Of a stretch of DNA of 64,000 nt, positions 1 through 64,000 are shown in pieces. Made by a program: the position numbers and the translations under genes. The notes under the pieces are model-generated. The model saw nothing but the letters and a program-made list of their open reading frames with translations, did no database searches and had not been told where the DNA came from. Origin of the DNA: Thermococcus sp. 21S7 (lineage in GTDB: Archaea; Methanobacteriota_B; Thermococci; Thermococcales; Thermococcaceae); assembly GCF_012027615.1 (NCBI RefSeq), contig NZ_SNUT01000001.1, forward strand, positions 372,001 through 436,000. Reading direction: 5' to 3'. Numbering within the stretch: position 1 is the stretch's first letter; every line of letters starts with the position of its first letter.

Positions 1-251
1 CGCGCCACAGACCGCCCGGCGTGGTTGCCCGAAAGTTATGGGAAAGCGCATTATCACGCCCTTCATGAGACTTTTTGTTTTTACATTGTTTTTCGGCCAA
101 TCTGAGCTGTTTCGTGCCTTCTTTTCGGAGCGTGATTTAGTGAATGTACAAATTTGTGCGTTTCATTTTTTGGAACTCGCGCTCAGATGCAAGAATTTTT
201 GAAAACAATGCGATGAAAAGAAGCCTTCTCCGGCCTTCTTTTGCCCCTCAT
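1..251. other. Gene-free left edge of window
   Basis: No convincing gene, tRNA or repeat is visible here. The only open frame of any length (163-372, minus strand) runs through the palindromes at 252-305 and has a low-complexity product, so it is not called. The upstream context is outside the window. Confidence 0.4.
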
Positions 252-305
252 GAGTTACCAAAATTGGCAACTCGATGGGTTTTGAGTTACCCAAATTGGT
301 AACTC
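252..305. promoter_or_regulatory. Two tandem 22-bp palindromic operators
   Basis: Two copies of the palindrome GAGTTACC-N6-GGTAACTC lie at 252-273 (one mismatch, GGCAACTC on the right arm) and at 284-305 (perfect arms). Their centres are 32 bp apart, close to three helical turns, so two dimers could bind on one face. They lie about 90 bp upstream of the gene at 397. A dimeric regulator is inferred; which one is unknown. The GTT...AAC parts loosely recall SurR half-sites, but the spacing does not match. Confidence 0.55.
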
Positions 306-396
306 GTAAATTAAATGCGAATTTTTTCATGGTTCCTTCTGATGGGTGGGAGTTATTTTTAATTGCCCACACTCCCGCTGGGGAGTGGTGGTAAGC

Positions 397-786
397 ATGG
401 AGGATGTAAGGGTCGTGCTGTACGGAATCTTTAACGACATTAGGGCCATGAACCTGGAAGAGGTCAATAAAAAGGTGACTGGAGTTCTGGTTGAGCGTTT
501 GGGTGAGCTTGGAGTGCCTAAGGAGTTCTGGCGTGAAGTTTACTCCTTGTTGATGGGGGTTTACGAGGAGCGTGAAGTCCTCCTTGATGCCAAGGGGCTC
601 TTCAATTACGTTCTTGATGACTTTGTGGAGAAGGGGTTAGTCGATGCGAAGAGTGCTCTCAAGCTTCGGGTCTTTGTTGAGTATTTCCAAGATGTGCTGT
701 TCCCGAGGAGGCAGGATTGCGTGAGGGTGCCTTCCGTCATTGCCCTGGAGGCGTTCTTCGTTCTCGCTTACGGTGAGATGGACTAA
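397..786 (+). CDS. Hypothetical protein, 129 aa
   Basis: I do not recognise this protein. It is an all-helical-looking, charged product that begins MEDVRVVLYG and has a conserved-looking stretch FWREVYSLLMG near residue 45. The ATG at 397 is preferred over the in-frame ATG at 346 because GGAGTGGTGGT sits just upstream and the 346 extension lacks one. It is followed by T-rich termination signals. The paired palindromes at 252-305 suggest regulated expression. Its position next to a recombinase suggests a mobile-element accessory gene, but this is only inference. Confidence 0.55.
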   Translation: MEDVRVVLYGIFNDIRAMNLEEVNKKVTGVLVERLGELGVPKEFWREVYSLLMGVYEEREVLLDAKGLFNYVLDDFVEKGLVDAKSALKLRVFVEYFQDVLFPRRQDCVRVPSVIALEAFFVLAYGEMD

Positions 787-790
787 TGCC

Positions 791-808
791 ACTTTTTATC
801 ATTTTTTG
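791..808 (+). terminator. Oligo-T terminator
   Basis: Runs of five and six T lie 7-22 bases after the stop of the gene ending at 786. In Thermococcales oligo-T runs on the non-template strand are sufficient for intrinsic termination. Confidence 0.35.
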
Positions 809-890
809 ATATATCAAGAAGGCCCCACTAAGTTTTCTGGTTAAGAATAAAGAAATGTTAAGGTCCTGGGAGTGAACAAAGTTGGAATGC

Positions 891-2240
891 TCAATATAAG
901 GTCACTTTGCTTTTCTGTGTGGCCGTTGGTGTTTCGGGGGATTTTCCGTAAAGCTTTGATGCGACTTCTGGACTTAGGATGCGGCCGAATTCGGGCATGA
1001 TCCTGTCAATGAGTCCGTCGAAGAGCATGTTCGTGAATCTCCGATATCGGGCGACGTAACGGGGGTCTTCTGTTGTGGAGATGTAATGCATAAAATCCAC
1101 GCCCTCAGCGCGTCCGAGGAGGTAATTCTTGTATCTTCGCATGTTGTCGAGCCCATAAAGGCCCTTTCCGAAGAGGGAGCTTCCCACGCCTTTGTCCGCG
1201 AGCTCGAACATTCTTGCTTGCAGATAACTGTCAACGTATTTTCTGATTTGGCGCAATCCGATAATCGGCTTTTGCGGTGGATACTTCTGGAGCCATTTGT
1301 TGTTCTGGTACAGGGTCTCAAGCTTTTCTTTACTTCTGAATGCTTTTGCTGGGGTGTAATAATTGTAAAACAGTTTGTCAATCTCGTAATATCCGAAGAG
1401 GGGTTTCGTGGGGTCCGGCAGGTATTTTCTTCGGTATGCTTTAAGTTCCTCAATGAGGACGGGGTGGATGAACACTGGTGTGAAGCTTTTTGTGGCGTCT
1501 TCTTTCAGCTTTTTGCGGTGGAAATATATGATGCCCCTGTTGAGGTCAATTTGATTTATGGTTTCACCGTCAACGATGACTTGGAATTGGAGGTCGTTAA
1601 TTTCTGAGCCTCGCACTCCGGTTAAGAGGGCAATTATTGTCGCCAGCCTGAGGTTTTCAACGGTGCGGGTTTTCTTAGTATGGATCAGTATCTCAAGCCA
1701 TCTTAGGGCGTCTTTCACTCTCTCGTCGCTTATTACTTTGCTTCTCTCGTTGAGCTGATATTCTTTTAGCTGGCGGCCTTTTGTCTGGAACGTGGATTTT
1801 GAAAGCTGTGATACGTAAAACTCGGGGTTAAAAACTTCGAGCCCGATTGTTCTGGAAAGAAGAACGTTGTATTTGCTGAGCAAAATATGCTCCAAGGCCT
1901 TTCTCGTTGAGTAAAGATATATACGCAAAGTGTGGACTGCGGGCCTTCTCTCGCGGATGAATGTTGTAAAGGCGTTGTATATGTCTTTTGTCGTGATTTT
2001 TATCTCGTTCGTGCCGGGCTCGATGCCTTTGGTCTTAATTAGATATTCGAGGAACACATTGACAGCGGTGGATCTGTTCTGAAACTTTCCAACTGTCATT
2101 TGCCCTTCTTTTCTCAGTCTTACGAGTTCTTCTTTGTACTCATCGAAGTCACTTAGCTTGAGTATCACGAACCCGTTGTCTGTGTTTATTACAGCTGTTT
2201 GGGTTGGTGGTGTATAAAATACCTTCCTTCTCACCCCCAC
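891..2240 (-). CDS. Tyrosine recombinase/integrase, 449 aa
   Basis: This is a DNA strand-transfer enzyme of the tyrosine recombinase superfamily, of the large type found in Thermococcales plasmid and virus elements. Visible motifs: box I TGVRGSEIND with catalytic Arg at about 210; box II GLRQIRKY with Arg about 333 (the usual His is replaced by Arg); and LLGRAEGVDFMHYIS, which aligns with the LGH...Y motif and puts the nucleophile at about Tyr386. The N-terminal 180 residues would be the arm/core-binding region. The start is GTG, preceded by GGTGG. A paralog with the same motifs lies at 24972-26325. The gene is intact, unlike integrase genes split by SSV-type integration. Confidence 0.85.
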   Translation of the reverse strand: MGVRRKVFYTPPTQTAVINTDNGFVILKLSDFDEYKEELVRLRKEGQMTVGKFQNRSTAVNVFLEYLIKTKGIEPGTNEIKITTKDIYNAFTTFIRERRPAVHTLRIYLYSTRKALEHILLSKYNVLLSRTIGLEVFNPEFYVSQLSKSTFQTKGRQLKEYQLNERSKVISDERVKDALRWLEILIHTKKTRTVENLRLATIIALLTGVRGSEINDLQFQVIVDGETINQIDLNRGIIYFHRKKLKEDATKSFTPVFIHPVLIEELKAYRRKYLPDPTKPLFGYYEIDKLFYNYYTPAKAFRSKEKLETLYQNNKWLQKYPPQKPIIGLRQIRKYVDSYLQARMFELADKGVGSSLFGKGLYGLDNMRRYKNYLLGRAEGVDFMHYISTTEDPRYVARYRRFTNMLFDGLIDRIMPEFGRILSPEVASKLYGKSPETPTATQKSKVTLY

Positions 2241-2286
2241 CCACCAGGATTATATACGTATTTTAGCTTTTTAAACATGACGTTTT

Positions 2287-2388
2287 TGCATGTAATTAAC
2301 CGATGATTGCATGCATTTTATTTTTGGTGGTCGAGAATGCATGCAAAAGCGTATTTACTCGTATGAATATTAAGAAAATGCATGTAAT
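2287..2388. repeat. Four phased TGCATGYA sites
   Basis: TGCATGTAAT occurs at 2287-2296 and again at 2379-2388. The palindrome TGCATGCA occurs at 2308-2315 and 2338-2345. Intervals of 21, 30 and 41 bp are close to 2, 3 and 4 helical turns. A cluster of phased sites beside a recombinase gene suggests binding of the recombinase, an excisionase or a repressor. Confidence 0.5.
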
Positions 2389-2605
2389 ATAACTGTCAGT
2401 AATGGCACTCCTCATCGGTTCGCAACCCAAATCTCCCCTTTCAAGCCTTCTTTCGGCCAAAGGGGCCTTTTCAACGGAGTGGGTGTCATCGGTTAAAGAG
2501 GCCTCGTCATCCCACCTCTTTCGAAGTTGCTCTAGAAGGAGAGGTTAAAAGGTTTTGCTGTTAAAAACTAGGGAGAGAAAGGGAGACAGATATATGTCAT
2601 CGGTT
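2298..2605. repeat. TCATCGGTT repeats
   Basis: The 9-mer TCATCGGTT occurs at 2412-2420, 2486-2494 and 2597-2605, and inverted at 2298-2306. The last two direct copies share TGTCATCGGTTAAAG. A related copy (ACTCATCATCGGT) occurs upstream of the second recombinase at 26551-26563. Confidence 0.5.
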
Positions 2606-2660
2606 AAAGTTGAAAAAGGAAGGAAAGAAAGTTTATTGAGAACAAGTCAATTTCAATTTA

Positions 2661-3458
2661 TTATTTTGAAACAACAACATACTCATTATCGTGGATACAG
2701 TTAATGACATCCCTAGTAAACAAAACTGCATCTCCCAATAGAGGTATTATTTGATTTAAAAGATCCTCTATAATCTTGTCCCTGTATGTATTGGAGGTCA
2801 CTTCTTTTATACAATTCCAAAGTACTATAAGGGTTGGCCCTTTTCTAATGTACCACGACTTTCCCTTTTGTATTATGGCGTCTATTCTGCCTCTTATATT
2901 TGCAATCCCTTTTCGGAACTCAAGAAATTCTAGTGACAGGCTCATGCTTAATCCAAATCCTAAGGCCAAGGTGCCTGCGAGTAATTCTGTGGGTATAGGT
3001 CTATATAATCTAGGAAATCCTCTGGGCCTGTATCTAGACCAATCAACAACAAAGCGGATGTTGTGAGTATTAAAAACGTCATTGAGATCCCTAATTACAG
3101 AATTGAGTTCATCTTGGACGTCTTGTATCATTATCTCTCCTAAAGGGATTCTGGATATAAGCCACACTATTCTTCCAAATCTCTCCGATAATTCTGGATA
3201 ACACCCCTCAAAATTCTCGGAACATTCATCCACAGCTTCCCAGAACTCCTGTATTGCTCCGACAATCTCTGGATCTCTTGATATTTCGTCTAGATATGGT
3301 ATATATGGATAGCGGTTGAGCACATACAACGCCCTTCCAACAAAGACTCTAGGTGATACCAGCACAGTACTTTCTTGCTCCTTGTCTGCAAGGGTCCACA
3401 AAGCATTTCTAATCTCGATAGGGTTGATGCACCATTCCTTATGGACTTCCTCTGACAT
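2661..3458 (-). CDS. Hypothetical protein with one possible membrane segment, 265 aa
   Basis: I do not recognise the family. The protein is helical and Trp/Cys-containing; the segment near residues 160-178 (LLAGTLALGFGLSMS) could be a membrane helix or a buried hydrophobic helix. The ATG is preceded by AGGAGGGTGTTGA, a strong ribosome binding site, with a TATA-like ATTTAAA further upstream, so it is probably its own transcription unit. It lies between the recombinase and the four-gene cassette 3611-7037. A role in the element's defence cargo is possible but unsupported by any motif. Confidence 0.6.
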   Translation of the reverse strand: MSEEVHKEWCINPIEIRNALWTLADKEQESTVLVSPRVFVGRALYVLNRYPYIPYLDEISRDPEIVGAIQEFWEAVDECSENFEGCYPELSERFGRIVWLISRIPLGEIMIQDVQDELNSVIRDLNDVFNTHNIRFVVDWSRYRPRGFPRLYRPIPTELLAGTLALGFGLSMSLSLEFLEFRKGIANIRGRIDAIIQKGKSWYIRKGPTLIVLWNCIKEVTSNTYRDKIIEDLLNQIIPLLGDAVLFTRDVINCIHDNEYVVVSK

Positions 3459-3610
3459 TCAACACCCTCCTAATAGTGTTTTGTGATTATATTACAAATC
3501 AGGGTTTAAATGTCTTGCTTGAAAACTAATAAAAAAGATGTTGCTTATAAATTATTGTTTTTGCTAATGCTAATTCAATTGACCCCTGATTCATGCGTTA
3601 AATAAAAATC

Positions 3611-4075
3611 TTAGAGGAGCTCTTTTAATTTCTGATTCTCACCAATTGCCGCCAGTATCTCAAAGCTAAGTTGATTTCTTTCATGAGCATCAAAAAGGTT
3701 AACATTACTTAACAAAACTTCCATAGCGGCCCCTGGAAAGCCTCTTTCAATCAAATGTTCGATTATCTTAGTGATGGCCTCTTTCAGAAGGTTAGATGAA
3801 AGTTCACTAACAATTTCATTGACAGTATTTTTAAAGAGTTCTTCAATGTTAGTTTTATCACTGTTAACCCTGGCATTTTTGAACTTCCTAAGGATGTCGA
3901 TGACAAGAGGCCGGTTTTCATTGTTTAACGCCTCCAGCATTGCCAAGCTTGCTAGTATTATGTCCGAATACGTGTATGAGACATTAGCAATCTGATTCAG
4001 CTTTTTCTTTTCAGAATTCAGGATTTTGTATGCATCCAATGTGAGTCTAATGGTTTTTGTGTTTAATTCGTCCAT
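3611..4075 (-). CDS. Ribbon-helix-helix-like protein, 154 aa
   Basis: The first 45 residues (TKTIRLTLDAYKIL...YSDIILASL) have the strand-helix-helix pattern of ribbon-helix-helix DNA-binding domains such as VapB/CopG-type regulators. The remaining 100 residues are helical (TVNEIVSELSS...AITKIIEHLIERGF) with no recognised motif. I chose the ATG at 4075 because GGTGA lies just upstream and the longer frame would run into the preceding gene. It is the last gene of a four-gene minus-strand cassette and is a plausible autoregulator or antitoxin for it. Function is otherwise unknown. Confidence 0.6.
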   Translation of the reverse strand: MDELNTKTIRLTLDAYKILNSEKKKLNQIANVSYTYSDIILASLAMLEALNNENRPLVIDILRKFKNARVNSDKTNIEELFKNTVNEIVSELSSNLLKEAITKIIEHLIERGFPGAAMEVLLSNVNLFDAHERNQLSFEILAAIGENQKLKELL

Positions 4076-4139
4076 TGAACTCACCAAAGTGCATTCTTGT
4101 CTTCTGTTAATAAATATTGTCGTGAATAAGCTCGTGTGC

Positions 4140-4364
4140 TTAGTCAAAGTAGTACTTACTTTCCTCTGCAGCTTTTTTGATATCATCAACTAACTCCCTT
4201 AAAGAGCTATATTCGCTTGCCAACCTTTCAAGTTCTGTGATAATAATCTCTGGAGGCAGTATATAAAGCCTGTCAAATTTTATAAAGTCCTCTATCGAGC
4301 CTTTGAAGCTTGTTGCGTATCGTCTAAGAGATTTAACAATCTCCTGGTTCTGTTCTTCCTTCAC
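4140..4364 (-). CDS. Small helical protein of unknown function, 74 aa
   Basis: This is a short, charged protein with a predicted C-terminal coiled-coil-like helix (ITELERLASEYSSLRELVDDI). Its start overlaps the stop of the upstream PD-(D/E)XK gene by four bases (ATGA type), which indicates translational coupling. The tight coupling to a nuclease-like protein would fit a small regulatory or antitoxin-like partner; this is inference, and the family is not recognised. Confidence 0.55.
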   Translation of the reverse strand: MKEEQNQEIVKSLRRYATSFKGSIEDFIKFDRLYILPPEIIITELERLASEYSSLRELVDDIKKAAEESKYYFD

Positions 4365-5686
4365 GGTCTTAAGGTATTCTTTTGTATGGATAAAAAGAAC
4401 TTATCTAGACCAGATTCACTTAGATCTCCCTCTCTTAAAACTATAGACAAACGTGCTCTTAGGAGGATTTCAAGTGTGTCAACAGGAACCACAACAGTAT
4501 AAACTTTGTCCTCAAATTCTTTGAATCTGGAGTGGACATAGTTCATTAATCTTCCATGCAAATCAATTAAGCTGTGAAGATTAAATCTGAAGAGAACAAA
4601 TATGAAAGGAATATCCGGCTTTAGTGGGGCAGCTTTGTATATATCAGACCGCAAAATGTAAGATAAGTATTTTCCATACTTTTCTGTCAGTTCCTTTCTA
4701 AAATCCACATTAAGGGAAGACTTAGCATCAACTATTCCTATAACCCTTACAGCGGGTCCCGTGGGATCTCTGATAAAAACTATTGAGTCCGGAACCTTAA
4801 CGCCTCTATTCTTTGAACCCCCAAAAGTTATATCGACTCCATATAAATACCGAAACGCCAGTGAGGATGTATTCTCAAAATACTCATCAAATTTGGGCAT
4901 GTTTTTTAATTTGAGTGTCTTGAGGTTAGATAACAACGAAAGAAGGTATCTAGGATTTGTTTCAACTGAAACCATGAGCTTCCTAAAGTTTTCAGGTTGA
5001 ATGGAGTTGATTATCCTCCTCTCCAAGTCCTCTATTTTACTATTTGCCTCAATCCAATACGCTAGGTCAGATTTGAGGCGTTTATCCAAAAGCAGGGAAA
5101 ATGGGACAAAATATACTAGATTTCCGAGAGGAAGAATCCCTACTATCTCTAAGAATGCATCCAAGGATTTATCATGTCCTATGAGGATTATAAGCTTTTT
5201 ATTTTGGATATATTTTGATAAAATCCTAAAATAGTCCCTTGGTTTTTTGGGTGGTTTTGTCAAGAGGACGACTGCAAGGCTTTCATCAGAGATTTCAACA
5301 AATCCTGGCATGATATCGGGCTCACTATCTAAAGGAACGTCTAAAACCTCAAGGATAACTCTTATGAGAGCAGGATATATTACCCTATACACAGTAAATT
5401 TGTTTTCGTATTCTTCTGGGGACAGTTCTTTGATTTTCCCAGATTGACATCGTAACAAGTATTTGCCCCTCTTTCGGGGGTCTTCCTTTGGTTTTAGAAC
5501 ATCTACAACTGGAGATCCATCAGGACATGTTGGGGGCACCTTTTCCTCAGCTAGTATCCCCATCCTAAGAAGCTCCTCTATTTCCTTTGGTTTAAGCTTT
5601 GATAATAGTTCCCCCTTTTCTCTGTTAGCAACTACTGGAAATGCATTCAAAAAAGCAAGAAGAGAGTCATAACTACTCCGATTCAT
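4361..5686 (-). CDS. PD-(D/E)XK nuclease-like protein of a putative defence cassette, 441 aa
   Basis: The N-terminal 45 residues look like a winged helix. They are followed by two cysteines in a zinc-ribbon-like setting (CPDG at about 54 and LLRCQSG at about 80). The C-terminal third carries VPD at 298-300 and VDAKS with D320 and K322, preceded by beta-strand sequence and followed by helix. This is the arrangement of a PD-(D/E)XK nuclease fold. The middle region (about 100-290) is not recognised. The gene overlaps its neighbours on both sides (14 bases upstream, 4 downstream), so it is part of one operon. DNA cleavage is inferred from the motif only. Confidence 0.6.
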   Translation of the reverse strand: MNRSSYDSLLAFLNAFPVVANREKGELLSKLKPKEIEELLRMGILAEEKVPPTCPDGSPVVDVLKPKEDPRKRGKYLLRCQSGKIKELSPEEYENKFTVYRVIYPALIRVILEVLDVPLDSEPDIMPGFVEISDESLAVVLLTKPPKKPRDYFRILSKYIQNKKLIILIGHDKSLDAFLEIVGILPLGNLVYFVPFSLLLDKRLKSDLAYWIEANSKIEDLERRIINSIQPENFRKLMVSVETNPRYLLSLLSNLKTLKLKNMPKFDEYFENTSSLAFRYLYGVDITFGGSKNRGVKVPDSIVFIRDPTGPAVRVIGIVDAKSSLNVDFRKELTEKYGKYLSYILRSDIYKAAPLKPDIPFIFVLFRFNLHSLIDLHGRLMNYVHSRFKEFEDKVYTVVVPVDTLEILLRARLSIVLREGDLSESGLDKFFLSIQKNTLRP

Positions 5687-7037
5687 TTATATCCCCCAAG
5701 AATAGTTTTAGTGCCAGTCTCTCTTCCTCTTTCAGCCTACTGTAAACATTCTCTGAGGCCAAGTTAACTGGCTTGTTGTTAATCAGGAGTACTGGCTCAA
5801 CCTTATCACCATATGCCCCAATCAGATCATCAAGGAAATCATCCACATTTGGAACTATCTTTCGGAATTCGTCTAAATCTGCTACTATGTCGACCTTTAG
5901 TGCTCCCGTTGCAGGATCCCCTGGAAATCTAAAACCACCAAGCTTGATAGATTCAATGATCTCGTTCAGTTTTTCTTTTGCTTCATCGGGGAGGTCCAAA
6001 GACTGCAGTTTTTGCACAGCTTCCGATTTTCTCTCCTTGATCTCTTTGTCTATCTGTTCTATTGCGTCTGACATATGCTTTGAATGTTGAATGGTCTGCT
6101 TTACAGTTTCCTTTAGTTCCTCGACAGGTTTGGGCTTGATCAACTTGAGATCGTTCACAGATGTATCTTCTCCAAACAATACGGAGAGTAATCTGTCGAG
6201 CAAATCCCTCGGATATTTCTTGTTCAGGTCAAATCCAAGGATTATTTCTGTTTCCTTGTCATTAATAGGCCTAATTTGCAGGATATAATGACCTAATGGA
6301 TAGATCCACTCTGAAACTTCTTTTAGATCCTCTTTGTTTTTTGGTATCAATGGTGTATGGATGATATTACTGTCCTTTGAATACCTGAGAGTCTCTGATA
6401 TCCCGTAGATTTTCATCCTTCTCCGTACGAAAAATTCCTGATAAGGTCTTCTGCCATATTCCATTGTTATTATCAATTTAATTGCTCCATCGTTAGTGGA
6501 TCTCATGTCAATTCTAGCCCAGTGTATGTTTTTACTGTTCCATTCTCTCACAAATTCATCAATAAGTCGTTCTAACTCTTTGTTGTCTCTGAATAGAAAT
6601 GGTTTATCTAGCAAATATCTATTTTTATCCCGGTTTTTCTCGATATACGCCTCATATCTTATCCAGGAGAGGTAATCCTGAAGTTTTTCCTGTCCAACAT
6701 GACGGTATAAGAACAACAGCACTTCCTCTTTGCTTTTTATAGCGTGTATTTCACCCGCAAAATCAGGAAACATAGTCGCTAGTGCATGTCTGGCACGATT
6801 TGTGCTTATATCCTTACCATCCATCTCCGGGAGATATATTAAAAAGAACTTCAGTATCTCATCCTGGTGTTCCTGCATTAATTCTTCTACGATTTTCTTT
6901 TTCTCTCCCCTTCTGATCTTAATATCTAATCCCAAAACGTCTTTTGCGAATTTCTCAATGAATTCTCGTCTTTTCTGGAGTAGCTTTTTTCTAACATGCT
7001 CAATATCCTCCTGAGAGAACTGTAGTGGTTCCTCCAT
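5673..7037 (-). CDS. Unknown 454-aa protein, first gene of the cassette
   Basis: I do not recognise this protein. It is strongly charged. It has an N-terminal helical region (residues 1-130), a mixed alpha/beta middle (MEYGRRPYQEFFVRRRMKI; GHYILQIRPIND; ETEIILGFDL) and a coiled-coil-like stretch near 320-380 (DAIEQIDKEIKERKSEAVQ). No ATPase or nuclease motif is seen. The start at 7037 is supported by GGGGGAT eight bases upstream. Upstream lies the palindrome CAATTTAAATTG (7067-7078), which may be the promoter element. It leads the cassette with the nuclease-like gene and probably acts as its sensor or partner (inference). Confidence 0.6.
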   Translation of the reverse strand: MEEPLQFSQEDIEHVRKKLLQKRREFIEKFAKDVLGLDIKIRRGEKKKIVEELMQEHQDEILKFFLIYLPEMDGKDISTNRARHALATMFPDFAGEIHAIKSKEEVLLFLYRHVGQEKLQDYLSWIRYEAYIEKNRDKNRYLLDKPFLFRDNKELERLIDEFVREWNSKNIHWARIDMRSTNDGAIKLIITMEYGRRPYQEFFVRRRMKIYGISETLRYSKDSNIIHTPLIPKNKEDLKEVSEWIYPLGHYILQIRPINDKETEIILGFDLNKKYPRDLLDRLLSVLFGEDTSVNDLKLIKPKPVEELKETVKQTIQHSKHMSDAIEQIDKEIKERKSEAVQKLQSLDLPDEAKEKLNEIIESIKLGGFRFPGDPATGALKVDIVADLDEFRKIVPNVDDFLDDLIGAYGDKVEPVLLINNKPVNLASENVYSRLKEEERLALKLFLGDINESE

Positions 7038-7172
7038 TGGGTATCCCCCAGCTCTCAATTAACTGACAATTTAAATTGGATGTTACCTTTTTTAACTTTT
7101 AACATTAACTTAAAAATCACATAATCACAATCTATAATAATAAACAAACATGAATCTTATCCATAAGGCCAT

Positions 7173-7496
7173 TCATTCCTGTACCCCACTAGGGCTAGAA
7201 TAAGAGGTCAATTCTCGTTGCAAAGCTTGCCACTCAGGGATATAACTCGAAAGAAGGGCCCTGAACAGCCGATTATGACGTGGAGAACCAACTTTGATAT
7301 GTATCAGCTCATGCACCACGATATATTCTACGACTTCATAGGGAAGCTCCAATATGTCTACACTAAAGGTTAGTGTTCCTTTTGATGATGCAGAGGCCCA
7401 TTTATGCCTCATTTTTTGGAATCGAACTCTCTTAGGATAAACACCAAGTTCTTTTGCCCATCTAGACACAAGTTCATAGACTTCCTCTGGTGTCAT
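7173..7496 (-). CDS. YgjP/WLM-like zinc metallopeptidase, 107 aa
   Basis: The motif VVHELIHIKVGSPRHN contains HELIH followed by an H eight residues later, the zinc-binding signature of the YgjP/SprT-like (DUF45) metallopeptidase family. The domain is short but complete for a minimal gluzincin. The ATG overlaps the 3' end of hsdR by 23 bases, so it is the last gene of the type I restriction-modification operon. YgjP-family genes are often found next to type I R-M genes. Their role there is not established; restriction-subunit turnover is one idea. Confidence 0.8.
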   Translation of the reverse strand: MTPEEVYELVSRWAKELGVYPKRVRFQKMRHKWASASSKGTLTFSVDILELPYEVVEYIVVHELIHIKVGSPRHNRLFRALLSSYIPEWQALQRELTSYSSPSGVQE

Positions 7497-10452
7497 GTAT
7501 CAGCCTCCGTCCCAGTTCAAGGAGATCTTTCCCTATTTTCACTCGTTCCCTCACCTGTTTGACGCCATTCTCTTTCAAAATGCGGTATATCTTTCTCAGC
7601 AGACCTTGTTGAAGGTTTTGATTGTAGGTCCAGCCTTCGTTTGACAATAGGATTTTGGTAATCTCCTCGGATACAGTTACATCTTCTATACCATAGCTTT
7701 TGAGAAGCCAGTGGACACTGAAAGTTGCGGGGTCTAATTTTGATTCTTTGTAGCTTCTCACTGACTCGACGGCACTTTCGGATAGCCCTATAACCTTTTC
7801 TAGGGCCTCTTTTGCACTGATTTGCCTTTCCTCAAGCCTTTTTATAATAGATTCTATCTTTTCGATTAAGAACTCCAGATACGGAACCTCATGCTGGTGC
7901 TCTTTTATGTATCTCATCAAACTACGGCGGAGGTTGTAGACCTTGACAATGTCGTCTATCCTTTCATTTTTTATAGTGTCGGCAATATGCTCATCGATTT
8001 TATAAACAGGAAGGCCATCCACAATGGTTTCAATATCAACGCTATTTCTGATTAGCTCCTTTGTCTTTTTCAACAGTTCTCTTCTCTCAAAATCTGTTGG
8101 ATAGAACTGGGCCTTGATAAACCGGTGAAGCTTTAATAGCAACTTATAGTCTTCGAGATAGTCTCTAAGAAATGGATCAGGGGATAGAATCTCGTAAATG
8201 TCCTGAATGTTCTTGAAAAGTTGAATGAAATCATCCCTCTTTTTGCGATCGCTGAATACCTTCACTAGTTTCTCTAACTTTTTGTCCCAGCTCCGGCTAT
8301 TATCCCGTAATAGCCCGAGATACTCTTCAGCTCTCCCCATTAATTCCGCAAACCTCTTGCGTAGTACTTCCAAATCAAAGACTGCTCCTTCAATACTCTT
8401 ACTGTCAAACGCCAGAGCCCTCTGAAGGTCTTCAAAAATTCCGATGTAATCCACGATCAGGCCGGCTGTCTTATGAAGCTCTCCATCTGAATAGGGGCGG
8501 TTAACTCTTGCAATGGCCTGAAGTAGTGTATGGTCTTTCATGGGCTTGTCTAGATACATGGTTTGGAGAATGGGAGCATCATATCCCGTTAGGAGTTTCT
8601 CGGTAACTATGAGAATCTTAGGTGGCCTCTCCCGTTTTTTGAAGTTTCTTCGTATCTCATCCTCTTGGTCTTCTTTAAGATGATACTTCTTTAGTATACC
8701 TTTGTCATTGTGCATGGGGGTATATACAACTGCAATTTCTTCCGGGGGAATCGCTGAGTGTGGATTCTCTTCATAGAGTTCCTTGAACGCTTCCATATAT
8801 AGGGCGCAGGCTTCTCTATCCACGGCAACAACCATCGCCTTAAATCCAGAGGGTTCAACGAACTTTTTATAATGCTCGGATATATGTTTGGCGACCTTTT
8901 TAATTCTCTTTTTGGCTTTAAGAACCTCTTTTATCTTCGATACTTTATCAAGGAGCTTGTTAAGTTCCTCTATGCTGGCTATTCCTTTCTCTTCGTATAA
9001 CCTGAAAAATTCCTCCAGAATTGTTTTCCTGTCTAAGCGATATTCCTGCGGTGCTAGGGTGTAATATAAGGGGACGGTAGTTCCATCCTCAATGGACTCC
9101 TTGATACCGTATTTGTCTAAGTATGGTCTGTGATACTTCTTCATATCTTCAAAGGCAAAGAGATTAAATGTGCCTTTGCCAATCTTCCCCTTATCTATCG
9201 GGGTACCAGTGAACCCAAAATAGAACGCGTTGGGAAGGGCTGACCTCATCTGAATTCCTAAGTCCCCTTCCTGTGACCGATGAGCCTCGTCGATGAATAC
9301 AAAGATGTTCCTACGGGTGTTTATATTGGAAGGCATTCCCCGGAACTTATGGATTAACGTAACGATGATTCCCCTGTAATCGCTCTTTAACAGTTCCCTA
9401 AGGTGAACTTTGGATTCTGCAACAATGAAATCCAGCCCGAACTTTGTAAGATTACGGACTAACTGTTTCTGGAGTTCAATACGGTCAACGACCATTATAA
9501 TAGTTGGATTCTCCAGCTCGGGTATTCTTCTTATTTTTGAAGCGGCAACCATCATGGTTAGGGTTTTTCCTGAACCCTGGGTATGCCATATAAGGCCAGT
9601 TCTTGCATCTCCTGTAATTGCCCTATTGACTATCCTTTCAACTGCCCTAACTTGGTGTGGTAGCAAGACGAACTTGCTGAGCTCTTCATCCTGTTCAAAG
9701 AATACTATATAATCCTCGATAAATCTCAATGCTCTTTCTTTTCTTAGCATTGAAAAAATCAGGTCTTGGAGGCCGTAATCTTTACCCTCCTCCGTTTTCC
9801 AGCGATAAACGTTTCTTTCGTTGAAGTTCCAAGTTGCTGAGTATATTAGATTGAGACCGTTGCTGGCCATGTACATCTGAAAATATTTCATGAAGTTGGG
9901 AACTTCTTCGTGATACCTGGAGATTTGTTCCACGGCATGAGAGCGCCAATCCTTAACCTCACCATCTACGATGTTAAATAGCCAGGGAGCTTTAGTCTCG
10001 ACGATGAAAAGAGGGATTCCATTGATAAAAAGCACAATATCGGCCCTATCCTTCTTTATATCTTCCATCCAGAATTCTTGAGTGTAGTGAAACACGTTAT
10101 TTTCAGGATTTTCAAAGTCAATCAGTCTTAAATTCAACTCCCTCTTCTCGGATTTGCTATAGAATGTCCTTTGTCCCCTAAGATATCTGAGGAATTCCCT
10201 ATTTCCCTCTATATTAGCCCTGATGTTCCGTATTCTTTGGAGAACCACATCAGCTTCTTCTTCGCCCATAGAGGGATTAAGTTCCAGTAACTTTTTCTTG
10301 AAAATCGGTAGGATAAAGGGCTCTTTCCAAGTTTCTCTCAGTGAATCGATTTTTTCAGGTGAGATGTATTCCCATCCAAGGCTAGTAAGGTACATCATGA
10401 ACGGTTTCTTTGCTGTCTCTTCTTCCGTAAACACTCTGTATCCCCTCCGCAT
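7474..10452 (-). CDS. hsdR: Type I restriction enzyme R subunit
   Basis: This is the ATP-dependent translocase and nuclease subunit of a type I restriction-modification complex, 992 aa, a normal length. The N-terminal nuclease domain has RADIVLF (D138) and VETKAPW (E152, K154). The SF2 motor follows: Walker A TQGSGKT at about 291-297, FIDEAHRS (motif II), FTGTPI (motif III) and the LLQAIARVNRPY arginine-finger motif VI. The C-terminal region is helical and should contact the M2S core. Its start overlaps the end of the HEPN gene by 58 bases. No inactivating change is visible, so restriction should be functional. Confidence 0.95.
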   Translation of the reverse strand: MRRGYRVFTEEETAKKPFMMYLTSLGWEYISPEKIDSLRETWKEPFILPIFKKKLLELNPSMGEEEADVVLQRIRNIRANIEGNREFLRYLRGQRTFYSKSEKRELNLRLIDFENPENNVFHYTQEFWMEDIKKDRADIVLFINGIPLFIVETKAPWLFNIVDGEVKDWRSHAVEQISRYHEEVPNFMKYFQMYMASNGLNLIYSATWNFNERNVYRWKTEEGKDYGLQDLIFSMLRKERALRFIEDYIVFFEQDEELSKFVLLPHQVRAVERIVNRAITGDARTGLIWHTQGSGKTLTMMVAASKIRRIPELENPTIIMVVDRIELQKQLVRNLTKFGLDFIVAESKVHLRELLKSDYRGIIVTLIHKFRGMPSNINTRRNIFVFIDEAHRSQEGDLGIQMRSALPNAFYFGFTGTPIDKGKIGKGTFNLFAFEDMKKYHRPYLDKYGIKESIEDGTTVPLYYTLAPQEYRLDRKTILEEFFRLYEEKGIASIEELNKLLDKVSKIKEVLKAKKRIKKVAKHISEHYKKFVEPSGFKAMVVAVDREACALYMEAFKELYEENPHSAIPPEEIAVVYTPMHNDKGILKKYHLKEDQEDEIRRNFKKRERPPKILIVTEKLLTGYDAPILQTMYLDKPMKDHTLLQAIARVNRPYSDGELHKTAGLIVDYIGIFEDLQRALAFDSKSIEGAVFDLEVLRKRFAELMGRAEEYLGLLRDNSRSWDKKLEKLVKVFSDRKKRDDFIQLFKNIQDIYEILSPDPFLRDYLEDYKLLLKLHRFIKAQFYPTDFERRELLKKTKELIRNSVDIETIVDGLPVYKIDEHIADTIKNERIDDIVKVYNLRRSLMRYIKEHQHEVPYLEFLIEKIESIIKRLEERQISAKEALEKVIGLSESAVESVRSYKESKLDPATFSVHWLLKSYGIEDVTVSEEITKILLSNEGWTYNQNLQQGLLRKIYRILKENGVKQVRERVKIGKDLLELGRRLIHDTRGSL

Positions 10453-11216
10453 TCTACGTAGTCTTTCATAAGCTCGAAAATCTCCTGAGCAAATTCATCT
10501 ACGTGTTTTTCAATAATTCTCTCGGCTTCTTCTTTGTCTAGCTGATCGTTTTTATAGTGTACCAAGGCGGCCCTGATGTTGTGTATTTTGTATCCATCAT
10601 AAATCCCGTTAACCCCAAACTTATCGTATAGTGCACTAACCCACTTATTCTCTCTATATTCTTTGTTAACTAGTTTACCGGCCAGAAGCTCAATTGCAAT
10701 ATACAAGTTAAGAAATCTGTCAATAGGATCCGGATCGCTCATTGCTCGATTCCAGTATTTAATTGCCCTAACGAGAACAGATTCTGAATCGGGATCTATT
10801 CTGTTTAATCTTTCCAAAAGAGATGATATTTTGGCTTGGGGATCTTCAAAGGTCATTGAAATATGAACTTCGCTCTTTACATGGATTGTATCAAATAGAT
10901 GGACTTCTATTGTATTGCCTCTTTTGTAAATCTCTGGGAGCCGTTCTATTTTTATGTCTTTAATCAGATATGGGGACTTTGACAGAAAAATAATGATTGG
11001 AAGCACTTTCTTTTCAATTTCAGAATAAGTATAGTTCTTTATTTGTAATGGTTCATCTTTACTTTTGAATTCAAATTCAGCGTAGATCTTTGGTTTAGGA
11101 TTCCGAGTAGGATCCTCGGTTCTCAGAGTGATGCCATTTATCATAACGGGCTCATTAAATGCAATACTACTGTTTCCAGTAGGTTCAAGGACCACTGTAA
11201 CTTTATAAGAGGGCAT
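10395..11216 (-). CDS. Apea-like HEPN-domain protein in the hsd operon, 273 aa
   Basis: The C-terminal 120 residues read LNLYIAIELLAG followed about 35 residues later by IRAALVHYK. R215 and H220 form the R-X4-H motif of HEPN domains, and the IEL helix is typical of the Apea-like HEPN group. The N-terminal 130 residues are beta-rich and unrecognised. HEPN proteins with this motif are often metal-independent RNases that act as toxins or abortive-infection effectors. The gene overlaps both the upstream nuclease-like gene (14 bases) and hsdR (58 bases), so it is co-expressed with the restriction enzyme. RNase activity and an abortive role are inferred. Confidence 0.65.
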   Translation of the reverse strand: MPSYKVTVVLEPTGNSSIAFNEPVMINGITLRTEDPTRNPKPKIYAEFEFKSKDEPLQIKNYTYSEIEKKVLPIIIFLSKSPYLIKDIKIERLPEIYKRGNTIEVHLFDTIHVKSEVHISMTFEDPQAKISSLLERLNRIDPDSESVLVRAIKYWNRAMSDPDPIDRFLNLYIAIELLAGKLVNKEYRENKWVSALYDKFGVNGIYDGYKIHNIRAALVHYKNDQLDKEEAERIIEKHVDEFAQEIFELMKDYVECGGDTECLRKKRQQRNRS

Positions 11217-11670
11217 TCCAGTTTCTCCTCCGCTTGGTGGATTTCCTCCTTGGAGTGTGGCCTTTTTGGGACTTTTTCTTTTGCGATTTCTTTTTTGGCC
11301 TTGAGTTCTGGTTCCTAACCTTGAATTTTCTTAGTTTTAGAGTCCCAATGTCGGAGGGGAGGCCAGAAACATCTGCTCCGGCAGGGTAAATGATGTTCTT
11401 GCTTTTTATTTCGACGTTTGGACCTGAGAGATACTTCGCATACCTATTAACCTGCTGAACGTGTTTTATTGTTGCTTTGGGTTCCCTTTTCACCTCAAAT
11501 ATATGTCTCTCAATTCTATTACCTCTCCGTCTCTCAACGATGTAATCAGGCTCGTATCCGTTTCTTCGCTCTCGTTCTTTGATAACCCATCCCTTAGAAG
11601 CGGGGAACCTTCGCCGGAGTAGCTCTCTCACATGGGGGTACATATCAAACTCTCTAAAACTTCCCGACAT
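11203..11670 (-). CDS. Small PD-(D/E)XK nuclease-like protein with basic tail, 155 aa
   Basis: The sequence YEPDYIVERR (D42) followed by IFEVKRE (E59, K61) is a classical PD-X16-EVK nuclease core. An acidic residue in the first helix (E16) would complete the site. After residue 118 the protein becomes a very basic tail rich in Lys, Arg and Ser (RPKKKSQKKKSQK and following), suited to binding nucleic acid. It is encoded 81 bases after hsdS and overlaps the HEPN gene. It could be an auxiliary nuclease, or a nuclease fold used only for binding. No family name is assigned. Confidence 0.6.
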   Translation of the reverse strand: MSGSFREFDMYPHVRELLRRRFPASKGWVIKERERRNGYEPDYIVERRRGNRIERHIFEVKREPKATIKHVQQVNRYAKYLSGPNVEIKSKNIIYPAGADVSGLPSDIGTLKLRKFKVRNQNSRPKKKSQKKKSQKGHTPRRKSTKRRRNWNALL

Positions 11671-11751
11671 AGGGCATCCCCCGTATTACATTAGTTCTAT
11701 CTTTGTTGGATTTTTATCACTTTCGCTAGTATCGAGAAAAAGAGAAAGCAG

Positions 11752-13113
11752 TCACTCCGTTGGGATTTTAAGGTTAAAAACGCGAATCTGACCCGTCATG
11801 AGTTTGTGCCTGAGCGTTGAGAACAGCCCCTCCAGGGCTTTGCGCTTTTGCTGGGCCAGTTCTATCTTTCTGTCTACTGTTTCAAGTATTCCTACTATCT
11901 TTTTTTGCTCTTCTATTGGGGGCAGAATGACAGGAATTCCCCTAAGAACTCCAAGGTACAGATTTGTTCTACCTGCATCACTTTGAACGCGTACATATTT
12001 TTTTAGTATAACTGGCCGACGATATATCAGATAGTACTGCATAAATCTCGGGAGAAATGCATTATTTTTTGGAATTATGGCACATATAGCTTGATTAATT
12101 GCTGAGTCAATACCGAGAATTGCAGTTTTTGTTACTGTGCCTTTTCCATATAATGCTATCAATAATGTTCCTTTAGGAATAATTTTTGCACTAGATTTTT
12201 TAAGACCAATATCCGATATAGTCTCCTCAGTGGAATAAATATAGCCATCATTTAATTCCCCAGATTTAAGCCAAGGAATGCTCCCGTTCCAATACTCTGA
12301 ATGTTGTCTACTAGGGGTACCCCCACTCAAAAGATTTGAAACCTCGCCTAAAGGGGCTACCTCCCAATGCTCCGGGATCTCTCCAATCTCCGTCATCTTT
12401 GTCGGCTGATTTGGGTCAAGACCCTTGGTGAATAACCTCTTCATTAGAGCCCTTTTGAGTTCTTTGGTGGTTTTGATTATCTTCTCCTGCTGTTCAATTG
12501 CCCGCTGGACTGTTTTCAAGACATAGACGATTTTGCGTTGTTCTTCTAATGGGGGAAGTGGAATCCGAACTAGATACATAAATTCCTCGGGGCTAACTCT
12601 TTTCCGATTTGTACTGCCTGTAACGAAATTTCTTATTAGTTCCCATATCGTTGGCTGGGAAAGGTACAGATCCACAAAGTCCTTATCGACGTAATCTAAC
12701 TCTTTCAACCGCCATATCGGAAAATCACCCGAAACAACAGCCCCATCTAATTCCGGGGGAACAAAGCCATAAGCACCGTTCCTGGCATCAATCTTTGAGA
12801 TTATGAAGTCTCCTTCTTGTATTCTGTACATTGTTTTCGTCTTTATCTCACTCCCCTGCTTGATTTCTCTCAGTACAACTCCTTTTGCATACAATTTGAC
12901 GGTAACCAGCCTATACGTCTCATCATCTTTGATTTTAATCTTCCGGGACTTCTTGTCGACAAGCCTGAAAATCTGTCCAAAACTAACAACGTTCCATCCT
13001 TCTGGGAGTTCTCTACCATAAAGTTTCTTTCTCCCTTTTTGGAGGACTGCACTGCCTTTGACTGGAATCTTTGTGTGGTATTGCTTATTTAGGAACTCAT
13101 CCAGCGTTTTCAT
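11752..13113 (-). CDS. hsdS: Type I restriction-modification specificity subunit
   Basis: This 453-aa protein recognises the bipartite target of the type I enzyme. It has the usual two halves: TRD1 (residues about 25-185) ending in the conserved helix IPLPPLEEQRKIVYVL, and TRD2 (about 240-405) ending in VILPPIEEQKKIVGIL. Each half is followed by a long spacer helix. Its ATG overlaps the hsdM stop by one base. The DNA encoding TRD2 (about 11990-12360) looks more AT-rich than the rest, as if this target-recognition domain had been swapped in. Confidence 0.93.
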   Translation of the reverse strand: MKTLDEFLNKQYHTKIPVKGSAVLQKGRKKLYGRELPEGWNVVSFGQIFRLVDKKSRKIKIKDDETYRLVTVKLYAKGVVLREIKQGSEIKTKTMYRIQEGDFIISKIDARNGAYGFVPPELDGAVVSGDFPIWRLKELDYVDKDFVDLYLSQPTIWELIRNFVTGSTNRKRVSPEEFMYLVRIPLPPLEEQRKIVYVLKTVQRAIEQQEKIIKTTKELKRALMKRLFTKGLDPNQPTKMTEIGEIPEHWEVAPLGEVSNLLSGGTPSRQHSEYWNGSIPWLKSGELNDGYIYSTEETISDIGLKKSSAKIIPKGTLLIALYGKGTVTKTAILGIDSAINQAICAIIPKNNAFLPRFMQYYLIYRRPVILKKYVRVQSDAGRTNLYLGVLRGIPVILPPIEEQKKIVGILETVDRKIELAQQKRKALEGLFSTLRHKLMTGQIRVFNLKIPTE

Positions 13114-14723
13114 CAGTCCTCACCCTGAAGATACCCCTCAAAGCCAAGTTCAATCAGGATTTTGTTGAGTTCACTATCTATCACTTTAGTTTCCTGCTCA
13201 ATTCTTCTGAGGTCCTGGAGGATTTCGGGTATCTCTCTGTACTCACCTTCAGTTATCAGGGGGATGTATCTCGAAGGGCTTAGGTTGTAATCGTTCTTCC
13301 TGATTTCTTCCAAGGTTACAACCTTGCTAAAGTCTTCTATGTCCCTGAATTCCCGATAGGCCTTGAGTATCTTGCCAACGTGTTCTTCGGTCATGTAGTT
13401 CTTGGGAGTTCCCTTCTTGAATTCCCGAGAGGCATTAATGAGCAGTACTTTTCCTCTGCGCTCCTCAGGTTTGTTTTTGTTGATAACAATGATAACTCCG
13501 GCGGCGGTGGTGTTGTAGAAGAGGTTTTCAGGGGTTAGGATAACGGCTTCGATTAGATCCTTCTCCACAAACTTCTTTCTGATGTCCCGCTCTCTATTCG
13601 TTCCCTTGGTTCCCGAACCCCTCGAAACAGCCCCGGTATCGATGATTACTACCACTTTTTCCCTTGCTGAGGCGAACATGTGCTGTATCCAGCCCCAGTC
13701 TCCAGTATTACTGGGAGGTATTCCAAACTTGAACCTATCAAATTTGTCGTTGATGTAAACATCCTCCGGGAAGTCCTGGTTCCACATGGGGTTCGCGATA
13801 ACGTAGTCGAACTGTCTTAATTTGCCGTCCTTGTCCAAAAATTTGGGATTGCGTATGGTGTCTCCTCTCCGTATATCTGCCTCCATGTTGTGTAGGATAA
13901 CGTTCATTCTGGCTATGGCGTATGTGAAGGCCAGTTTCTCTTGACCGAACAACTTTAAGGGCTTTTTCTCGGCCTCTTCCGGATAGTTGTACTTAACGTA
14001 GAGCTGGGACTTTATTAAAAGGCCTCCCGAGCCACATGCGGGATCGTAAACCTCCGAGCCGGGCTTTGGGTCAAGGAGATTAACCATAAGCCATGCAACC
14101 TCGCAGGGAGTATAGAACTCTCCTGCACTCTGGCCACTGTCTTCAGCGAATTTTCTTATCAAGTATTCGTAAGCCCTACCCAGAATGTCGGGTTCAACGT
14201 CCTCTGGACCCATTTTCATCTTGTTTAGTATCTGAAGAACCCTCTGGATGATATCATCGCTGATTATTCTTTCTCCCCCGTGAGTCTCGTTGAAATCTAC
14301 GACGTCAATTATGCCTGAAAGCTCAGGATTTAGCCTTGCTATGCCCCTGAGGGCCTCCGTAAGCTTTTCTCCGACGTTTGTTGAAAGTTTAACGATGGTG
14401 TCCCAGTGATACTCTTCTGGAATGACGTATCTAATTGACTTGGGCCTTCCATGCTCTTCTCTTTCGGCCTCTACCAATTCGTAGACCTCATCAACAGTAT
14501 CGATTACGCCCTCCTCAATTAGTTTATTTATCTCATATGTGAACGTATCTGAAAGCCTCTTATAGAAGATTAGGGGAAGAATGTATTTCTTGTAGTCTGT
14601 GGGATTAACAGAACCCCGAATTAGGCTGGCGGCTTCCCAAAGTATGCTTTCCAGCCTAGAAAGCTTCTCATTCTTGTCCTCGCCACATACCATGTTTAGC
14701 TTTGTTGACTCAGATTCAACCAT
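13113..14723 (-). CDS. hsdM: Type I restriction-modification DNA methyltransferase subunit
   Basis: This is the N6-adenine methyltransferase subunit (536 aa). It has an N-terminal helical HsdM domain, GEFYTPCEV just before the catalytic domain, S-adenosylmethionine motif I DPACGSGG at about 227-234, and motif IV NPMW at 311-314 (a variant of NPPF/Y). It is the first gene of the operon hsdM-hsdS-nuclease-HEPN-hsdR-ygjP. GAGGTGAGCTGA precedes the ATG, and a short AT-rich promoter region (14724-14796) separates it from the membrane protein upstream. Confidence 0.95.
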   Translation of the reverse strand: MVESESTKLNMVCGEDKNEKLSRLESILWEAASLIRGSVNPTDYKKYILPLIFYKRLSDTFTYEINKLIEEGVIDTVDEVYELVEAEREEHGRPKSIRYVIPEEYHWDTIVKLSTNVGEKLTEALRGIARLNPELSGIIDVVDFNETHGGERIISDDIIQRVLQILNKMKMGPEDVEPDILGRAYEYLIRKFAEDSGQSAGEFYTPCEVAWLMVNLLDPKPGSEVYDPACGSGGLLIKSQLYVKYNYPEEAEKKPLKLFGQEKLAFTYAIARMNVILHNMEADIRRGDTIRNPKFLDKDGKLRQFDYVIANPMWNQDFPEDVYINDKFDRFKFGIPPSNTGDWGWIQHMFASAREKVVVIIDTGAVSRGSGTKGTNRERDIRKKFVEKDLIEAVILTPENLFYNTTAAGVIIVINKNKPEERRGKVLLINASREFKKGTPKNYMTEEHVGKILKAYREFRDIEDFSKVVTLEEIRKNDYNLSPSRYIPLITEGEYREIPEILQDLRRIEQETKVIDSELNKILIELGFEGYLQGED

Positions 14724-14796
14724 TCAGCTCACCTCTCACTGAAGCCTGTGGGTTAGGCTGTTAAAATGCTTTATTATCCAACAAAGTTCTATTCGG

Positions 14797-16047
14797 TCAC
14801 TTTAAAGAAAGCTTACCTTCTAAGATTTCATGCCCTATCTGGAACAATATCCCTTGGATTACTGATTCTGGCGAAATTTCGACAATTTTAAGGAGATAAA
14901 TCTGTTTAGGATCCGTAATTACAGTCTTTTCAATAGTCTTCTGTCCTCTTCGGTTTATCGTTGCCTTTTGGGTTCGTTTCAAATTGTATCTCAGTTCTGT
15001 TTCAATCGTAAAGATAGCAATAGATACAGTTTCAGGGTGCTTGTGAATAAGATAGACTGAACTCATAACACCCGGAGTTGTTGAGACAACATTTTGAAGC
15101 TGGTATTGGATAGCATTCTCAAAATCTTCTCTGGTAATTTGTTTTTGAGTTAACGGACTGTATACAGAATATTTCTCATCGTCCTTACCCTCAAAGAGTA
15201 TCTGTACAAATCTTAGGAATTCTTGGCTAGGCGGATCCCCATTGTTAATCTTATAGAGAAGAGTAAACGTCCAAACTTCCGGCTTTTTTGGCGAGTTCAA
15301 AACCTGATTCAAGGTGAAGTAAGGGAAAAGGGATGCGATAAGCATTGCCAAGATGTATCGAACCGCACGACTAGAGTGTATGTTTTTGCCACTGGTATTT
15401 AACGTATCTACAAGGGGAGACAATAAACCAGTGGTTAAAGTTATTAGAAGGGTAAGAAGCATGTATAAAATGACCCCCATCCCGAGATTCCTAAGGGATG
15501 GTTCTAGGATACCTCGAAGAATGGGGTTATAGGGGATATCCTTCCTTAGATACACCAACATCCAAACTAACGCATAGAATAATAATGCGGGAAGAATACG
15601 ACTGCCGCTTGCTATGGATCTTATCATTTTATATGTTGCTTTGGACAGGGATATCGAATTAAATCTGTTGACTAATAAGTCTGTTATCTCTAGTGATGTC
15701 TTTTCTAAAGTTTCCTTTGTAATCGTGGTAGTTCCCATTAGCTCTTTCCAAGAGACATGAGAAAGGTATTCTTTTATAACATCTTCAGGAGATGGGGTGT
15801 TCTCTTTATCGGGTTTGGCCCTTTCTCGTAGTAGTAGGTATAGAAGTCCAACGAGTGTTACCCCCATGATATAAATGGCAATTGCACAACTTAACCTTTT
15901 ACAGAATGAAGATAGGGGTTTTATAACAAGAATCGCCTGTATTAGAGTATAGTACAATACAATCGCTTGAAACGTTTCTAAAATCCTTAATGACTTTTTG
16001 TTTTCGAATAGATACGAAGCAACATCTATGACATCTTTTAGGAGCAT
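14797..16047 (-). CDS. Multi-pass membrane protein of unknown function, 416 aa
   Basis: About five hydrophobic segments are visible: near residues 26-42, 54-74, 154-172, 186-208 (NLGMGVILYMLLTLLITL) and 229-245. A soluble C-terminal domain of about 170 residues follows, with no recognised motif. A TATA-like TTAAATATC sits about 28 bases before the ATG, so the transcript may be leaderless. It lies 73 bases upstream of hsdM on the same strand and may be partly co-transcribed with the R-M genes. A membrane effector in a defence context is possible but not shown. Confidence 0.6.
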   Translation of the reverse strand: MLLKDVIDVASYLFENKKSLRILETFQAIVLYYTLIQAILVIKPLSSFCKRLSCAIAIYIMGVTLVGLLYLLLRERAKPDKENTPSPEDVIKEYLSHVSWKELMGTTTITKETLEKTSLEITDLLVNRFNSISLSKATYKMIRSIASGSRILPALLFYALVWMLVYLRKDIPYNPILRGILEPSLRNLGMGVILYMLLTLLITLTTGLLSPLVDTLNTSGKNIHSSRAVRYILAMLIASLFPYFTLNQVLNSPKKPEVWTFTLLYKINNGDPPSQEFLRFVQILFEGKDDEKYSVYSPLTQKQITREDFENAIQYQLQNVVSTTPGVMSSVYLIHKHPETVSIAIFTIETELRYNLKRTQKATINRRGQKTIEKTVITDPKQIYLLKIVEISPESVIQGILFQIGHEILEGKLSLK

Positions 16048-16612
16048 GGTAAACAGTAAGATATTCTGATATTTAACCTTTAACAGCTACATGCAATCAA
16101 AACACGACACGCTATCGTATTACGTTCCATGTTTACTTTTTCCGTCTGGCTGTCGTAATAGATACTGAATCCATCCTAACTTCTAATTCATAGCAGAAAA
16201 GCTAGCAGTCCAAAGGATCTGAAAAGAGACCAATAGCAACAGCAATAATATTATGAATAAATCCATCAACTTTTCCAGCAGTAGCAACCTCAACTCCTCA
16301 ATACCCGATTAAAGATAGTTGTGTTGTTATTAAAGAACTCTCAGAGCTTTTCTGGAAATTTGGAGCAGTTATACCAGCAATAACTATTAGAATAAATCCC
16401 TGCAAGCTCTAACATCTGAGATTTTGAGACAAATTGGGACTTCTTTTCTGTTCATCAATATCCATTAATGGATATTTTCGTGACGGATACACTATGTCTC
16501 TACACAAGGGTATTCCGTCACTATATTCTTACTATTCTCCATGCCTCTAAGAAAGTTGTGTGGGTTGATGGTTTATATTCATGGCCTCCTAAATAGATGG
16601 GGGTGATGTAGC
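16048..16612. other. Gene-free AT-rich stretch
   Basis: This 565-bp stretch has no credible gene and many stops in all frames. It holds the palindromes at 16457-16521. The TATA-like element TTTATATTC (about 16571-16579) lies upstream of the small gene at 16613. The rest may be decayed mobile DNA. Confidence 0.45.
16457..16521. repeat. 20-bp perfect palindrome and adjacent hairpin
   Basis: AATATCCATTAATGGATATT at 16457-16476 is a perfect 20-bp palindrome. Four bases on, GTGACGGA (16480-16487) pairs with TCCGTCAC (16514-16521) across a 26-base loop. Both lie in gene-free DNA about 100 bp upstream of the gene at 16613. They could be operators, or origin-type structures of an integrated plasmid. 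Confidence 0.45.
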
Positions 16613-16852
16613 ATGAATGACGTTTTTCATAATCTCAATGAGATATTGAGAAAAGTTATCCAGATTGAGAACGACGTAGAAGAGCTGAAAATCATGGTCC
16701 TGAAGATGATTGCTGATAATCTTCCTGAGGAAGAAATTGATGAGGAAACGTTGAGCCGGTTGAAGGCTGAGCTGAAAAATTTGAAGCCAGATAATGTCTC
16801 TGGCTTGAGCGTTGAGGAATTTATTGAACTGCTCGAAAAAGATAAAGAGTGA
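16613..16852 (+). CDS. Small acidic antitoxin-like protein, 79 aa
   Basis: The N-terminal half is a heptad-like helix (LNEILRKVIQIENDVEEL), and the C-terminal half is acidic (EEEIDEETLSRLKAEL; VEEFIELLEKDKE). This layout resembles small archaeal antitoxins that neutralise VapC or HEPN toxins, but no toxin gene follows it. GGGTGATGTAGC precedes the ATG and a TATA-like element lies about 35 bases upstream. It may be an orphan antitoxin or a small regulator. Confidence 0.6.
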   Translation: MNDVFHNLNEILRKVIQIENDVEELKIMVLKMIADNLPEEEIDEETLSRLKAELKNLKPDNVSGLSVEEFIELLEKDKE

Positions 16853-16861
16853 AGGCCTATT

Positions 16862-16967
16862 TATTCACATTTTGTTGTGAATATTCTTTTGTCTTTTGAG
16901 TTTCCTTAGTATAGGCCAGGCCTATTCAGTGCAGAACCACACTTATTCACATTGAAATGTGAATAAG
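16862..16967. promoter_or_regulatory. Two matched palindromic operators TATTCACA-N6-TGTGAATA
   Basis: The same 8-6-8 palindrome occurs at 16862-16883 and 16944-16965. The second copy is extended to 12-bp arms (16942-16967, beginning CTTATTCACATT). Between them is another palindrome, ATAGGCC-A-GGCCTAT (16911-16925). The right-hand site lies about 50 bp upstream of the TATA-like element (TATATTATA, about 17017-17025) of the winged-helix gene at 17042. Autoregulation by that gene is the simplest reading. Confidence 0.65.
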
Positions 16968-17041
16968 CATGACTTTGCCCTAATCACTTTAGGGGAAATA
17001 TTTACAAAGTAATGAGTATATTATACTATGGGGTGTGAATA

Positions 17042-17398
17042 ATGCCAAGACGTCCCAAATATCCCTCGGAAGTTAAAGTGGCAATACCCAAAGAAATAAC
17101 AGTTCTGTATGAAACGCCGATTCTGGAGATTTTATTAACCAAAAACGAAGCTGAGATGGCAGAGAGGATTATTAATCACATAAAGACAAACGGAAGGCTG
17201 TGGCCTGATGAGTGGAAAGTCATAATCCCCACTAAATCTTCAAGGGACATCCAGCTCTACTATCGTACATTGAAGAAATTGGTCAGTTTAGGCTTGATCG
17301 GCCGAGGTAAGGAGGGTAGCTTCATATTAAGCGGAGAGCTTAGCAGAAAGCTAACTGTGATGATTGAGAAAGTCAATGCACTGATAGGTGGTGTGTAA
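17042..17398 (+). CDS. Winged-helix transcriptional regulator, 118 aa
   Basis: Residues about 40-105 fit a winged helix: AERIINHIKTNGRLWP (helix 1), SSRDIQLYYRTLKKLVSLGLI (recognition helix region) and GKEGSFILS (wing). The C-terminal helix (LTVMIEKVNALIGG) could mediate dimerisation. Proteins of this build are common in archaeal plasmids and viruses. The gene has its own TATA-like element and GGGGTG site, and two identical palindromes lie upstream, so it is likely an autoregulated repressor. The target beyond its own promoter is unknown. Confidence 0.65.
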   Translation: MPRRPKYPSEVKVAIPKEITVLYETPILEILLTKNEAEMAERIINHIKTNGRLWPDEWKVIIPTKSSRDIQLYYRTLKKLVSLGLIGRGKEGSFILSGELSRKLTVMIEKVNALIGGV

Positions 17399-17425
17399 GC
17401 TCCCGCGGAGAAATGTTCATCTGAG

Positions 17426-19219
17426 TTATATTCCAAATACCCTGTAGTAATCTAAATCCTTGAGGCAGGCTTTCAAGGTCTTGTCAATTAGAACGTACCT
17501 TTTCACTCTCTTCTTTCCCACATTAAATTTCTCGACTGTTACTAATCCGATGTTTGTTAGAAATTTCAGATATCTTGTTATAGTTTTCTTAGACAGTTTC
17601 TTCAGGCCTCTTCTCTTTCCGAGAAACTTTGTGAACTCAAATAGTAGCTCACTTGTGCTCCATCCAATCCCTGTCGCCCAGAGGATTATGCTCATCTTTT
17701 CAATGTCTTCCTGACTATAAAATGACTCTGGGGCAATCTGTTTTAATATACTAACCGAGCACTCCAAAAACTTTGGATCCACATATAGAAAATTGTCCTC
17801 TTTTTCGGTTGAGGCTACTGAAAGATCTTCATATAGCCTAAGCCAGTAGTAGTTTGGTCTCTTACCTTTTGTGGCAGAGATGTATCCAAGCCTTTCCAGC
17901 TTTTTTAATCTTCGCCTTATTGTAGATTCGCTTTTAGATAAAATCTTAGCCAATATTGGGACTTTAATGAAAGTACGCTCAGCGGTTATCTTGAGTATCT
18001 GGTAATCTAACTTGTCTAATTCTGCTAGGTGTTGTCCATAGGATGCTAAATAGGTTGCAGATTCCGTGCCCCATAGATACCCTAAAAATTCTTTATCCAC
18101 CAATAGCTTCTGAGTTAGGTACCTGTAGTCTTCAACCGGATCCCACCTAGGGGATATTCTCATAAAGGCCATGATAGCGCCCAGGATTCCAGATGCTATG
18201 TTAAGCCTCTCCCGGAGGGCATCTAGCTTTTTCAGAACTAAATTAGGATGTAGTTCGTTTCTTGAAATTTCTACTTTGTCTCTAACTATTACTTCCAGTT
18301 TAGGATCTCTGTGGGGATACAATTTTGAGGTGTACAACTTTAATCTGAACTCATGACCTTTCCAAATTATATCAACAACGTTACCATGCTCATCTAGACT
18401 GTTAACGTCTCCCTCGCTGATAACATGCTGACGTATCCCATTTCTTTCTCTCAATTCATTTAAGAGCCTGTTCATCTTTAAGAGATTGTCTACAGTTCTA
18501 CCATCTTTATCTATAGTGTATCTGGGAAACCTCACGTAGAGTTCAGGAGTTAATAATTTGATTCTTTTGAGTCTGTAAGTATAATCTATAGGTCTGTTTG
18601 GAAGGTCTCTAATAGCGTTAAGGATGTCAAGGGGATAATAAGTATCATAGCGATCAATTCTCATTGTCGATTTTATATATCCCGCTCTCGTATATGTGGT
18701 GTCTATTGTGTTCTTGTATATGAGCCCCACGGTTACTGTCCATTGAGGACGTTCCTTCCATGGATCCTGGTCATTTTTGAAACCTTTTATGATGACTGGA
18801 AGTATTCCGATCGAGTCTTTCATCCAGTTTGACTTATAGACTGAGGTTGGAGGAGCCTCCAAAACAATCTGGAGCTCTCCCGTCTTTGGTTTCTTTAGGA
18901 ATAAATAGTACTTTTTCCCGTTTTTTCTTGTCTCACCTATATATCTCCACTGCTCTATCTCTCTTATCTTATCCCGGCTGTTTATCACATTCCGAACTAG
19001 AGCCTTGATTAGATGCCTGCTTAGAAATTCCAAGACATCATATATGTATGTGCTAGAGTATGAGAAATATACTACAAAATGGTGCCTAACGGCGGAATAA
19101 TGAGACTGTAATCCAAAATGAGAGCTATTGATTGATGATATTTTGTTGTATTCATTGGCAGGGACAAAATTTATAGTGTCCTCTAACCTAGTCATTCCCG
19201 GGTATTCCCCATTATTCAA
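17426..19219 (-). CDS. Large winged-helix protein, possible plasmid replication protein, 597 aa
   Basis: Two helix-turn-helix regions are visible near the C-terminus: KVPILAKILSKSESTIRRR...GYIS at about 420-460, and SKKTITRYLKFLTNIGLV at about 550-570. The N-terminal 350 residues are mixed alpha/beta and unrecognised; no Walker, helicase or HUH motif could be identified. It starts with TTG at 19219 or, more likely by context, ATG at 19195. It lies 23 bases after a ribbon-helix-helix gene, an arrangement like the copG-rep pairs of small archaeal plasmids. A replication role is inferred from that context only. Confidence 0.55.
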   Translation of the reverse strand: MNNGEYPGMTRLEDTINFVPANEYNKISSINSSHFGLQSHYSAVRHHFVVYFSYSSTYIYDVLEFLSRHLIKALVRNVINSRDKIREIEQWRYIGETRKNGKKYYLFLKKPKTGELQIVLEAPPTSVYKSNWMKDSIGILPVIIKGFKNDQDPWKERPQWTVTVGLIYKNTIDTTYTRAGYIKSTMRIDRYDTYYPLDILNAIRDLPNRPIDYTYRLKRIKLLTPELYVRFPRYTIDKDGRTVDNLLKMNRLLNELRERNGIRQHVISEGDVNSLDEHGNVVDIIWKGHEFRLKLYTSKLYPHRDPKLEVIVRDKVEISRNELHPNLVLKKLDALRERLNIASGILGAIMAFMRISPRWDPVEDYRYLTQKLLVDKEFLGYLWGTESATYLASYGQHLAELDKLDYQILKITAERTFIKVPILAKILSKSESTIRRRLKKLERLGYISATKGKRPNYYWLRLYEDLSVASTEKEDNFLYVDPKFLECSVSILKQIAPESFYSQEDIEKMSIILWATGIGWSTSELLFEFTKFLGKRRGLKKLSKKTITRYLKFLTNIGLVTVEKFNVGKKRVKRYVLIDKTLKACLKDLDYYRVFGI

Positions 19220-19242
19220 TTGGAGCTATTATCTGGAGAGTT

Positions 19243-19407
19243 TCAATCTTCTTTTATTTTCACAACCGCATTCTTCTCAATCCACATCCTGAGTGCCTCG
19301 GTGACTGCAATCCCTAATGCTCCCTTCTTTGATCCGTATCTCCTTCCAACCGCGAGCCTAAATTCCTCATCCAGCTCGTCTGGGATTAGAACATGCAGTT
19401 GCCTCAT
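19243..19407 (-). CDS. Ribbon-helix-helix regulator, 54 aa
   Basis: This short gene encodes MRQLHVLIPDELDEEFRLAV..., with a beta strand, a turn, helix A and helix B (LGIAVTEALRMWIEKNA). It is a minimal CopG/Arc-type ribbon-helix-helix protein that binds DNA as a dimer. The ATG at 19407 is preceded by GAGGTAAT. It is the first gene of an operon with the large winged-helix protein downstream and probably represses it. The upstream DNA holds several short palindromes (19440-19489). Confidence 0.75.
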   Translation of the reverse strand: MRQLHVLIPDELDEEFRLAVGRRYGSKKGALGIAVTEALRMWIEKNAVVKIKED

Positions 19408-19720
19408 TACTACATTACCTCGTTCAAGTTCTTGTGATAGTGTACACGAGTTCTTATGTAATTATGTAGACTTGCAAGTTTATAAACTTTGAGAAATGGA
19501 CGTTTTTTATGCTCTTATACTATATAAAGTTTTCAATTTAGATTCTGGCCACTTTAAGAGCTTTTTATCTCGTAAACGTTTGTTTGTCCCCTTTTGGGTA
19601 TCTCACGACATGAAAAGGTAGTGGTCAAAAGCAAGATCCAATAATTATTTAATTAATTAGAGCATAGAAATTATGCAGATCAATTACTCATGGATATAAA
19701 AACAACTGGGGTGGCAGATA
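19408..19720. promoter_or_regulatory. Divergent promoter region with palindromes
   Basis: This region separates the RHH gene (minus) from the 304-aa gene (plus). It contains GTGTACAC (19440-19447), ACTTGCAAGT (19470-19479) and the overlapping 14-bp palindrome AAGTTTATAAACTT (19476-19489), whose centre is TATA-like. The heptamer AAGAACT also occurs twice on the minus strand near the RHH start. A TATA-like GGATATAAAA (about 19691-19700) precedes the 304-aa gene. Together these suggest control by the RHH protein. Confidence 0.5.
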
Positions 19721-20635
19721 ATGAAAAGGGAGGAAATTAAAGAGATTATTGGGGTGCTTTACGGACTCATGGAGCCGGGAGAATTGAAACTAAAATGCGT
19801 TAAGGTGACTCCTGGAATAAATGCTCTACTGGATATTTTAGCTTCAGGATGGTACCCTAAGGACCCAGCCCAAGAACAGATAGTTTATACCCTTGAAGAT
19901 CTGCTGGTCCTAGGGCATATCCTTAATTTAATTGAAACCCCTGAAGAGCTAGAGAGTGCTCTCGAAGAGATTTTAGAGCATAAAGAAGCAAGAAAGAACT
20001 GGATTCACCGGCTGAACAAATACAGGAAAGATAGGAGGCGGGACAAGATTCTCCAAAGATATGAAAATGTGCTTAACACAATCCTATCTAGGTGGAGAAT
20101 TGACATTAAGGTTCCATGGACTAAAGTGCCTATTCCCGCTGTGGTCTTTGTTGACGCTTTGAAAACACTGAACAAGGATTCCCGGACTGTAAAGAAAAGT
20201 CTGCTGGAATTTGAGTCTTTGGGATTAATCAAAATTAAAGCCTGCACATCACTCAACTTGGACTCGTGTACCGATATATCAACGCTGGCTAGGAAACTTA
20301 CTGAAACATTTCACAGAACCCGCAATAAGAAGAAAGCTGAAGAGGAGATATCTCGCATATTGATAGACACAGGGCTTTCTGAAGTTTCTCCTTCATTATT
20401 GGCCAAAACCTTGGACATCCTCAAAGAAAAGGACCGGCCTCTGGAGGAAAAATACCAGCTTCTTCTCGATGAAATGGTAACTGCCATCTCAACGTCGAGG
20501 GTCTACTCTCCCACTATAATAATAGAGCTCCTCATACTTCCGCTCCAAACTACTGAAAAAGCCTTAGATGAAGCCACAATCAAAGAGATTATTGGGGATA
20601 TTTACCGCTCTAAGAATGTCCCACCTGAAGAGTGA
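19721..20635 (+). CDS. Hypothetical protein, 304 aa
   Basis: I do not recognise this helical, highly charged protein. Residues about 150-185 (SRTVKKSLLEFESLGLIKI) look like the recognition part of a winged helix. The N-terminus (REEIKEIIGVLYG) and the C-terminus (TIKEIIGDIYRS) resemble each other, as if a helical motif had been duplicated. GGGGTGG lies before the ATG and an oligo-T terminator follows. It is divergent from the RHH/winged-helix operon and probably belongs to the same integrated element. Confidence 0.6.
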   Translation: MKREEIKEIIGVLYGLMEPGELKLKCVKVTPGINALLDILASGWYPKDPAQEQIVYTLEDLLVLGHILNLIETPEELESALEEILEHKEARKNWIHRLNKYRKDRRRDKILQRYENVLNTILSRWRIDIKVPWTKVPIPAVVFVDALKTLNKDSRTVKKSLLEFESLGLIKIKACTSLNLDSCTDISTLARKLTETFHRTRNKKKAEEEISRILIDTGLSEVSPSLLAKTLDILKEKDRPLEEKYQLLLDEMVTAISTSRVYSPTIIIELLILPLQTTEKALDEATIKEIIGDIYRSKNVPPEE

Positions 20636-20638
20636 TAA

Positions 20639-20652
20639 CTTTTTATTTTTCC
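20639..20652 (+). terminator. Oligo-T terminator
   Basis: A T-rich run (CTTTTTATTTTTCC) directly follows the stop codon of the 304-aa gene, as expected for intrinsic termination in Thermococcales. Confidence 0.45.
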
Positions 20653-20681
20653 TGCTCCTTAATTGGGGCGGTGGATGTTAA

Positions 20682-21893
20682 GTGGACCTGGTTAGGAAAT
20701 ACAAGCTCTTTTATGCTCTCATGAACGTTGGATTCGTAGGAAACATTCTCGTCATCTACTACCTAACCAAAGGCTTCAACTACGCCCAAATAGGCACAGC
20801 AATGGCCATAGCAACCATCGGAACATTCCTCTTCGAAGTCCCAACCGGAGTCGTAGGAGACAAAATAAGCAGAAAAACCAGCGTCCTCACAGGCCTCGCC
20901 CTCTACCCAATCGGCACGATAATACTCATATTCCTCAAAAACTTCCCAATGCTCATCGCCTACTCAATAATAACACCCCTCGCAGTCGCATTCATCAGCG
21001 GAAGCCTCCAAGCATGGCTATACGACAACCTCAAACACCTCGGCAGAGAAAAAGAATATAGACAACTCATGAAAGACATCAAAACCATAACCCTACCCCT
21101 CTCCGCCCTCACAGTAGCCATCGGCGGAATCCTCGCCCAACTCTACGGCTTCACCCTACCCTTAATCCTAACCCTAATCCTCGAAATAGCCACGCTCATA
21201 GTCGCCTACACAATCCCAGAATACGAATTCCAGAAACCCGAACGCTCCTATCTAAGCCACACCCTCCAGTCCTTCCGAGAAATCCGCCGGCCAGAACTCC
21301 TCTGGCTCATAATCCTCTCCATAACCGTCGTCATGGCCACCAACCAATTCCGCCAATTCTTCGAACCCTACTTAGGCGACATACTCGCCAAAATCCTCAA
21401 AACTACGCTCGTAGGAACGCTCGGCATTCTCGCAGTCATAGAGGCCGTTGTCAAAGTCCTGCCCAAACTCATCGGAATCCGGCTCAGGGACAAATGGAGC
21501 GTCAAAGCCTACTCCCTCGCCCCAGTAATCGTCCCAGTAATGACAGCCCTCTCGGTAGTTTACCAGAACCCGCTCTGGATAATCGCCTTGGGAATCCTCG
21601 TTACGATAATACACACGGCCTTCGGCTTCAACCTTGGAATAGAACTCCAGCACAGGATTCCGAGCGAAAAGAGAGCCACAATAATGTCAATCTACTCAAT
21701 GGTCTCCGCCTTGGCAATGGGTGTCTTCTACTTCATCTACGGTTTCGTCGTGGACTGGCTGGGACTGGCAGAGGCGAGGCTACTCTTCGCCCTAATCCTT
21801 CTCGGTGCGGGAGTCTCATTGAAGGCTGGAGAACTCTTAGGCCCGCTCAGAGACGTTCTAAAGCTCAAACACATGGAAGCTATGATCAAATAA
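20682..21893 (+). CDS. MFS transporter, 403 aa
   Basis: This is a twelve-helix major facilitator protein. The MFS signature between helices 2 and 3 is visible as GVVGDKISRKTSVLTG, and hydrophobic helices recur along the full length. It starts with GTG after GGGGCGGTGG. The substrate is unknown. The first 700 bases have an unusual A+C-rich coding strand compared with both the AT-rich island and the later part of the gene. It looks like a chromosomal-type gene lodged in the island, possibly acquired by recombination. Confidence 0.85.
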   Translation: MDLVRKYKLFYALMNVGFVGNILVIYYLTKGFNYAQIGTAMAIATIGTFLFEVPTGVVGDKISRKTSVLTGLALYPIGTIILIFLKNFPMLIAYSIITPLAVAFISGSLQAWLYDNLKHLGREKEYRQLMKDIKTITLPLSALTVAIGGILAQLYGFTLPLILTLILEIATLIVAYTIPEYEFQKPERSYLSHTLQSFREIRRPELLWLIILSITVVMATNQFRQFFEPYLGDILAKILKTTLVGTLGILAVIEAVVKVLPKLIGIRLRDKWSVKAYSLAPVIVPVMTALSVVYQNPLWIIALGILVTIIHTAFGFNLGIELQHRIPSEKRATIMSIYSMVSALAMGVFYFIYGFVVDWLGLAEARLLFALILLGAGVSLKAGELLGPLRDVLKLKHMEAMIK

Positions 21894-22078
21894 ACTTTGA
21901 TTGGGCTTTGTTTTTGTTTTAATTTAATCTTGTATCTTGCTTTGGATGATATCCGAGGAATCTGTGCATCTCCCAGCTAAGTCATCCAGCTGAAAGCATG
22001 AGGTACTTAATTTCCAAAACCTTTATATTCAAAAATTCTCATTTTTATCCAGTTATATTGTGATTATGGTGAGAAAAT

Positions 22079-22849
22079 ATGAATACCACAGAGGTCTTAA
22101 GAAGGCTCTCCGAACTGGGGGATGTCTTCACCAAGAAGGAGGCCCAAGAGAAGCTTGGCATAACTACAAGACAGCTAAACTACTACCTTAACATGCTCCT
22201 CAGAGAGGGATTTCTTCGGAGAATCGCCAAGGGCATCTATACCCTCTCCCTAGAACCTGGAAGGGCCTCTTCGCCTCACGAGTTCCTTTTGGGCCAGTTG
22301 TTGGTGCCTAACGGGGCAGTTGCATACTGGTCCGCCCTCAACTACTACGGATTGACTGAGCAGATTCCAAGAACGGTTTTCATCCAAACTCCAGTAAAGA
22401 GAGGCTATCAGAAGCTCATAGTACTCGACGGTAAGAGGTTTAAGGTAGTCGTAGTCAGCCCCGAGAAGTTTTTTGGAATCGGTACTATACGTCTTGGACG
22501 CAGGGAGGTTCGGATAACAGATCCAGAAAAGACGATAGTGGACTGCCTGGACAAGCCTAAGTACTGTGGGGGAATAATCGAGGTCGTTAAGGCTCTCAAG
22601 AACGCGAGGCTGGATTATGAAAAGTTGCTGGAATATGCTGAACGGATGAAGAGCAAGGCCATCCTGAAGCGTTTGGGATTTTTAAGTGAGAAGCTGGGGC
22701 TTGGGATTGAGAAGGAAATCAGACTTTCTGAAAATGATAAGAAGAGCTTTGCACTCCTCGACCCCTCAATGCCTCAGGAAGGCCGCTTTAACTATCGGTG
22801 GGGCCTGAGAATCAACGTTCCGGAGGATTATTGGGAGGAGGTAGAATGA
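22079..22849 (+). CDS. abiEi: AbiEi-type antitoxin / transcriptional regulator, 256 aa
   Basis: The N-terminal 55 residues form a winged helix (FTKKEAQEKLGITTRQLNYY), and the rest is the AbiEi antitoxin domain with the hallmark ITDPEKTIVDCLDKP followed by GGI.EV. It is the regulator and antitoxin of an AbiE (type IV) toxin-antitoxin system, thought to repress its own operon. GGTGAG precedes the ATG and a TATA-like TTTATATTC lies at 22022. Its stop overlaps the start of the toxin gene by four bases. Confidence 0.88.
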   Translation: MNTTEVLRRLSELGDVFTKKEAQEKLGITTRQLNYYLNMLLREGFLRRIAKGIYTLSLEPGRASSPHEFLLGQLLVPNGAVAYWSALNYYGLTEQIPRTVFIQTPVKRGYQKLIVLDGKRFKVVVVSPEKFFGIGTIRLGRREVRITDPEKTIVDCLDKPKYCGGIIEVVKALKNARLDYEKLLEYAERMKSKAILKRLGFLSEKLGLGIEKEIRLSENDKKSFALLDPSMPQEGRFNYRWGLRINVPEDYWEEVE

Positions 22850-23685
22850 TTGAAGACGAGATAAAGGCCCTAAGTTCTGAGCTTGGGGTTCCGGTTTCCA
22901 CTGTTGAAAAAGACTATGCTATAAGCTGGATGCTCTACGGACTCTGGAAATCAAAGTTTTGGAGGATATTGGCCTTCAAGGGAGGTACCTGCCTGAAAAA
23001 AGCTTATTTTTCAGACTACCGGTTTTCCGAGGACCTTGACTACACCCTGCTTTTAGAGGAGCCGGATATAGGGGATGTCCAAGCTAAAATAGCTGAAGCC
23101 GTTGAAGCGGCCAATGAGGGGCCCGTTCAGTTCCTTGATTTTGAACTGAGGCCAAGATACGGAGTGAAGCTTTTTCCGGGAGAGCTTCTTGGGTTTGAAG
23201 TTCGGATTCCGTTTAGACTGCTCAGCAGAACCGGAAATCCTCCGAAGATTAAGATGGACATAACCCTCGAAAAGTATGAGAAGATACTGCTACCTCTCCA
23301 AGAAAGGCCGATTCTGCATGGGTATTCAGACAGCCCAAGGTTTTCCGTAGTAAGCGTTAGGGCTTACAGCTTGGAGGAAATACTGGCTGAGAAAATCAGG
23401 TCTCTGTTCCAGAGGACGAGGCCGAGGGATTTGTACGACATATGGTTTCTAAAAAGCGTCGCCGATTTGGGAAGTGTGACACAGATACTCCGTCCCAAGT
23501 TTGAGGCTAAGGGAGTCGAGCCGAATGTGAATGCCCTTCAAGGCAGAAAGCCCTACTATGAAAGGGCCTGGGAGAGCAGTCTGGGTCATCAGTTGAGGGA
23601 ACTTCCAGAATTTAGTACCGTGTGGAACGATGTTCTAGAATTAGTGAAGGAGGTTCTAAGTAAGCTGGGCAGTTTCGAGGAGTAG
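22846..23685 (+). CDS. abiEii: AbiEii-type nucleotidyltransferase toxin, 279 aa
   Basis: This is a DNA-polymerase-beta-fold nucleotidyltransferase of the AbiEii/MenT group, which can block growth by modifying tRNA or similar targets. Motifs: FKGGTCLKKAYF, RFSEDLDYT with the two metal-binding Asp, KMDITLE with the third acidic residue, and LEEILAEKIRSLFQR...RDLYDIWFL. The ATG at 22846 is chosen because it overlaps the antitoxin stop (ATGA) and follows GGGAGGAGG. The gene appears intact, so this should be a working phage-defence toxin-antitoxin pair. Confidence 0.88.
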   Translation: MIEDEIKALSSELGVPVSTVEKDYAISWMLYGLWKSKFWRILAFKGGTCLKKAYFSDYRFSEDLDYTLLLEEPDIGDVQAKIAEAVEAANEGPVQFLDFELRPRYGVKLFPGELLGFEVRIPFRLLSRTGNPPKIKMDITLEKYEKILLPLQERPILHGYSDSPRFSVVSVRAYSLEEILAEKIRSLFQRTRPRDLYDIWFLKSVADLGSVTQILRPKFEAKGVEPNVNALQGRKPYYERAWESSLGHQLRELPEFSTVWNDVLELVKEVLSKLGSFEE

Positions 23686-24306
23686 AATTCCTCTATACCT
23701 AACCTCTAAAAGTTTGGGCCGAATTAAACTCTCTTTTTAACAGACCATGCCTAACTAATCTTTTAATTGCAACTGCAGTGAAACTCCTAATTGTTGTTGA
23801 GACTGAAACAAAAACGTAGAAAATGGAAGTGAGTTCAAAGTTTAGGCTAAGAGCTTTGAATTAATTATGAACCTCTAACAAAAGTTGCCAAGCTATAGAA
23901 GGCCATGCTAGTTATAAGCTAATAGATAAGTGTATGCCCTGACAGCGATAGGCTGAATTATTAAAATTATCAAAAGAATGCTCATAACAGAGCATTGAAG
24001 GGTCTAAGAAAGAAAGAGTTGGGAGTATAGATATGGAAAGCCCTTTTTTGTGTTCTCATGAGTTCTATAGCGTTCTATCAAATTCTATCTTGTTCTATCT
24101 AGTTTCATCCTGTTTCGTATCAGCTCCTCAGAATTCTGACGGATAATAGTTGAACATCCCAAGTTTTCAGAAGATCTTCAATAGAACATCAATTTTCATA
24201 ACCTAAACTCACAATTTCTAAATCCAACACACGGTGAGTTATCCAGACTTGCTAAATTAATTTAGATTATCGGCTTGATTCAGAGTGAAAATCCACTGAC
24301 GCGCTA
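23686..24306. other. Gene-free AT-rich stretch
   Basis: This 620-bp stretch has no credible gene. It contains the inverted repeat AATGCTC-N6-GAGCATT (23977-23996) and the 10-bp tandem repeat described separately. The low coding potential and AT richness fit decayed mobile DNA or a control region of the element. Confidence 0.45.
24062..24121. repeat. Six tandem 10-bp repeats (GTTCTATCNN)
   Basis: Six consecutive units of exactly 10 bases begin at 24062, 24072, 24082, 24092, 24102 and 24112. The first four have the core (G/A)TTCTAT and the last two the diverged core GTTTC. Two more units (GTTCTAAATT, GTTCTATGAA) lie just upstream of the second recombinase at 26348-26367. Ten-base periodicity puts every unit on one DNA face, which suits cooperative protein binding or intrinsic curvature. 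Confidence 0.6.
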
Positions 24307-24492
24307 TCATTGAATATTCTGTTTGTATCTCTTTCCTTCTACAGTATCCCACCACTCATCTTCTGGTCTGTTCCAGTCTTCGGCTAAAATCGGCTCAATG
24401 TTCTTCAGCATTCCTAAAATAAACTCTTCATCTTCATCCTTTGGGTCACGGCAAATTTTCTTTCTCTTCTTATCATAAATCAGTGTCACCAA
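24307..24492 (-). CDS. Small hypothetical protein, about 61 aa
   Basis: This is a short charged protein (LIYDKKRKKICRDPKDEDEE...; EDEWWDTVEGKRYKQ). The start is TTG at 24492 or GTG at 24489, overlapping the stop of the upstream winged-helix gene, so it is translationally coupled. It is the third gene of the recombinase operon. The family is unknown. Confidence 0.45.
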   Translation of the reverse strand: MVTLIYDKKRKKICRDPKDEDEEFILGMLKNIEPILAEDWNRPEDEWWDTVEGKRYKQNIQ

Positions 24493-24947
24493 ACCTCCCC
24501 CTCCTCTCGGATCAGCTCTGAATAAGATTCATAAAAGAATACCATCTGATTTTTCATCTTTTCTGTTTTCACTCTGTATTTATAGGCGAGTGTCCCAACG
24601 ATGGTGACTTTCCGCTCAAGGAATCCCTTCTTGTATAGACGGTACAAAAACATCCTGATAAAAGCTTCCCATTTTCCGTCGCCTAATGCCTCTGGAGAGA
24701 GAATTGAGGCTTTTAGGAGCTCATCTATCAGCTCTCTAACTGTAAACCACACCCAGTCATTCTGGGCCAGGTGGCTTAGGACGAATATCTTTACCCTTAT
24801 TCTTTGATAGTCTTCTGTGTTTTCTTTTAGCTTATCTTGACGTTTGAGTAGACTTATGTAGACATCATCGAGAGTCAGCTTTGAAATTTCAACTCTAGCA
24901 TTTTTACTTTTCATCTTCCCGTGCTTTCTGACAGCATATCTTCCCAT
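24486..24947 (-). CDS. Winged-helix-like protein downstream of recombinase, 153 aa
   Basis: Residues about 70-130 have a winged-helix pattern (WVWFTVRELIDELLKASIL; FIRMFLYRLYKKGFLERK; TLAYKYRVK). The ATG at 24947 is used because GGGGGTG lies about ten bases upstream; an upstream TTG is possible. It begins 24 bases after the recombinase gene and overlaps the next small gene. It could be an excisionase-like or regulatory partner of the recombinase, by position only. Confidence 0.55.
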   Translation of the reverse strand: MGRYAVRKHGKMKSKNARVEISKLTLDDVYISLLKRQDKLKENTEDYQRIRVKIFVLSHLAQNDWVWFTVRELIDELLKASILSPEALGDGKWEAFIRMFLYRLYKKGFLERKVTIVGTLAYKYRVKTEKMKNQMVFFYESYSELIREEGEVW

Positions 24948-24971
24948 TTTAATAAACACCCCCAAGACAGT

Positions 24972-26325
24972 TCACGTTATCTCCCCTATTCCTATGGAGG
25001 TTGCTCTGGATTCAGAATACGGATACTTGGAGAAGAACTTCTGGGAGGTTTCCTCGCTTAGAACTAGAAGAAGTTCTGGCATGGCTTCATCTATTATTGA
25101 GTCAACGAACAGTCTTGTAAGTCTTTTATACCTTCTGCGGAATCTTTTATCCTCTGTAAGCGAGATGTAGTGCATGAAGTCAACGCCTTCTGCTCTCCCT
25201 AAAAGATAGTTCTTGTACCTCCTTAGCTCATCAACGAGCCGAATTCCGCTTAGAAAATTCATGAAATCGACTCTGCCATCGTCTACTAGGCTGTATATCA
25301 TGTTCTGAAGATGGCTGTCAAAGAACTTTCTGAATAGTTTAATTGTGATTATCGGCTTATCCGGACTGCAGTGCTTAAGCCAAGGATACTTGTGGTAGAT
25401 TTCTTCCAGCTTTTTACGGCTTCTAAACGTCTCTTTAGGGGTGTAGTAGTGTGTAAATATTTTGTCTATTGAATAGAAACCGAAAATTGGCTGTGTGGGG
25501 TCTAGAACATATTTCTTTTTAAAAACCTTGAGTTCGTTCACCAATATAGGATGTGAATATTGGAGTAACTCCTCCCCCATCTCGCCGTAGCTTTGCTCTC
25601 CTAAAGTATATTACCCCTTCAGTGAGGTCCATTTGCTTGATTCTTCTACCTGTATCGTCAGAAGTAATGAATTGGAGGTCGTTGATTTCTGAGCTCCTAG
25701 CCCCGGTCATAAGGGCTATTAGAGTAGCAAGCCGAACCTTTTCTACTGTGATTGTGGGGCGTTCTGAGATGAGAACCGAAAGCCATTTCAGTGCAAGCTT
25801 TATTTGATCCGGAGAAACAACCTTTTCCTTCTCCCTTTTTCTGTGGGTCTGCAGTTGTATTGCCTTTGATCTCATGGCTATTGTTGATACCAGTCTCAAG
25901 TAGAGGTTTGGATTAAAGACTTCGTCTCCTAAGGCTCGGGTTAAACTGATTCCGTATTTCTCCCAGAGGATGTGCTTCAACGCTTCTTCAGTGTACTTAA
26001 CCACAACCCTAAATGTGTGGGTAGATTTGCTCCTTCGAGGGTCTTTGAGGTATTCTGAAAACACCTGATACACATCCATTGCGGTCAGTTTTATTATGGG
26101 GTTATCATCAGCTATGGGCCCTTTTATTCTCAGCAGGTACTCAATGAACGTGTTTATTGCAAACGATTTATTCTGAAAGGTGCCTGGACTCAGCTGTTTT
26201 AAGTTTCTCAAGCTTATGAGTTCTTCTTTATATTCATCTACGTCTCTAAGGTCGAGGAGTATGTAATCATCGGAGGAGTAACGGACGGGCAGTTTTTGAG
26301 GGCCTCCAAATCGTTTCCTCCTCAT
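24972..26325 (-). pseudogene. Tyrosine recombinase/integrase with a frameshift
   Basis: This is a paralog of the recombinase at 891-2240, readable in two frames. Frame 1 (26325 to about 25551) covers the N-terminal region and box I (MTGARSSEINDLQF, catalytic Arg). Frame 2 (from about 25553 to 24972) covers IKLFRKFF (box II) and LLGRAEGVDFMHYIS with the nucleophilic Tyr. Alignment with the intact paralog (TPVFIHPVLI against TPIF / HPIL) puts the shift at about 25551-25554. The shift lies inside the inverted repeat CCAATAT-N9-ATATTGG (25541-25563). All catalytic residues are present, so an assembly error or frameshifting during expression cannot be excluded. Confidence 0.75.
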
Positions 26326-26626
26326 AGTTCATGCCGCCCTTGATAATGTTCTAAATTGTTCTATGAATATTCAAAGTTTATAAACATTGCTGAATTGCAT
26401 ACATTAACCTATGACATTGATTATATCGAAATATTTATATACTATAAGAGCATAATCGACGCATACTTTAAGGCTATATAAGAACGTTAGAGCATACAAT
26501 TGGTTTTGTACTTATATACAAAACGCATGCAAAAGAGGATTTAGGATGACACTCATCATCGGTCAACTTCCACTAACGGGCAGGACTTATTAAGGTTTAG
26601 CCCGAAAATTCTACACGGGGAAGGAC
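26326..26626. promoter_or_regulatory. Upstream region of the second recombinase; island boundary
   Basis: This AT-rich region has no gene. It contains GTTCTA repeats (26348-26367), a TATA-like TTTATAAA (26378-26385) and GCATAC/GCATGC sites at 26398, 26461, 26492 and 26525 (intervals 63, 31 and 33). It also holds the inverted repeat GTTTTGTA-N6-TACAAAAC (26503-26524) and an ACTCATCATCGGT element (26551-26563). The layout echoes the first recombinase upstream region. GC content rises sharply after about 26570, where core genes begin. Confidence 0.5.
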
Positions 26627-27523
26627 ATGAGAATCATTCCACTCGCCTCCGAGAGCCTCGGTGTGAGGAGCCTGGCAGTCTTCGTTAAGGCATCCGGAAT
26701 AAAAGTCCTCATAGATCCCGGCGTCGCCCTCGGCCCGAAACGCTACGGCCTCCAGCCGGCGAAAATCGAGCTTGAGACCCTCCAGAAGATGAGGAGGAAG
26801 ATACAGGGCCACGCGAGGAAGGCAGAGGTCGTGACGATTTCGCACTACCACTACGACCACCATACCCCTTTCTTCGAGGGCCTCTACGAGAGCTCCAGCA
26901 AGGAATACGCGAGGGAAATCTACGAAGGGAAGCGGCTCTTCATAAAGCACCCTAGGGAGAATATCAACTTCAGCCAGAGGAAGCGCGCCTGGGCATTCAT
27001 GAAGAACGCCGAGCCGATAGCGGAGAGGGTGGAGTTCGCAGACGGCAGGAGCTTCGACCTCGGCGGCGTTACGCTGGAGTTCTCGCCGGCCGTTCCGCAC
27101 GGCAACGAGGGCTCGAAGCTCGGTTTCGTTGTGATGGTCATGATCGACGACGGCTTCCGCTTAATCCATGCCAGCGACATCCAGCTCCTCAACAGGCGTG
27201 CCGTTGAGTGGATAGTGGAGAAGAGTCCGGACCTGCTCATCACGGGCGGGCCACCGACCTACCTAGGAAAGCGTGCCGAGGGCGGCTGGGAAACGGGCGT
27301 CAAGAATCTCAACGAGATAATCCGCGAAACCGGTGCCGAGATAGTACTCGACCACCACATCATCAGGGACAAACGCTATCCGGAGTTCTTCGGTGAGCTG
27401 GAGAAAAGCCCCAAAACGTTCGCCGGCTACCTAAGGGTGGAGGACAGACCGCTGGAGGCCTACCGCAGGGAGCTGCATAAAAAGGAAAGGGGTGAGGAGG
27501 TGGAGCTTCCCTTCAGGTTATGA
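26627..27523 (+). CDS. UPF0282-type metallo-beta-lactamase-fold protein, 298 aa
   Basis: The metal-binding signature SHYHYDHHTP (HxHxDH) sits at about residues 73-80, with further metal ligands likely at VPHGNEG, HASDIQ and LDHHI. Length and sequence fit the archaeal UPF0282 family of metallo-hydrolases, whose substrate is unknown. GGGGA precedes the ATG. It is the first core-type gene after the island, and its stop lies one base from the converging DUF257-like gene. Confidence 0.8.
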   Translation: MRIIPLASESLGVRSLAVFVKASGIKVLIDPGVALGPKRYGLQPAKIELETLQKMRRKIQGHARKAEVVTISHYHYDHHTPFFEGLYESSSKEYAREIYEGKRLFIKHPRENINFSQRKRAWAFMKNAEPIAERVEFADGRSFDLGGVTLEFSPAVPHGNEGSKLGFVVMVMIDDGFRLIHASDIQLLNRRAVEWIVEKSPDLLITGGPPTYLGKRAEGGWETGVKNLNEIIRETGAEIVLDHHIIRDKRYPEFFGELEKSPKTFAGYLRVEDRPLEAYRRELHKKERGEEVELPFRL

Positions 27524-27524
27524 C

Positions 27525-28220
27525 TCAGTTCATTCTCTCGGCCGGCACTGTCGTCTGGAACATCCTCCGGGAGAATCCTGGGGCTAGGCTCTTCAGGAGA
27601 ACGGTGTTCTCTATCAGGCTCGTCCTGTCCATTATGCCCTCGGTCAGGATCACGTAGTCGCTGACGCTGAGTATCCATGAGTGGAGTTCCCTGGGTATTG
27701 TATCCCGGTTGACTATGAATATCGTCCAGTGGTCATAGCCCTCCTTCAGGAGTCTCTCTGACCTCATCAAGTACTGGAGCATCATGTTCTTCAGGAACTT
27801 TCCCCCGAAGAGCTCGTAGAGGCCGTCAAGAGTCACTACGGCCCCCACAACCTTTCTGCCTTTGAGATCATACATGCCCCGTATCTCGTCCATAACCTTC
27901 TCGATCCGGGGGATTATGAGGGTTCTGTCAACCGTCTCGACGGGATAGACGAAGTCGAACTCGGTCTCCTCGTTGAACAGATCTATAACCGCCAGCCGCC
28001 CTTTCCTCCCAGCCTCAATGATGTCGAATCCGACGGACCGGGCCCTCTCACAGAGCTTTCTAACGGGAACGGTGGTGTTTAGGATGATGCCAAAAGCACC
28101 CCGCTCCACTTCCCTTTTAAGGTACTCCACGCCTATCTTCCACCCGAGGCTGTACTGGCCATAGGAAACCAAAAAAACTCCGCCTCGGATTATCTCACCG
28201 ATATCAACATCCTTGCCCAT
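27525..28220 (-). CDS. DUF257-like protein, 231 aa
   Basis: This is an alpha/beta protein with a repeated strand-helix layout (GGVFLVSYGQYSLG; GAFGIILNTTVPVRK; RLAVIDLFNEE; GAVVTLDGLYELFGG; HWTIFIVNRDTIP), like a degenerate RecA/KaiC fold without a Walker A motif. It resembles the Thermococcales-specific DUF257 family, of unknown function. The ATG at 28220 follows GGTGGGG; a longer TTG/GTG start is possible. It converges on the UPF0282 gene. Confidence 0.6.
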   Translation of the reverse strand: MGKDVDIGEIIRGGVFLVSYGQYSLGWKIGVEYLKREVERGAFGIILNTTVPVRKLCERARSVGFDIIEAGRKGRLAVIDLFNEETEFDFVYPVETVDRTLIIPRIEKVMDEIRGMYDLKGRKVVGAVVTLDGLYELFGGKFLKNMMLQYLMRSERLLKEGYDHWTIFIVNRDTIPRELHSWILSVSDYVILTEGIMDRTSLIENTVLLKSLAPGFSRRMFQTTVPAERMN

Positions 28221-28285
28221 CGGCCCCACCAAATAAAAACTGAGAAGCTTGTGTTAATAATGTACTGGTACAACGCTCTAATGGC

Positions 28286-29077
28286 TCACGTCGAGAGGAA
28301 TCCCCCGTCAACTGGGATTACCGCCCCGTTGACGTAGCTCGCCAGGTCGCTCGCGAGGAAGAGCATCACCCTCGCAACTTCGTCCGGCTGACCGAAGCGC
28401 CCCATCGGGAGGCGCGCGTTGAAGTTGAAAGATATGCCTATCTTCTCCATGTCGAACTTCATTATCGCCTCCCTTTTGAGCTTCTTTACCCCCTCGGTCT
28501 CTATGCCTCCGGGCACTACGACGTTTGCCCTGATTTTCTTGCCGTAGTCCCTCGCTATAGCCCTAGTTAGGGCAACCACGCCAAGCTTGGCCGCGTCGTA
28601 GTGGGCAAGGCCTTTGGCAAAGGGGAGAAAAGCTTCTATCGAGCTCACGTTGATTATCACTCCCCCCTCCTCCTTCCTCGCCCTGACGAAGTGCTGGCAC
28701 ATCCAGAAGACTGAGTGGAGGTTTATCGCCATGGCCTTCTCGTAGAACCCCTCATCAACTTCCGTGAAGTCCTTGAACCAGTAGACACCGGCGTTGTTCA
28801 CAAGGATATCCGGCTCCCTGTCCTTCAGGGACTCCCACAGGGTGTCAATCTCTATCTTCCTTGAGAGGTCGACGCGGTGGAGGCCGACCTCGACGCCGAA
28901 CCCCTCGGCGAGCGCCTTGGTTTCCTTCAGCCCAAACTCGTCTATATCAACGAGCTCCAGGTCCGCCCCGGCCTCGGCGAAGCGAAGTGCCGTTGCACGG
29001 CCTATTCCCGAAGCAGCGCCGGTTATCAGGGCTTTCCTCCCCTTCAGGGAGATAAGCCTACCAATCGGGACATTCAT
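28286..29077 (-). CDS. Short-chain dehydrogenase/reductase, 263 aa
   Basis: This is a classical SDR oxidoreductase: nucleotide-binding TGAASGIGRA at about 18-27, NNAGVYW, the catalytic Ser in VSSIEAF, YDAAK with catalytic Tyr and Lys, and the C-terminal VPVDGGF. The Asp in VDIDEFG favours NAD(H). The substrate cannot be deduced. GGTGATTGC precedes the ATG. It lies downstream of the TetR gene on the same strand and may be part of its regulon. Confidence 0.88.
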   Translation of the reverse strand: MNVPIGRLISLKGRKALITGAASGIGRATALRFAEAGADLELVDIDEFGLKETKALAEGFGVEVGLHRVDLSRKIEIDTLWESLKDREPDILVNNAGVYWFKDFTEVDEGFYEKAMAINLHSVFWMCQHFVRARKEEGGVIINVSSIEAFLPFAKGLAHYDAAKLGVVALTRAIARDYGKKIRANVVVPGGIETEGVKKLKREAIMKFDMEKIGISFNFNARLPMGRFGQPDEVARVMLFLASDLASYVNGAVIPVDGGFLST

Positions 29078-29123
29078 GCAATCACCGATTTATCTCTACG
29101 CTTTCCGGCAATAAATAGGTTTC

Positions 29124-29687
29124 TCACGACCGTTTTGTGCAGGTGAAAATCCGGAACGCCTCTTTTTTAGCCTCTTCAACCGACACCTCGTCCCGGAATA
29201 TCAGGTAGTCCAGGGCAAATCCATCCACCAGCGCCCCGAGGAGAAACGCCCTCGCCCGGGGATTTTCGGCCCCAATCTCCCTGAAAATGTCCTCCAAAAT
29301 CCCAAGGTATTCGCTTCCGAAGGCTTTCCAGATGTCCGGCCCGTTTTTTTGCTTTAAGCTTTCCTCATAAACCTCCAGAAAGAAGCGGGAGAACTTAAGG
29401 CTATGTATAACGAAGTCAAAGGAGGCGTCTATTATAGCCCAGAGCCTCTCCTCCGCGGATTCCAGCGGTTGAATCTTGGAGATAACCTCGCGCCCCCATA
29501 CCTCAAGACCGTAAAAGAGGGCCTCCTTGGCCAGCTCGTACTTGCTCGGGAAGTGGTGAAAGAGACCGCCCTTTGAAATGCCCGCCCTTCTGGCTATCTC
29601 CTCCATGGAAACGTCGTGATACGACCTCTCGCTGAACAGCTCAAGGGCCGCCACCACTATCCGTCTCCTAGTTTCCTCGCCCTTCAT
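29124..29687 (-). CDS. TetR/AcrR family transcriptional regulator, 187 aa
   Basis: The N-terminal helix-turn-helix is typical of TetR repressors: ETRRRIVVAALELFSERSYHDVSMEEIARRAGI is represented by its parts VAALELFSE, MEEIARRAG and GGLFHHFPSKYEL. The C-terminal helical ligand-binding domain follows. The ATG at 29687 is preferred over 29711 because AGGTGGAT lies just upstream. It sits between the SDR gene and the RND exporter. The palindrome at 32330-32343 is a likely target. Confidence 0.88.
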   Translation of the reverse strand: MKGEETRRRIVVAALELFSERSYHDVSMEEIARRAGISKGGLFHHFPSKYELAKEALFYGLEVWGREVISKIQPLESAEERLWAIIDASFDFVIHSLKFSRFFLEVYEESLKQKNGPDIWKAFGSEYLGILEDIFREIGAENPRARAFLLGALVDGFALDYLIFRDEVSVEEAKKEAFRIFTCTKRS

Positions 29688-29888
29688 GGTATCCACCTGT
29701 TTTACCCTCAACGGTGCGCTACCACCCCCGCGACCACCATCATATCGAACCCACCCCTCAAATACTTTTCTTGGGATTCGTACAAACCGGTTGCCAGAGT
29801 TCCGGAATCCGAAAGAAAAAAGGAGGTTTCAGCAATCACTGCGTCTGACCTCCTCCCGGCTAAGGGCGAGGCTTGAAAAAGAAAAACG

Positions 29889-32321
29889 TCACACCTTCGC
29901 CCCGGGGCGTTCCTCCGCATCCCTGTGCCAGAACAGCCGTATCAAAATTGGAAGAACCAGAACGGCGCCCAGGAGGCTGTAGATAAGTCCAAAGAGAGTG
30001 GTGGTTGCAAACTGGGTTATAATGGGAATCGGAATCGTCACGAGAACGCCGAAGGCTATCAGGGTCGTCAAAGCCGAGTACAGAACCTCCCTGCCCGTGC
30101 TGGAGAGGGAAATCGAATAGCATTCGTCAAAGTCCTTTCCTGCCCTCCTCTCCAGGGCCCAGCGGTTGGCTATGTGAATCGGGTAGTCTATGCCGATCCC
30201 CACGATTATCGCCCCGACCATGGCGGTCATCGTATTGAGCGGGATGTTGAAGAGCCTCATGGTGAGGAAGAGCCATCCCAGCACGAGAAACGGCGCAACC
30301 GCCACGAGCAGTCCGAGGAGTGGTGAACGGTGGGCGAGCCCAAAGGCCAGGGGGAGGACGATGAAAGCGAAGAGGAGGCAGAGGAACATGGAGCTGATCA
30401 TGGAGTCCCTCACGTCGTCGAGCCCCTTGGCCCAGATTATGGGCTCCCCCGTGAAGCCGATGCTGGCGTTTATCCCCGCGAAGTCCTCCCGCAGCTCCTT
30501 CAGGAGTTCCTTTCCGTGATAACCGAAGTCGGTTCTGGTGGGAACCACGAGCAACAGACCATTGAAGCCCCCGTTTTTGTTCCGGTGAAGGTAGTACCTT
30601 CCCATCGGAGTGCCGTACACGGCACTTAGGAATTCTTTCAGTTTCTCAGGGGACACACCCTCGTCAATGAACCCATCACCGTCCCCGTCAACGGCGGAGT
30701 AGGTTCTCAAAACCTCCGGGTTCTCCATCGAGAGGAACGGGACGAGCGTTAGAATCCACTCGACCTTTGCGGTGCCGTTGGACCTGACGATGTAGGCGTC
30801 ATCGTTCATCCTCCTCACCGCGTTCTGGAGTCCGGCCCAGAGCGCCGGATTCGTTAGGTTTCCATCCACCCTGACGTAAACGCGCTCCGTGCCAACGCTG
30901 AACTTCTCGTTGAGCAGATCATATGCCCTCGTAACGCTTAGGTCCTTCGCCAGCTCCCCAGTTGGGTCGTAGGAGGCCTTCATGCCGAGCCCCAGAGACC
31001 ACCCGGCGGCGCCCGCCAGGAGGATGGCGAGGAACAGGATGGCGGCTGTTATCTTCCCGCTGATGAACCACGGAACCTTAAGCGTACGGTAGTGGCCCTT
31101 TGTTTTCCTGGCAGGAGCGCCTTTTTCTCTCCTACCGTCAATCAGCACCCTAACGGCTGGGACGAAGGTTATGTTCAGAACAAAGATCGCGACTATGGAA
31201 AAAGCCGCGAGAAAGCCGAAATGCCTCATGCTGGGGAGGTCGGAGATGCCGTTGGAGGAAAAGCCAACCACCGTCGTTATCATCGCCAGGAGAAGTGCCA
31301 CGCCGACCGTGGAGAGCACGGCTTTCATGGCCTTTCCCGGGGTTTTCATCTCGCGGAGTTTCTCGCGGTAGCCCATCAGTACATGGAAGGAGAAGTCTAT
31401 TCCAAGGCCCAGGATGAGGATTGGCACCATCCCGGCCATCAGGTCGAGCTTCCATCCAAACGCTCCCGCGAGTCCAAACGTCCAGACCATGGCGAGGAAG
31501 AGTGTGAGAAGGGAGAGGAGGACGTCACCGACGTTCCTGAAGTTGAAGAACATGAGCGCCAGTATCAGAAGCAGGGCCAGAACAAAGGCAGGAGCCAGGC
31601 GTTCCTCGGTTTTTACGTAGTAGTAGTTGAGCAGCTGGAAGCCGTACGTTAAAGAGTCAGCATCCACATTCCCCGCGATCGCTTCTATTTCACGCTCGAC
31701 CCTCTCAAGCTCGTTCTCCGGCAGGCCGGCGTTCAGAGACACGTAAATCGCCATCTCCCCGCTCTTCATTGCATTCCCGTTGAAATCCTTCGGCAGGAAT
31801 GAGAGCGCGTAGTCCTTCATGTCCTCCGGGATGTTCGGATCGGAGAGAAACGCCTCCAGCGTCTCGGTTATCTCTTCCTTGGATTCAAAGGAACGCATCT
31901 CCGCCAGAACCTCGGACTGCGAGGGATGCATCTTGCCCTCCAGGGAAAGCCGGTAGAGCGCCAGGATTCCGGGAAGGGATTCTATACTCTGCTCTTTCGG
32001 CTGAATCAGGGCATCACTGATGGAACCATCCTCCAGCAGTTTGGAAGTTATCTCGGCCGTCTTTGAGAAGTACTCCGGGGTCAGGACATCGTCACCCCGC
32101 AGTATTATGATGACCGGTTCAACGTTTCCAAAATCGTGCTGGATGTCCTCCATCAGCTTGACTTCCGGGTAGCTGGGAAACATGGCGTTCAGACTGGTCT
32201 CCTCCTTGAGCTGCGACGCAGAAGCCATAAACAGGAGCGTCAAGAGGAGAACGACCGCAACGGTTCTCTTTGGCTTCTCCACGACAGATTCGGTAATTGC
32301 CCTCAACCAGTTCACCCCCAA
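29889..32321 (-). CDS. RND/MMPL-family exporter with an EF-hand-like loop, 810 aa
   Basis: This has the layout of archaeal RND (HAE3/MMPL) transporters: an N-terminal helix, a large extracytoplasmic loop, six helices including ILGLGIDFSFHVLMGY, a second extracytoplasmic loop, and six more helices with VGIGIDYPIHIANR. Intramembrane acidic residues could carry protons. The second loop contains DGDGDGFIDE (30660-30689), an EF-hand-type calcium-binding motif. The start is TTG at 32321, or GTG at 32315. The TetR-type palindrome lies just upstream, so expression is probably repressed by the neighbouring regulator. Substrates may be lipids or toxic compounds. Confidence 0.88.
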   Translation of the reverse strand: MGVNWLRAITESVVEKPKRTVAVVLLLTLLFMASASQLKEETSLNAMFPSYPEVKLMEDIQHDFGNVEPVIIILRGDDVLTPEYFSKTAEITSKLLEDGSISDALIQPKEQSIESLPGILALYRLSLEGKMHPSQSEVLAEMRSFESKEEITETLEAFLSDPNIPEDMKDYALSFLPKDFNGNAMKSGEMAIYVSLNAGLPENELERVEREIEAIAGNVDADSLTYGFQLLNYYYVKTEERLAPAFVLALLLILALMFFNFRNVGDVLLSLLTLFLAMVWTFGLAGAFGWKLDLMAGMVPILILGLGIDFSFHVLMGYREKLREMKTPGKAMKAVLSTVGVALLLAMITTVVGFSSNGISDLPSMRHFGFLAAFSIVAIFVLNITFVPAVRVLIDGRREKGAPARKTKGHYRTLKVPWFISGKITAAILFLAILLAGAAGWSLGLGMKASYDPTGELAKDLSVTRAYDLLNEKFSVGTERVYVRVDGNLTNPALWAGLQNAVRRMNDDAYIVRSNGTAKVEWILTLVPFLSMENPEVLRTYSAVDGDGDGFIDEGVSPEKLKEFLSAVYGTPMGRYYLHRNKNGGFNGLLLVVPTRTDFGYHGKELLKELREDFAGINASIGFTGEPIIWAKGLDDVRDSMISSMFLCLLFAFIVLPLAFGLAHRSPLLGLLVAVAPFLVLGWLFLTMRLFNIPLNTMTAMVGAIIVGIGIDYPIHIANRWALERRAGKDFDECYSISLSSTGREVLYSALTTLIAFGVLVTIPIPIITQFATTTLFGLIYSLLGAVLVLPILIRLFWHRDAEERPGAKV

Positions 32322-32329
32322 CTTTACCT

Positions 32330-32343
32330 ACCGACCGGTCGGT
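32330..32343. promoter_or_regulatory. TetR-type operator palindrome
   Basis: ACCGACCGGTCGGT is a perfect 14-bp palindrome located 9 bases upstream of the RND start and about 75 bases before the nicotinate phosphoribosyltransferase gene. It has the form of a TetR-family operator, and a TetR gene lies downstream of the exporter. Confidence 0.65.
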
Positions 32344-32415
32344 TTTTGTCCTTATAAGCCTTTCCCTGGAAAGCCTTAAATCCGATGGCGAGAACTCCCT
32401 ATCAGGTGGGGAGAA

Positions 32416-33588
32416 ATGAGAGACTTCTACATCGCCCATGAGGATGATATCAAAGCCGGAAAGACCACGGACGTTTACTTCATCAGAACGAAGAAGATAC
32501 TCGTCGAGAAGGGCATTCACAGGAAAGTTTTCGCCGACGTGACAACGACTTCCCTTCCGAAGGGCTGGAAGTGGGGGGTTCTGGCGGGAATCGAGGAGGT
32601 TGCAAAGCTCCTTGAGGGGCTCCCCGTGAACGTCTACGCGATGCCGGAGGGAACTATATTCCACCCCTACGAGCCCGTTCTCCAGATAGAAGGCTACTAC
32701 AAGGAGTTTGGAATCTACGAGACAGCTTTGCTTGGAATGCTCAGTCAGGCGACGGGAATAGCCACCGCCGCACTCAGGACGAAGATAGCCGCGAACTTCA
32801 AGCCGGTCTACTCCTTCGGCATAAGGCACATGCACCCGGCAATAGCGCCGATGATAGACCGTTCGGCATTCATAGGCGGCTGCGACGGTGTTTCTGGGGT
32901 CATGGGCGCGGAGATGATGGGGGAGAAGCCCGTCGGCACGATGCCCCACGCGCTCATCCTGGTAGTCGGCGACCAGGTGAAGGCCTGGAAGTACTTCGAC
33001 GAGGTCGTTGAGCCCGAGGTTCCGAGAACCGCCTTGGTTGATACGCTCTGCGACGAGAAGTTTGAAGCGTTGATGGCGGCTGAAGCGCTTGGCGAGAGGC
33101 TCACCGCGGTCAGGCTCGACACCCCGAGCTCCAGGAGGGGCAACTTCAGGAGGATAATCGAGGAGGTTCGCTGGGAACTCGACCTGAGGGGCCACGAGCA
33201 CGTCAAAATCTTCGTGAGCGGCGGTTTGGACGAGGAGAGCATAAGGGAGATAGTGGACGTTGCGGATGCCTTCGGCGTTGGAGGCTCGATAGCCAGCGCC
33301 AAACCCGTTGACTTCTCGCTCGACATAGTGGAGATCGAGGGGAAGCCTATAACGAAGCGCGGCAAGCTCAGCGGGAGGAAGCAGATATACCGCTGCGAGA
33401 AGGGCCACTACCACCGCGTTCCGGCGGACAAAAAGCTCGAACGCTGTCCTGTCTGCGGTGCAAAGGTTGAGCCGCTCATCAAGCCGCTCATTGAGAACGG
33501 TGAGATAGTGGCGGAGCTGCCGAAGGCGCGGGAGATAAGGGAGTACGTGCTTGAGCAGGCCGAGAAGTTCGGGCTTGGCCTGGAGTGA
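32416..33588 (+). CDS. Nicotinate phosphoribosyltransferase, 390 aa
   Basis: This enzyme salvages nicotinate to nicotinate mononucleotide with PRPP in NAD synthesis. Family features: DVYFIRTKKIL near the start, FADVTTTSLP, the KPVYSFGIRHMHP substrate region, and the TIM-barrel phosphate site VSGGLDEESI. Archaeal forms carry a C-terminal zinc ribbon, seen here as YRCEKGHYH and CPVCGAKVEP. GTGGGGAGAA precedes the ATG. It is divergent from the RND exporter gene. Confidence 0.9.
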   Translation: MRDFYIAHEDDIKAGKTTDVYFIRTKKILVEKGIHRKVFADVTTTSLPKGWKWGVLAGIEEVAKLLEGLPVNVYAMPEGTIFHPYEPVLQIEGYYKEFGIYETALLGMLSQATGIATAALRTKIAANFKPVYSFGIRHMHPAIAPMIDRSAFIGGCDGVSGVMGAEMMGEKPVGTMPHALILVVGDQVKAWKYFDEVVEPEVPRTALVDTLCDEKFEALMAAEALGERLTAVRLDTPSSRRGNFRRIIEEVRWELDLRGHEHVKIFVSGGLDEESIREIVDVADAFGVGGSIASAKPVDFSLDIVEIEGKPITKRGKLSGRKQIYRCEKGHYHRVPADKKLERCPVCGAKVEPLIKPLIENGEIVAELPKAREIREYVLEQAEKFGLGLE

Positions 33589-33672
33589 CCTTCTCTTCTA
33601 CTTTCAAACCTTCGGAACTTTCAGGGAACCCTCAGAAAAGCGGCACCCAATGAAGGGGAAAAAGAAGAGGCT

Positions 33673-34008
<336 letters not shown>

Positions 34009-34539
34009 TCAGTAGAGTCCAAGCCTTTTCCTGTACTCCTGACTGATTCTGTCGGGCGTCCAGGGCGGATCAAAGGTTAGCTCGATTTCAGCGTCCTTGA
34101 CGCCGGGGATTTCGAGAACCTTGTCCTCAACGGCCCTGAGAATCCACATCGTGAGCGGACAGCCCGGGGTCGTCATCGTCATCTTCACGTACACTGTTCT
34201 GTCCGGCCTGACCTTTAGCTCGTATATGAGGCCGAGATTGACAACATCGATGCCGATTTCGGGGTCTATGACCTCTTTGAGCTTCTCAAGGATGAGCTCC
34301 TCGCTCAGCTCGGCGTTCTCTTCGGCCTTCATCTCCCTCTCGCGGTTTATCGTTATGGTGCCCACCCCTTCAATCCTCCCGAGCTCAGCGTTGAGCTTTA
34401 TCAGCACGTCGTCGATGTTCGGGGTGTCCTTCGCTAGGGTGACCGCCACGTCCCCCTTCTCGTTCACATCGACGGATTTTACGAACTTCTCGTCAACGAT
34501 TGCTTTAACGACGTTCTCAACTTCCTCTTTCGTGACCAT
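34009..34539 (-). CDS. MIP18/DUF59-family Fe-S assembly protein, 176 aa
   Basis: The C-terminal half is a DUF59 (PaaD/MIP18) domain: VIDPEIGIDVVNLGLIY, then TMTTPGCPLT with the conserved Cys, and LTFDPPWTPDRIS. This family works in iron-sulfur cluster assembly or transfer. The N-terminal 70 residues form a second small alpha/beta domain (VEVNEKGDVAVTLAKD-like pattern; AELGRIEGVGTITI) that may be a degenerate repeat. GGTGGATA precedes the ATG. Its position next to ferredoxin fits the role. Confidence 0.85.
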   Translation of the reverse strand: MVTKEEVENVVKAIVDEKFVKSVDVNEKGDVAVTLAKDTPNIDDVLIKLNAELGRIEGVGTITINREREMKAEENAELSEELILEKLKEVIDPEIGIDVVNLGLIYELKVRPDRTVYVKMTMTTPGCPLTMWILRAVEDKVLEIPGVKDAEIELTFDPPWTPDRISQEYRKRLGLY

Positions 34540-34602
34540 TATCCACCACCTGGGTGAAGTTCAGGATGACAGATTTAAACCTTTTGGGTCAGAAATGAGT
34601 AG

Positions 34603-35343
34603 CTACTGGGATAGGATGTCGAATATCAGCCTCTCCGCCATCTCGGGAGTAAGTGCCCTTGCCCGAAGCTCCCTCAGAACCCTCTGAATGCCGAACCTCT
34701 TCAGAACCGGCGAATTCTTTGCGGCCGACCTCCAGAGGGTGCATCCGAAGCCGAGGGCATACTTCCGCCCGAGGGTCGCTATCGCCTCGCCCTTGTCAAG
34801 GGCCAGAAAGGCCGGGAGGTTCAGGACAACCACGTCCCCCTTTCTGTGGATAGAGATAAGCCCGGAGCTCAGAAGGTCGCCTGAAGCAACGATTTTTATC
34901 CCGTTCTCCCTAGCGTAGTCTTCGATGGCGTCCATGACCATCGTGTGACAGCGGCCGCAGACGGGTGCCCCCTTCCTTATCTGCTCCTTCATCTCGTCCA
35001 TGTATCCCGGTATCTCCACGAAAACCGCACCCTGCGTCATGGCGTTGAGGAGAACCGGCTCCCTCATCTGCGGGAGCTTTGCCATAACAGGGACAACGTC
35101 GAAGCCGGCCCAGCGGAGTATTTTGAGGGACGCCGTGCTGTCCGAACCGGCGGAAAAGGCAAGGGCTATCTTAACGTCGATGGGTGAGCGGTCAAACTCC
35201 TTTCTGTAAAGGCGGTACTCTATCAGGGCTTTCAGGCGGGAATAGGCCTCTTCGCCGATTTCTCCCCTAACCCTCTCAAGGGCGTCCAGGTTGTACTCAA
35301 GCCGGTACCTTTTGACGAAGTCATCTCCCACGGGGTTTATCAT
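34603..35343 (-). CDS. PP-loop ATPase of the N-type pyrophosphatase superfamily, 246 aa
   Basis: The ATP-binding PP-loop reads ALAFSAGSDSTAS at about 80-92. A CGRCHTMV motif with two Cys follows near residue 150, then VASGDLLSSG. The layout resembles tRNA thiolation and related enzymes that use PP-loop adenylation, but the usual SGGxDS is SAGSDS. The exact substrate is not evident. It is divergent from bpsA and close to Fe-S genes, which fits a sulfur-transfer role (inference). Confidence 0.7.
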   Translation of the reverse strand: MINPVGDDFVKRYRLEYNLDALERVRGEIGEEAYSRLKALIEYRLYRKEFDRSPIDVKIALAFSAGSDSTASLKILRWAGFDVVPVMAKLPQMREPVLLNAMTQGAVFVEIPGYMDEMKEQIRKGAPVCGRCHTMVMDAIEDYARENGIKIVASGDLLSSGLISIHRKGDVVVLNLPAFLALDKGEAIATLGRKYALGFGCTLWRSAAKNSPVLKRFGIQRVLRELRARALTPEMAERLIFDILSQ

Positions 35344-35452
35344 CGGAGACCCAATCGGGGAACGGTTTATTAAACTTGCCGCTGGGAAAACCTTAAAAGA
35401 GACCCACCTTAACCCCGTTTACGAACCTAAAATGCTTCTGGAGGTGCTTGCG

Positions 35453-36508
35453 ATGAGGGAGATAGTGGAGAAGGTGAGGGAGAAGACGAGCATCCCCGTT
35501 TACGAGAGAACGGTTGAAAACGTTCTGAGCGCCATCCAGGCAAGCGGAGACGTATGGAGAATCGTTGACCTCAGCGAGGAGCCGCTCCCGCTCGTCGTTG
35601 CCGTTGTTACTGCACTCCACGAGCTCGGCTACGTAGCCTTCGACGGCCCGAGCGTCGTTCTCACCCAGAGCGGCAGGAAGCTGGTGGAGAAGTATGGAAT
35701 CGGCGCCAGAAAGGACTACACCTGCTCCCACTGTGAGGGCAAGACCGTCGAGCTTTCAGCGTTCAGCGACCTCCTTGAGCAGTTCAAGGAGATAGTCAAA
35801 GACCGCCCGCAGCCCAAGCACGACTTCGACCAGGCCTACGTTACCCCCGAGACCACCGTCGCCAGGATAGCCCTCATGCACACCCGCGGGGACCTTGAGA
35901 ACAAAGAAGTTTTCGTCCTCGGCGACGACGACCTCACGAGCATAGCGCTGATGCTCAGCGGGCTTCCCAAGAGAATAGCAGTTCTCGACATAGACGAGCG
36001 CCTCGTGAAGTTCATCGAGAAGACGGCCGACGAGCTCGGCTACGAGAACATCGAGATGTTCACCTTCGATTTGAGGGAGCCGCTCCCGGACTACGCGCTC
36101 CACAAGTTCGACACCTTCATCACCGACCCGCCCGAGACGGTTGACGCCATAAGGGCGTTCGTCGGCAGGGGAATAGCGACGCTCAAAGGGCCCGGCTGCG
36201 CTGGCTACTTCGGCATAACGAGGCGCGAAAGCTCGCTCGACAAGTGGAGGGAAATCCAGAGGGTTCTCCTCAACGAGTTCGGGGTCGTCATCACCGACAT
36301 CATCAGGAACTTCAACGAATACGTCAACTGGGGCTACGAGGAGGAAACGCGCGCCTGGAAGCTCCTGCCGGTCAAGGTCAAGCCGTCCTACAACTGGTAC
36401 AAGAGCTACATGTTCAGGATACAGACCCTTGAGGGCTCGAAGGGCTTCGAGGAGAAGATAGAGCTTGGCGACGAGCTCTACAACGACGAAGAGGCTTCAA
36501 CGACATGA
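35453..36508 (+). CDS. bpsA: Branched-chain polyamine synthase BpsA, 351 aa
   Basis: BpsA adds aminopropyl groups from decarboxylated S-adenosylmethionine to spermidine to make N4-bis(aminopropyl)spermidine, needed for growth at the highest temperatures. An N-terminal winged-helix region (residues 1-85) is followed by CSHCEGK and a methyltransferase-like domain with EVFVLGDDDLTS (binding loop) and FITDPPET. The ATG at 35453 follows GGAGGTGCTTGCG and gives the length I recall for the T. kodakarensis enzyme. It has a C-terminal acidic tail (DEEAS). Confidence 0.92.
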   Translation: MREIVEKVREKTSIPVYERTVENVLSAIQASGDVWRIVDLSEEPLPLVVAVVTALHELGYVAFDGPSVVLTQSGRKLVEKYGIGARKDYTCSHCEGKTVELSAFSDLLEQFKEIVKDRPQPKHDFDQAYVTPETTVARIALMHTRGDLENKEVFVLGDDDLTSIALMLSGLPKRIAVLDIDERLVKFIEKTADELGYENIEMFTFDLREPLPDYALHKFDTFITDPPETVDAIRAFVGRGIATLKGPGCAGYFGITRRESSLDKWREIQRVLLNEFGVVITDIIRNFNEYVNWGYEEETRAWKLLPVKVKPSYNWYKSYMFRIQTLEGSKGFEEKIELGDELYNDEEASTT

Positions 36509-36525
36509 AAAATTAAAAAGGCCGC

Positions 36526-38295
36526 TTATAGCCTCTTCCCCTTTTCTCCGCGTTCTTTCCTTCTCGCGATGAGCACCGCCGTGGCTATCAGGGCGGCACC
36601 GGCGCCGATGTACAGGTACGCGGTTTTGTTGTTTTCCCCGGCTCTCTCTGCCGCCCTAAAGCCATTCACTGCGTGGGCCTCTATCATCAGTAGATTTTGC
36701 GATGGATATATCACCACGTAGCCGTCCAGCCCGGATATCCCTGCCTCGTCCGTCAGATTCCCGACGTACCTTCCGTCCTGAATCAGAAGGAAAGTGGCGT
36801 TGGTCAGCTTCGCTTCCCCGTCCTTCACGGTGACCTCTGGGATATCCGCGTAAAGGACACCCCTAAGGAACGAAACGCCCCTGGCGTACGCGGTCGTGTT
36901 CTCAAGTTCCGCCAGCTGGAGTGCCCAGACTGCCTTTGCGGTGGAGGTCAGTCCTGCCACCGAGCCGGGAGTGTAGGGAAACGCGCCGTTGGGATACTGC
37001 CTCTCCATGAGCAGGTTCAGGGTTTCGTTGAGCTCCTTCTCCATGCCGAACTCCTTGAAGACTATAAGGGCGTAGGCGAAGTAGTAGGTGGGGACGTTGT
37101 AGTAAACGGGGTTTCCGGTTTTTGGATCCTTCGTTTTGAGCATCCAGGTGAGGTTGCTGGAGAGATAGCTGAGGGAGGCGTCGTAGTCGTGGCTGACGTT
37201 CAGCTCCCGGAGCACCCACACCACGTACTCGGTGTTGTAGAAGTCTTTCCAGAGGCCATTTTTGGCTGTGCTTAGAAGATACTCCACCTCGTTCGAGTAG
37301 TTTTCCCCGAGAAGGGCCTTCACCCGGGCAATTTCGGCAACCTGCCATGGAAACAGCCCCGAATAGTTGGAGGGAAGTTCGGGGGTCATGTTGCAGAGCA
37401 GGTAGTAATCGGCCAGGATTACCCTTTCCCAGTCGTCTCCAGGGGTTATCTTCCCGAGATACGGACACGCGATGTCCCTCAGGTCTTCAAAGCCCCCTAC
37501 CTTGGAAACGCTCAGCAGGTCGAGAACGCGGTAGTGGAGAACACCCCAGAACCCGAAGTGTTCCTTTTCGAGCAGTTCCCTGCGGTATTTCTCATCTCCC
37601 GTCGCATAGAGTGCCATAGCTATGGTCACGGTGGATTCAAAATCGTCGCTGAGTTCAACCCTCTCACCGAGGTAGGCCAAGGCAAAGGCGCGGTAGGCTT
37701 TCAGCTCGCCTTCGACGCTCATCTTTTCAAGTTCATCCTTTTTTCCAAGGGCTAGGTATCCGAATATCCGCTCTGCATCGGTTTTTGGCTTGGCCTCTAT
37801 CAGCCAGCCCTCCCCGCGGTTTATGGCATCTCTCACCTGCTTTTCGAATCCCGTGAGGTTTTCGTTGATGTACCCGTTCAGGAATTCCTTGAGAGCGATT
37901 AAAGCGAGCGCCGTTCCGGTGTAGTCCTCCCACGAGCCGTCGGGGTTCTGCTTGTATATCAGCCAGTACGCGGCGCCGTTGAGAACATCGAGGTAACGGC
38001 CCCTGGCGACGTCTTCACCGCGCATGAGAGCCAGCATGGCCATCGCGGTGTACTTTGCCATGTGCTCTTCCCCGTAGGCCATCCCCCATGAATCAAAGGG
38101 CGTCTTCAACGCCACGAGCCATTCGCATCCCTCAAGAGCCCTATCATAGTCCCCGGTTTGGTAAAGGGCAAGAACTGAAAAGGCAGTTTCGGGAACGGTT
38201 GGCTTGTAAACGTAAGGCTCGATTTTAGCGCTCCCCATTGGGAGGGATAATCCGATGATCATCAGGATGAGCGCTGCCCCGAGAATCCGCCCCAT
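36526..38295 (-). CDS. Secreted, membrane-anchored toroid-like protein, 589 aa
   Basis: It has a signal peptide (ILGAALILMIIGLSLPMGSA) and a C-terminal membrane anchor followed by a basic tail (IGAGAALIATAVLIARRKE), so most of the protein faces outward. The body has repeated helical motifs of the prenyltransferase/squalene-cyclase alpha-toroid type (NPDGSWEDYTGTALALIAL; FPYTPGSVAGLTSTAKAVWAL). It may act as a binding or structural protein rather than an enzyme. The ATG at 38295 follows GAGGTGG. It lies between bpsA and the subtilisin, an arrangement that appears conserved. Confidence 0.7.
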   Translation of the reverse strand: MGRILGAALILMIIGLSLPMGSAKIEPYVYKPTVPETAFSVLALYQTGDYDRALEGCEWLVALKTPFDSWGMAYGEEHMAKYTAMAMLALMRGEDVARGRYLDVLNGAAYWLIYKQNPDGSWEDYTGTALALIALKEFLNGYINENLTGFEKQVRDAINRGEGWLIEAKPKTDAERIFGYLALGKKDELEKMSVEGELKAYRAFALAYLGERVELSDDFESTVTIAMALYATGDEKYRRELLEKEHFGFWGVLHYRVLDLLSVSKVGGFEDLRDIACPYLGKITPGDDWERVILADYYLLCNMTPELPSNYSGLFPWQVAEIARVKALLGENYSNEVEYLLSTAKNGLWKDFYNTEYVVWVLRELNVSHDYDASLSYLSSNLTWMLKTKDPKTGNPVYYNVPTYYFAYALIVFKEFGMEKELNETLNLLMERQYPNGAFPYTPGSVAGLTSTAKAVWALQLAELENTTAYARGVSFLRGVLYADIPEVTVKDGEAKLTNATFLLIQDGRYVGNLTDEAGISGLDGYVVIYPSQNLLMIEAHAVNGFRAAERAGENNKTAYLYIGAGAALIATAVLIARRKERGEKGKRL

Positions 38296-38337
38296 TTCAA
38301 CCACCTCAAAGAGAAAAGAAAAGGGTGTTAAAAGCCT

Positions 38338-40305
38338 TCAGCCGTAGTAGACAACGACGTCGAGCTGGTAGCTGGCCCAGCCTGAGGTGCTGTAGGCGTA
38401 AACGAGGAACTTCCAGGTTCCCGGTGCCGGATTGAGGTATTCAACGTGCTCGTAGCTGTTGGAGGTTTCAGAGCGGTCAACGAGGTTTCCATTGGGGTCG
38501 TAGAGGTACAGGTCGAGGTCGTGGGCGCTGGTGTCGAAGGTCAGGTCTCCGGTTATCTTGGTGGCGCCGCTGTTGACGGTCATGGTGAAGCTGTCGCTGG
38601 TGTCCCAGAAGTCGTGGACGGAACCGGTGAAGGTCTGGCTGTCGGTGGTCGGTGTCGGACCGGGGGAGGGAGTGGTTCCACCGGACTGGCTCAGAGAGCC
38701 GTCGCTGACGACGTCGACCTGGTAGTTTGCCGCACCGCTGTAGCTGACGACCTTAATCGTCCAGGTTCCCGCGGTCGGGTTGTAGTAGCCGACCTTTTCG
38801 AAGCCGTAGTAGGCGGTGTAGGAGTAGTCAACCTGGTTTCCGTTGGGGTCGTAGAGGTAGAGGTCGAGGTCGCTTGAGCTGGTGTCCCAGTAGAGGGTCG
38901 CGGTGACGAAGGTCGCGCCGCTGATGTCGAAGGCGTGAGTGGAGCTTCCCTTGTTGGCAACAGAGCCGGTGAAGACGAGCTTGGCGTAGTTGTCGTAGTT
39001 TATGGCCTTGTAGACGTTGATCCTACCTGCACCGTAGGCGATGTCCGCTATCTCATCGGGCTTGACTATGTCGGCGGTCTCGATGAAGGCAGTCTTTATC
39101 TTGTCCGGGCTCCATGTCGGGTGGGCCTGGAGTATGAGGGCAGCGGCGCCCGCAACGTGCGGAGTGGCCATACTGGTTCCAGAGGCCTTGGTGTAGTAGT
39201 TGTCTATCGGAGTGCCCATGCTGGTTCCGCTGGCCCTCGGGGCGATGATGTCAACACCCGGGGCAACGACTTCCGGCTTGAGCCTTCCGTCGGCGGTCGG
39301 ACCCCTGCTGGAGAAGCTGGCTATAGTGTCGGTGCTGTCCACGGCCCCGACCGTTATGACCTTGTCAGCGGCGGCCGGAGAGCCGACGGTGTAGGTTTTG
39401 GGGCCGCTGTTTCCTGCGGCAACGCAGACGACAAGTCCAGAAGCCCAGGCGTTGTTAACTGCCTGGCTCAGGGAGTCGGTGCCGTCCGAGCTCTGGCTTG
39501 AGCCGAGGGAGAGGTTGATGACCTTGATTCCGTACTTGTCCTTGTTCTGAACGACCCAGTCAACGCCAGCGATTATATCCGAGATGGTTCCCGAGCCGTC
39601 AGCGGCGAGAACCTTAACGCCGACGAGCTTCGCTCCGGGGGCGACGCCGATGTACCGTGAGTTGACCGCGCCGGTTCCGGCAACGATACCGGCAACGTGG
39701 GTTCCGTGGCCGTTGTCATCGTAGGGGGTGGTCTTGCCGTTGACGACGTCGTACCATGCCACGACCTTACCTTTGAGGTCGGGGTGGCTTGCGTCTATAC
39801 CCGTATCGATAACCGCAACAACGATACCGCTACCATCGTAGCCGAGGGAGTTCCAGACGGTGTCCGCCCCTATCTGGGAAACTGAGGTGGCGTCCGAAAC
39901 CCGGACCTTGTAATCCTCCTGGATGAACTTTATTCCAGAGACCTTAGTGTTGCCGAAGAACCCGGTGTCGATCATGCCGGCGATGAGCAGGAGGTCCCTG
40001 ACCTTCATCTTGACCGCGATGGCGGGGATTATCTTATAGGAGTATTTAATCTTCGCCCCCATTGTTTCCAGCACAGTTATGGCCCCGTCCCGATTCTGCG
40101 GACTGTCGAACATTATAACCGTGCTGATTTCCTGATCCCAGTCCATTCTCTGGACCTTTTTAAACAGTCTCGGGGTCATCAGACCGTAGTTCTTCTCCTG
40201 GGTATCGATATTCCTAACAACGGGTTTTGTCGGCGCTGCAGCTGCCATTCCGGCGACAAGGCCTATCAGGAAGATGGCCAGCACAACAGTTCTCCAGCCC
40301 TTCAT
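38338..40305 (-). CDS. Secreted subtilisin-like serine protease (Tk-SP type), 655 aa
   Basis: A signal peptide ([18 protein letters not shown]) is followed by an inhibitor-like propeptide to about residue 135. The catalytic domain has D167 (AVIDTGID), H200 (NGHGTHVAG), oxyanion N299 (AAGNSG) and S378 ([12 protein letters not shown]). A near-copy SGTSMGTP precedes the active serine by 16 residues. Two C-terminal beta domains of the pre-peptidase type each carry [11 protein letters not shown]. The architecture matches T. kodakarensis Tk-SP, a heat-stable extracellular protease. A promoter region (40306-40529) precedes it. Confidence 0.93.
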
Positions 40306-40529
40306 TCCAGAACACCTCGGTTCATTACTTGCCCTTTTAGACCATTCGGGTATCTAATCCACCATAGGAGCACTGTACTGTATCGTGCGCCCATAATATA
40401 AATATTTCGATTCTAAAACGTATTGTTGCATATGATATCAATGAAGAAATTTTTCCGGAAATATTTGTAAACAGTAGATACAAAATACTGTAAGTTACAA
40501 AAACGCAAAAATGAAAAGGCAACACCCGG

Positions 40530-42347
40530 TCAGAGTTCATCAATTCCGAGATCCTTCATCTTCTCCTCGGTTATCCTGCCGTCCCCGGTCCAGCCGCGGA
40601 ACTCGTAGTACTTCGGGAGCATGAGGTGGAGCCTGACGACGTGACCCTTGTTCGGCCCGTTCCTGACGGGCTCCTCAAGCAGTCTCTTCGGCAGGGTGTC
40701 CTCCTTGAGCGGGTCGAGGCCTGCTTTCAGGTTGAACAGCCTCTCGGCGTTCCAGATGCGCTCGCCTATCTTGAGGTACTCCTCGGTCGAGAGGTCCCAG
40801 CCGAGGGCCGCGTTAAGCATATCGCGATAGTCATCGGCGCCGAGTCCAAAGGTCGTGAAGACACACAGCCCGGCGGCGTCGATGAGCGCCGTGAGGTCCT
40901 GGAAGAGGATGACCATCTTGACCTTCTCGTCGCCGATGTCGTGCGGGTCCATCTTGTACGGGTAGCCGAGAATCTCGGGGCTTATCATGTACTGCTTGAT
41001 GTGGCAGCCGCCGCGGTTGTTGGTGGCGTAACCGAGGCCGTGGCCTTCTGCTCCGCGCGGGTCGTAGGCGGGCAATTCTTGCTTCTTGACGCCCATGAAG
41101 TACTCGGTGTGGCCGTACATCTCGGCCAGACGGTAGCCGCCTTCGGCCAGCTTGTCTCCGAAGCCTTCCCTCTTGGCGATCTTCTCGATGTAGTAGTGGA
41201 GAACCTCGCTGTTGCCCCACCTGAACGGGGGAGCTTCCTCTCCAAGGTCTTCCTGCTTGAGGATGCCCTTCTCGTAGAGCTCCATCGCGGTTGCGAGGGT
41301 TCCACCGAGGCTTATGGTGTCCAGACCGTACTCATCGGCCCAGTGGTTGGCTTCGATTATAGTCGCAAGGTCGTTTATTCCGTTGTGGGCACCGAGCGCC
41401 CAGATGCTCTCGTATTCAGGTCCCTCTGTAACACCCGTTGTCGGGAGCTTGTTCACCCTTCCACAGCCGATCGGACAGGCGTAGCAGGGCTTGTTCCTTA
41501 TCAGGTACTTGGCGGTCATGGCCTCACCGCTCTGCTCCTCCGCGTACTCGAACTGGCTGTCCTGGAAGTTTCTCGTCGGATACAGACCGTTTTGGTTGAT
41601 GATGTTCACGAGAACGGCCGTTCCGTACTTTGGTAAACCTCCACCGGCAACGGGGTCGTTCCTCAGCTTGTCGGTCTTCTCCTTGACGACGCTCGTGAAC
41701 TTCGCCCTGTCGGCGACCTCAACGCGCTTGTGGCCGCGGACGACGATGGCTTTCAGCTTCTTGCTTCCCATGACGGCCCCAACGCCACCCCTGGCGGCGG
41801 CGCGGTGCTCATCGTTCATAACGGCCGAGAACCTCACGAGGTTTTCACCGGCAGGGCCTATAAGTGCCATTCTGATGCGGTTGTCGCCAATCTCCTCCTT
41901 GAGAGCCTCCTCAGTCTCGCCGGAGGTTTTGCCCCAGAGATGGCTCGCGTCTCTAAGCTCGACGCTCTCATCGTTGATGTAGAGGTAAACCGGGTGATCC
42001 GAGGCACCCTCAACTATGACGGCGTCCCAGCCCGCGAACTTCAGCTCCGCACCGAAGAAGCCACCGGAGTTGGCCATGGCGATGTAGCCGGTCAGCGGGC
42101 TCTTGGTTATGACCATGTACCTCCCGCCGGTGGGCGCGGTCGTACCGGTCAGAGGGCCGGTGGCGTATATAATCTTATTCTCCGGGCTCAGAGGGTCCGC
42201 AGTGGCGTCCATCTCCTTGAGGAGATAGTAGATACCGAAACCCCTCGTCCCCAGCCACTTCTTCGCGAACTCCTCGTCAAAGTGCTCCTCCTTAATGGTC
42301 CCATCCGTCAAGTTCACTCTCAAAATTTTTCCCCAATACGCAAACAT
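40530..42347 (-). CDS. aor: Tungsten aldehyde:ferredoxin oxidoreductase
   Basis: This oxidises aldehydes from amino-acid fermentation to acids and reduces ferredoxin. It is 605 aa from the ATG at 42347, the same length as P. furiosus AOR and very similar to it. The tungstopterin region TGPLTGTTAPTGGRY, GGVGAVMGSKKLKA, the cluster cysteines CYACPIGCGR and a distal AGLCVFT are all present. The maturase gene lies directly upstream on the same strand. The physiological partner is the ferredoxin type encoded at 33673. Confidence 0.95.
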   Translation of the reverse strand: MFAYWGKILRVNLTDGTIKEEHFDEEFAKKWLGTRGFGIYYLLKEMDATADPLSPENKIIYATGPLTGTTAPTGGRYMVITKSPLTGYIAMANSGGFFGAELKFAGWDAVIVEGASDHPVYLYINDESVELRDASHLWGKTSGETEEALKEEIGDNRIRMALIGPAGENLVRFSAVMNDEHRAAARGGVGAVMGSKKLKAIVVRGHKRVEVADRAKFTSVVKEKTDKLRNDPVAGGGLPKYGTAVLVNIINQNGLYPTRNFQDSQFEYAEEQSGEAMTAKYLIRNKPCYACPIGCGRVNKLPTTGVTEGPEYESIWALGAHNGINDLATIIEANHWADEYGLDTISLGGTLATAMELYEKGILKQEDLGEEAPPFRWGNSEVLHYYIEKIAKREGFGDKLAEGGYRLAEMYGHTEYFMGVKKQELPAYDPRGAEGHGLGYATNNRGGCHIKQYMISPEILGYPYKMDPHDIGDEKVKMVILFQDLTALIDAAGLCVFTTFGLGADDYRDMLNAALGWDLSTEEYLKIGERIWNAERLFNLKAGLDPLKEDTLPKRLLEEPVRNGPNKGHVVRLHLMLPKYYEFRGWTGDGRITEEKMKDLGIDEL

Positions 42348-42536
42348 ATTTCGAAGCCTCCAGCAGTTCTTGTGAAACATTTTTGTACATTGATGCTAAT
42401 AAATTTGACGAAAGCAAAAGAATGCAACATTAATGTAATGATAAGCACATTAGTTTAACAAATATCGAGGTAAAGTTTTTTGAAATTAAAAGTCTCCAAC
42501 CAAAATAGAAAGATTAGTAAAAGCATGAATTTAAAT

Positions 42537-43664
42537 TCACCAAAATCCTTTCATGCCTTTTTCGGGTATCGGGCAGAGCACTATGCGCCTCGCCCAGAGG
42601 CAGTCGGCACAGCTCGGCCTGTTGCTCCAGCAGTCGGACTCAGTGTCCCACACGAAGGAACAAGACTCGTTGAGCGGACAGTCCGCGCAGCTTGGATACA
42701 GCGAATTCCTGACAACGAAGCGGAACCAGGAATAGTCCCTGCTGGTCCATATATCCTTCAGGCTCTTCTCCTTAACGTTCCCAAAGGAGTACGCGAGCAC
42801 CCGTTTCTCCCTTCCGAATACTATCTCCGGGTACGTGTGGAGGAAGCGGTAGCAGGGGGCGACCTCGCCGTCCCACCGTATGACGGCCACGTTCTTCTCC
42901 ACGAACTCGCAGTGCCTCTCCGTCCTCAGGGAGAACTCCGCGAGCTTGTAGATGTAGCCGTGATAAACGGCTTCAAGCTTGTCCACTATCGGCTTCATGT
43001 CAACGCTTCCGTCGTACACTATCAGCTCCGCGTGCTCCTTCGTTATCGGAATCAGGTTTGAGATGAGGACCGTATCAACGCCCAGCGATCCCACGTAGTG
43101 GACTATGTCCACGAGCTCGGTGTAGTTCTCCTTGGTGACCACCACCTCAACCCCTATGTGCGGGACGTCGCTGTTGAGCCTTTTCTTGACCTCCTGAATC
43201 TTCCTAATCCTGGAACCCGTCACGTCTGGCTTTATATGGCCTATGTCCACCGGCTGGGTGGGCACGGAGTCCACCGAGAAGTATATCAGGTCGAGGCCAA
43301 GCTCAACGAGCTCTTCTATACGTTTGTCCGTGAGAAGAAAGCCGTTGGTGCTTATTCCCAGCGCAAATCCCCGCCTCCTGACCTCCCTGGCCATGTCCAT
43401 GAACCTCGGATGAACCGTTGGCTCGCCTATGCCCCCAAAGTATACCATCTCCAGTTCGGGGAGCTCCTCGGCGTCGTCAAGAATTTTGAGGAACAGCCCC
43501 CAGTCCATATCCCCCTCGGGGTCCTCCCAGTACTGCTTGAAGCACATCTCACAGCGGAGGTTGCAGCGGTTGGTTATCTCGATGTAGAGATACTTCAAAT
43601 CAGGTTTTTTGGGAATCAGAACGAAAGCACCGTTGAGCTCGAACCTATGAGCGTCCTTCTCCAA
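42537..43664 (-). CDS. cmo: Radical SAM maturase of tungsten oxidoreductase
   Basis: This is a radical SAM/SPASM protein (375 aa) of the type encoded beside aor in Thermococcales and thought to modify the tungsten cofactor. The radical SAM cluster motif is CNLRCEMCFK, followed by YFGGIGEPTVHP. The C-terminal region has many cysteines for auxiliary clusters (SCADCPLNESC; CADCLWARRIVLC). It lies about 190 bases upstream of aor on the same strand. Confidence 0.9.
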   Translation of the reverse strand: MEKDAHRFELNGAFVLIPKKPDLKYLYIEITNRCNLRCEMCFKQYWEDPEGDMDWGLFLKILDDAEELPELEMVYFGGIGEPTVHPRFMDMAREVRRRGFALGISTNGFLLTDKRIEELVELGLDLIYFSVDSVPTQPVDIGHIKPDVTGSRIRKIQEVKKRLNSDVPHIGVEVVVTKENYTELVDIVHYVGSLGVDTVLISNLIPITKEHAELIVYDGSVDMKPIVDKLEAVYHGYIYKLAEFSLRTERHCEFVEKNVAVIRWDGEVAPCYRFLHTYPEIVFGREKRVLAYSFGNVKEKSLKDIWTSRDYSWFRFVVRNSLYPSCADCPLNESCSFVWDTESDCWSNRPSCADCLWARRIVLCPIPEKGMKGFW

Positions 43665-43795
43665 CGTAACCCACCTAAAGACGAAGTAAAGCGATGGCCT
43701 TTATAACGTTTAGTGGACAGATGTGGGCGGGACTGCAGTTTCGGAAGAGAAAAACCGGCACTCAGGATGAAACTTCGCACAAGTAAAGTTCCCTA

Positions 43796-43873
43796 TGGTG
43801 GGCCCGCGGGGGTTCGAACCCCGGACCTCCGCCGTGTGAGGGCGGCGTCATAACCAGGCTAGACCACGGGCCC
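43796..43873 (-). tRNA. tRNA-Val (CAC)
   Basis: The acceptor stem GGGCCCG/CGGGCCC, D-arm with TGGTCTAGCC..GGTTATGA, anticodon stem CCGCC/GGCGG with loop CTCACAC, and T-arm GGGGTTCGAACCCC are all visible. The anticodon CAC reads GUG. The discriminator is A and CCA is encoded. No intron is seen. There is no sign that it serves as an integration site here. Confidence 0.95.
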
Positions 43874-43915
43874 ATCCCGAAATTAGTGGGCGGAGGGGAA
43901 AATATAAAGCTTTCG

Positions 43916-44710
43916 CTAGATTCCGTCGAGTATCTCTTTCGGAGCCCCTGCGAAGGCCACCAGGTACTCGGCCTCGACTATGTGGAGCCTGCCCGGAACG
44001 ACCATCACGTGGGGCTGCCGTCCAAAGTCCTCATTGAGCATGTCCCGAACGTATCCCGCCCTGAGCGTCGGGTTCAGTGAGCCGGCCCTCGCGAGGACAA
44101 CCACCAGAGTATCGGGGGTGAAGACGTTTTCCCTCTTCATCTCCTCTACCTGGAGCAGTATCTCCATCGCCTCGTTGGCCGTCATGTAGCGGTTCTGCTC
44201 GGCCTTTATGTCGAGGAAGAGCATCGTGTGCAGGTTTCTTTCCATGTTCTCTTTTATCACATCGTAGTGGCTCGTGGGAAACCAGTTCTTCTCCGGATAG
44301 GCGACGGTTGCGCTCTTGCCGAACTTGTATATCTGCAGTCCGGTTACCGCTATCGCTGAGTAGATGCTCGGGGCGTGGATGACGTAGCTCTCGATTCCGA
44401 GCTCCTTGGCCCTTATCCGGAGGTCGGAGTGCGTCGTTGCCACCATCGGATCGCCGGCGGTCAGAAAAGCCACGTCCTTCTCCCTGGCCTCGCTCAGCAC
44501 GATGCGCTCGAAGTGAAGTTCGACCTCCTCCCTGCTGAGCCTTCTTATGGGCTTTCCGATGAGCTCCTCAACCCTGTCCAGCGTTGTTCCGGCCAGAAGA
44601 GACGTGTAGAACTCAGCGAAGACCAGGTCGCACTTTCTAGCCACTTCAAGCCCTTTGAGCGTGATGTCCTTCTCGTCGTAGAGACCAAGCCCTATGAAGT
44701 ATATCGCCAT
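43916..44710 (-). CDS. dphB: Diphthine synthase
   Basis: This S-adenosylmethionine-dependent methyltransferase makes diphthine on elongation factor 2 (264 aa). It has the tetrapyrrole-methylase fold with YFIGLGLYD at the N-terminus, LTAGDPMVATTH (residues about 90-101), HAPSIYSAIA and LARAGSLNP. The ATG at 44710 follows GGTGAGGCTC; the longer frame is not used. Confidence 0.95.
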   Translation of the reverse strand: MAIYFIGLGLYDEKDITLKGLEVARKCDLVFAEFYTSLLAGTTLDRVEELIGKPIRRLSREEVELHFERIVLSEAREKDVAFLTAGDPMVATTHSDLRIRAKELGIESYVIHAPSIYSAIAVTGLQIYKFGKSATVAYPEKNWFPTSHYDVIKENMERNLHTMLFLDIKAEQNRYMTANEAMEILLQVEEMKRENVFTPDTLVVVLARAGSLNPTLRAGYVRDMLNEDFGRQPHVMVVPGRLHIVEAEYLVAFAGAPKEILDGI

Positions 44711-44719
44711 GAGCCTCAC

Positions 44720-45181
44720 CGAATGGCGTTGGAGAAGGCGCTTTTAAGCTTGACCCCGGCAACCTTTGGGCAAGCAAAGCTTGACCAAGGAACCTTTTAG
44801 AAAAAGTTTCATCAAAAGCACGTAGCTAGAGAAAAACGGGGTTGTGGGACGAAGCCCCACTCTGGGGGTTTGAGAGTACAGGAAGCTTTTGGAAAAAGCT
44901 TCACCAAAGTTCGTGATTCTTTTGTGGATTGCTATTTGGAAGGGATTTTTCACTTAAATTGGCAGTTGATTTAGATTCATTCCACGAAGGCAACCTTCAA
45001 TAGGTTCGGCTTTTTTAGCGCTCCGGAGGAGCGCGGGTGAAGTTGAACCCGTTAAAAAGCGCCCTTTTGGCGATGAATCCCCTTATAAAGTCACCACTAA
45101 AACAAAACCCTAAGAACATGACCACTCAAAAGGAATCACAAGCTTTTGATCAAACTTTTGCCCTGCAAAAGTTTGTGTTAC
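44720..45181. other. Intergenic region with three related hairpins
   Basis: This gene-free stretch lies between dphB and tRNA-Arg. It holds GAACCTTTT-AGA-AAAAGTTTC (44790-44810, one mismatch), GAAGCTTTT-GGA-AAAAGCTTC (44882-44902, perfect) and CAAACTTTTG-CCCTG-CAAAAGTTTG (45151-45175, perfect 10-bp arms). The first two sit in a 29-base direct repeat. A GTGGG...CCCAC hairpin lies between them. An open frame at 44744-44953 is only a reading of the repeats. Confidence 0.55.
44788..44909. repeat. Direct repeat containing hairpins
   Basis: AGGAA(C/G)CTTTT(A/G)GAAAAAG(T/C)TTCA(T/C)CAAA occurs at 44788-44816 and 44880-44908, 92 bp apart. Most differences leave the hairpin arms able to pair, suggesting that structure is conserved. 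It may be a Thermococcales intergenic repeat; copies elsewhere in the genome would confirm this. Confidence 0.55.
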
Positions 45182-45259
45182 TGGCGGGCCGGGCGGGATT
45201 TGAACCCGCGACCTTCGGCTCCGGAGGCCGACGCCCTGTCCCGACTAGGCCACCGGCCC
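45182..45259 (-). tRNA. tRNA-Arg (CCG)
   Basis: The acceptor stem GGGCCGG/CCGGCCC, anticodon stem TCGGC/GCCGA with loop CTCCGGA, and T-arm GCGGGTTCAAATCCCGC are complete. The anticodon CCG reads CGG. The discriminator is G and CCA is encoded. No intron is visible. Confidence 0.95.
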
Positions 45260-45401
45260 ACGCCCATAGGTATTCCCCGGGTGAATTTAAAAACCTAATC
45301 ACTCGAACGAATGAACCGGAATGTGCATTAGAGCATCAAAAAGCACAAAAACTTTTTAGCTTGGGCACCCTACATAGAACAGGACGAAGGAGGAATGAAC
45401 C

Positions 45402-45767
45402 ATGGAACCGCATGAATTCAAGCTCACCGAGGAGGGTATAAAGGCAGTTCTTCCACCCCTCGAAGCCGAGATAATGGAGCACATGTGGAAGGTTCAGGTT
45501 GCCACCGCAGGTCAGGTCTATGAGTACATGAAGGTGAAGCACCCGGACATCAGGCGCTCCACGGTAAGCATCCTCATGAACCGCCTGTGCGAGCGCGGCC
45601 TTCTCAGAAGGAGCGTCGAGAAGGGCAGGGGTGGGATGAGATACGTCTATTCCATAACGACAACCAGGGAGGAGTTCGAAGAGCGGGTCGTCCAGAGCAT
45701 CCTCGACGCACTGATGACAAACTTCAGGGAGGCAACCTACGCATACCTGTCCAGAATTAAAAAGTGA
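45402..45767 (+). CDS. BlaI/MecI/CopY-family repressor, 121 aa
   Basis: This is a winged-helix regulator with the BlaI pattern: LEAEIMEHMWK, ATAGQVYEYM, RSTVSILMNRLCERGLLRR (recognition helix), then GMRYVYSITTTREEF and a C-terminal dimerisation helix. In bacteria BlaI is cleaved by a BlaR1-type M56 peptidase; here the next gene encodes an M48 peptidase. GGAGGAATGAACC precedes the ATG. Confidence 0.85.
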   Translation: MEPHEFKLTEEGIKAVLPPLEAEIMEHMWKVQVATAGQVYEYMKVKHPDIRRSTVSILMNRLCERGLLRRSVEKGRGGMRYVYSITTTREEFEERVVQSILDALMTNFREATYAYLSRIKK

Positions 45768-45773
45768 TGAAAG

Positions 45774-46559
45774 ATGCTGTTCATCATCATGGCCCTTGAG
45801 GTTTTGCTGGCGGTGATGGCCCTAAAGGAGCTTGGCCTCAAGATAGCGGTGGCTGCCTTCGGCTCCGTAGTACTCCTCTACATCTGGGTCTCAACCAGGG
45901 ACGTCAAAGGCAATTACGTAACCCTGCAGAGGAGTGAGATGCCCTGGCTCTACGACGGCATAGCGGAGATGGCCAGCAAGGCCGGGATTACAATGCCGCG
46001 AATATACATCCTGGACGACTACATACCAAACGCGTACTCCTTCAAAAACACTATAGTGCTCTCCCTCGGTCTTTTCGAGGTGCTCGACAGGGAGGAGATA
46101 CTCGCGGTCGCCGCCCACGAGCTGGGCCACATAAAGAACGGGGATACCAAGGTATTCCCTGTGCTGGCGTACGGCAGGTACCTGATGATGGTCTTCACGG
46201 GGATACTGATACTCCTCGCCCACAGGCCGAGCGTTACGCTGGCGGCGCTGCTCCTCTACGCTCTCTACGAAGTCGCCAGAGCGAACTTTCTCAAGAGCAG
46301 GGAGTTTCTGGCGGACGAATCAGCACTCAGACTGCTGAACGTGCCCATGAGCCTGAAGCATGCCCTTGAGGAGCTCAAATACTACGAGGACCTCAGGGCC
46401 AATGTAAGACTGAGCGCCGTGCCCAGCATAGAGCCGTCCATAGAGAGACGCCAGAAGGTTCCGAGGATAGAAACCCACCCGAGCTACGATGAGAGAATAT
46501 TCCGGATACTCGTCGAGCTTCACGGCAACAACATGTTCAACCAGCGCATGATGCAGTGA
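45774..46559 (+). CDS. M48-family membrane metallopeptidase, 261 aa
   Basis: Hydrophobic N-terminal helices (LFIIMALEVLLAVMAL; VAAFGSVVLLYIWV) are followed by the zinc site AAHELGHIKNGDT, then two more hydrophobic segments (YLMMVFTGILILLA; LAALLLYALYEV) and FLADESAL with the third ligand. The build is that of HtpX-like integral membrane proteases. It starts six bases after the BlaI-like gene, so the pair is co-expressed and may form a membrane sensor with its repressor (inference). Confidence 0.85.
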   Translation: MLFIIMALEVLLAVMALKELGLKIAVAAFGSVVLLYIWVSTRDVKGNYVTLQRSEMPWLYDGIAEMASKAGITMPRIYILDDYIPNAYSFKNTIVLSLGLFEVLDREEILAVAAHELGHIKNGDTKVFPVLAYGRYLMMVFTGILILLAHRPSVTLAALLLYALYEVARANFLKSREFLADESALRLLNVPMSLKHALEELKYYEDLRANVRLSAVPSIEPSIERRQKVPRIETHPSYDERIFRILVELHGNNMFNQRMMQ

Positions 46560-47101
46560 TGCCTATGCCGGTGGAGATAGTACTTGACAGGGAACGGGCC
46601 GAGAGGATAAAGCGCATCCGGCCCACCAAGGACGAGTACTTCATGCTCATAGCCAAGCTTGTATCGCTCAGGGCGACCTGTCCGCGCCTGAGGGTAGGAG
46701 CGGTGGCTGTAAAGGATGGATACATCCTTGCAACCGGATACAACGGTGCGCCGAGGGGCATGGAGCACTGCATAGACGCCGGATGCCTCATCGTCGACGG
46801 CCACTGCCACAGGGCCGTCCATGCGGAGCAGAACGTCATAGCTATGGCGGCTAGAAAAGGCATAAGCCTAGAAGGAGCGACGCTCTACGTCACTCACTTC
46901 CCCTGCGACACATGCTTCAAGCTGGTGATCAACGCTGGAATCCGGGAGATAGTCTACGAGGAGATGTACCCAAACGAGGCAACGGAGATTCTCCTGAAGG
47001 AAGCACAGGAAAAAGGGATAGTCAGGATAAGACAGTTTAAACTCCCGAAGGAGCGGGTGCGGGTCTTTTTGGAGGAGCTTTTCGGGGAGTTCGTAGATTA
47101 A
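46559..47101 (+). CDS. dCMP deaminase-family protein, 180 aa
   Basis: This zinc-dependent cytidine/deoxycytidylate deaminase has the metal site HAEQN and PCDTC with the catalytic Glu in HAE. The motif LRVGAVAVKDGYILATGYNG is typical of dCMP deaminases. An extra CIDAGC...HCHRA segment matches the structural zinc region of the family. The ATG at 46559 overlaps the stop of the peptidase gene (TGATG), so it belongs to the same operon. Confidence 0.85.
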   Translation: MPMPVEIVLDRERAERIKRIRPTKDEYFMLIAKLVSLRATCPRLRVGAVAVKDGYILATGYNGAPRGMEHCIDAGCLIVDGHCHRAVHAEQNVIAMAARKGISLEGATLYVTHFPCDTCFKLVINAGIREIVYEEMYPNEATEILLKEAQEKGIVRIRQFKLPKERVRVFLEELFGEFVD

Positions 47102-47463
47102 AGCTTCTCCTCGATTTTCTTCAGCCTTCCGTTCATTTCCTCAAGCTCAATGGCGATTTTCCGCGTCAGCTCGGTTATCTCCCGCTCGGTTCTGTCAACC
47201 GCCAGATACACCTTGAATATCATTATGTAGGACAGGCCGATGCTGAGGACAAAGAGGGCATCGAGTCCCCTACCAAGGCCGAGAAGCTTCCTAATCTCCT
47301 CCGCTATCTGGAGAGGAAAGATTGAAACCACCAAGAGACCAAGAAGGATGGCCTCCCAAAAGAGGAAATCCCCCCATTCAAACTCTTTCTTTCCGTACTT
47401 CCCAATCACGTAGAACATCAGAGCCAATACCACAACTATGGCTATGTACTGAACGGCGTACAT
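47098..47463 (-). CDS. DUF2304-family membrane protein, 121 aa
   Basis: Three hydrophobic segments (YIAIVVVLALMFYVIG; FWEAILLGLLVVSIFP; ALFVLSIGLSYIMIFKV) are followed by a C-terminal coiled coil (REITELTRKIAIELEEMNGR). This is the DUF2304 build, usually next to glycosyltransferases, as here. The ATG at 47463 follows GAGGTGATGGGG; starts at 47469 and 47472 are possible. Its end overlaps the converging deaminase gene by four bases. Confidence 0.8.
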   Translation of the reverse strand: MYAVQYIAIVVVLALMFYVIGKYGKKEFEWGDFLFWEAILLGLLVVSIFPLQIAEEIRKLLGLGRGLDALFVLSIGLSYIMIFKVYLAVDRTEREITELTRKIAIELEEMNGRLKKIEEKL

Positions 47464-47468
47464 CCCCA

Positions 47469-48791
47469 TCACCTCATCTTGTCAAACAGCAGGTTGAGGG
47501 CTATCTTAACACCCTCCAAAACGTTCGTTCCCTTCTTCATCGAGTACTCTGTGTAGACTGCACGGATAGGCACCTCAACGATGCGGCATCGGTTCCTAGC
47601 GGCCTCGATTATAATCTCACTCGAAACCGCGTAGCGGTCGCACGTTATCCTTATTCTGGAGGCACATTCTCTGCTGAGACAGCGCAGACCGCTCTGACTG
47701 TCGCTCACGTATTTTCGGGCAAAGACGGCGGTTATCGCGTCGAGAACGAAGTTTCCAAAGCGCTTCACGAAGGGCATCTGGCTTGTGTCGCCCTTGAGCC
47801 TCGAACCAACCGCAAAGTCAGCCCTTCCCTCAGCAACGGGCCTCATGACGCGCAGGGCGTCGCTCACGAGGTGCTGGCCGTCGGCGTCGAAGGTGAGTAT
47901 CAGCCTGGCGTTCTGCCTGAGGGCGTAGGCGATTCCAGTTCCGAGTGCACCGCCCAGACCCCTGTTGACGAGATGGTTCAGCACGTGGACGCCGTAGGAG
48001 CGCGCTATCTCCCTCGTCCCGTCCCTGGAGCCGTCGTTAACTACCACTACCTCATCCCGCCTGAAGTACCTGAGCAGGTCGTCCAGGACGCTCCCGAGGG
48101 TCTTCTCCTCGTTGTAGGCCGGGACGACAACGTAGGCATTTAAAATGTTCTCTAGAAGGGTCAGAAAACCCGGCATATCCTGAACCTCAAAATCCGGCGT
48201 GGAGTCCACCGAAAAGCTCATCCTCCCTGCGGTATGCCCAGTCACCATGACGCTCAGAGCGCCGAGTGCCCTGGCAGGGAGTACGTCGTAGCCGTGGTCG
48301 CCCACCACCAGAACCTTGGTGGGTTCGGCGCCGAAGGACTCGATTATCCGCTCCAGCTGCCCGGCGTTCGGTTTGAGTTCTCCGGAGGGGACGTCGTCCC
48401 GCGTCGAGATTATCCGGAAGTACTTCCTTATTCCGTGCATCTCCAGTGCCTTCAGAGTCGCCTTCCGGGAGCTTCTGGTCATTATTGCCATCTCGATGCC
48501 ATTTTCCCTCAGAAAATTCAGAACGTCCAGAACCCCCTCAAAGAGAAAGCTCTCCCCTATCCTCTCGACTTCAAGCTCGACAAGGATAGAATAAAGCTCC
48601 CAGAAGTCCCTCCCGGTCTCGCGTGATATTCTGAGCAGGTTTTCGTACATGGGAGTCAGATCGCCGAGCGTTTCCTTGGGTATCCCCATTCCCAAGAGCC
48701 TCGATTTAAGCTCCTCCTTGAGTTCCGCGAAGGGTTTGGGCGCGCCGACCAGCGTCCCGTCGAGATCAAAAACTACGAGCCTCACATCCAT
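47469..48791 (-). CDS. HAD phosphatase-glycosyltransferase 2 fusion, 440 aa
   Basis: Residues 1-210 are a HAD hydrolase: VVFDLDGTLV, the TRSSRKA motif II and VVGDHGYDV motif III. Residues about 215-440 are a family 2 glycosyltransferase of the dolichyl-phosphate mannose/glucose synthase type: VVPAYNEEKTLGS, VVVVNDGSRDGT, LTFDADGQH and GSRLKGDT. The fusion suggests a linked dephosphorylation and glycosyl transfer in lipid-linked sugar synthesis. The ATG at 48791 follows GGTGG. DUF2304 follows immediately. Confidence 0.88.
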   Translation of the reverse strand: MDVRLVVFDLDGTLVGAPKPFAELKEELKSRLLGMGIPKETLGDLTPMYENLLRISRETGRDFWELYSILVELEVERIGESFLFEGVLDVLNFLRENGIEMAIMTRSSRKATLKALEMHGIRKYFRIISTRDDVPSGELKPNAGQLERIIESFGAEPTKVLVVGDHGYDVLPARALGALSVMVTGHTAGRMSFSVDSTPDFEVQDMPGFLTLLENILNAYVVVPAYNEEKTLGSVLDDLLRYFRRDEVVVVNDGSRDGTREIARSYGVHVLNHLVNRGLGGALGTGIAYALRQNARLILTFDADGQHLVSDALRVMRPVAEGRADFAVGSRLKGDTSQMPFVKRFGNFVLDAITAVFARKYVSDSQSGLRCLSRECASRIRITCDRYAVSSEIIIEAARNRCRIVEVPIRAVYTEYSMKKGTNVLEGVKIALNLLFDKMR

Positions 48792-48847
48792 GATATCCAC
48801 CGAAGGATTTATTTTTGGCCAGCCCTAAGGGAGTCGGGTGTCTAAAT

Positions 48848-49756
48848 ATGATAGCGGCCGCTCCACTTATAGGTTTAACCCTGACGCTCATCCTTACCCC
48901 TTACATAGCCGCGAGAATGAAGAGGGCAGGAATAATCGGGAGAGACATCCACAAGATGGACCTGCCGGAAGTGGCTGAGATGGGGGGAGTAGCAATCCTC
49001 CTCGCCTTCCCCGTGGCACTCTCGCCCTTCATGAGCGAGGAAATCGCGAGGGTTATTCTGGTTTTCCTGCTCTTCGGGGTCGTCGGAATCATAGACGACC
49101 TGACGAATTTGAGACAGCTTCACAAGGTCGTTCTCTCGCTCGTAGTCTCCGTCCCGGTGGCGTTCTTCGGCGTCGCGCCGGAGGTTAACGTCTTCGGCTA
49201 CACGATCAACCTCGGCATCCTGTACCCCGTCTTCGCGGCCCTCTTCGTCACGGGCTCGGCGAACCTGGTGAACCTGCTGGCCGGCTTCAACGGACTGGAG
49301 ATGGGCACTTCCGCAGTAATCCTCGGTGTTTTAGCGGCCATAACCGATGGGGATGCGAGGCTCGTTGCCCTCACCGGCCTGGGAACGGTTCTCGGGTTCC
49401 TCTGGTGGAACAGGTATCCTGCGAGGGTTTTTCCGGGCGACACAGGAACACTCAGCGCCGGCGCATTGATAGGCCTCATCGCCATCACCGGAAAGGTCGA
49501 GGCCTACGCGGCGTTGCTCCTGATTCCCCACTTCCTGGATTTCATGATAAAGGCGGTCGGGGTTCGCTTTGGCGTGAGAAGGCACGGAAGAACGAAGGTT
49601 CTGCCGGATGGAACGCTTCAGGCGCCGCCGTACCCCAGCTTCCTGGGGACAATAATGAAACGGGTTAGGGTGACGGAGCCCAAACTGGTTGCGGTTGTGT
49701 GGCTGATAGAACTCACTCTTGGCCTTCTCGTCTGGGCTCTTCATCGATCACTTTGA
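48848..49756 (+). CDS. GlcNAc-1-phosphate transferase of the MraY/AglH family, 302 aa
   Basis: This integral membrane enzyme would transfer GlcNAc-1-phosphate to dolichyl phosphate, the first step of N-glycan lipid carrier synthesis. Family motifs: KMDLPEVAEMGG, GIIDDLTNLR (catalytic Asp pair), LLAGFNGLEMG and VFPGDTGTL, then PHFLDFMIKAVG with histidines. About ten hydrophobic helices are visible. The ATG at 48848 is chosen over an upstream start by family alignment. Its 3' end overlaps the converging cas6 by 44 bases. Confidence 0.85.
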   Translation: MIAAAPLIGLTLTLILTPYIAARMKRAGIIGRDIHKMDLPEVAEMGGVAILLAFPVALSPFMSEEIARVILVFLLFGVVGIIDDLTNLRQLHKVVLSLVVSVPVAFFGVAPEVNVFGYTINLGILYPVFAALFVTGSANLVNLLAGFNGLEMGTSAVILGVLAAITDGDARLVALTGLGTVLGFLWWNRYPARVFPGDTGTLSAGALIGLIAITGKVEAYAALLLIPHFLDFMIKAVGVRFGVRRHGRTKVLPDGTLQAPPYPSFLGTIMKRVRVTEPKLVAVVWLIELTLGLLVWALHRSL

Positions 49757-50462
49757 CCATTCCAAAGCCGTAGCGCGTCTTCTCGCCGAAGCCGTTTTCG
49801 TAGCCGAAGCGGGCTATCTCCAGGGAGCCGCGGTAGCGGAATATCATGAGGGAGCCGCGGTAGTAGGTGTCCCTGACGAGAATCCTGACGGGCTTGAACT
49901 TCACCACGTCTATCGTGAAGTCCTTTTCCTCGGGCATGGTGCCGAGTATCGCGGAGTAGCGCATCAGCATTACCTTGCGGAGCTTGTCGAAGAAGGCCTC
50001 TTCACTCGGATAGAGGTCCCATATCTTCATCTTGTTGCCGCTGAGCTTGACCGTCCTGACCATTATTGGACTGAGAGTTGAAAAGAGCGCCCCATCCCGT
50101 ATTCTGGGCTCTTTCAGAATTTTGATGTCGTCCGCTATGAAGGCGGCATCACCCAGCTGAAGAATCGGGCTGTCAATAAAGCCCTCCACCACGGCCTTTA
50201 TCAACTCGCTGGAAGACGAGGAGACGTAGAGGGAAACGTCGTCGGAGAGCACTTTTATTCCCCTGTCGGGTATCAGTTCACGCTTCCTGACCATGATGCG
50301 GGAGAAGGTGAAATAATCAACGTGACTTACTTCGGCCTCCCGAGCTATTTCGGGCGAAACTATGGCCATCTTCTCAAGAAGCTGAGCGTAAACGTCGTAG
50401 TTATAATTAAACGGGAGAATCGTGCCCTCCTTTGCGGGCCTGAACTTTATCTCAACTCTCAT
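49713..50462 (-). CDS. cas6: CRISPR-associated endoribonuclease Cas6, 249 aa
   Basis: Cas6 cuts CRISPR precursor RNA within the repeats. The C-terminal glycine-rich loop GFGEKTRYGFGMVKV and the two-ferredoxin-fold layout (MRVEIKFRP at the N-terminus; FKPVRILVRD) identify the family. No other cas gene and no CRISPR array lies in the window, so it presumably serves arrays elsewhere. GTGGGATGTA precedes the ATG. It converges on the AglH-like gene with a 44-base overlap. Confidence 0.88.
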   Translation of the reverse strand: MRVEIKFRPAKEGTILPFNYNYDVYAQLLEKMAIVSPEIAREAEVSHVDYFTFSRIMVRKRELIPDRGIKVLSDDVSLYVSSSSSELIKAVVEGFIDSPILQLGDAAFIADDIKILKEPRIRDGALFSTLSPIMVRTVKLSGNKMKIWDLYPSEEAFFDKLRKVMLMRYSAILGTMPEEKDFTIDVVKFKPVRILVRDTYYRGSLMIFRYRGSLEIARFGYENGFGEKTRYGFGMVKVIDEEPRREGQE

Positions 50463-50590
50463 TACATCCCACCCCTTGCTATAACCCCATTATAGTTGGT
50501 ACTCGAAGTTAATAAGAATTTCGCAAATAAACCAGGGTTCTATTACTTCAAAATTAAGTCAGGAAAAATCCGCACATCCCGTACCAAAGG

Positions 50591-50599
50591 TATATAAAG
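50591..50599 (+). promoter_or_regulatory. TATA box of pan
   Basis: TATATAAAG at 50591-50599, preceded by purine-rich ACCAAAGG that could serve as BRE, lies about 90 bases before the pan start. It predicts a leader of roughly 60 bases with the site GAGAGGTGA near its end. Confidence 0.5.
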
Positions 50600-50681
50600 C
50601 CGAGTGCCTCAAAGCATGCATGGAAAAGATAGAGTTAAAAAGACCCTTCTACACAGTTTGAAACGTGAGAGGTGAAAGATT

Positions 50682-51878
50682 ATGAGCGTTGAAGACGTCG
50701 GAGTCAAACCATCGGACGAGTACGATGATTACATCATGTATCTCAAAAGGAGGATTAGACAGCTTGAACTCCAGGTGAGAACCCTGGAGGCCGATAAGGA
50801 GAGGCTGGAGAGGGAGCTCTCTCGCCTTAGGATGGAGATGTCCCGGCTGAGACAGCCCCCGGCCTTCGCGGGCACACTCCTAGAGCTGCTCGACGAGGAC
50901 AGGGCAATAGTCCAGAACTACAACGGCCCGCGCTTCGTTGTCAGGATAGCGCCGTGGATAGAGCGGGAGAACCTGCGTCCTGGAGCGAGGGTTGCCCTCG
51001 ACCAGAGGACGATGGCGGTCGTTGAGCTCCTCCCCAGTGAAAAGGACCCGAGCGTTCTCGGTTTTGAGGTCATTGAGAGACCAGAGGTCAGCTACAAGGA
51101 CGTTGGAGGCCTCGACAGGCAGCTCCAGGAGCTGAGGGAGGCAGTGGAGCTTCCGCTCAGGCACCCGGAGCTCTTCGAGAGGGTAGGGATTGAACCGCCG
51201 AAGGGCGTTCTCCTCTACGGCCCGCCGGGCTGTGGAAAGACCCTCATGGCGAAGGCACTCGCCCACGAGGTCAACGCCACCTTCATAAAGGTCGTCGGCA
51301 GCGAGCTGGTGAGGAAGTTCATAGGCGAGGGCGCCCGCTTGGTTCACGAACTCTTTGAACTGGCCAAGGAAAAGGCCCCAACAATAATATTCATCGATGA
51401 AATCGATGCAATAGGCGCAAAGAGGATGGACGAGACAACCGGTGGCGAGAGGGAAGTCAACAGAACCCTGATGCAGCTCCTGGCAGAGATGGACGGCTTC
51501 GATCCGAGCGGGAACGTCAAGGTGATAGCGGCAACTAACAGGCCGGACATCCTCGATCCGGCTCTGCTGAGGCCCGGAAGGTTTGACAGGCTGATAGAGG
51601 TTCCGTTGCCGGACTTCCGCGGAAGACTGGAGATACTCAAGGTTCACACCAGGAAGATGAACCTCAAGGACGTCGACCTGCGCATCATAGCGGAGATGAC
51701 GGAGGGAGCCAGCGGGGCCGACCTGAAGGCCATAGCGACCGAGGCAGGCATGTTCGCCATAAGGGCGAGGCGCGAGCACGTCATCCAGGACGACTTCCTT
51801 AAGGCAATAGAGAAGGTCTTCAGCTCGGAGCAGAAGCTGGCGCAGCAGATAGCTATGCACGAAGTCATGTACGGCTGA
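50682..51878 (+). CDS. pan: Proteasome-activating nucleotidase (PAN)
   Basis: This AAA+ ATPase unfolds proteins for the archaeal 20S proteasome (398 aa). It has an N-terminal coiled coil (residues 18-60; [18 protein letters not shown]), an OB domain, Walker A GPPGCGKT, Walker B IIFIDEID, the second-region-of-homology [17 protein letters not shown], and the C-terminal MYG (HbYX motif) that docks into the proteasome. GAGAGGTGA precedes the ATG. Its end overlaps the converging MFS gene by 14 bases. Confidence 0.97.
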
Positions 51879-52989
51879 TTTCCTTCTTTTCCAGCTTTTC
51901 TTCCACCCGAATTATCCCCCACGCCAGCAGGTACATGGCGGGTATTGAGAGAAACGCCTTCTCATAGCCGAAGCCGTCAATGAGGAGCCCAACGAGGTAC
52001 GGACCGACGGTTGCACCAAAGAACCCGACCATGTTGACGAAGCCCATGACCGAGCCGAGGTTCTCCCCGGTGGCCTTTTCCGATGTGTATGCGGTGACTA
52101 TGGCGCCGACCGAATAGAACGCCAGCCCCAGGGGAATTATCACCCAGAGGGAAGCCGTTAGGGCAAGAATCAGTGTGAGGAGGGCGTTGAGACCGAAGAC
52201 CACCGCTATGCTCCTCCTCCCTATTCTGTCGTAGAGGCCGCCGCCGAAGAGGGAACCTGCGATTCCGATAACCGAGAGAAGGGAGAACAGCAGGGACGCG
52301 GTTTCAAGGGAGACGCCCGAGTTCACAAGGAAAGATACCAGGAACGTGAGGAGGCCGAAGAAAGCCGCCAGGACTATGAAGTTCGCCGCGCTGAGCAGAA
52401 AAACGTTCCGGGGGATTGAGAAAGTGACCCTCGAAGGTTTTGAGACCTCCCCCTTAACGGCGAAGGCAAGGGCTATTCCGATTGCCAGGCTCAGCGCCGA
52501 GAGCCCCAGGAAGGCGTAGCGCCATTCGAGGCTCATCGCTATGGGAACGACTATCAGGGGGGCTATCCCGCTGCCGACGGGCGGGCCGACCATGAAGACG
52601 CCCAGCGCGGAGCCCTTCCTCTCGCGGTAGACCTCGCTTATCAGCGCCGTCGCCGGGGCATAGTAGAGGCCGGAGAAGAGGCCGTACAGTGCCCGAACCG
52701 CGAGCAGTTCCCAGTACTCGCGGGCAAAGATTATGAGGGCGGATGAGAGCGAGTAGCCGATTATGCTGAGGACAAGGAGCCTCTTCCGCCCAAAGCGGTC
52801 ACCGATGTACCCGGCTGGAACCTGTATGAGCGCGTAGGGTAAAAGCAGGGCCGTCATCAAAAGCCCGGCCTCGGCGTTGTTTATCCCCAGCTCTGCCTTT
52901 ATCATTGGAATGAGGGGAGGGATTGCCATCCTGTGGGCGTAGTTGAAGACCCAGCCGAGGCTTATAAGGGCAAGGAGCCTTTTCCGCAT
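51865..52989 (-). CDS. MFS transporter, 374 aa
   Basis: A twelve-helix major facilitator protein with the signature [14 protein letters not shown] after helix 2 and its second-half copy [14 protein letters not shown]. No substrate-specific motif is recognised. It converges on pan with overlapping 3' ends. Confidence 0.9.
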
Positions 52990-53086
52990 AGTTTCGATAA
53001 ATGGCTAAGCGTTTAAAAGCCTGTTGGAAGGAAGCGGCCAACTACCTTTATAAATCCCGGCCCGGAAGCGACTTCAGGGAAAGGAG

Positions 53087-54013
53087 ATGGTGAGCAAGCT
53101 GCTGGCACTCGAAGCCTATCCCAACCTGCGGGATTTAGACTTCAGGGTACTCAGAGGGGTAGAGCTGAACATGCGGCACCACAGGTGGGTTCCCCTGGAG
53201 GACATAGCCAGGTTCGCAAGGGTTGACGTGGAAACCGCATCATTCAGGCTTGGCAAGCTCGACGACCTCTCCCTCGTCAGAAGGAGGAGCGATATAGGAT
53301 ACATCGGCTACCAGCTCACGATACACGGCTACGACGTTCTGGCGATAAGGGCGCTCGCGAAGAAAGGCGTTGTGGAGGCCATAAGCACCGCCCAGGCAGG
53401 CGTGGGGAAGGACGCCGATGTGTACGTCGGGATAACACCCTCGGGAGAGAAGGTGGCGGTCAAGTTCAACCGCATAGGCGGCAGAACCGCCTCAAGAAAA
53501 GCGGCCTATCACGGGCACGTATTCCAGGACAAAAGACACACGAGCTGGCTCTACGTTTCGAGGCTCATCGCAAAGAAAGAGTACGAGGCACTGACCCTGC
53601 TGAGCCCGATAGCCAGGGTGCCGAGGCCGATAGCGTGGAACCGACACGCCGTCGTCATGGAGTTCATAGAGGGAACCGAGCTGGCCGAGCTTCGCGACAC
53701 AGACCTATCCAGGGAGGAAGCGGGGGAGATACTTGAGGCCGTCCTGGATGAGTACCTTAAGATAGTCCGCTTCGGCATCGTTCACTCGGACATGAGCGAG
53801 TTCAACGTGGTTCTGACCCACGACGGAGGCGTTTTCATAATCGACTGGGCCCAGTACGTCACGACCGCCCGTCCGGAGAGTTACGAGCTTCTCAAAAGAG
53901 ACATAACCGTGCTCCTCAACGCATTCCGGAGACGGTGGCGCGTGGAGAAGAGGTTTGAGGATGTCTGGCAGGATTTTGAGAAGGCCTGGCTTGAGAGCCG
54001 GGGTGAGGGATGA
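53087..54013 (+). CDS. rio2: RIO2-type atypical protein kinase, 308 aa
   Basis: RIO2 acts in small-subunit ribosome maturation. An N-terminal winged helix (residues 1-90; EDIARFARVDVETASFRLGKL) is followed by the RIO kinase domain: VAVKFNRIG with the ATP-binding Lys, MEFIEGTEL hinge, catalytic HSDMSEFNV and the metal-binding FIIDWAQ. This winged-helix plus kinase layout is diagnostic of RIO2. GGAGATGGTG lies around the start. The next gene overlaps its stop. Confidence 0.95.
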   Translation: MVSKLLALEAYPNLRDLDFRVLRGVELNMRHHRWVPLEDIARFARVDVETASFRLGKLDDLSLVRRRSDIGYIGYQLTIHGYDVLAIRALAKKGVVEAISTAQAGVGKDADVYVGITPSGEKVAVKFNRIGGRTASRKAAYHGHVFQDKRHTSWLYVSRLIAKKEYEALTLLSPIARVPRPIAWNRHAVVMEFIEGTELAELRDTDLSREEAGEILEAVLDEYLKIVRFGIVHSDMSEFNVVLTHDGGVFIIDWAQYVTTARPESYELLKRDITVLLNAFRRRWRVEKRFEDVWQDFEKAWLESRGEG

Positions 54014-54504
54014 TGGTGATAAAGTACGAACCCCTGAACCGGCGTGAGAGGATCATGAGGCTCTTCAGGGAGGCCATAGAGGCGGAGAACGCCAGAGACC
54101 TGGAGACCGCCAAGCGGAAGCTGGACGAGATAATGGAGCTGGCGAGGGACGAGGAGCCGGAGTTCTACTTCGAGGCCTGCTTCAGACTCGCGGATGTATT
54201 CCTTCAGGAGGACAACTGCAGGGGAGCCGTGAAGTGCGCGGTGCGGGGAGTGTATCGCGCACCCAGCGAAGACCTCTACCGGCTCGGAATAAAGAGGCTC
54301 GGGGACATCCTGTTCATAATGAAGGAGGAGAACCGGCTCGGCGAGATATCCAAGGACATGGACGTTACGCTGGACCTGGTGAAGGACGACGAGGAGCTTT
54401 ACCGCTTCGTCCAAACGCTCATGAGGATAGCGAGGGGAGAAAGGGTCGGGGAGAGATTCTCGCGGGAGGAGTTCAACGAGATAATCAGGCTCCTCACAGG
54501 ATAG
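54010..54504 (+). CDS. TPR-like helical protein, 164 aa
   Basis: Helical pairs resembling tetratricopeptide repeats are visible (FREAIEAENARDLETAKRKL; FEACFRLADVFLQEDNCR; LYRLGIKRLGDILFIM). The start overlaps the rio2 stop (ATGATG), so it is translationally coupled to the kinase and may be an adaptor in ribosome assembly (inference). No exact family is assigned. Confidence 0.65.
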   Translation: MMVIKYEPLNRRERIMRLFREAIEAENARDLETAKRKLDEIMELARDEEPEFYFEACFRLADVFLQEDNCRGAVKCAVRGVYRAPSEDLYRLGIKRLGDILFIMKEENRLGEISKDMDVTLDLVKDDEELYRFVQTLMRIARGERVGERFSREEFNEIIRLLTG

Positions 54505-55441
54505 AGTCAAGAACGCGCCTCACGTAGTCCCTCCCAGGACTTTCGGGGAAGTTGTAGGGTTCTTTCTTTGGCCTTTCGTTGTAGTACGGCCTGTTGCAGC
54601 CTGGACAGCCGTGGGTGGCGAATATCTCGGGCGGAATCACCGAGGCAAGCTCATCAACATCGATTCCAAACCTGACGAGGAAGCCTTTCTCATCGAACTC
54701 GAAATCCTCCGGCGCGGCGAGCCCCTCCTTTATGAGATAGTGGGCCACCTGGATTCTCCTGTACCTGGCAAGGCTCGGGGGCTTCGCGTTCTCAAGGCGG
54801 GTTCCCCTTATGGGCGTGAAGGCGAAGAGGGAAACCCAGGCACCCATCGAATACGCCCGCCCAATGGCCTCCACGGCCTCCCTATCCGTCTCTCCGAGGC
54901 CGATTATCAGGTGCACGAGGGCCTTTCCATTGCCAAAGACGTCGATGACGTCTTTCGTGAAGCGCCACATGTCGTCCCAGGAGTAGAGGGAGTCCTTTAT
55001 CTCCGGATAGAGCCTCTCGCTGGCCACGTCGAGGCCAACGCCGATGTAGTCAACCCCCCTTGATTTGAACTCCACAAGAGTGCCCCTGTCCACGGGGGTT
55101 ATCGAGACCGAGACCGGAAGGCCCAGCGGCTGGAAGAGGTCGAGGAGTTCGACGACGTCGGAGACCAGGCCAGGATAGTCAACCGTCTGGAGGCATATCC
55201 TCGCAAAACCGCCCGCTGGAAGGCGTTCAATGACTTCTTCCACATCAAAGGCAGGCCAGGTTATGCGCGACAGCCTCTTGAGGTCCGCCCCGCTTCCCCT
55301 AGCCTGGGGACAGAAGGCGCAGTTGTTGCGGCAGCGGCCGTCGTGATAAGTCATGAGGTACGCGGTGGTTGGTCTGGCCAGCATCCGGGCCTTTATCAGC
55401 CCCATCGCTATGGCGGTTCCGTAGGAGACCCTAATCTTCAT
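54494..55441 (-). CDS. Radical SAM protein, 315 aa
   Basis: The radical SAM cluster motif is CRNNCAFC at about residues 34-41. GVDYIGVGLDVASE and HLIIGLGETD are typical of biotin- or lipoate-synthase-like members. A C-terminal CPGCNRPYYNERP could bind a second cluster. The reaction is not deducible. GGAGGTAGG precedes the ATG, which overlaps the end of the MFS gene, so it is the third gene of the unit starting with the asparaginase. Confidence 0.85.
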   Translation of the reverse strand: MKIRVSYGTAIAMGLIKARMLARPTTAYLMTYHDGRCRNNCAFCPQARGSGADLKRLSRITWPAFDVEEVIERLPAGGFARICLQTVDYPGLVSDVVELLDLFQPLGLPVSVSITPVDRGTLVEFKSRGVDYIGVGLDVASERLYPEIKDSLYSWDDMWRFTKDVIDVFGNGKALVHLIIGLGETDREAVEAIGRAYSMGAWVSLFAFTPIRGTRLENAKPPSLARYRRIQVAHYLIKEGLAAPEDFEFDEKGFLVRFGIDVDELASVIPPEIFATHGCPGCNRPYYNERPKKEPYNFPESPGRDYVRRVLDSIL

Positions 55442-56613
55442 TTTTTCCTACCTCCCAGTATGAGGGGTGCGTGGACTATTATAAGTGATGCGGCCGCTAT
55501 GAACGGGAGCAGCGGGAAGACCCCGGCGTAGCCCCTGATGCCGGCGACGTAGCCGAGGGTCACCTGACCGCCGAGCATTCCGAGGTCAAAGAACATCGTG
55601 TAGACGCTCGAACCCATCGTCCTTATCTTCTGAGGAAGGTTTCCAAGGGCCATTAACTGCATCGCGGGAACGGAGAGGCCGAAGCCGGCCCCGATGATGA
55701 ATGCACTGACGTAGGAGCGGGGCGGGAGCCTGTAAAGGATCAGCACTATGTAGCCGAGGATAACGAGGAGCATGCCCGCCCTTATGACCGGAATCGGGCC
55801 CATCCTGTCGGCACTCTTGCCGCCAACGAGCCTCATTACGAAGCTCGATATCCCGATGACCATCATGTAGAAGCCGAACAGGCTCTGGGACATGCCCAGT
55901 ACCTTGTAGAGCGCGGGGAGGTAAGTTATGACGCCGGCGTAGGAGAAGGAGAAGAAGAACAGCGCCAGCGATGCGGCAACGAAATAGCTCCTGAGGAGCT
56001 CCGAGTAGCTGACGTCCCCGTGCCTCTCCCCCCTCCTGGCAACGGCCCTTCTGCCATCGAGCCAGACCGGGACCACGAGGGCGAGGCCAACGAGGGAGAA
56101 CGCCACCGTGAAGGAGAAGGCTCCCACAAAGCCGAGGAGGTCGGAGAGGTAGCCGCCAAGGGCCGGGCCGATTATGTTGCCGAGGGAGAACATCATGCCC
56201 CTCCAGCCCAGCGTCTCGCCGACGCGTCCCTCAGGTGCGAGGTCAACGGCCGTGGATAAACTTGAAGGAAAGAATATCCCCATGGAGAAGCCGTGAATCG
56301 CCCTGGCGAAAGCGAATATCCACAGGTTTCCAAGGAGCGCAGAGGTTATGTAAAGGAGCCCGGCCAGCATTCCCAGGACGTTGCCGGCCATCATGGCCTG
56401 GAACCTGTAGCCCCTGTCGCCGATGAGGCCGCCTATGGGCTTTGAGAACAGCGAGACGACGGAGGCAACCCCTGCGACCAGGCCAACGAGAAAGGGGGTG
56501 GCGTTGAGGGTTATCGCGAAGGGCGATATTATGGGGTTGACTACGCTTATTCCCAGGAAGAAAAAGAAGGTCGAGAAATTGAGGAGCCAGATGTCCCGGA
56601 GCGCTCTGTCGAT
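55438..56613 (-). CDS. MFS transporter without a canonical start codon, about 391 aa
   Basis: A major facilitator protein whose reading frame is open from the stop of the asparaginase gene (56617-56619). The first ATG in frame is at 56394, which would remove 73 residues that clearly encode the first two helices (DIWLLNFSTFFFFLGI; FLVGLVAGVASVVSLF) and the signature GGLIGDRG. No ATG, GTG or TTG lies upstream in frame. An ATC at 56613 has GGGGGT seven bases before it, the position of a start codon. Either ATC is used, or an ancestral ATG has changed, or the sequence is wrong. Confidence 0.8.
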   Translation of the reverse strand: MDRALRDIWLLNFSTFFFFLGISVVNPIISPFAITLNATPFLVGLVAGVASVVSLFSKPIGGLIGDRGYRFQAMMAGNVLGMLAGLLYITSALLGNLWIFAFARAIHGFSMGIFFPSSLSTAVDLAPEGRVGETLGWRGMMFSLGNIIGPALGGYLSDLLGFVGAFSFTVAFSLVGLALVVPVWLDGRRAVARRGERHGDVSYSELLRSYFVAASLALFFFSFSYAGVITYLPALYKVLGMSQSLFGFYMMVIGISSFVMRLVGGKSADRMGPIPVIRAGMLLVILGYIVLILYRLPPRSYVSAFIIGAGFGLSVPAMQLMALGNLPQKIRTMGSSVYTMFFDLGMLGGQVTLGYVAGIRGYAGVFPLLPFIAAASLIIVHAPLILGGRKK

Positions 56614-56616
56614 GGC

Positions 56617-57537
56617 TCAAACCCCCGCTACGGGTTCGTCCATCCCCTCCTTCATGAAGGCGTGGCTCATGTGCTTCGTATTCTTCGCGAAGCCCACGTT
56701 GCCCTTGGCATCAACCATTATTATGCCCATCGTATCGGCGCCGAAGTAGCGCGTTGCGAGGCTTATGGCTGCATCGCTCGCAGCCTGGGCGTCCATTCCA
56801 AGCCTGACGAAGTCGGTGGCGCTCTTGGCCAGGGCGAGCTTTATCGCCACCTCGCCGAGTCCCGTGCAGGAAGCCCCGGCAACTTCGTTGGCGTAGGTTC
56901 CCCCTCCGATTATTGGAGTATCACCAACGCGGCCGAACATCTTGAGGAACACCCCGCCGGTGGACGTTCCGGCAACGACCTCCTCGCCGTCGAAGGCGAC
57001 CGCCCCGACCGTGCTCCTAAGGACTTCGGGATACTCCTTGATCAGCTCGTTGAGCTTCTTCCAGTGCTTAGTTTCTCCGCTTTCAACGAGCTTTTTCCTC
57101 AGCTCCTCCCACTGCTTCAGCCTTTCGTCGGTCACCGGGCTGTACTCCTCGAAGCCCATGAGCCGGGCGAACTTAACCGCGCCCTCGCCGTTGAGGAGCA
57201 CGTGGTCGGTCTTCTCCATCACCTTCCTCGCGACGCTTATGGGATTCCTAACACCCCATATCCCTGCAACGGCGCCGGCTTCGAGGGTTCTTCCGCGCAT
57301 TATTGCCGCGTCCATCTCGACCTTGCCGTCGAGGGTGAGGACGCTTCCGGTGCCCGCGTTGAAGAGAGGATTGTCCTCAAGGGCTTTGACGGCTTCCTCA
57401 ACAGCGTCTAAAGCCGAGCCTCTCTTGAGTTCGCGCCAGCCGGCCAGAACAGCCTCCCTAACGCCCTCGATGACCTTTGGAATGCGCTCCTCATTCCTTA
57501 TCGTGCCGGCACCGCCGTGAACTATTATCGCAACCAT
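56617..57537 (-). CDS. Isoaspartyl peptidase/L-asparaginase (Ntn hydrolase), 306 aa
   Basis: A plant-type asparaginase or isoaspartyl aminopeptidase that matures by self-cleavage before a Thr. Motifs: VHGGAGTI at the N-terminus, NAGTGSVLTLDG, the new N-terminal nucleophile in RSTVGAVAFD, STGGVFLKMFGRVGDTPIIG and GGTYAN. Its role is likely repair or degradation of isoaspartyl peptides. The ATG at 57537 follows GGTGGTTCTC. The MFS and radical SAM genes follow on the same strand. Confidence 0.92.
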   Translation of the reverse strand: MVAIIVHGGAGTIRNEERIPKVIEGVREAVLAGWRELKRGSALDAVEEAVKALEDNPLFNAGTGSVLTLDGKVEMDAAIMRGRTLEAGAVAGIWGVRNPISVARKVMEKTDHVLLNGEGAVKFARLMGFEEYSPVTDERLKQWEELRKKLVESGETKHWKKLNELIKEYPEVLRSTVGAVAFDGEEVVAGTSTGGVFLKMFGRVGDTPIIGGGTYANEVAGASCTGLGEVAIKLALAKSATDFVRLGMDAQAASDAAISLATRYFGADTMGIIMVDAKGNVGFAKNTKHMSHAFMKEGMDEPVAGV

Positions 57538-57603
57538 GAGAACCACCGTAATAAAAAGTCCTCGAACGGTTAAAAGGATTGTGGAAACGAAAAGATAGGA
57601 ACT

Positions 57604-58518
57604 TCAGCTAAGGGCCATGTTGATTATCGTCTCGCCGATATTCTCAAGGTACTCCAGAATCCTGCGGTAGCTTTCAAGGGCTATTGACTGACGGTAATCG
57701 ATGGAGCGTATCTCGCCCTTCAACTCAAGCATGAGCCTGTCTATCTTGCCCAGGTCCCTCTCCTCTATCTGGGCCATCATCTGGCTGAACTTTTCCTTGA
57801 GGTACGGCACGTTTATCTCGCTGGGGTTCTCGGCTATCCGAGTTATGTGATCCCCTATGCGCTCGATGTTCCGGACTATGAAGAGTATACCGAGCAGGTC
57901 GAATGTTCTCCTGATTATGCCGCTCTCCTCTGTAACGCCGCGTTTGCTCAAAAGCCGGTTGACGGCACGGATTATGAGGAAGTAGAACCTGTCCAGCTCG
58001 TTCTCCAGGTCGTTTATGTCGCGCAGAATCTCGCCGTCCCCAGGGTTTTGAATGAGCAGCTCAAGGTCTCCGAGCATCGAGATGATGAGCGAGCGGATCC
58101 TGTTGAGGAGTTCCGCGAGGTTCACCTCCTCCTCGTCGAGGAGACTCTTGGCGACTATCCTCTGGGGCTCGTCGAGTATTATCTCGACCCCGGGAAGACT
58201 CTGGAGGACCTTCCTTATCTTGACCTTGTATATTGGCATCTCTTCAACGAGGTGAATCTCAAGGACGTCGTAGCCCTGAATGTAGGCAGAGATGACGAGC
58301 CTGACCGCCATGTCCGGGGAATACTCCTTCGAGATGTCCAGAATCCTCTTCTCACTAACCTCCCTCGGCTCCTTGGGGAATATGGTTATGCTCCCATCCG
58401 GGTTTATGAGGAGCGGAACGACATCGCCCTGCGCAAGTCCGTGCTCCCGGACCCACTTTTTGGGGAGGGATATTATGTATGAACTCCTGCCCGTAAATTG
58501 TATCTTCCTGAACTCCAT
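57604..58518 (-). CDS. AbrB-PhoU family phosphate uptake regulator, 304 aa
   Basis: The N-terminal 50 residues form a SpoVT/AbrB-like domain (KIQFTGRSSYIISLPKKWV). The rest has PhoU-like helical bundles (SMLGDLELLIQNPGDGEIL; RNIERIGDHITRIAENP, with the metal-binding E..D...R pattern). It would tie phosphate transport to transcription. The ATG at 58518 follows GGTGGTATCT. Confidence 0.88.
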   Translation of the reverse strand: MEFRKIQFTGRSSYIISLPKKWVREHGLAQGDVVPLLINPDGSITIFPKEPREVSEKRILDISKEYSPDMAVRLVISAYIQGYDVLEIHLVEEMPIYKVKIRKVLQSLPGVEIILDEPQRIVAKSLLDEEEVNLAELLNRIRSLIISMLGDLELLIQNPGDGEILRDINDLENELDRFYFLIIRAVNRLLSKRGVTEESGIIRRTFDLLGILFIVRNIERIGDHITRIAENPSEINVPYLKEKFSQMMAQIEERDLGKIDRLMLELKGEIRSIDYRQSIALESYRRILEYLENIGETIINMALS

Positions 58519-58578
58519 AGATACCACCGCCGATATATAGACGACGGGTTGCGTATAAAAGGCTTCGGTTCGATATAC

Positions 58579-58604
58579 TTATAAACGCTAAGATTAACGT
58601 TAGC
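58579..58604 (+). promoter_or_regulatory. Promoter of MFS gene 58607 with inverted repeat
   Basis: TTATAAA (58579-58585) is centred about 25 bases before the ATG at 58607, so the transcript is probably leaderless. GCTAA-N8-TTAGC (58587-58604) lies between the TATA box and the start, a position suited to repression. Confidence 0.45.
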
Positions 58605-58606
58605 AC

Positions 58607-59773
58607 ATGTTCCAGGACTACGGCAGGGACGCAAAGATACTCATAGCGGCCAACGCGGCGGGTCAGCTGTTCCTCCAGTTCTCAATATTCATAATGCCGT
58701 TCTATCTGACGGTTTTAGGCTACGATATGACGGCGATGGGAACGTTCTTCTCGATACAGACGTTCACGGGGGGACTCTTCTTCCTGATAGCGGGTCAGGT
58801 CTCACTGAGGCTTGGTTACCGGAGAACCCTCATCATCTCGGCCCTCCTCGGGCTCGCCGGAAGGCTCCTCCAGGTGGCGGCGATAAACGACTACGTACTG
58901 GCTCTAGGCTTCTTCCTGGTCGGCGCGAACATGGGTCTGAGACAGCCGAACTTTACTGCCCTGCTCAGCGAGGAGGTCGGCGAGAAGAGGCGCCATCATG
59001 CGTTCTCGATAAGCTTTGGCCTGGGGACTATCTTCAACGCCCTGGGAGTCCTCATAGCCGGCTTTGCCCCGGGCTTTTTCGTGGGGCTCGGGCTGACGGA
59101 GGGAATAGCCTACAGGCTGGTCATCTCGCTGGCGCTCCTCCAGTTCGCCCTCGTGATTCCGGCGCTGCTGATGATACGGGACGTTCCCGTGAGGAACCCG
59201 AGGATAAACTGGAACCGCGAGCTGGTCGTCAAGATACTCAAGTTCTCCCTCCCGAGCGCGCTGATAGGCTTTGGCGCGGGAATAACCATACCCTACATGA
59301 GCCTCTACTTCAAGCTCCAGTTCGGACAGACACTGGCGGCCATAAGCGGGATATTCTTCTTCCAGCAGTTAGCTATGGGCCTCGGTTCCTTCGGCCTTCC
59401 AAAGCTGGTTCACAGGATAGGGCCGGTGAAGGTGATAACTTCCTTCCAGAGCATAGCGGCCTTTCTCTTCGCGATATTCCCCTCGATAGAGACGTTTCTG
59501 CTGGCGGCACTGCTCTACGTCGTCCGCTCCATCCTCATGAACATAGTCTGGCCCATAAACGACTCCTTCATGATGGGCTTCTTCTCGACCGAGGAGAAGG
59601 CCACCGCGGCGGGGATAAGGAGGGCCTTCTCGACCTTCATGCGCGGCGGAGGGAACTACGTCGGCGGCCTGCTCTTCGGCATGTCACTGAGCTATCCGTT
59701 CTACGCGACTGCTCTGCTGTACGTCATAGCAACGGCGATATTCTACGCCTTCTTCATAAAGCACAACGAGTGA
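58607..59773 (+). CDS. MFS transporter, 388 aa
   Basis: A twelve-helix major facilitator protein with AGQVSLRLGYRRTLI (signature loop after helix 2) and LPKLVHRIGPVKVI (second-half copy). The substrate is unknown. The TATA box lies about 25 bases before the ATG and no ribosome binding site is seen, consistent with a leaderless mRNA. Confidence 0.88.
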   Translation: MFQDYGRDAKILIAANAAGQLFLQFSIFIMPFYLTVLGYDMTAMGTFFSIQTFTGGLFFLIAGQVSLRLGYRRTLIISALLGLAGRLLQVAAINDYVLALGFFLVGANMGLRQPNFTALLSEEVGEKRRHHAFSISFGLGTIFNALGVLIAGFAPGFFVGLGLTEGIAYRLVISLALLQFALVIPALLMIRDVPVRNPRINWNRELVVKILKFSLPSALIGFGAGITIPYMSLYFKLQFGQTLAAISGIFFFQQLAMGLGSFGLPKLVHRIGPVKVITSFQSIAAFLFAIFPSIETFLLAALLYVVRSILMNIVWPINDSFMMGFFSTEEKATAAGIRRAFSTFMRGGGNYVGGLLFGMSLSYPFYATALLYVIATAIFYAFFIKHNE

Positions 59774-59784
59774 AAAGAAAAATG

Positions 59785-60369
59785 TCAGCCCTTAGCGAGC
59801 TCGATTCCCCGCTCAAGGGCCCTGAAGTTGATCTCCCAGAGCTTTTCGCGAAGGGTGAGCCTTATTCCCTCCTGGAGGGACTCCTTTTTGAGGGGCACGA
59901 GGCCCTTCCCGTGGGCGTAGCCGAGCATCAGGACGCCGAGGGTTCTTGGGTTTATCCCATCGGCCTCGCGCTGGAAGTCCATCATGTACACCGGGCAGAT
60001 TCTTCCCAAGGCGGCCTCTATTTCGTCCAGCCCCGGGTATTTCTCCTTCCCGACGAGGGTCGTTGCCGTGTGGATCGGGTAGGCGTTGACCACCGCGTGG
60101 CTGTCCTTTCCCAGAAAGCGCGCGTTCCTCAGCGCCTCGGCGGGTTCAAGGGCGAGCATGAGGTTTGCCTTTCCTTCCTCGATTAGGGGTGAGTAGACCT
60201 CCTCACCAAAGCGGAGGTAGCTCAGAACGCTGCCGTAGCGCTGGCTCATTCCAAGGGTTTCACCTATCCTGACGTTGTAGCCCTCGTGCATGGCGGCGTT
60301 CCCAACGATCCTCGAAAGCGTCAATCCGCCCTGGCCGCCGACTCCCGTGATTATGAGGTTGAACTCCAT
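59785..60369 (-). CDS. iorB: Indolepyruvate:ferredoxin oxidoreductase beta subunit-like protein
   Basis: This 194-aa protein has the pyruvate/ketoisovalerate-oxidoreductase gamma-type domain: IITGVGGQGGLTLSRI, GMSQRYGSVLSYLRFG and LMLALEPAEAL. Such subunits pair with IorA to oxidise aryl pyruvates from aromatic amino acids with ferredoxin as acceptor. No iorA is present in the window. The ATG at 60369 follows GGTGGTG and replaces a much longer open frame. Confidence 0.85.
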   Translation of the reverse strand: MEFNLIITGVGGQGGLTLSRIVGNAAMHEGYNVRIGETLGMSQRYGSVLSYLRFGEEVYSPLIEEGKANLMLALEPAEALRNARFLGKDSHAVVNAYPIHTATTLVGKEKYPGLDEIEAALGRICPVYMMDFQREADGINPRTLGVLMLGYAHGKGLVPLKKESLQEGIRLTLREKLWEINFRALERGIELAKG

Positions 60370-60460
60370 CGGCACCACCGAGATACATTGGAGGGGACGG
60401 ATAAAAACCTGTTGTCGAGAAAATTCGGAAAAAGTAGAAAACCACACAAACTTTTGCGGC

Positions 60461-60470
60461 AAATATTTAA
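60461..60470 (+). promoter_or_regulatory. TATA box of the methyltransferase gene
   Basis: AAATATTTAA at 60461-60470 is centred about 26 bases before the ATG at 60493, which predicts a leaderless transcript. Confidence 0.5.
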
Positions 60471-60492
60471 AGACAGACGAGTAAGTAAAAAC

Positions 60493-61182
60493 ATGGGCTT
60501 CGAAAAGTACTACGAGGCGTTTCCGGCGTACACTGACGTGTACTCTGAGGAGTACAGAAAGCGTATTGAAGCACTGGAGCCGCTCCTGATGAAGCACATG
60601 CCGGCTAGAGGAAGGGTTCTCGACCTGGCCTGCGGAACTGGGGGGTTCTCATTCCTCCTTGAAGACCTGGGGTTCAACGTCGTTGCCCTCGACAACAGCG
60701 ACGTCATGCTCTCCCGGGCAAGGGAATTCGCAAAGGACAAGAGGTCAAAGGTTGAGTTCGTGAAGGGCGACGCCAGAAAACTGCCCTTTGAGGAGAACAG
60801 CTTCGACTACGTGGTTTTCATAGACAGCCTCGTCCACTTCGAGCCGATGGATTTAAATTCAACGTTCAAAGAGGTCGCGAGGGTTCTCAAGCCCAGCGGG
60901 AGGTTCATCCTGCAGTTCACAGACCTGAGGGCCCTTTTACCAGTTCTCATGAACGGGCAGATAGTGGGCGCTGAATATTGGATCAGCAGGGTTCTGCCGG
61001 ACGCCGACGAAAAGACAGTGGTTCTGGAGTTCCAGAGCGAAAAGGATAACTTCCGCGTCAGATTCAACGTATGGGGAAAGACCGCGGTGGAACTGCTGGC
61101 AAAGCTGTACTTCAGACAGCTCCACAGTGAGAGGATGAACGAACACAGCTACTTCCAGGTTTACGCGCCGAAAAAAGGATAA
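60493..61182 (+). CDS. Class I SAM-dependent methyltransferase, 229 aa
   Basis: Motif I reads VLDLACGTGGFSFLL, motif II VVALDNSDVML, then FVKGDARKLPFEENSFDYVVF and a VARVLKPSGRFIL post-motif. These define a UbiE-like small-molecule methyltransferase; the substrate is not evident. The ATG at 60493 is used because the TATA box lies the right distance upstream for a leaderless mRNA. The stop lies six bases from the converging lysS. Confidence 0.85.
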   Translation: MGFEKYYEAFPAYTDVYSEEYRKRIEALEPLLMKHMPARGRVLDLACGTGGFSFLLEDLGFNVVALDNSDVMLSRAREFAKDKRSKVEFVKGDARKLPFEENSFDYVVFIDSLVHFEPMDLNSTFKEVARVLKPSGRFILQFTDLRALLPVLMNGQIVGAEYWISRVLPDADEKTVVLEFQSEKDNFRVRFNVWGKTAVELLAKLYFRQLHSERMNEHSYFQVYAPKKG

Positions 61183-61188
61183 GTGATA

Positions 61189-62769
61189 TCAGCCCTCCAG
61201 GCGGAGGCGCTTTATCACAAAGTCCCTGTCGAGGGAAGCCAGGAAGCTCGCGAGCCTTGGACCGCGGTCCTTGCCGATGAAGACGTTGTAGAGCGCCTTG
61301 AACCACTCCTTGCTCGGGATCTCACGCTTCTTGGCAATATCAAAGAGCGCGTTGTTGAGTTCCTCAACGGTGAAGCCCTCACGGGAGCTGAGCCACTCCG
61401 CGACCTCCAGCATGGCCCCCCTGATTTCAGGCCTAAGCTCGATCTCCGGGGGCTCTGCCAGGATGCTGAACTTCACGTTGTCGGGGGCGTACTTCTCAAC
61501 CCAGTTCCTAGCCAAGCGTATGCGGAGCCTTATGCGCTCGACGTCATCCTCGCCGAGCTCCCTCGGAACGTGGCCCTGCTCCTGGAGAACTCTTATTATG
61601 CCCCCCTCGTCGAGGTGCGGCATCTGGACGAGCGTAACCAGGAACCTGAATGGTGCCTGCGCGGTCAGCCTGTCGGGAACCTTCGGCATCGAGAGCTCGT
61701 AGGTCCTCTTAAGTTCTTCTTCCTCCTCAGGGTTCTTGGCCCGCTCAAGGCCGAAGTAGATGCGCTCCACCTTGTCGAACTCGTCGTAGAGGTTGAGCAG
61801 TCCCAGGCCGAGGTCGATCTTAAGCTCTTTGTTCGGCCTCGCCTTTGCGTAGATGAAGCGGATTATTCCCGGCTCAAGCACCTCGTAGAGGTCGCTGAGG
61901 AGTATAACGTTGCCCTTGCTGCCGGACATCTTGCCCTTCTGCCCCTTGATTCCGACGAATTCGTACATCAGGTCTATGGGTGAAGGCCATCCGAAAACTT
62001 TCTCAACTATCTCTCTGCCGGTGTCGTACGATCCGCCCGCGGCGAGGTGGTCCTTTCCGGCCGGCTCGAAGTCCACCTTGAAGTGCGCCCAGCGCATCGG
62101 CCAGTCGACTCTCCACCGGAGCTTAACGTTGCCGTCCCTTATGTCCGTCTCGCCCTCACTACCGCAGTGGGGGCACTTGTAGGAGACCTTCCACTCGCCG
62201 TCCCACGAAACGAACTCCGCCTCCTTCCTGCACTTTGGACAGTAAACCATAACCGGCTGCCAGTCCTCCTCAAGGGGCGGCTGCTTGGCCCTCTCGCGGT
62301 ACTTGTCGAGTATGGCCTTTATCTCCTCGCGCTTGGCCAGGGCGAGCTTTATCTCCTCGGCGTACTCACCGGACTTGTACAGCTCGTAGGCGTGGAGGAA
62401 GTCCACCTCTATGCCGAGCTTCGACACTTCCTCTTCGAATATGGCCATGAAGTGCTCCGCGTAGCTGTCGTGGCAGCCCCACGGGTCCGGAACCTCCCTA
62501 ACCGGCCTCGTGAGGTGCTCCTTCCACTCGGGCGGGACGTTCTTCGGCACCTTCCTAAAGCGGTCGTAGTCGTCCCACATGTGGATGTGGCGAACCTTCT
62601 TCCCCCTGTCCCTGAGGGCATGGCCGACTATATAGGCCGTGAAGAACTCCCTGAAGTTCCCTATATGAACGTACCCGCTCGGGGTTATTCCGCTCTCCAC
62701 AACGTATTCATCCCTGTCGCCGCGCTCCCGGATAATCTTTTCAGCCATGTAGTCTGCCCAATGAACCAT
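61189..62769 (-). CDS. lysS: Lysyl-tRNA synthetase, class I
   Basis: This is the archaeal class I enzyme (526 aa) that charges tRNA-Lys. It has the HIGH-type motif YVHIGNFRE, the KMSKS-type motif GKMSGSKGN, and a zinc ribbon CPKC...CPHC in the middle domain. A helical anticodon-binding domain ends the protein. The ATG at 62769 follows GGTGGTGAGA. Confidence 0.97.
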
Positions 62770-62900
62770 TCTCACCACCGCGCTTAGGTCTGCGGAGGAG
62801 CTTTTAAGCTTAAGCTTGGCATGGGAGACAACTTCAAGAGGGAAAATTTTATAAATTCTGATGGTAAAACTACAGATAAAAGTAACATGGAGGCATTCCC

Positions 62901-63785
62901 ATGGAGTTAGAGATGAGGAGGATGCAGGCGTTTTTCCCGGCGTCGCTGGAAATTCAGGAGGAGCTGCTCAAGGCGGGCTTCAGGGTACCCTACGACAAAG
63001 AGAGCGGGAGAAAAACACCGATTCCCGTGGTGGTGGGCTCTCGGGAGGAGAGGCGCGTCAGGAGGAGCCGCCTGCTGAAGGCCAAGGACTTTGAAAGCGA
63101 CGGCAAATTTGCCATGCTGCCCGGCGAAAGAACGTTCCTCAATATGGAGCTCACGGAAAGGGGCTTTCTAGTGCTCAGGCCAAAGCCGACCGAGTACCAC
63201 CTAGAGGAGATGGGCTTCGTCTCGGTCCCTCCCAGGGTCTGGGGGACGTGGGCGAGCTTTTCGCTCCCCTTTTCGGCGTACGATGAACTGGTGGATTTCC
63301 TGGGCGATTTCAGGAACGATAACGGAAACGGATTCTACACAGCCTCCAGGGGCTCCGGCGGAAGGATAGAGGTCTACGCCTACAAGGGAAGAAGCAGAAA
63401 AGACCTGGGAATTCCAGTTTTTGGCTACGCCCTCGGGCTCCACGGACTGACTCTGGCGGAGGAGTACTTAAGGGAGAAGGCCAAGGAGAACGGGGTTCCG
63501 GAGGAGAGGCTCCGCTACCTCAGGCTAGGCCTTAGAAAGAGGAGGGAAACCAAAGCGGGCCTCAAGGTTGGCCTTGTCTGGGAGAGCGGAAGACCGGTTG
63601 AGATAGCGCTCAAGCTCTCTACGACGGAGCCGAGGGTTAAAATCCAGGGGCTCTACGGCGAGCTGGTCGGCAAATCCAGGGGAGAGCTGGCGAGGACGGA
63701 TGACTGGTACGTCGTCGTCCACGCGGGCGATTTCATCACGGCTCTGGAGGCCGTCGGAAGGGCCTTCGGGGGCAACTCATATTAA
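62901..63785 (+). CDS. Conserved hypothetical protein, 294 aa
   Basis: I do not recognise a named domain. The protein has beta-rich parts ([45 protein letters not shown]) and helices ([16 protein letters not shown]), and is basic in its N-terminal third ([17 protein letters not shown]). GGAGGCATTCCC precedes the ATG and TTTTATAAATT lies upstream as a TATA box. It is likely a soluble Thermococcales-conserved protein; no function is proposed. Confidence 0.65.
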
Positions 63786-63817
63786 CCCCAAACCCCTCTC
63801 ATTTTTTGGTGGAACGA

Positions 63818-64000
63818 ATGCTCCCAAGCTGGGGAATCTACGCCGGCACCGCCGCGGGGTTCATACTCGCCGCCATAGGCATCACGAAAAGGCTCGGGCC
63901 GGAATGGGCCTGGGTGAACAGGAAGATAATCCACTTCAGCATCGTTCCGGCCGTTCTGATGTTCTACTACGGGAAAATACCCGCCGAGGTCTTCAGCGGA
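63818..64000 (+). CDS. Dolichol kinase/CDP-archaeol synthase-like membrane protein (partial)
   Basis: Only the first 61 codons are in the window; the gene continues past the end. The sequence has an N-terminal helix (YAGTAAGFILAAIGITKRL) followed by NRKIIHFSIVPAVLMFYYG. The RK..H pattern is typical of the CTP-dependent dolichol kinase/phosphatidate cytidylyltransferase family of polyprenol-phosphate and lipid enzymes. GGTGGAACGA precedes the ATG. Confidence 0.6.
   Translation, partial: MLPSWGIYAGTAAGFILAAIGITKRLGPEWAWVNRKIIHFSIVPAVLMFYYGKIPAEVFSG

What the first reader, a model, noticed from the sequence alone, without database searches (positions are those of the whole stretch)
3611..7037. 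Candidate undescribed defence cassette: unknown 454-aa protein, PD-(D/E)XK nuclease-like protein, 74-aa protein, RHH-like protein
Seen: four minus-strand genes, the first three overlapping (14 and 4 bases), next to a type I R-M operon and a recombinase. The second protein has a winged-helix-like N-terminus, a two-Cys zinc-ribbon-like segment, and VPD(300)...VDAK(320-322), a PD-(D/E)XK core. The last protein has an RHH-like N-terminus. Known: defence islands collect nuclease-plus-sensor operons. Inference: the 454-aa protein is a sensor or recognition factor, the 441-aa protein the nuclease, and the small proteins regulators. I cannot match the set to any system I know.
Basis: partly seen in the sequence, partly recalled or inferred. 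Interest (0 to 1): 0.75.

Follow-up and report, generated by a model that had tools for sequence, protein, structure and literature searches.

The report
Archaeal two-gene nuclease defence module
Two neighbouring genes in a heat-loving archaeon, one for a probable DNA-cutting enzyme and one for an unknown partner protein, recur side by side in scattered salt-loving archaea next to many different antivirus systems, so they are probably a small archaeal defence system that no reference library consulted here lists.

Summary
The ORFs exist as described, but the cassette is two genes, not four. A (454 aa) and B (441 aa, PD-(D/E)XK-type nuclease) are the conserved core. The 74-aa "gene" is B's C-terminal end, cut off by a 4-base gap; a same-genus genome has it in frame. 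The RHH gene has its own TATA-like box and stands beside other defence-type genes, without A-B, in other genomes of the genus: a neighbour.

Diverged A-B pairs (13-24% identity to the window's) occur in haloarchaea. A lies directly upstream of B in 23 of 23 intact loci, and in a more divergent subfamily. B's E271, D300, D320 and K322 are invariant in 27 of 27 proteins. B was found in 20 of 391 haloarchaeal genomes, 2 of 115 in the window's phylum, and in no bacterial plasmid or phage record. Pairs sit on plasmids and in defence islands; one haloarchaeon repeats the window's order HsdM-HsdS-HsdR-YgjP-A-B. Pfam, NCBIfam (B only) and PADLOC hold no matching family.

Best reading: an undescribed archaeal two-subunit restriction-like module, A recognising DNA and B cutting it. 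A's medium-confidence model resembles kinetochore protein CENP-N (Foldseek E=1.1e-4), without sequence support. The window's own copy may be impaired by the split.

The parts
5673..7037 (-). Gene A, 454 aa: predicted helical N-terminal bundle, central sheet/helix domain with conserved EYGR (193-196), helical linker, C-terminal alpha/beta domain; conserved partner of B
   Evidence: ORF; homologues; directly upstream of B in 23/23 intact loci; AF2 model pLDDT 67; Foldseek top 7 hits CENP-N
4361..5686 (-). Gene B, 441 aa: N-terminal helix, partial zinc ribbon (C54, C80), middle alpha/beta domain, PD-(D/E)XK core E271-D300-D320-x-K322
   Evidence: catalytic residues 27/27 invariant
4140..4364 (-). 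74-aa ORF = severed C-terminal end of B; GTG start overlaps B's stop codon (GTGA)
   Evidence: in frame with B in same-genus G020, L013:1-498
4385..4386 (-). Site of the 4-base gap relative to G020 that splits B (deletion or assembly error)
   Evidence: DNA alignment
3611..4084 (-). RHH-like gene, 157 aa; neighbour, probably a regulator at the edge of exchangeable modules, not a dedicated part of A-B
   Evidence: 93% and 57% identical copies beside other defence-type genes in two genomes without A or B matches
4108..4119 (-). TATA-box-like AT-rich stretch (CAATATTTATTA) about 30 bases before the RHH start; a similar TTTATAATA lies before the RHH gene of G020
   Evidence: read from sequence; not tested
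7173..7496 (-). YgjP-like metallopeptidase, upstream neighbour of A; same position in haloarchaeal L062 (context)
   Evidence: Pfam PF01863 2e-26; L062 order
7474..10452 (-). HsdR of a type I R-M operon (context)
11752..14723 (-). Two ORFs read as HsdS (11752-13113) and HsdM (13113-14723) of the same operon (context)
   Evidence: translations; assigned from sequence, not profile-searched

Best explanation
A-B is a two-subunit, ATPase-free DNA-restricting module that archaea exchange on plasmids and in defence islands. B is a PD-(D/E)XK endonuclease with an N-terminal zinc ribbon; its core E-(n)-D-(n)-DxK is laid out much as in the FokI cleavage domain. A is its constant partner and most likely the DNA-binding recognition or targeting subunit, with a predicted CENP-N-like build (helical bundle plus a sheet domain flanked by helices). 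Together they would bind invading DNA and B would cut it, protecting the cell or the carrying plasmid. Shown: A-B pairing, catalytic residues, patchy distribution, defence and mobile context. Inferred: that B cuts DNA, that A recognises DNA, how self is spared, and that the role is antiviral or anti-plasmid. In the window B is split by a 4-base gap downstream of the catalytic core, so this copy may be dead or may work with a separately translated C-terminal piece.
For: Pairing: homologues of A and B found by separate searches in the same haloarchaeal plasmids; A directly upstream of B in 23/23 intact loci, also in a divergent subfamily (L066; L096 has the same gene layout); A and B divergences correlate, rho 0.88, Mantel 0/1000. 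Nuclease: E271, D300, D320, K322 invariant in 27/27 at about 15-25% identity to the window protein; predicted elements around the core run helix 266-282, strand 316-319, helices 339-352, strand 360-365. Defence and mobile context: type I R-M in the window; same order M-S-R-YgjP-A-B in L062; BrxA/BrxC beside the pair in L059 and an IIG-like enzyme in L065; ZacC in L015. 75 near neighbours match 182 PADLOC families at 1e-10, including near-full-length BrxC, BrxA and HsdR; 75 control ORFs match 61, mostly generic helicase and transposase-type hits. Eight pairs and one B fragment lie on plasmids. Patchy: 20/391 haloarchaeal genomes, 2/115 in the own phylum. A: Foldseek top seven hits all CENP-N, best E 1.1e-4, prob 1.00.
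Against: No functional data. B's own fold search found nothing, and its similarity to FokI is only suggestive (2-5 of 150 shuffles reach it). The CENP-N resemblance comes from a pLDDT-67 model, TM 0.20-0.41, without sequence support. No methyltransferase, helicase or other obvious self/non-self discriminator is part of the conserved pair. The neighbour control is coarse: PADLOC families are redundant, and the control regions are shorter and partly chromosomal.
Confidence: 0.58

Rival explanations
1. A-B is an accessory of neighbouring modification systems: a modification-dependent (type IV-like) or back-up nuclease that works with whichever methylating system it sits beside.
For: Same position behind HsdR-YgjP in an archaeal class far from the window's; BREX, IIG and other methyltransferase neighbours; [ND]PP[YFW] motif in large ORFs of 8/23 A-B loci against 0/14 controls.
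Against: The neighbouring systems differ from locus to locus and many loci show no methyltransferase motif; control regions were shorter, and at least one of the 8 motif hits is likely chance; defence genes cluster anyway.
Confidence: 0.17
2. A-B is an abortive-infection or toxin-type module: A holds B in check and senses infection, B then cuts the cell's own DNA.
For: Tight overlapping gene pair; nuclease plus unknown partner; death-fold-like helical N-terminus in the CENP-N comparison (PMC5777823 describes that CENP-N domain as PYRIN-like).
Against: No separate sensor or signal-producing gene; A is as long as B, unlike most antitoxins; nothing here tests it directly.
Confidence: 0.15
3. A-B is a plasmid or mobile-element maintenance, segregation or competition module, not immunity.
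For: Many copies lie on plasmids or beside conjugation-type genes.
Against: Other copies lie beside defence operons (BREX, type I R-M) rather than beside par or replication genes.
Confidence: 0.07
4. Compatible with any of the above: in the window the module is a decaying pseudogene with no function in this organism.
For: 4-base gap splits B; zinc-ribbon Cys lost; decay elsewhere: L022 has a B fragment without A, L067 has A interrupted by a transposase gene.
Against: All catalytic residues and the A-B overlap are intact; the C-terminal piece keeps an open frame with a GTGA overlap; a draft-assembly error is possible.
Confidence: 0.35

Closest known systems
FokI-type PD-(D/E)XK cleavage domain (Pfam PF09254, type IIS restriction)
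   Same: Order and surroundings of the core: helix with Glu, GG...PD, VDTK/VDAK, later FVxxxFxG-like strand; best profile alignment puts PD and DTK in register
   Different: Not statistically established (p 0.0094 to 0.095); no FokI DNA-recognition domain seen; no cognate methyltransferase; a separate partner protein A
CENP-N (inner kinetochore, PYRIN + CLN-HD)
   Same: A's predicted fold: helical N-terminal bundle followed by a sheet flanked by helices; seven top Foldseek hits; CENP-N binds DNA through both domains (PMC5777823)
   Different: No sequence similarity above shuffles; TM below 0.5; archaeal, paired with a nuclease; no CENP-L-like partner seen
Compact nuclease defence modules in PADLOC (for example Gabija, Hachiman)
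   Same: Compact operon with a nuclease, in defence islands
   Different: No PADLOC model matches B convincingly (one member, PDC-S64, 0.0095) and only scattered weak matches occur for A; no ATPase or helicase partner is conserved
Type I restriction-modification
   Same: Direct neighbour in the window and in L062
   Different: A and B match no R, M or S family and occur without it elsewhere

Membership tests
PD-(D/E)XK nuclease superfamily (B) | Catalytic E...(P)D...(D/E)xK residues conserved across the family | tested here: met
   E271, D300, D320, K322 in 27/27
PD-(D/E)XK nuclease superfamily (B) | Alpha-beta-beta-beta-alpha-beta core fold in a structure | tested here: inconclusive
   Model pLDDT about 42-72 over the core, compatible helix/strand order, no Foldseek match
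FokI cleavage-domain family | Significant profile similarity | tested here: inconclusive
   p 0.0094-0.095; 2-5 of 150 shuffles reach the score; no Pfam match
FokI-type (type IIS) R-M system | Cognate methyltransferase in the same system | tested here: not met
   Conserved unit is A-B only
CENP-N / CHL4 family (A) | Structural similarity to CENP-N | tested here: inconclusive
   Foldseek E 1.1e-4, prob 1.00, but TM 0.20-0.41 and a pLDDT-67 model
CENP-N / CHL4 family (A) | Sequence-profile match | tested here: not met
   Not among the Pfam families shown for 23 members; hhalign no better than shuffles
Known anti-phage systems in PADLOC 2023 | Profile match to system components | tested here: not met
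Defence-island module | Located beside diverse known defence genes more often than control regions | tested here: met
   182 against 61 PADLOC families, with near-full-length BrxC, BrxA, ZacC, HsdR; coarse control
Defence-island module | Protects against virus or plasmid | not testable with these tools
   needs experiment
RHH regulator as part of the cassette | Co-occurs with A-B and not otherwise | tested here: not met
   present in G005 and G034, which gave no A or B match

The most novel reading that the evidence does not exclude
An archaea-restricted immune system in which a CENP-N-like DNA-binding protein (death-fold-like bundle plus CLN-HD-like domain) directs a FokI-like nuclease to foreign DNA; it would be a prokaryotic counterpart of an inner-kinetochore protein, suggesting that this part of the kinetochore was drawn from a prokaryotic conflict system.
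Probability: 0.22. Interest if true: 0.88.

Novelty: new variant of a known kind. Interest (0 to 1): 0.6.

Why it matters
Archaea appear to carry fewer known defence systems than bacteria; a 2026 survey of 7,747 archaeal genomes found only one system type exclusive to Archaea and called for archaeal-specific systems to be uncovered (PMC12988326). A-B is a concrete, testable candidate: two genes, a mutable active site, natural copies in cultured haloarchaea. If the CENP-N-like fold of A holds, it would also bear on where inner-kinetochore proteins came from.

Tried and rejected
Weak hits of B residues about 90-200 in several genomes of the window's genus (one SIS-domain protein checked in L002) vanished with the family profile: chance. 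The G064 hit (L007, E 2.6e-5, one stop inside) was also not found with the profile. Pfam hits of A to influenza NS1 and T4 scaffold, and of the RHH protein to TBPIP, are below cut-offs. PDB sequence searches with the family profiles gave only unrelated sub-threshold hits. Viral contigs and phage records hold no relative. Foldseek of A against viral models: nothing below 0.001, which serves as background for the CENP-N result. Programmed frameshifting at the T-run in B was considered: no canonical slippery heptamer by eye, and the 4-base gap against G020 explains the split. The idea that B is CENP-L-like was dropped: no such hit. No paper linking CENP-N with archaea was found in the held library.

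Full report
What is in the window. The window is 64 kb of a draft genome (48 contigs, 2.37 Mb); the genus is not named by the tools, but gene content looks like Thermococcus (inference). The four minus-strand ORFs exist at the stated places with the stated overlaps. Upstream lie a YgjP-like metallopeptidase gene (PF01863, 2e-26) and a type I HsdR, followed by ORFs that read as HsdS and HsdM.

Two genes, not four. In genome G020 of the same genus a contig begins inside B and reads without interruption through the end of B into the 74-aa sequence (L013:1-498). Aligned DNA (84% mean column identity) shows a 4-base gap in the window between positions 4386 and 4385. The 74-aa ORF is therefore the C-terminal end of B. 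Haloarchaeal B proteins of the main family are 475-506 aa, with a C-terminal segment at the corresponding place. The GTG that would start the 74-aa ORF overlaps B's stop as GTGA, so a coupled second product cannot be excluded; nor can an assembly error.

The RHH gene. A 93% identical RHH gene occurs in G005 beside PAPS-reductase-like and AAA-ATPase genes, and a 57% identical one in G034 beside a helicase and a PLD-type protein. Neither genome gave an A or B match. In G020 and G005 the RHH gene, a 154-aa gene and an oxidoreductase gene follow one another in the same order, as if the RHH gene marks the edge of a slot filled by different defence modules. In the window and in G020 a TATA-like box precedes it (read by eye). 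I treat it as a neighbour, perhaps a regulator.

The A-B pair is a conserved unit. tblastn with A and with B separately hit the same haloarchaeal plasmids, in adjacent genes. A profile search of sampled Halobacteria found B in 20 of 391 genomes; in the window's phylum 2 of 115; a sample of the wider halobacterial phylum added none. No hit arose in bacterial plasmids or phages. Those searches do not cover all bacterial genomes. In every non-redundant locus with an intact B and DNA upstream, A lies directly upstream on the same strand, usually overlapping by 4-20 bases: 23 of 23. The exceptions are a B fragment (L022) and contig ends (L013, L057). A more divergent subfamily keeps the arrangement (L066; L096 by gene layout); in L067 a transposase gene interrupts A. 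Divergence of A and B is correlated (Spearman 0.88, Mantel 0/1000), as expected for co-inherited partners.

What B is. Against Pfam, NCBIfam and PADLOC, B and its relatives give nothing convincing. In an alignment of 27, the columns without exception include E271, D300, D320, K322, S323, Y343 and F363, the signature of a PD-(D/E)XK active site. An N-terminal CxxC...C is kept in all relatives covering it; the window has lost the second Cys. The AlphaFold2 model (pLDDT 63) is weak over the catalytic loop and found no PDB match. Profile alignment with the FokI cleavage domain (sequence typed from general knowledge and confirmed against PDB 1fok) places PD and DTK in register but is only suggestive (p 0.0094 to 0.095; 2 to 5 of 150 shuffles reach the score). 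I claim the superfamily-type motif, not FokI membership.

What A is. No family matches. Its model (pLDDT 67, 258 residues at 70 or better) has a helical N-terminus, a central domain of several strands and helices, a helical linker and a C-terminal alpha/beta domain. Foldseek against the PDB returns human CENP-N as the first seven hits, best E 1.1e-4, probability 1.00; against viral models nothing is below 0.001. CENP-N consists of a PYRIN-like helical bundle and a six-stranded sheet between helices, and both domains contact DNA (PMC5777823). The seven hits are one protein in several structures, TM is 0.20-0.41, and sequence comparison is no better than shuffles. The resemblance is a lead for a DNA-binding role, not proof of kinship.

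Context. Neighbours are defence genes of many kinds: type I R-M in the window and, in the same order M-S-R-YgjP-A-B, in haloarchaeal L062; the window additionally has two ORFs between S and R. BrxC and BrxA lie beside the pair in L059, an IIG-like enzyme in L065, an HmaC/DUF499-type protein in L060; ZacC in L015; annotated methyltransferase and helicase genes in L016 and L019. 75 neighbours within 2.6 kb match 182 PADLOC families at 1e-10 against 61 for 75 control ORFs of the same genomes, where the leading hits are generic UvrD helicases and Cas12f-model matches of the kind that transposon TnpB genes give. Several copies are on plasmids with conjugation genes.

Mechanism. The simplest account is that A binds DNA and positions B, which cuts it. 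The pair has no ATPase and no methyltransferase family match, so self-discrimination must come from A, from DNA modified by neighbours, or from a structural feature of invading DNA. My estimates: defence or conflict role about 0.8, B a nuclease about 0.9, A the recognition subunit about 0.5 to 0.6.

Novelty. No match in the libraries consulted; a 2026 survey reports almost no archaea-only systems (PMC12988326). I rate it a new variant of a known kind (compact nuclease module), with a partner protein that may be of wider interest.

Noticed in passing
window 10395-11670: Two ORFs (273 and 155 aa) sit between HsdS and HsdR; the 273-aa one has a weak PADLOC match to DzbB (8.7e-5), the 155-aa one a very weak Cas4-like match. 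Unusual inserts in a type I R-M operon.
   Followed up: no
window 891-2240: 449-aa ORF looks like a divergent tyrosine recombinase by motifs (TGVRGSEIN..., GLRQIRK) but has no integrase match in Pfam.
   Followed up: no
L093:3618-9486 and L094:3556-9323: In other genomes of the genus the RHH gene is preceded by different defence-type modules (PAPS-reductase-like plus AAA-ATPase plus SMC-like protein; helicase plus PLD-type protein), suggesting an exchange hot spot.
   Followed up: partly
L062:9140-18844: Haloarchaeal locus with HsdM-HsdS-HsdR-YgjP-A-B in the same order as the window, despite about 22% identity of A and B.
   Followed up: yes
L067:10573-13366: The A gene of a divergent A-B pair is interrupted by a transposase gene.
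   Followed up: no
L022:10028-12118: A truncated B without A lies next to an annotated Pycsar effector and cyclase pair on a Haloterrigena plasmid.
   Followed up: no

Follow-up and report, generated by a model that had tools for sequence, protein, structure and literature searches.

An MFS transporter gene that appears intact and under selection probably has AUC as its start codon in one set of Thermococcus species. The gene lies on the minus strand at 55,438–56,613 of the 64,000-nucleotide stretch of Thermococcus sp. 21S7 DNA analysed here (the window), and runs from an ATC codon through a TGA stop (391 codons plus the stop). Both initiation at AUC and the insertion of methionine there are what we infer from the comparison with orthologs. 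The reading frame is open back to the stop of the upstream asparaginase gene, as the original prediction had it, and the coordinates given then proved right; stop to stop, it spans 392 codons, from the base after the asparaginase TGA to the stop at 55,438–55,440. The protein matches PF07690 (MFS_1) over residues 13–348 of the 392-residue frame (E = 2.8e-50; 171.6 bits against a curated cut-off of 33.4), covering profile positions 2–344 of 347. Its named relatives come from Thermococcus MAGs, and among relatives of solved structure NorA is nearest in sequence (E = 6.4e-9).

Upstream on the same strand is an Asparaginase_2 family gene (plant-type asparaginase / isoaspartyl peptidase; 56,617–57,537; PF01112, E = 9.5e-94), which starts at an ATG at 57,537, with an alternative GTG at 57,546. 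Downstream, also on the minus strand, is a gene for a LipS2-family lipoyl synthase subunit (54,494–55,441; 398.5 bits to NF053743 LipS2, cut-off 270), whose ATG overlaps the MFS stop (ATGA). In 83 of 84 genomes the asparaginase gene lies immediately 5′ of the MFS gene in the same orientation, the remaining locus ending at a contig edge, and in 81 of 84 loci a LipS2 match shares that strand. The asparaginase–MFS–lipS2 order (54,494–57,537 in the window) is thus widely kept.

The minus strand at the junction of the first two genes reads GTA GCG GGG GTT TGA GCC ATC GAC AGA GCG. It contains a Shine-Dalgarno-like GGGGGT (56,621–56,626) that overlaps the last asparaginase codons, the asparaginase TGA (56,617–56,619), a GCC spacer (56,614–56,616), and the ATC (56,611–56,613). 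The TGA shares the reading frame of the MFS gene and lies 3 nt before the ATC. As originally described, ATC stands at the expected start and no ATG, GTG or TTG does. In this genome, the MFS frame contains no ATG, GTG or TTG between the asparaginase stop and codon 75, the first in-frame ATG (56,392–56,394, minus strand), and ATC is the sole near-cognate codon between that stop and the conserved MFS N-terminus. The window was also crudely screened for similar cases, taking the 45 coding-like ORFs for which three partly syntenic genomes supplied relatives. Eight of these have at least 20 codons before the first ATG, GTG or TTG; the MFS gene has 74 such codons, with 9, 1 and 47 changes at the three codon positions. 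Of the other seven, four (at 52235, 60510, 60807 and 62990) are antisense to longer ORFs, two (34603 and 61189) show changes resembling those of non-coding DNA, and one (46493) has no aligned codons before its first canonical start.

The same junction recurs across the genus. The 16-mer GGGGTTTGAGCCATCG is present in one copy each in 14 of 61 Thermococcus genomes, and a reversed-pattern control gave 0 matches. A protein search placed the transporter in 89 of 94 family genomes at E ≤ 1e-60, and the 5′ junction was read in 84 of them, five genomes with partial matches (G071, G076, G085, G094 and G115) being left out. The start codon is GTG in 39, ATG in 31 and ATC in 14. The asparaginase stop could be placed in 83 of these (GTG 38, ATG 31, ATC 14); the 84th (G080, locus L070), at a contig edge, reads TTTAGTG like the GTG type and was counted as such. 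Two further loci (L045 and L046) with the same ATC junction were taken as those of G066 and G033 by matching sequence and were not recounted. The comparison with orthologs that had been called for therefore finds ATC in 14 Thermococcus genomes and a canonical codon, ATG or GTG, near the asparaginase stop in the other 70. Canonical starts lie −4 to +17 nt from this stop, the commonest distance being −1 (39/69), against +3 at the ATC junction. Several canonical codons lie near the stop in 19 of these 69 loci, where the nearest was taken; the exact start of some is uncertain, though it is always canonical. At the start, relatives reading GTTTA-GTG-GAC align with GTTTGAGCC-ATC-GAC, and ATC is aligned with the ortholog ATG or GTG in all 14 genomes of the type.

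Letters at the junction are conserved beyond what the encoded amino acids require. The 19-nt block GCGGGGGTTTGAGCCATCG (56,610–56,628, minus strand), which spans the asparaginase end, Shine-Dalgarno sequence, stop, spacer and start, is identical in 14/14 genomes and is the longest invariant run in the asparaginase plus MFS alignment (~2.1 kb); the next longest is 13 nt. Third positions of the MFS gene differ by 2.6 to 50% among the same genomes (median 37%). Among fourfold sites with an invariant amino acid, 12 of 133 are invariant in the asparaginase gene and 13 of 144 in the MFS gene from codon 3, and all three in the last three asparaginase codons are invariant, versus 25/277 elsewhere. Wholly invariant codons form a run of six at the junction (next best run, three), and amino-acid-invariant degenerate codons are written with a single codon in 5/5 cases there versus 85/464 columns elsewhere. 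The frozen letters correspond to the Shine-Dalgarno sequence, stop, spacer (GCC in 14/14) and ATC. In GTG-type relatives, the Shine-Dalgarno sequence and GTG are frozen likewise (17 hand-picked loci). The ATC shared by 14 genomes and the frozen Shine-Dalgarno sequence and spacer support the earlier suggestion that ATC may be used under translational coupling.

We consider it likely, from these comparisons, that the conserved AUC start is used by Shine-Dalgarno-assisted termination-reinitiation. The MFS gene sits between asparaginase and lipS2 in a cluster whose three genes are all read in the same direction. Ribosomes would end asparaginase at UGA, be held by pairing between GGGGGU and the 16S anti-Shine-Dalgarno sequence, and begin again at the AUC 3 nt further on, using the usual initiator tRNA, whose CAU anticodon is mismatched at the third base. 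They would thus reach the transporter by reinitiation rather than by de novo entry. As a weak start, AUC probably keeps the transporter low relative to asparaginase. In the Haloferax work of Huber et al. (2023, PMC10666635), a gap of 13 nt lowered coupling by 60% in one pair, and at 22–23 nt little or none of it remained; a 3-nt gap is therefore compatible with reinitiation. In E. coli, excess IF3 is reported to cut reinitiation without a Shine-Dalgarno sequence almost threefold and to inhibit non-canonical starts (PMC2268962), suggesting by analogy that a non-canonical reinitiation site would need a Shine-Dalgarno sequence next to it, such as the one at this junction. Five points weigh against reinitiation at AUC: AUC is a poor start codon in E. 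coli; overlaps of −4/−1 nt are reported as by far the commonest coupled arrangement (PMC10666635), whereas the distance here is +3; in Sulfolobus, aIF1 reportedly helps to discriminate against non-canonical starts (PMC6237735); the Shine-Dalgarno sequence is no stronger than in relatives; and the in-frame TGA formally allows readthrough, which is weighed below.

The placement of GGGGGT at a suitable distance, part of the original prediction, was borne out: it lies 7 nt 5′ of the ATC and pairs with the genome's own 16S 3′ end (GGCUCGAUCACCUCCU). Pairing of GGGGGU with ACCUCC of the 16S rRNA is worth −9.8 kcal/mol in 14/14 genomes, near the mean of −10.2 kcal/mol for 71 other rows, and compensation for ATC by a stronger Shine-Dalgarno sequence was accordingly not found. 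A longer pairing involves all 13 nt of GGGGGUUUGAGCC and the 16S end GGCUCGA(UC)ACCUCC (−19.8 kcal/mol). We give it little weight because equally good pairing is shown by 120 of 63,974 27-mers in the window and by 4 of 226 crudely called starts. Part of the 16S stretch concerned presumably lies in helix 45. A more specific reading, in which AUC would be a dedicated set-point where reinitiating ribosomes escape discrimination, mRNA–16S pairing and coupling replacing the third base, is tentative and on balance unlikely. The equally good background pairing and the presumed overlap with helix 45 count against it, as does the occurrence of the same context with ATG.

That occurrence was found with a loose pattern (GGGGGTTTGAGCC plus ATG or ATC, at most 2 mismatches) in the 61 genomes. 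It gave 142 matches, 14 of which are the ATC junction (reversed control, 61). Eight others were picked by hand, a choice that gives no rate. Seven of them end in ATG, and all seven begin ORFs that stay open for 196 codons or more, up to where the stretch taken ends, with a stop codon at −6; they represent five different genes, three of the sites being one gene in three genomes. GGGGGTTTGAGCCATG in G013 is the same as the ATC site except for the last base and lies ahead of an ORF that stays open for 222 codons or more. One-letter variants of the junction context occur as well, among them GGGGGTTTGAACCATG, which in G022 links the DNA polymerase genes DP1 and DP2. This indicates that the context is used with ATG in the genus, with only the third base of the start differing. 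The eighth match, GAGGGTTTGAGCCATC with ATC in G000, was discarded as a gene start, only 12 codons following it.

A DP1-like gene end with a nearly identical Shine-Dalgarno–stop–spacer arrangement precedes DP2 in locus L218 (~650–665, G022) and a different ORF in L222 (G035). The sequence TGGGGTTTGA(G/A)CCATG starts an ORF in three genomes (L216, L217 and L220), with the rpoB match 8–9 kb away. In L216, the single copy tested, the ORF encodes a PF01663 phosphodiesterase, and upstream of the ORF there is only a short or doubtful frame ending at TGA.

Relaxed translation machinery was rejected as an explanation, aIF1 being identical between G000, of the ATC type, and G012 and G084, both of the GTG type. 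The tRNAs recovered include one with a CAU anticodon, which from its general features we take to be of the initiator type. Neither the aIF1 identity nor the recovered tRNAs point to genome-wide relaxation.

Low-frequency readthrough of the UGA would instead give an asparaginase–MFS fusion in which ATC is an ordinary isoleucine codon. In 14/14 genomes the TGA stands in the MFS frame amid invariant surroundings, and a fusion would be topologically possible, as both N-termini would be cytoplasmic. Nevertheless, the 70 other orthologs have their own ATG or GTG, and 62 of the 69 whose asparaginase stop could be placed are in a different frame from asparaginase (7/69 in the same frame). No UCA anticodon was present among the 44 tRNAs recovered from the genome, an incomplete set in which tRNA-Trp is missing, and no Rfam family reached its cut-off within 55,300–57,700. 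Readthrough would also leave unexplained why the Shine-Dalgarno sequence is frozen at wobble positions, and why GCC and the third base of ATC are frozen. We regard it as improbable.

If the start had instead been lost, translation would begin at the codon-75 ATG or not at all, and the upstream frame would be a residue. Codon 75 is ATG in 14/14 genomes, and some of the 14 have earlier canonical codons (25, 44, 47, 53 and 65), none common to all; the earliest is codon 25 in one genome and codon 44 or later in the rest. However, codons 3–74 are constrained like codons 75–390: the numbers of variable sites at the three codon positions are 21, 7 and 61 in the 72 codons of the former and 114, 63 and 254 in the 316 of the latter (14 genomes). 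Codons 3–74 also hold residues invariant across ATC- and GTG-type orthologs, and the N-terminal helices that the original prediction saw in the frame are there, as hydrophobic segments from residue 7 to residue 64. They are followed at residues 65–70 from the ATC by GDRGYR (56,404–56,421, minus strand), in the loop after helix 2, which we take to be MFS motif A and in which G65, D66 and G68 are invariant in 13 aligned sequences. This pattern argues that codons 3–74 of the MFS gene are translated and evolve under the same kind of amino-acid constraint as the rest. A start at the first ATG (56,394) was rejected on the codon-position pattern and because, as anticipated, it would truncate the transporter, removing the first helices and motif A. 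Nor would ATC and the Shine-Dalgarno sequence stay frozen in 14 species, making a lost start very improbable.

Still less likely is initiation at the TTG within GTTTGA, where it overlaps the stop, with a later frameshift into that of the MFS gene; this TTG is present and invariant, but it is in another frame, would give a different peptide, and lies 1 nt past the G run, too close for this Shine-Dalgarno sequence. A sequencing or assembly error of an ATG needs just one wrong base, yet it is hardly conceivable and, like decay of a single gene, was ruled out because the junction has the same letters in 14 of the 61 genomes of the genus. Five of those 14 (G001, G007, G013, G019 and G065) are assemblies of a single contig.

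The AUC start proposed here could have arisen once. In gene trees (FastTree) of 21 genomes, 13 of them of the ATC type (G066 had no rpoB match), the ATC sequences form one clade in the MFS nucleotide tree (support 0.88). In the asparaginase and whole-operon trees, a trio of GTG-type genomes (G012, G067 and G084) is nested inside the ATC type (operon support 0.98–1.0). In the rpoB tree, G012 and G084 sit beside G072, which is of the ATC type, and G008 and G067 likewise fall in with the ATC group; the LipS2 tree disagrees again with the other gene trees, and the concatenated protein tree gives no support for the placement of the trio (0.05–0.30). A single ATC origin could have been followed by recombination, allele replacement or one reversion to GTG. 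The rpoB, asparaginase, MFS and LipS2 trees are strongly discordant among these close species, suggesting frequent exchange of short segments.

Near-cognate initiation is already known. In E. coli, infC, which encodes IF3, has an AUU start with feedback control. Like the MFS gene, infC has a near-cognate AUN start kept by selection; unlike it, infC is bacterial and encodes the fidelity factor itself, and for a transporter there is no obvious feedback rationale. Deinococcus deserti reportedly uses non-canonical starts, ATC among them, as found by proteomics; this too is a prokaryote, but a bacterium with peptide evidence, whereas the evidence for the MFS gene is comparative. The earlier remark that an ATC start would be unusual in archaea holds: in the openly available literature, in the parts consulted, one archaeal case was found, L12ae of Staphylothermus marinus (Smar_1096; PMC2678158). 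It likewise lacks a valid start, and ATC was inferred by alignment at the position of the ortholog start; it is described there for one genome, whereas the MFS start is found in 14 species with a frozen Shine-Dalgarno sequence and stop–start junction. The archaeal termination-reinitiation pairs of Huber et al. share the very short stop–start distance and coupled translation, but as described are mostly −4/−1 overlaps with, by their letters, ATG, GTG or TTG, as opposed to +3 nt and AUC. Proteogenomics of T. gammatolerans corrected 20 starts, and the available text mentions no non-canonical codon (PMC2718504). According to the portion available of a 2021 review, non-canonical translation in archaea had been demonstrated only at elongation and termination (PMC8211752). 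What appears to be new here is near-cognate initiation in archaea that is coupled and kept in 14 species.

A conserved AUC start provides a specific instance of non-canonical initiation that is open to genetic tests, with a bearing on how strictly aIF1 and the initiator tRNA control start-codon choice and on whether reinitiating ribosomes are controlled less. It also matters for annotation: a gene finder restricted to ATG, GTG and TTG would annotate the transporter about 73 codons too short or take it for a broken gene. The gene for aIF1, the start-codon fidelity factor, itself appears to start with GTG in 21/21 genomes (L179–L199), two of which have TTG just before; this conserved non-AUG start recalls the AUU of bacterial infC.
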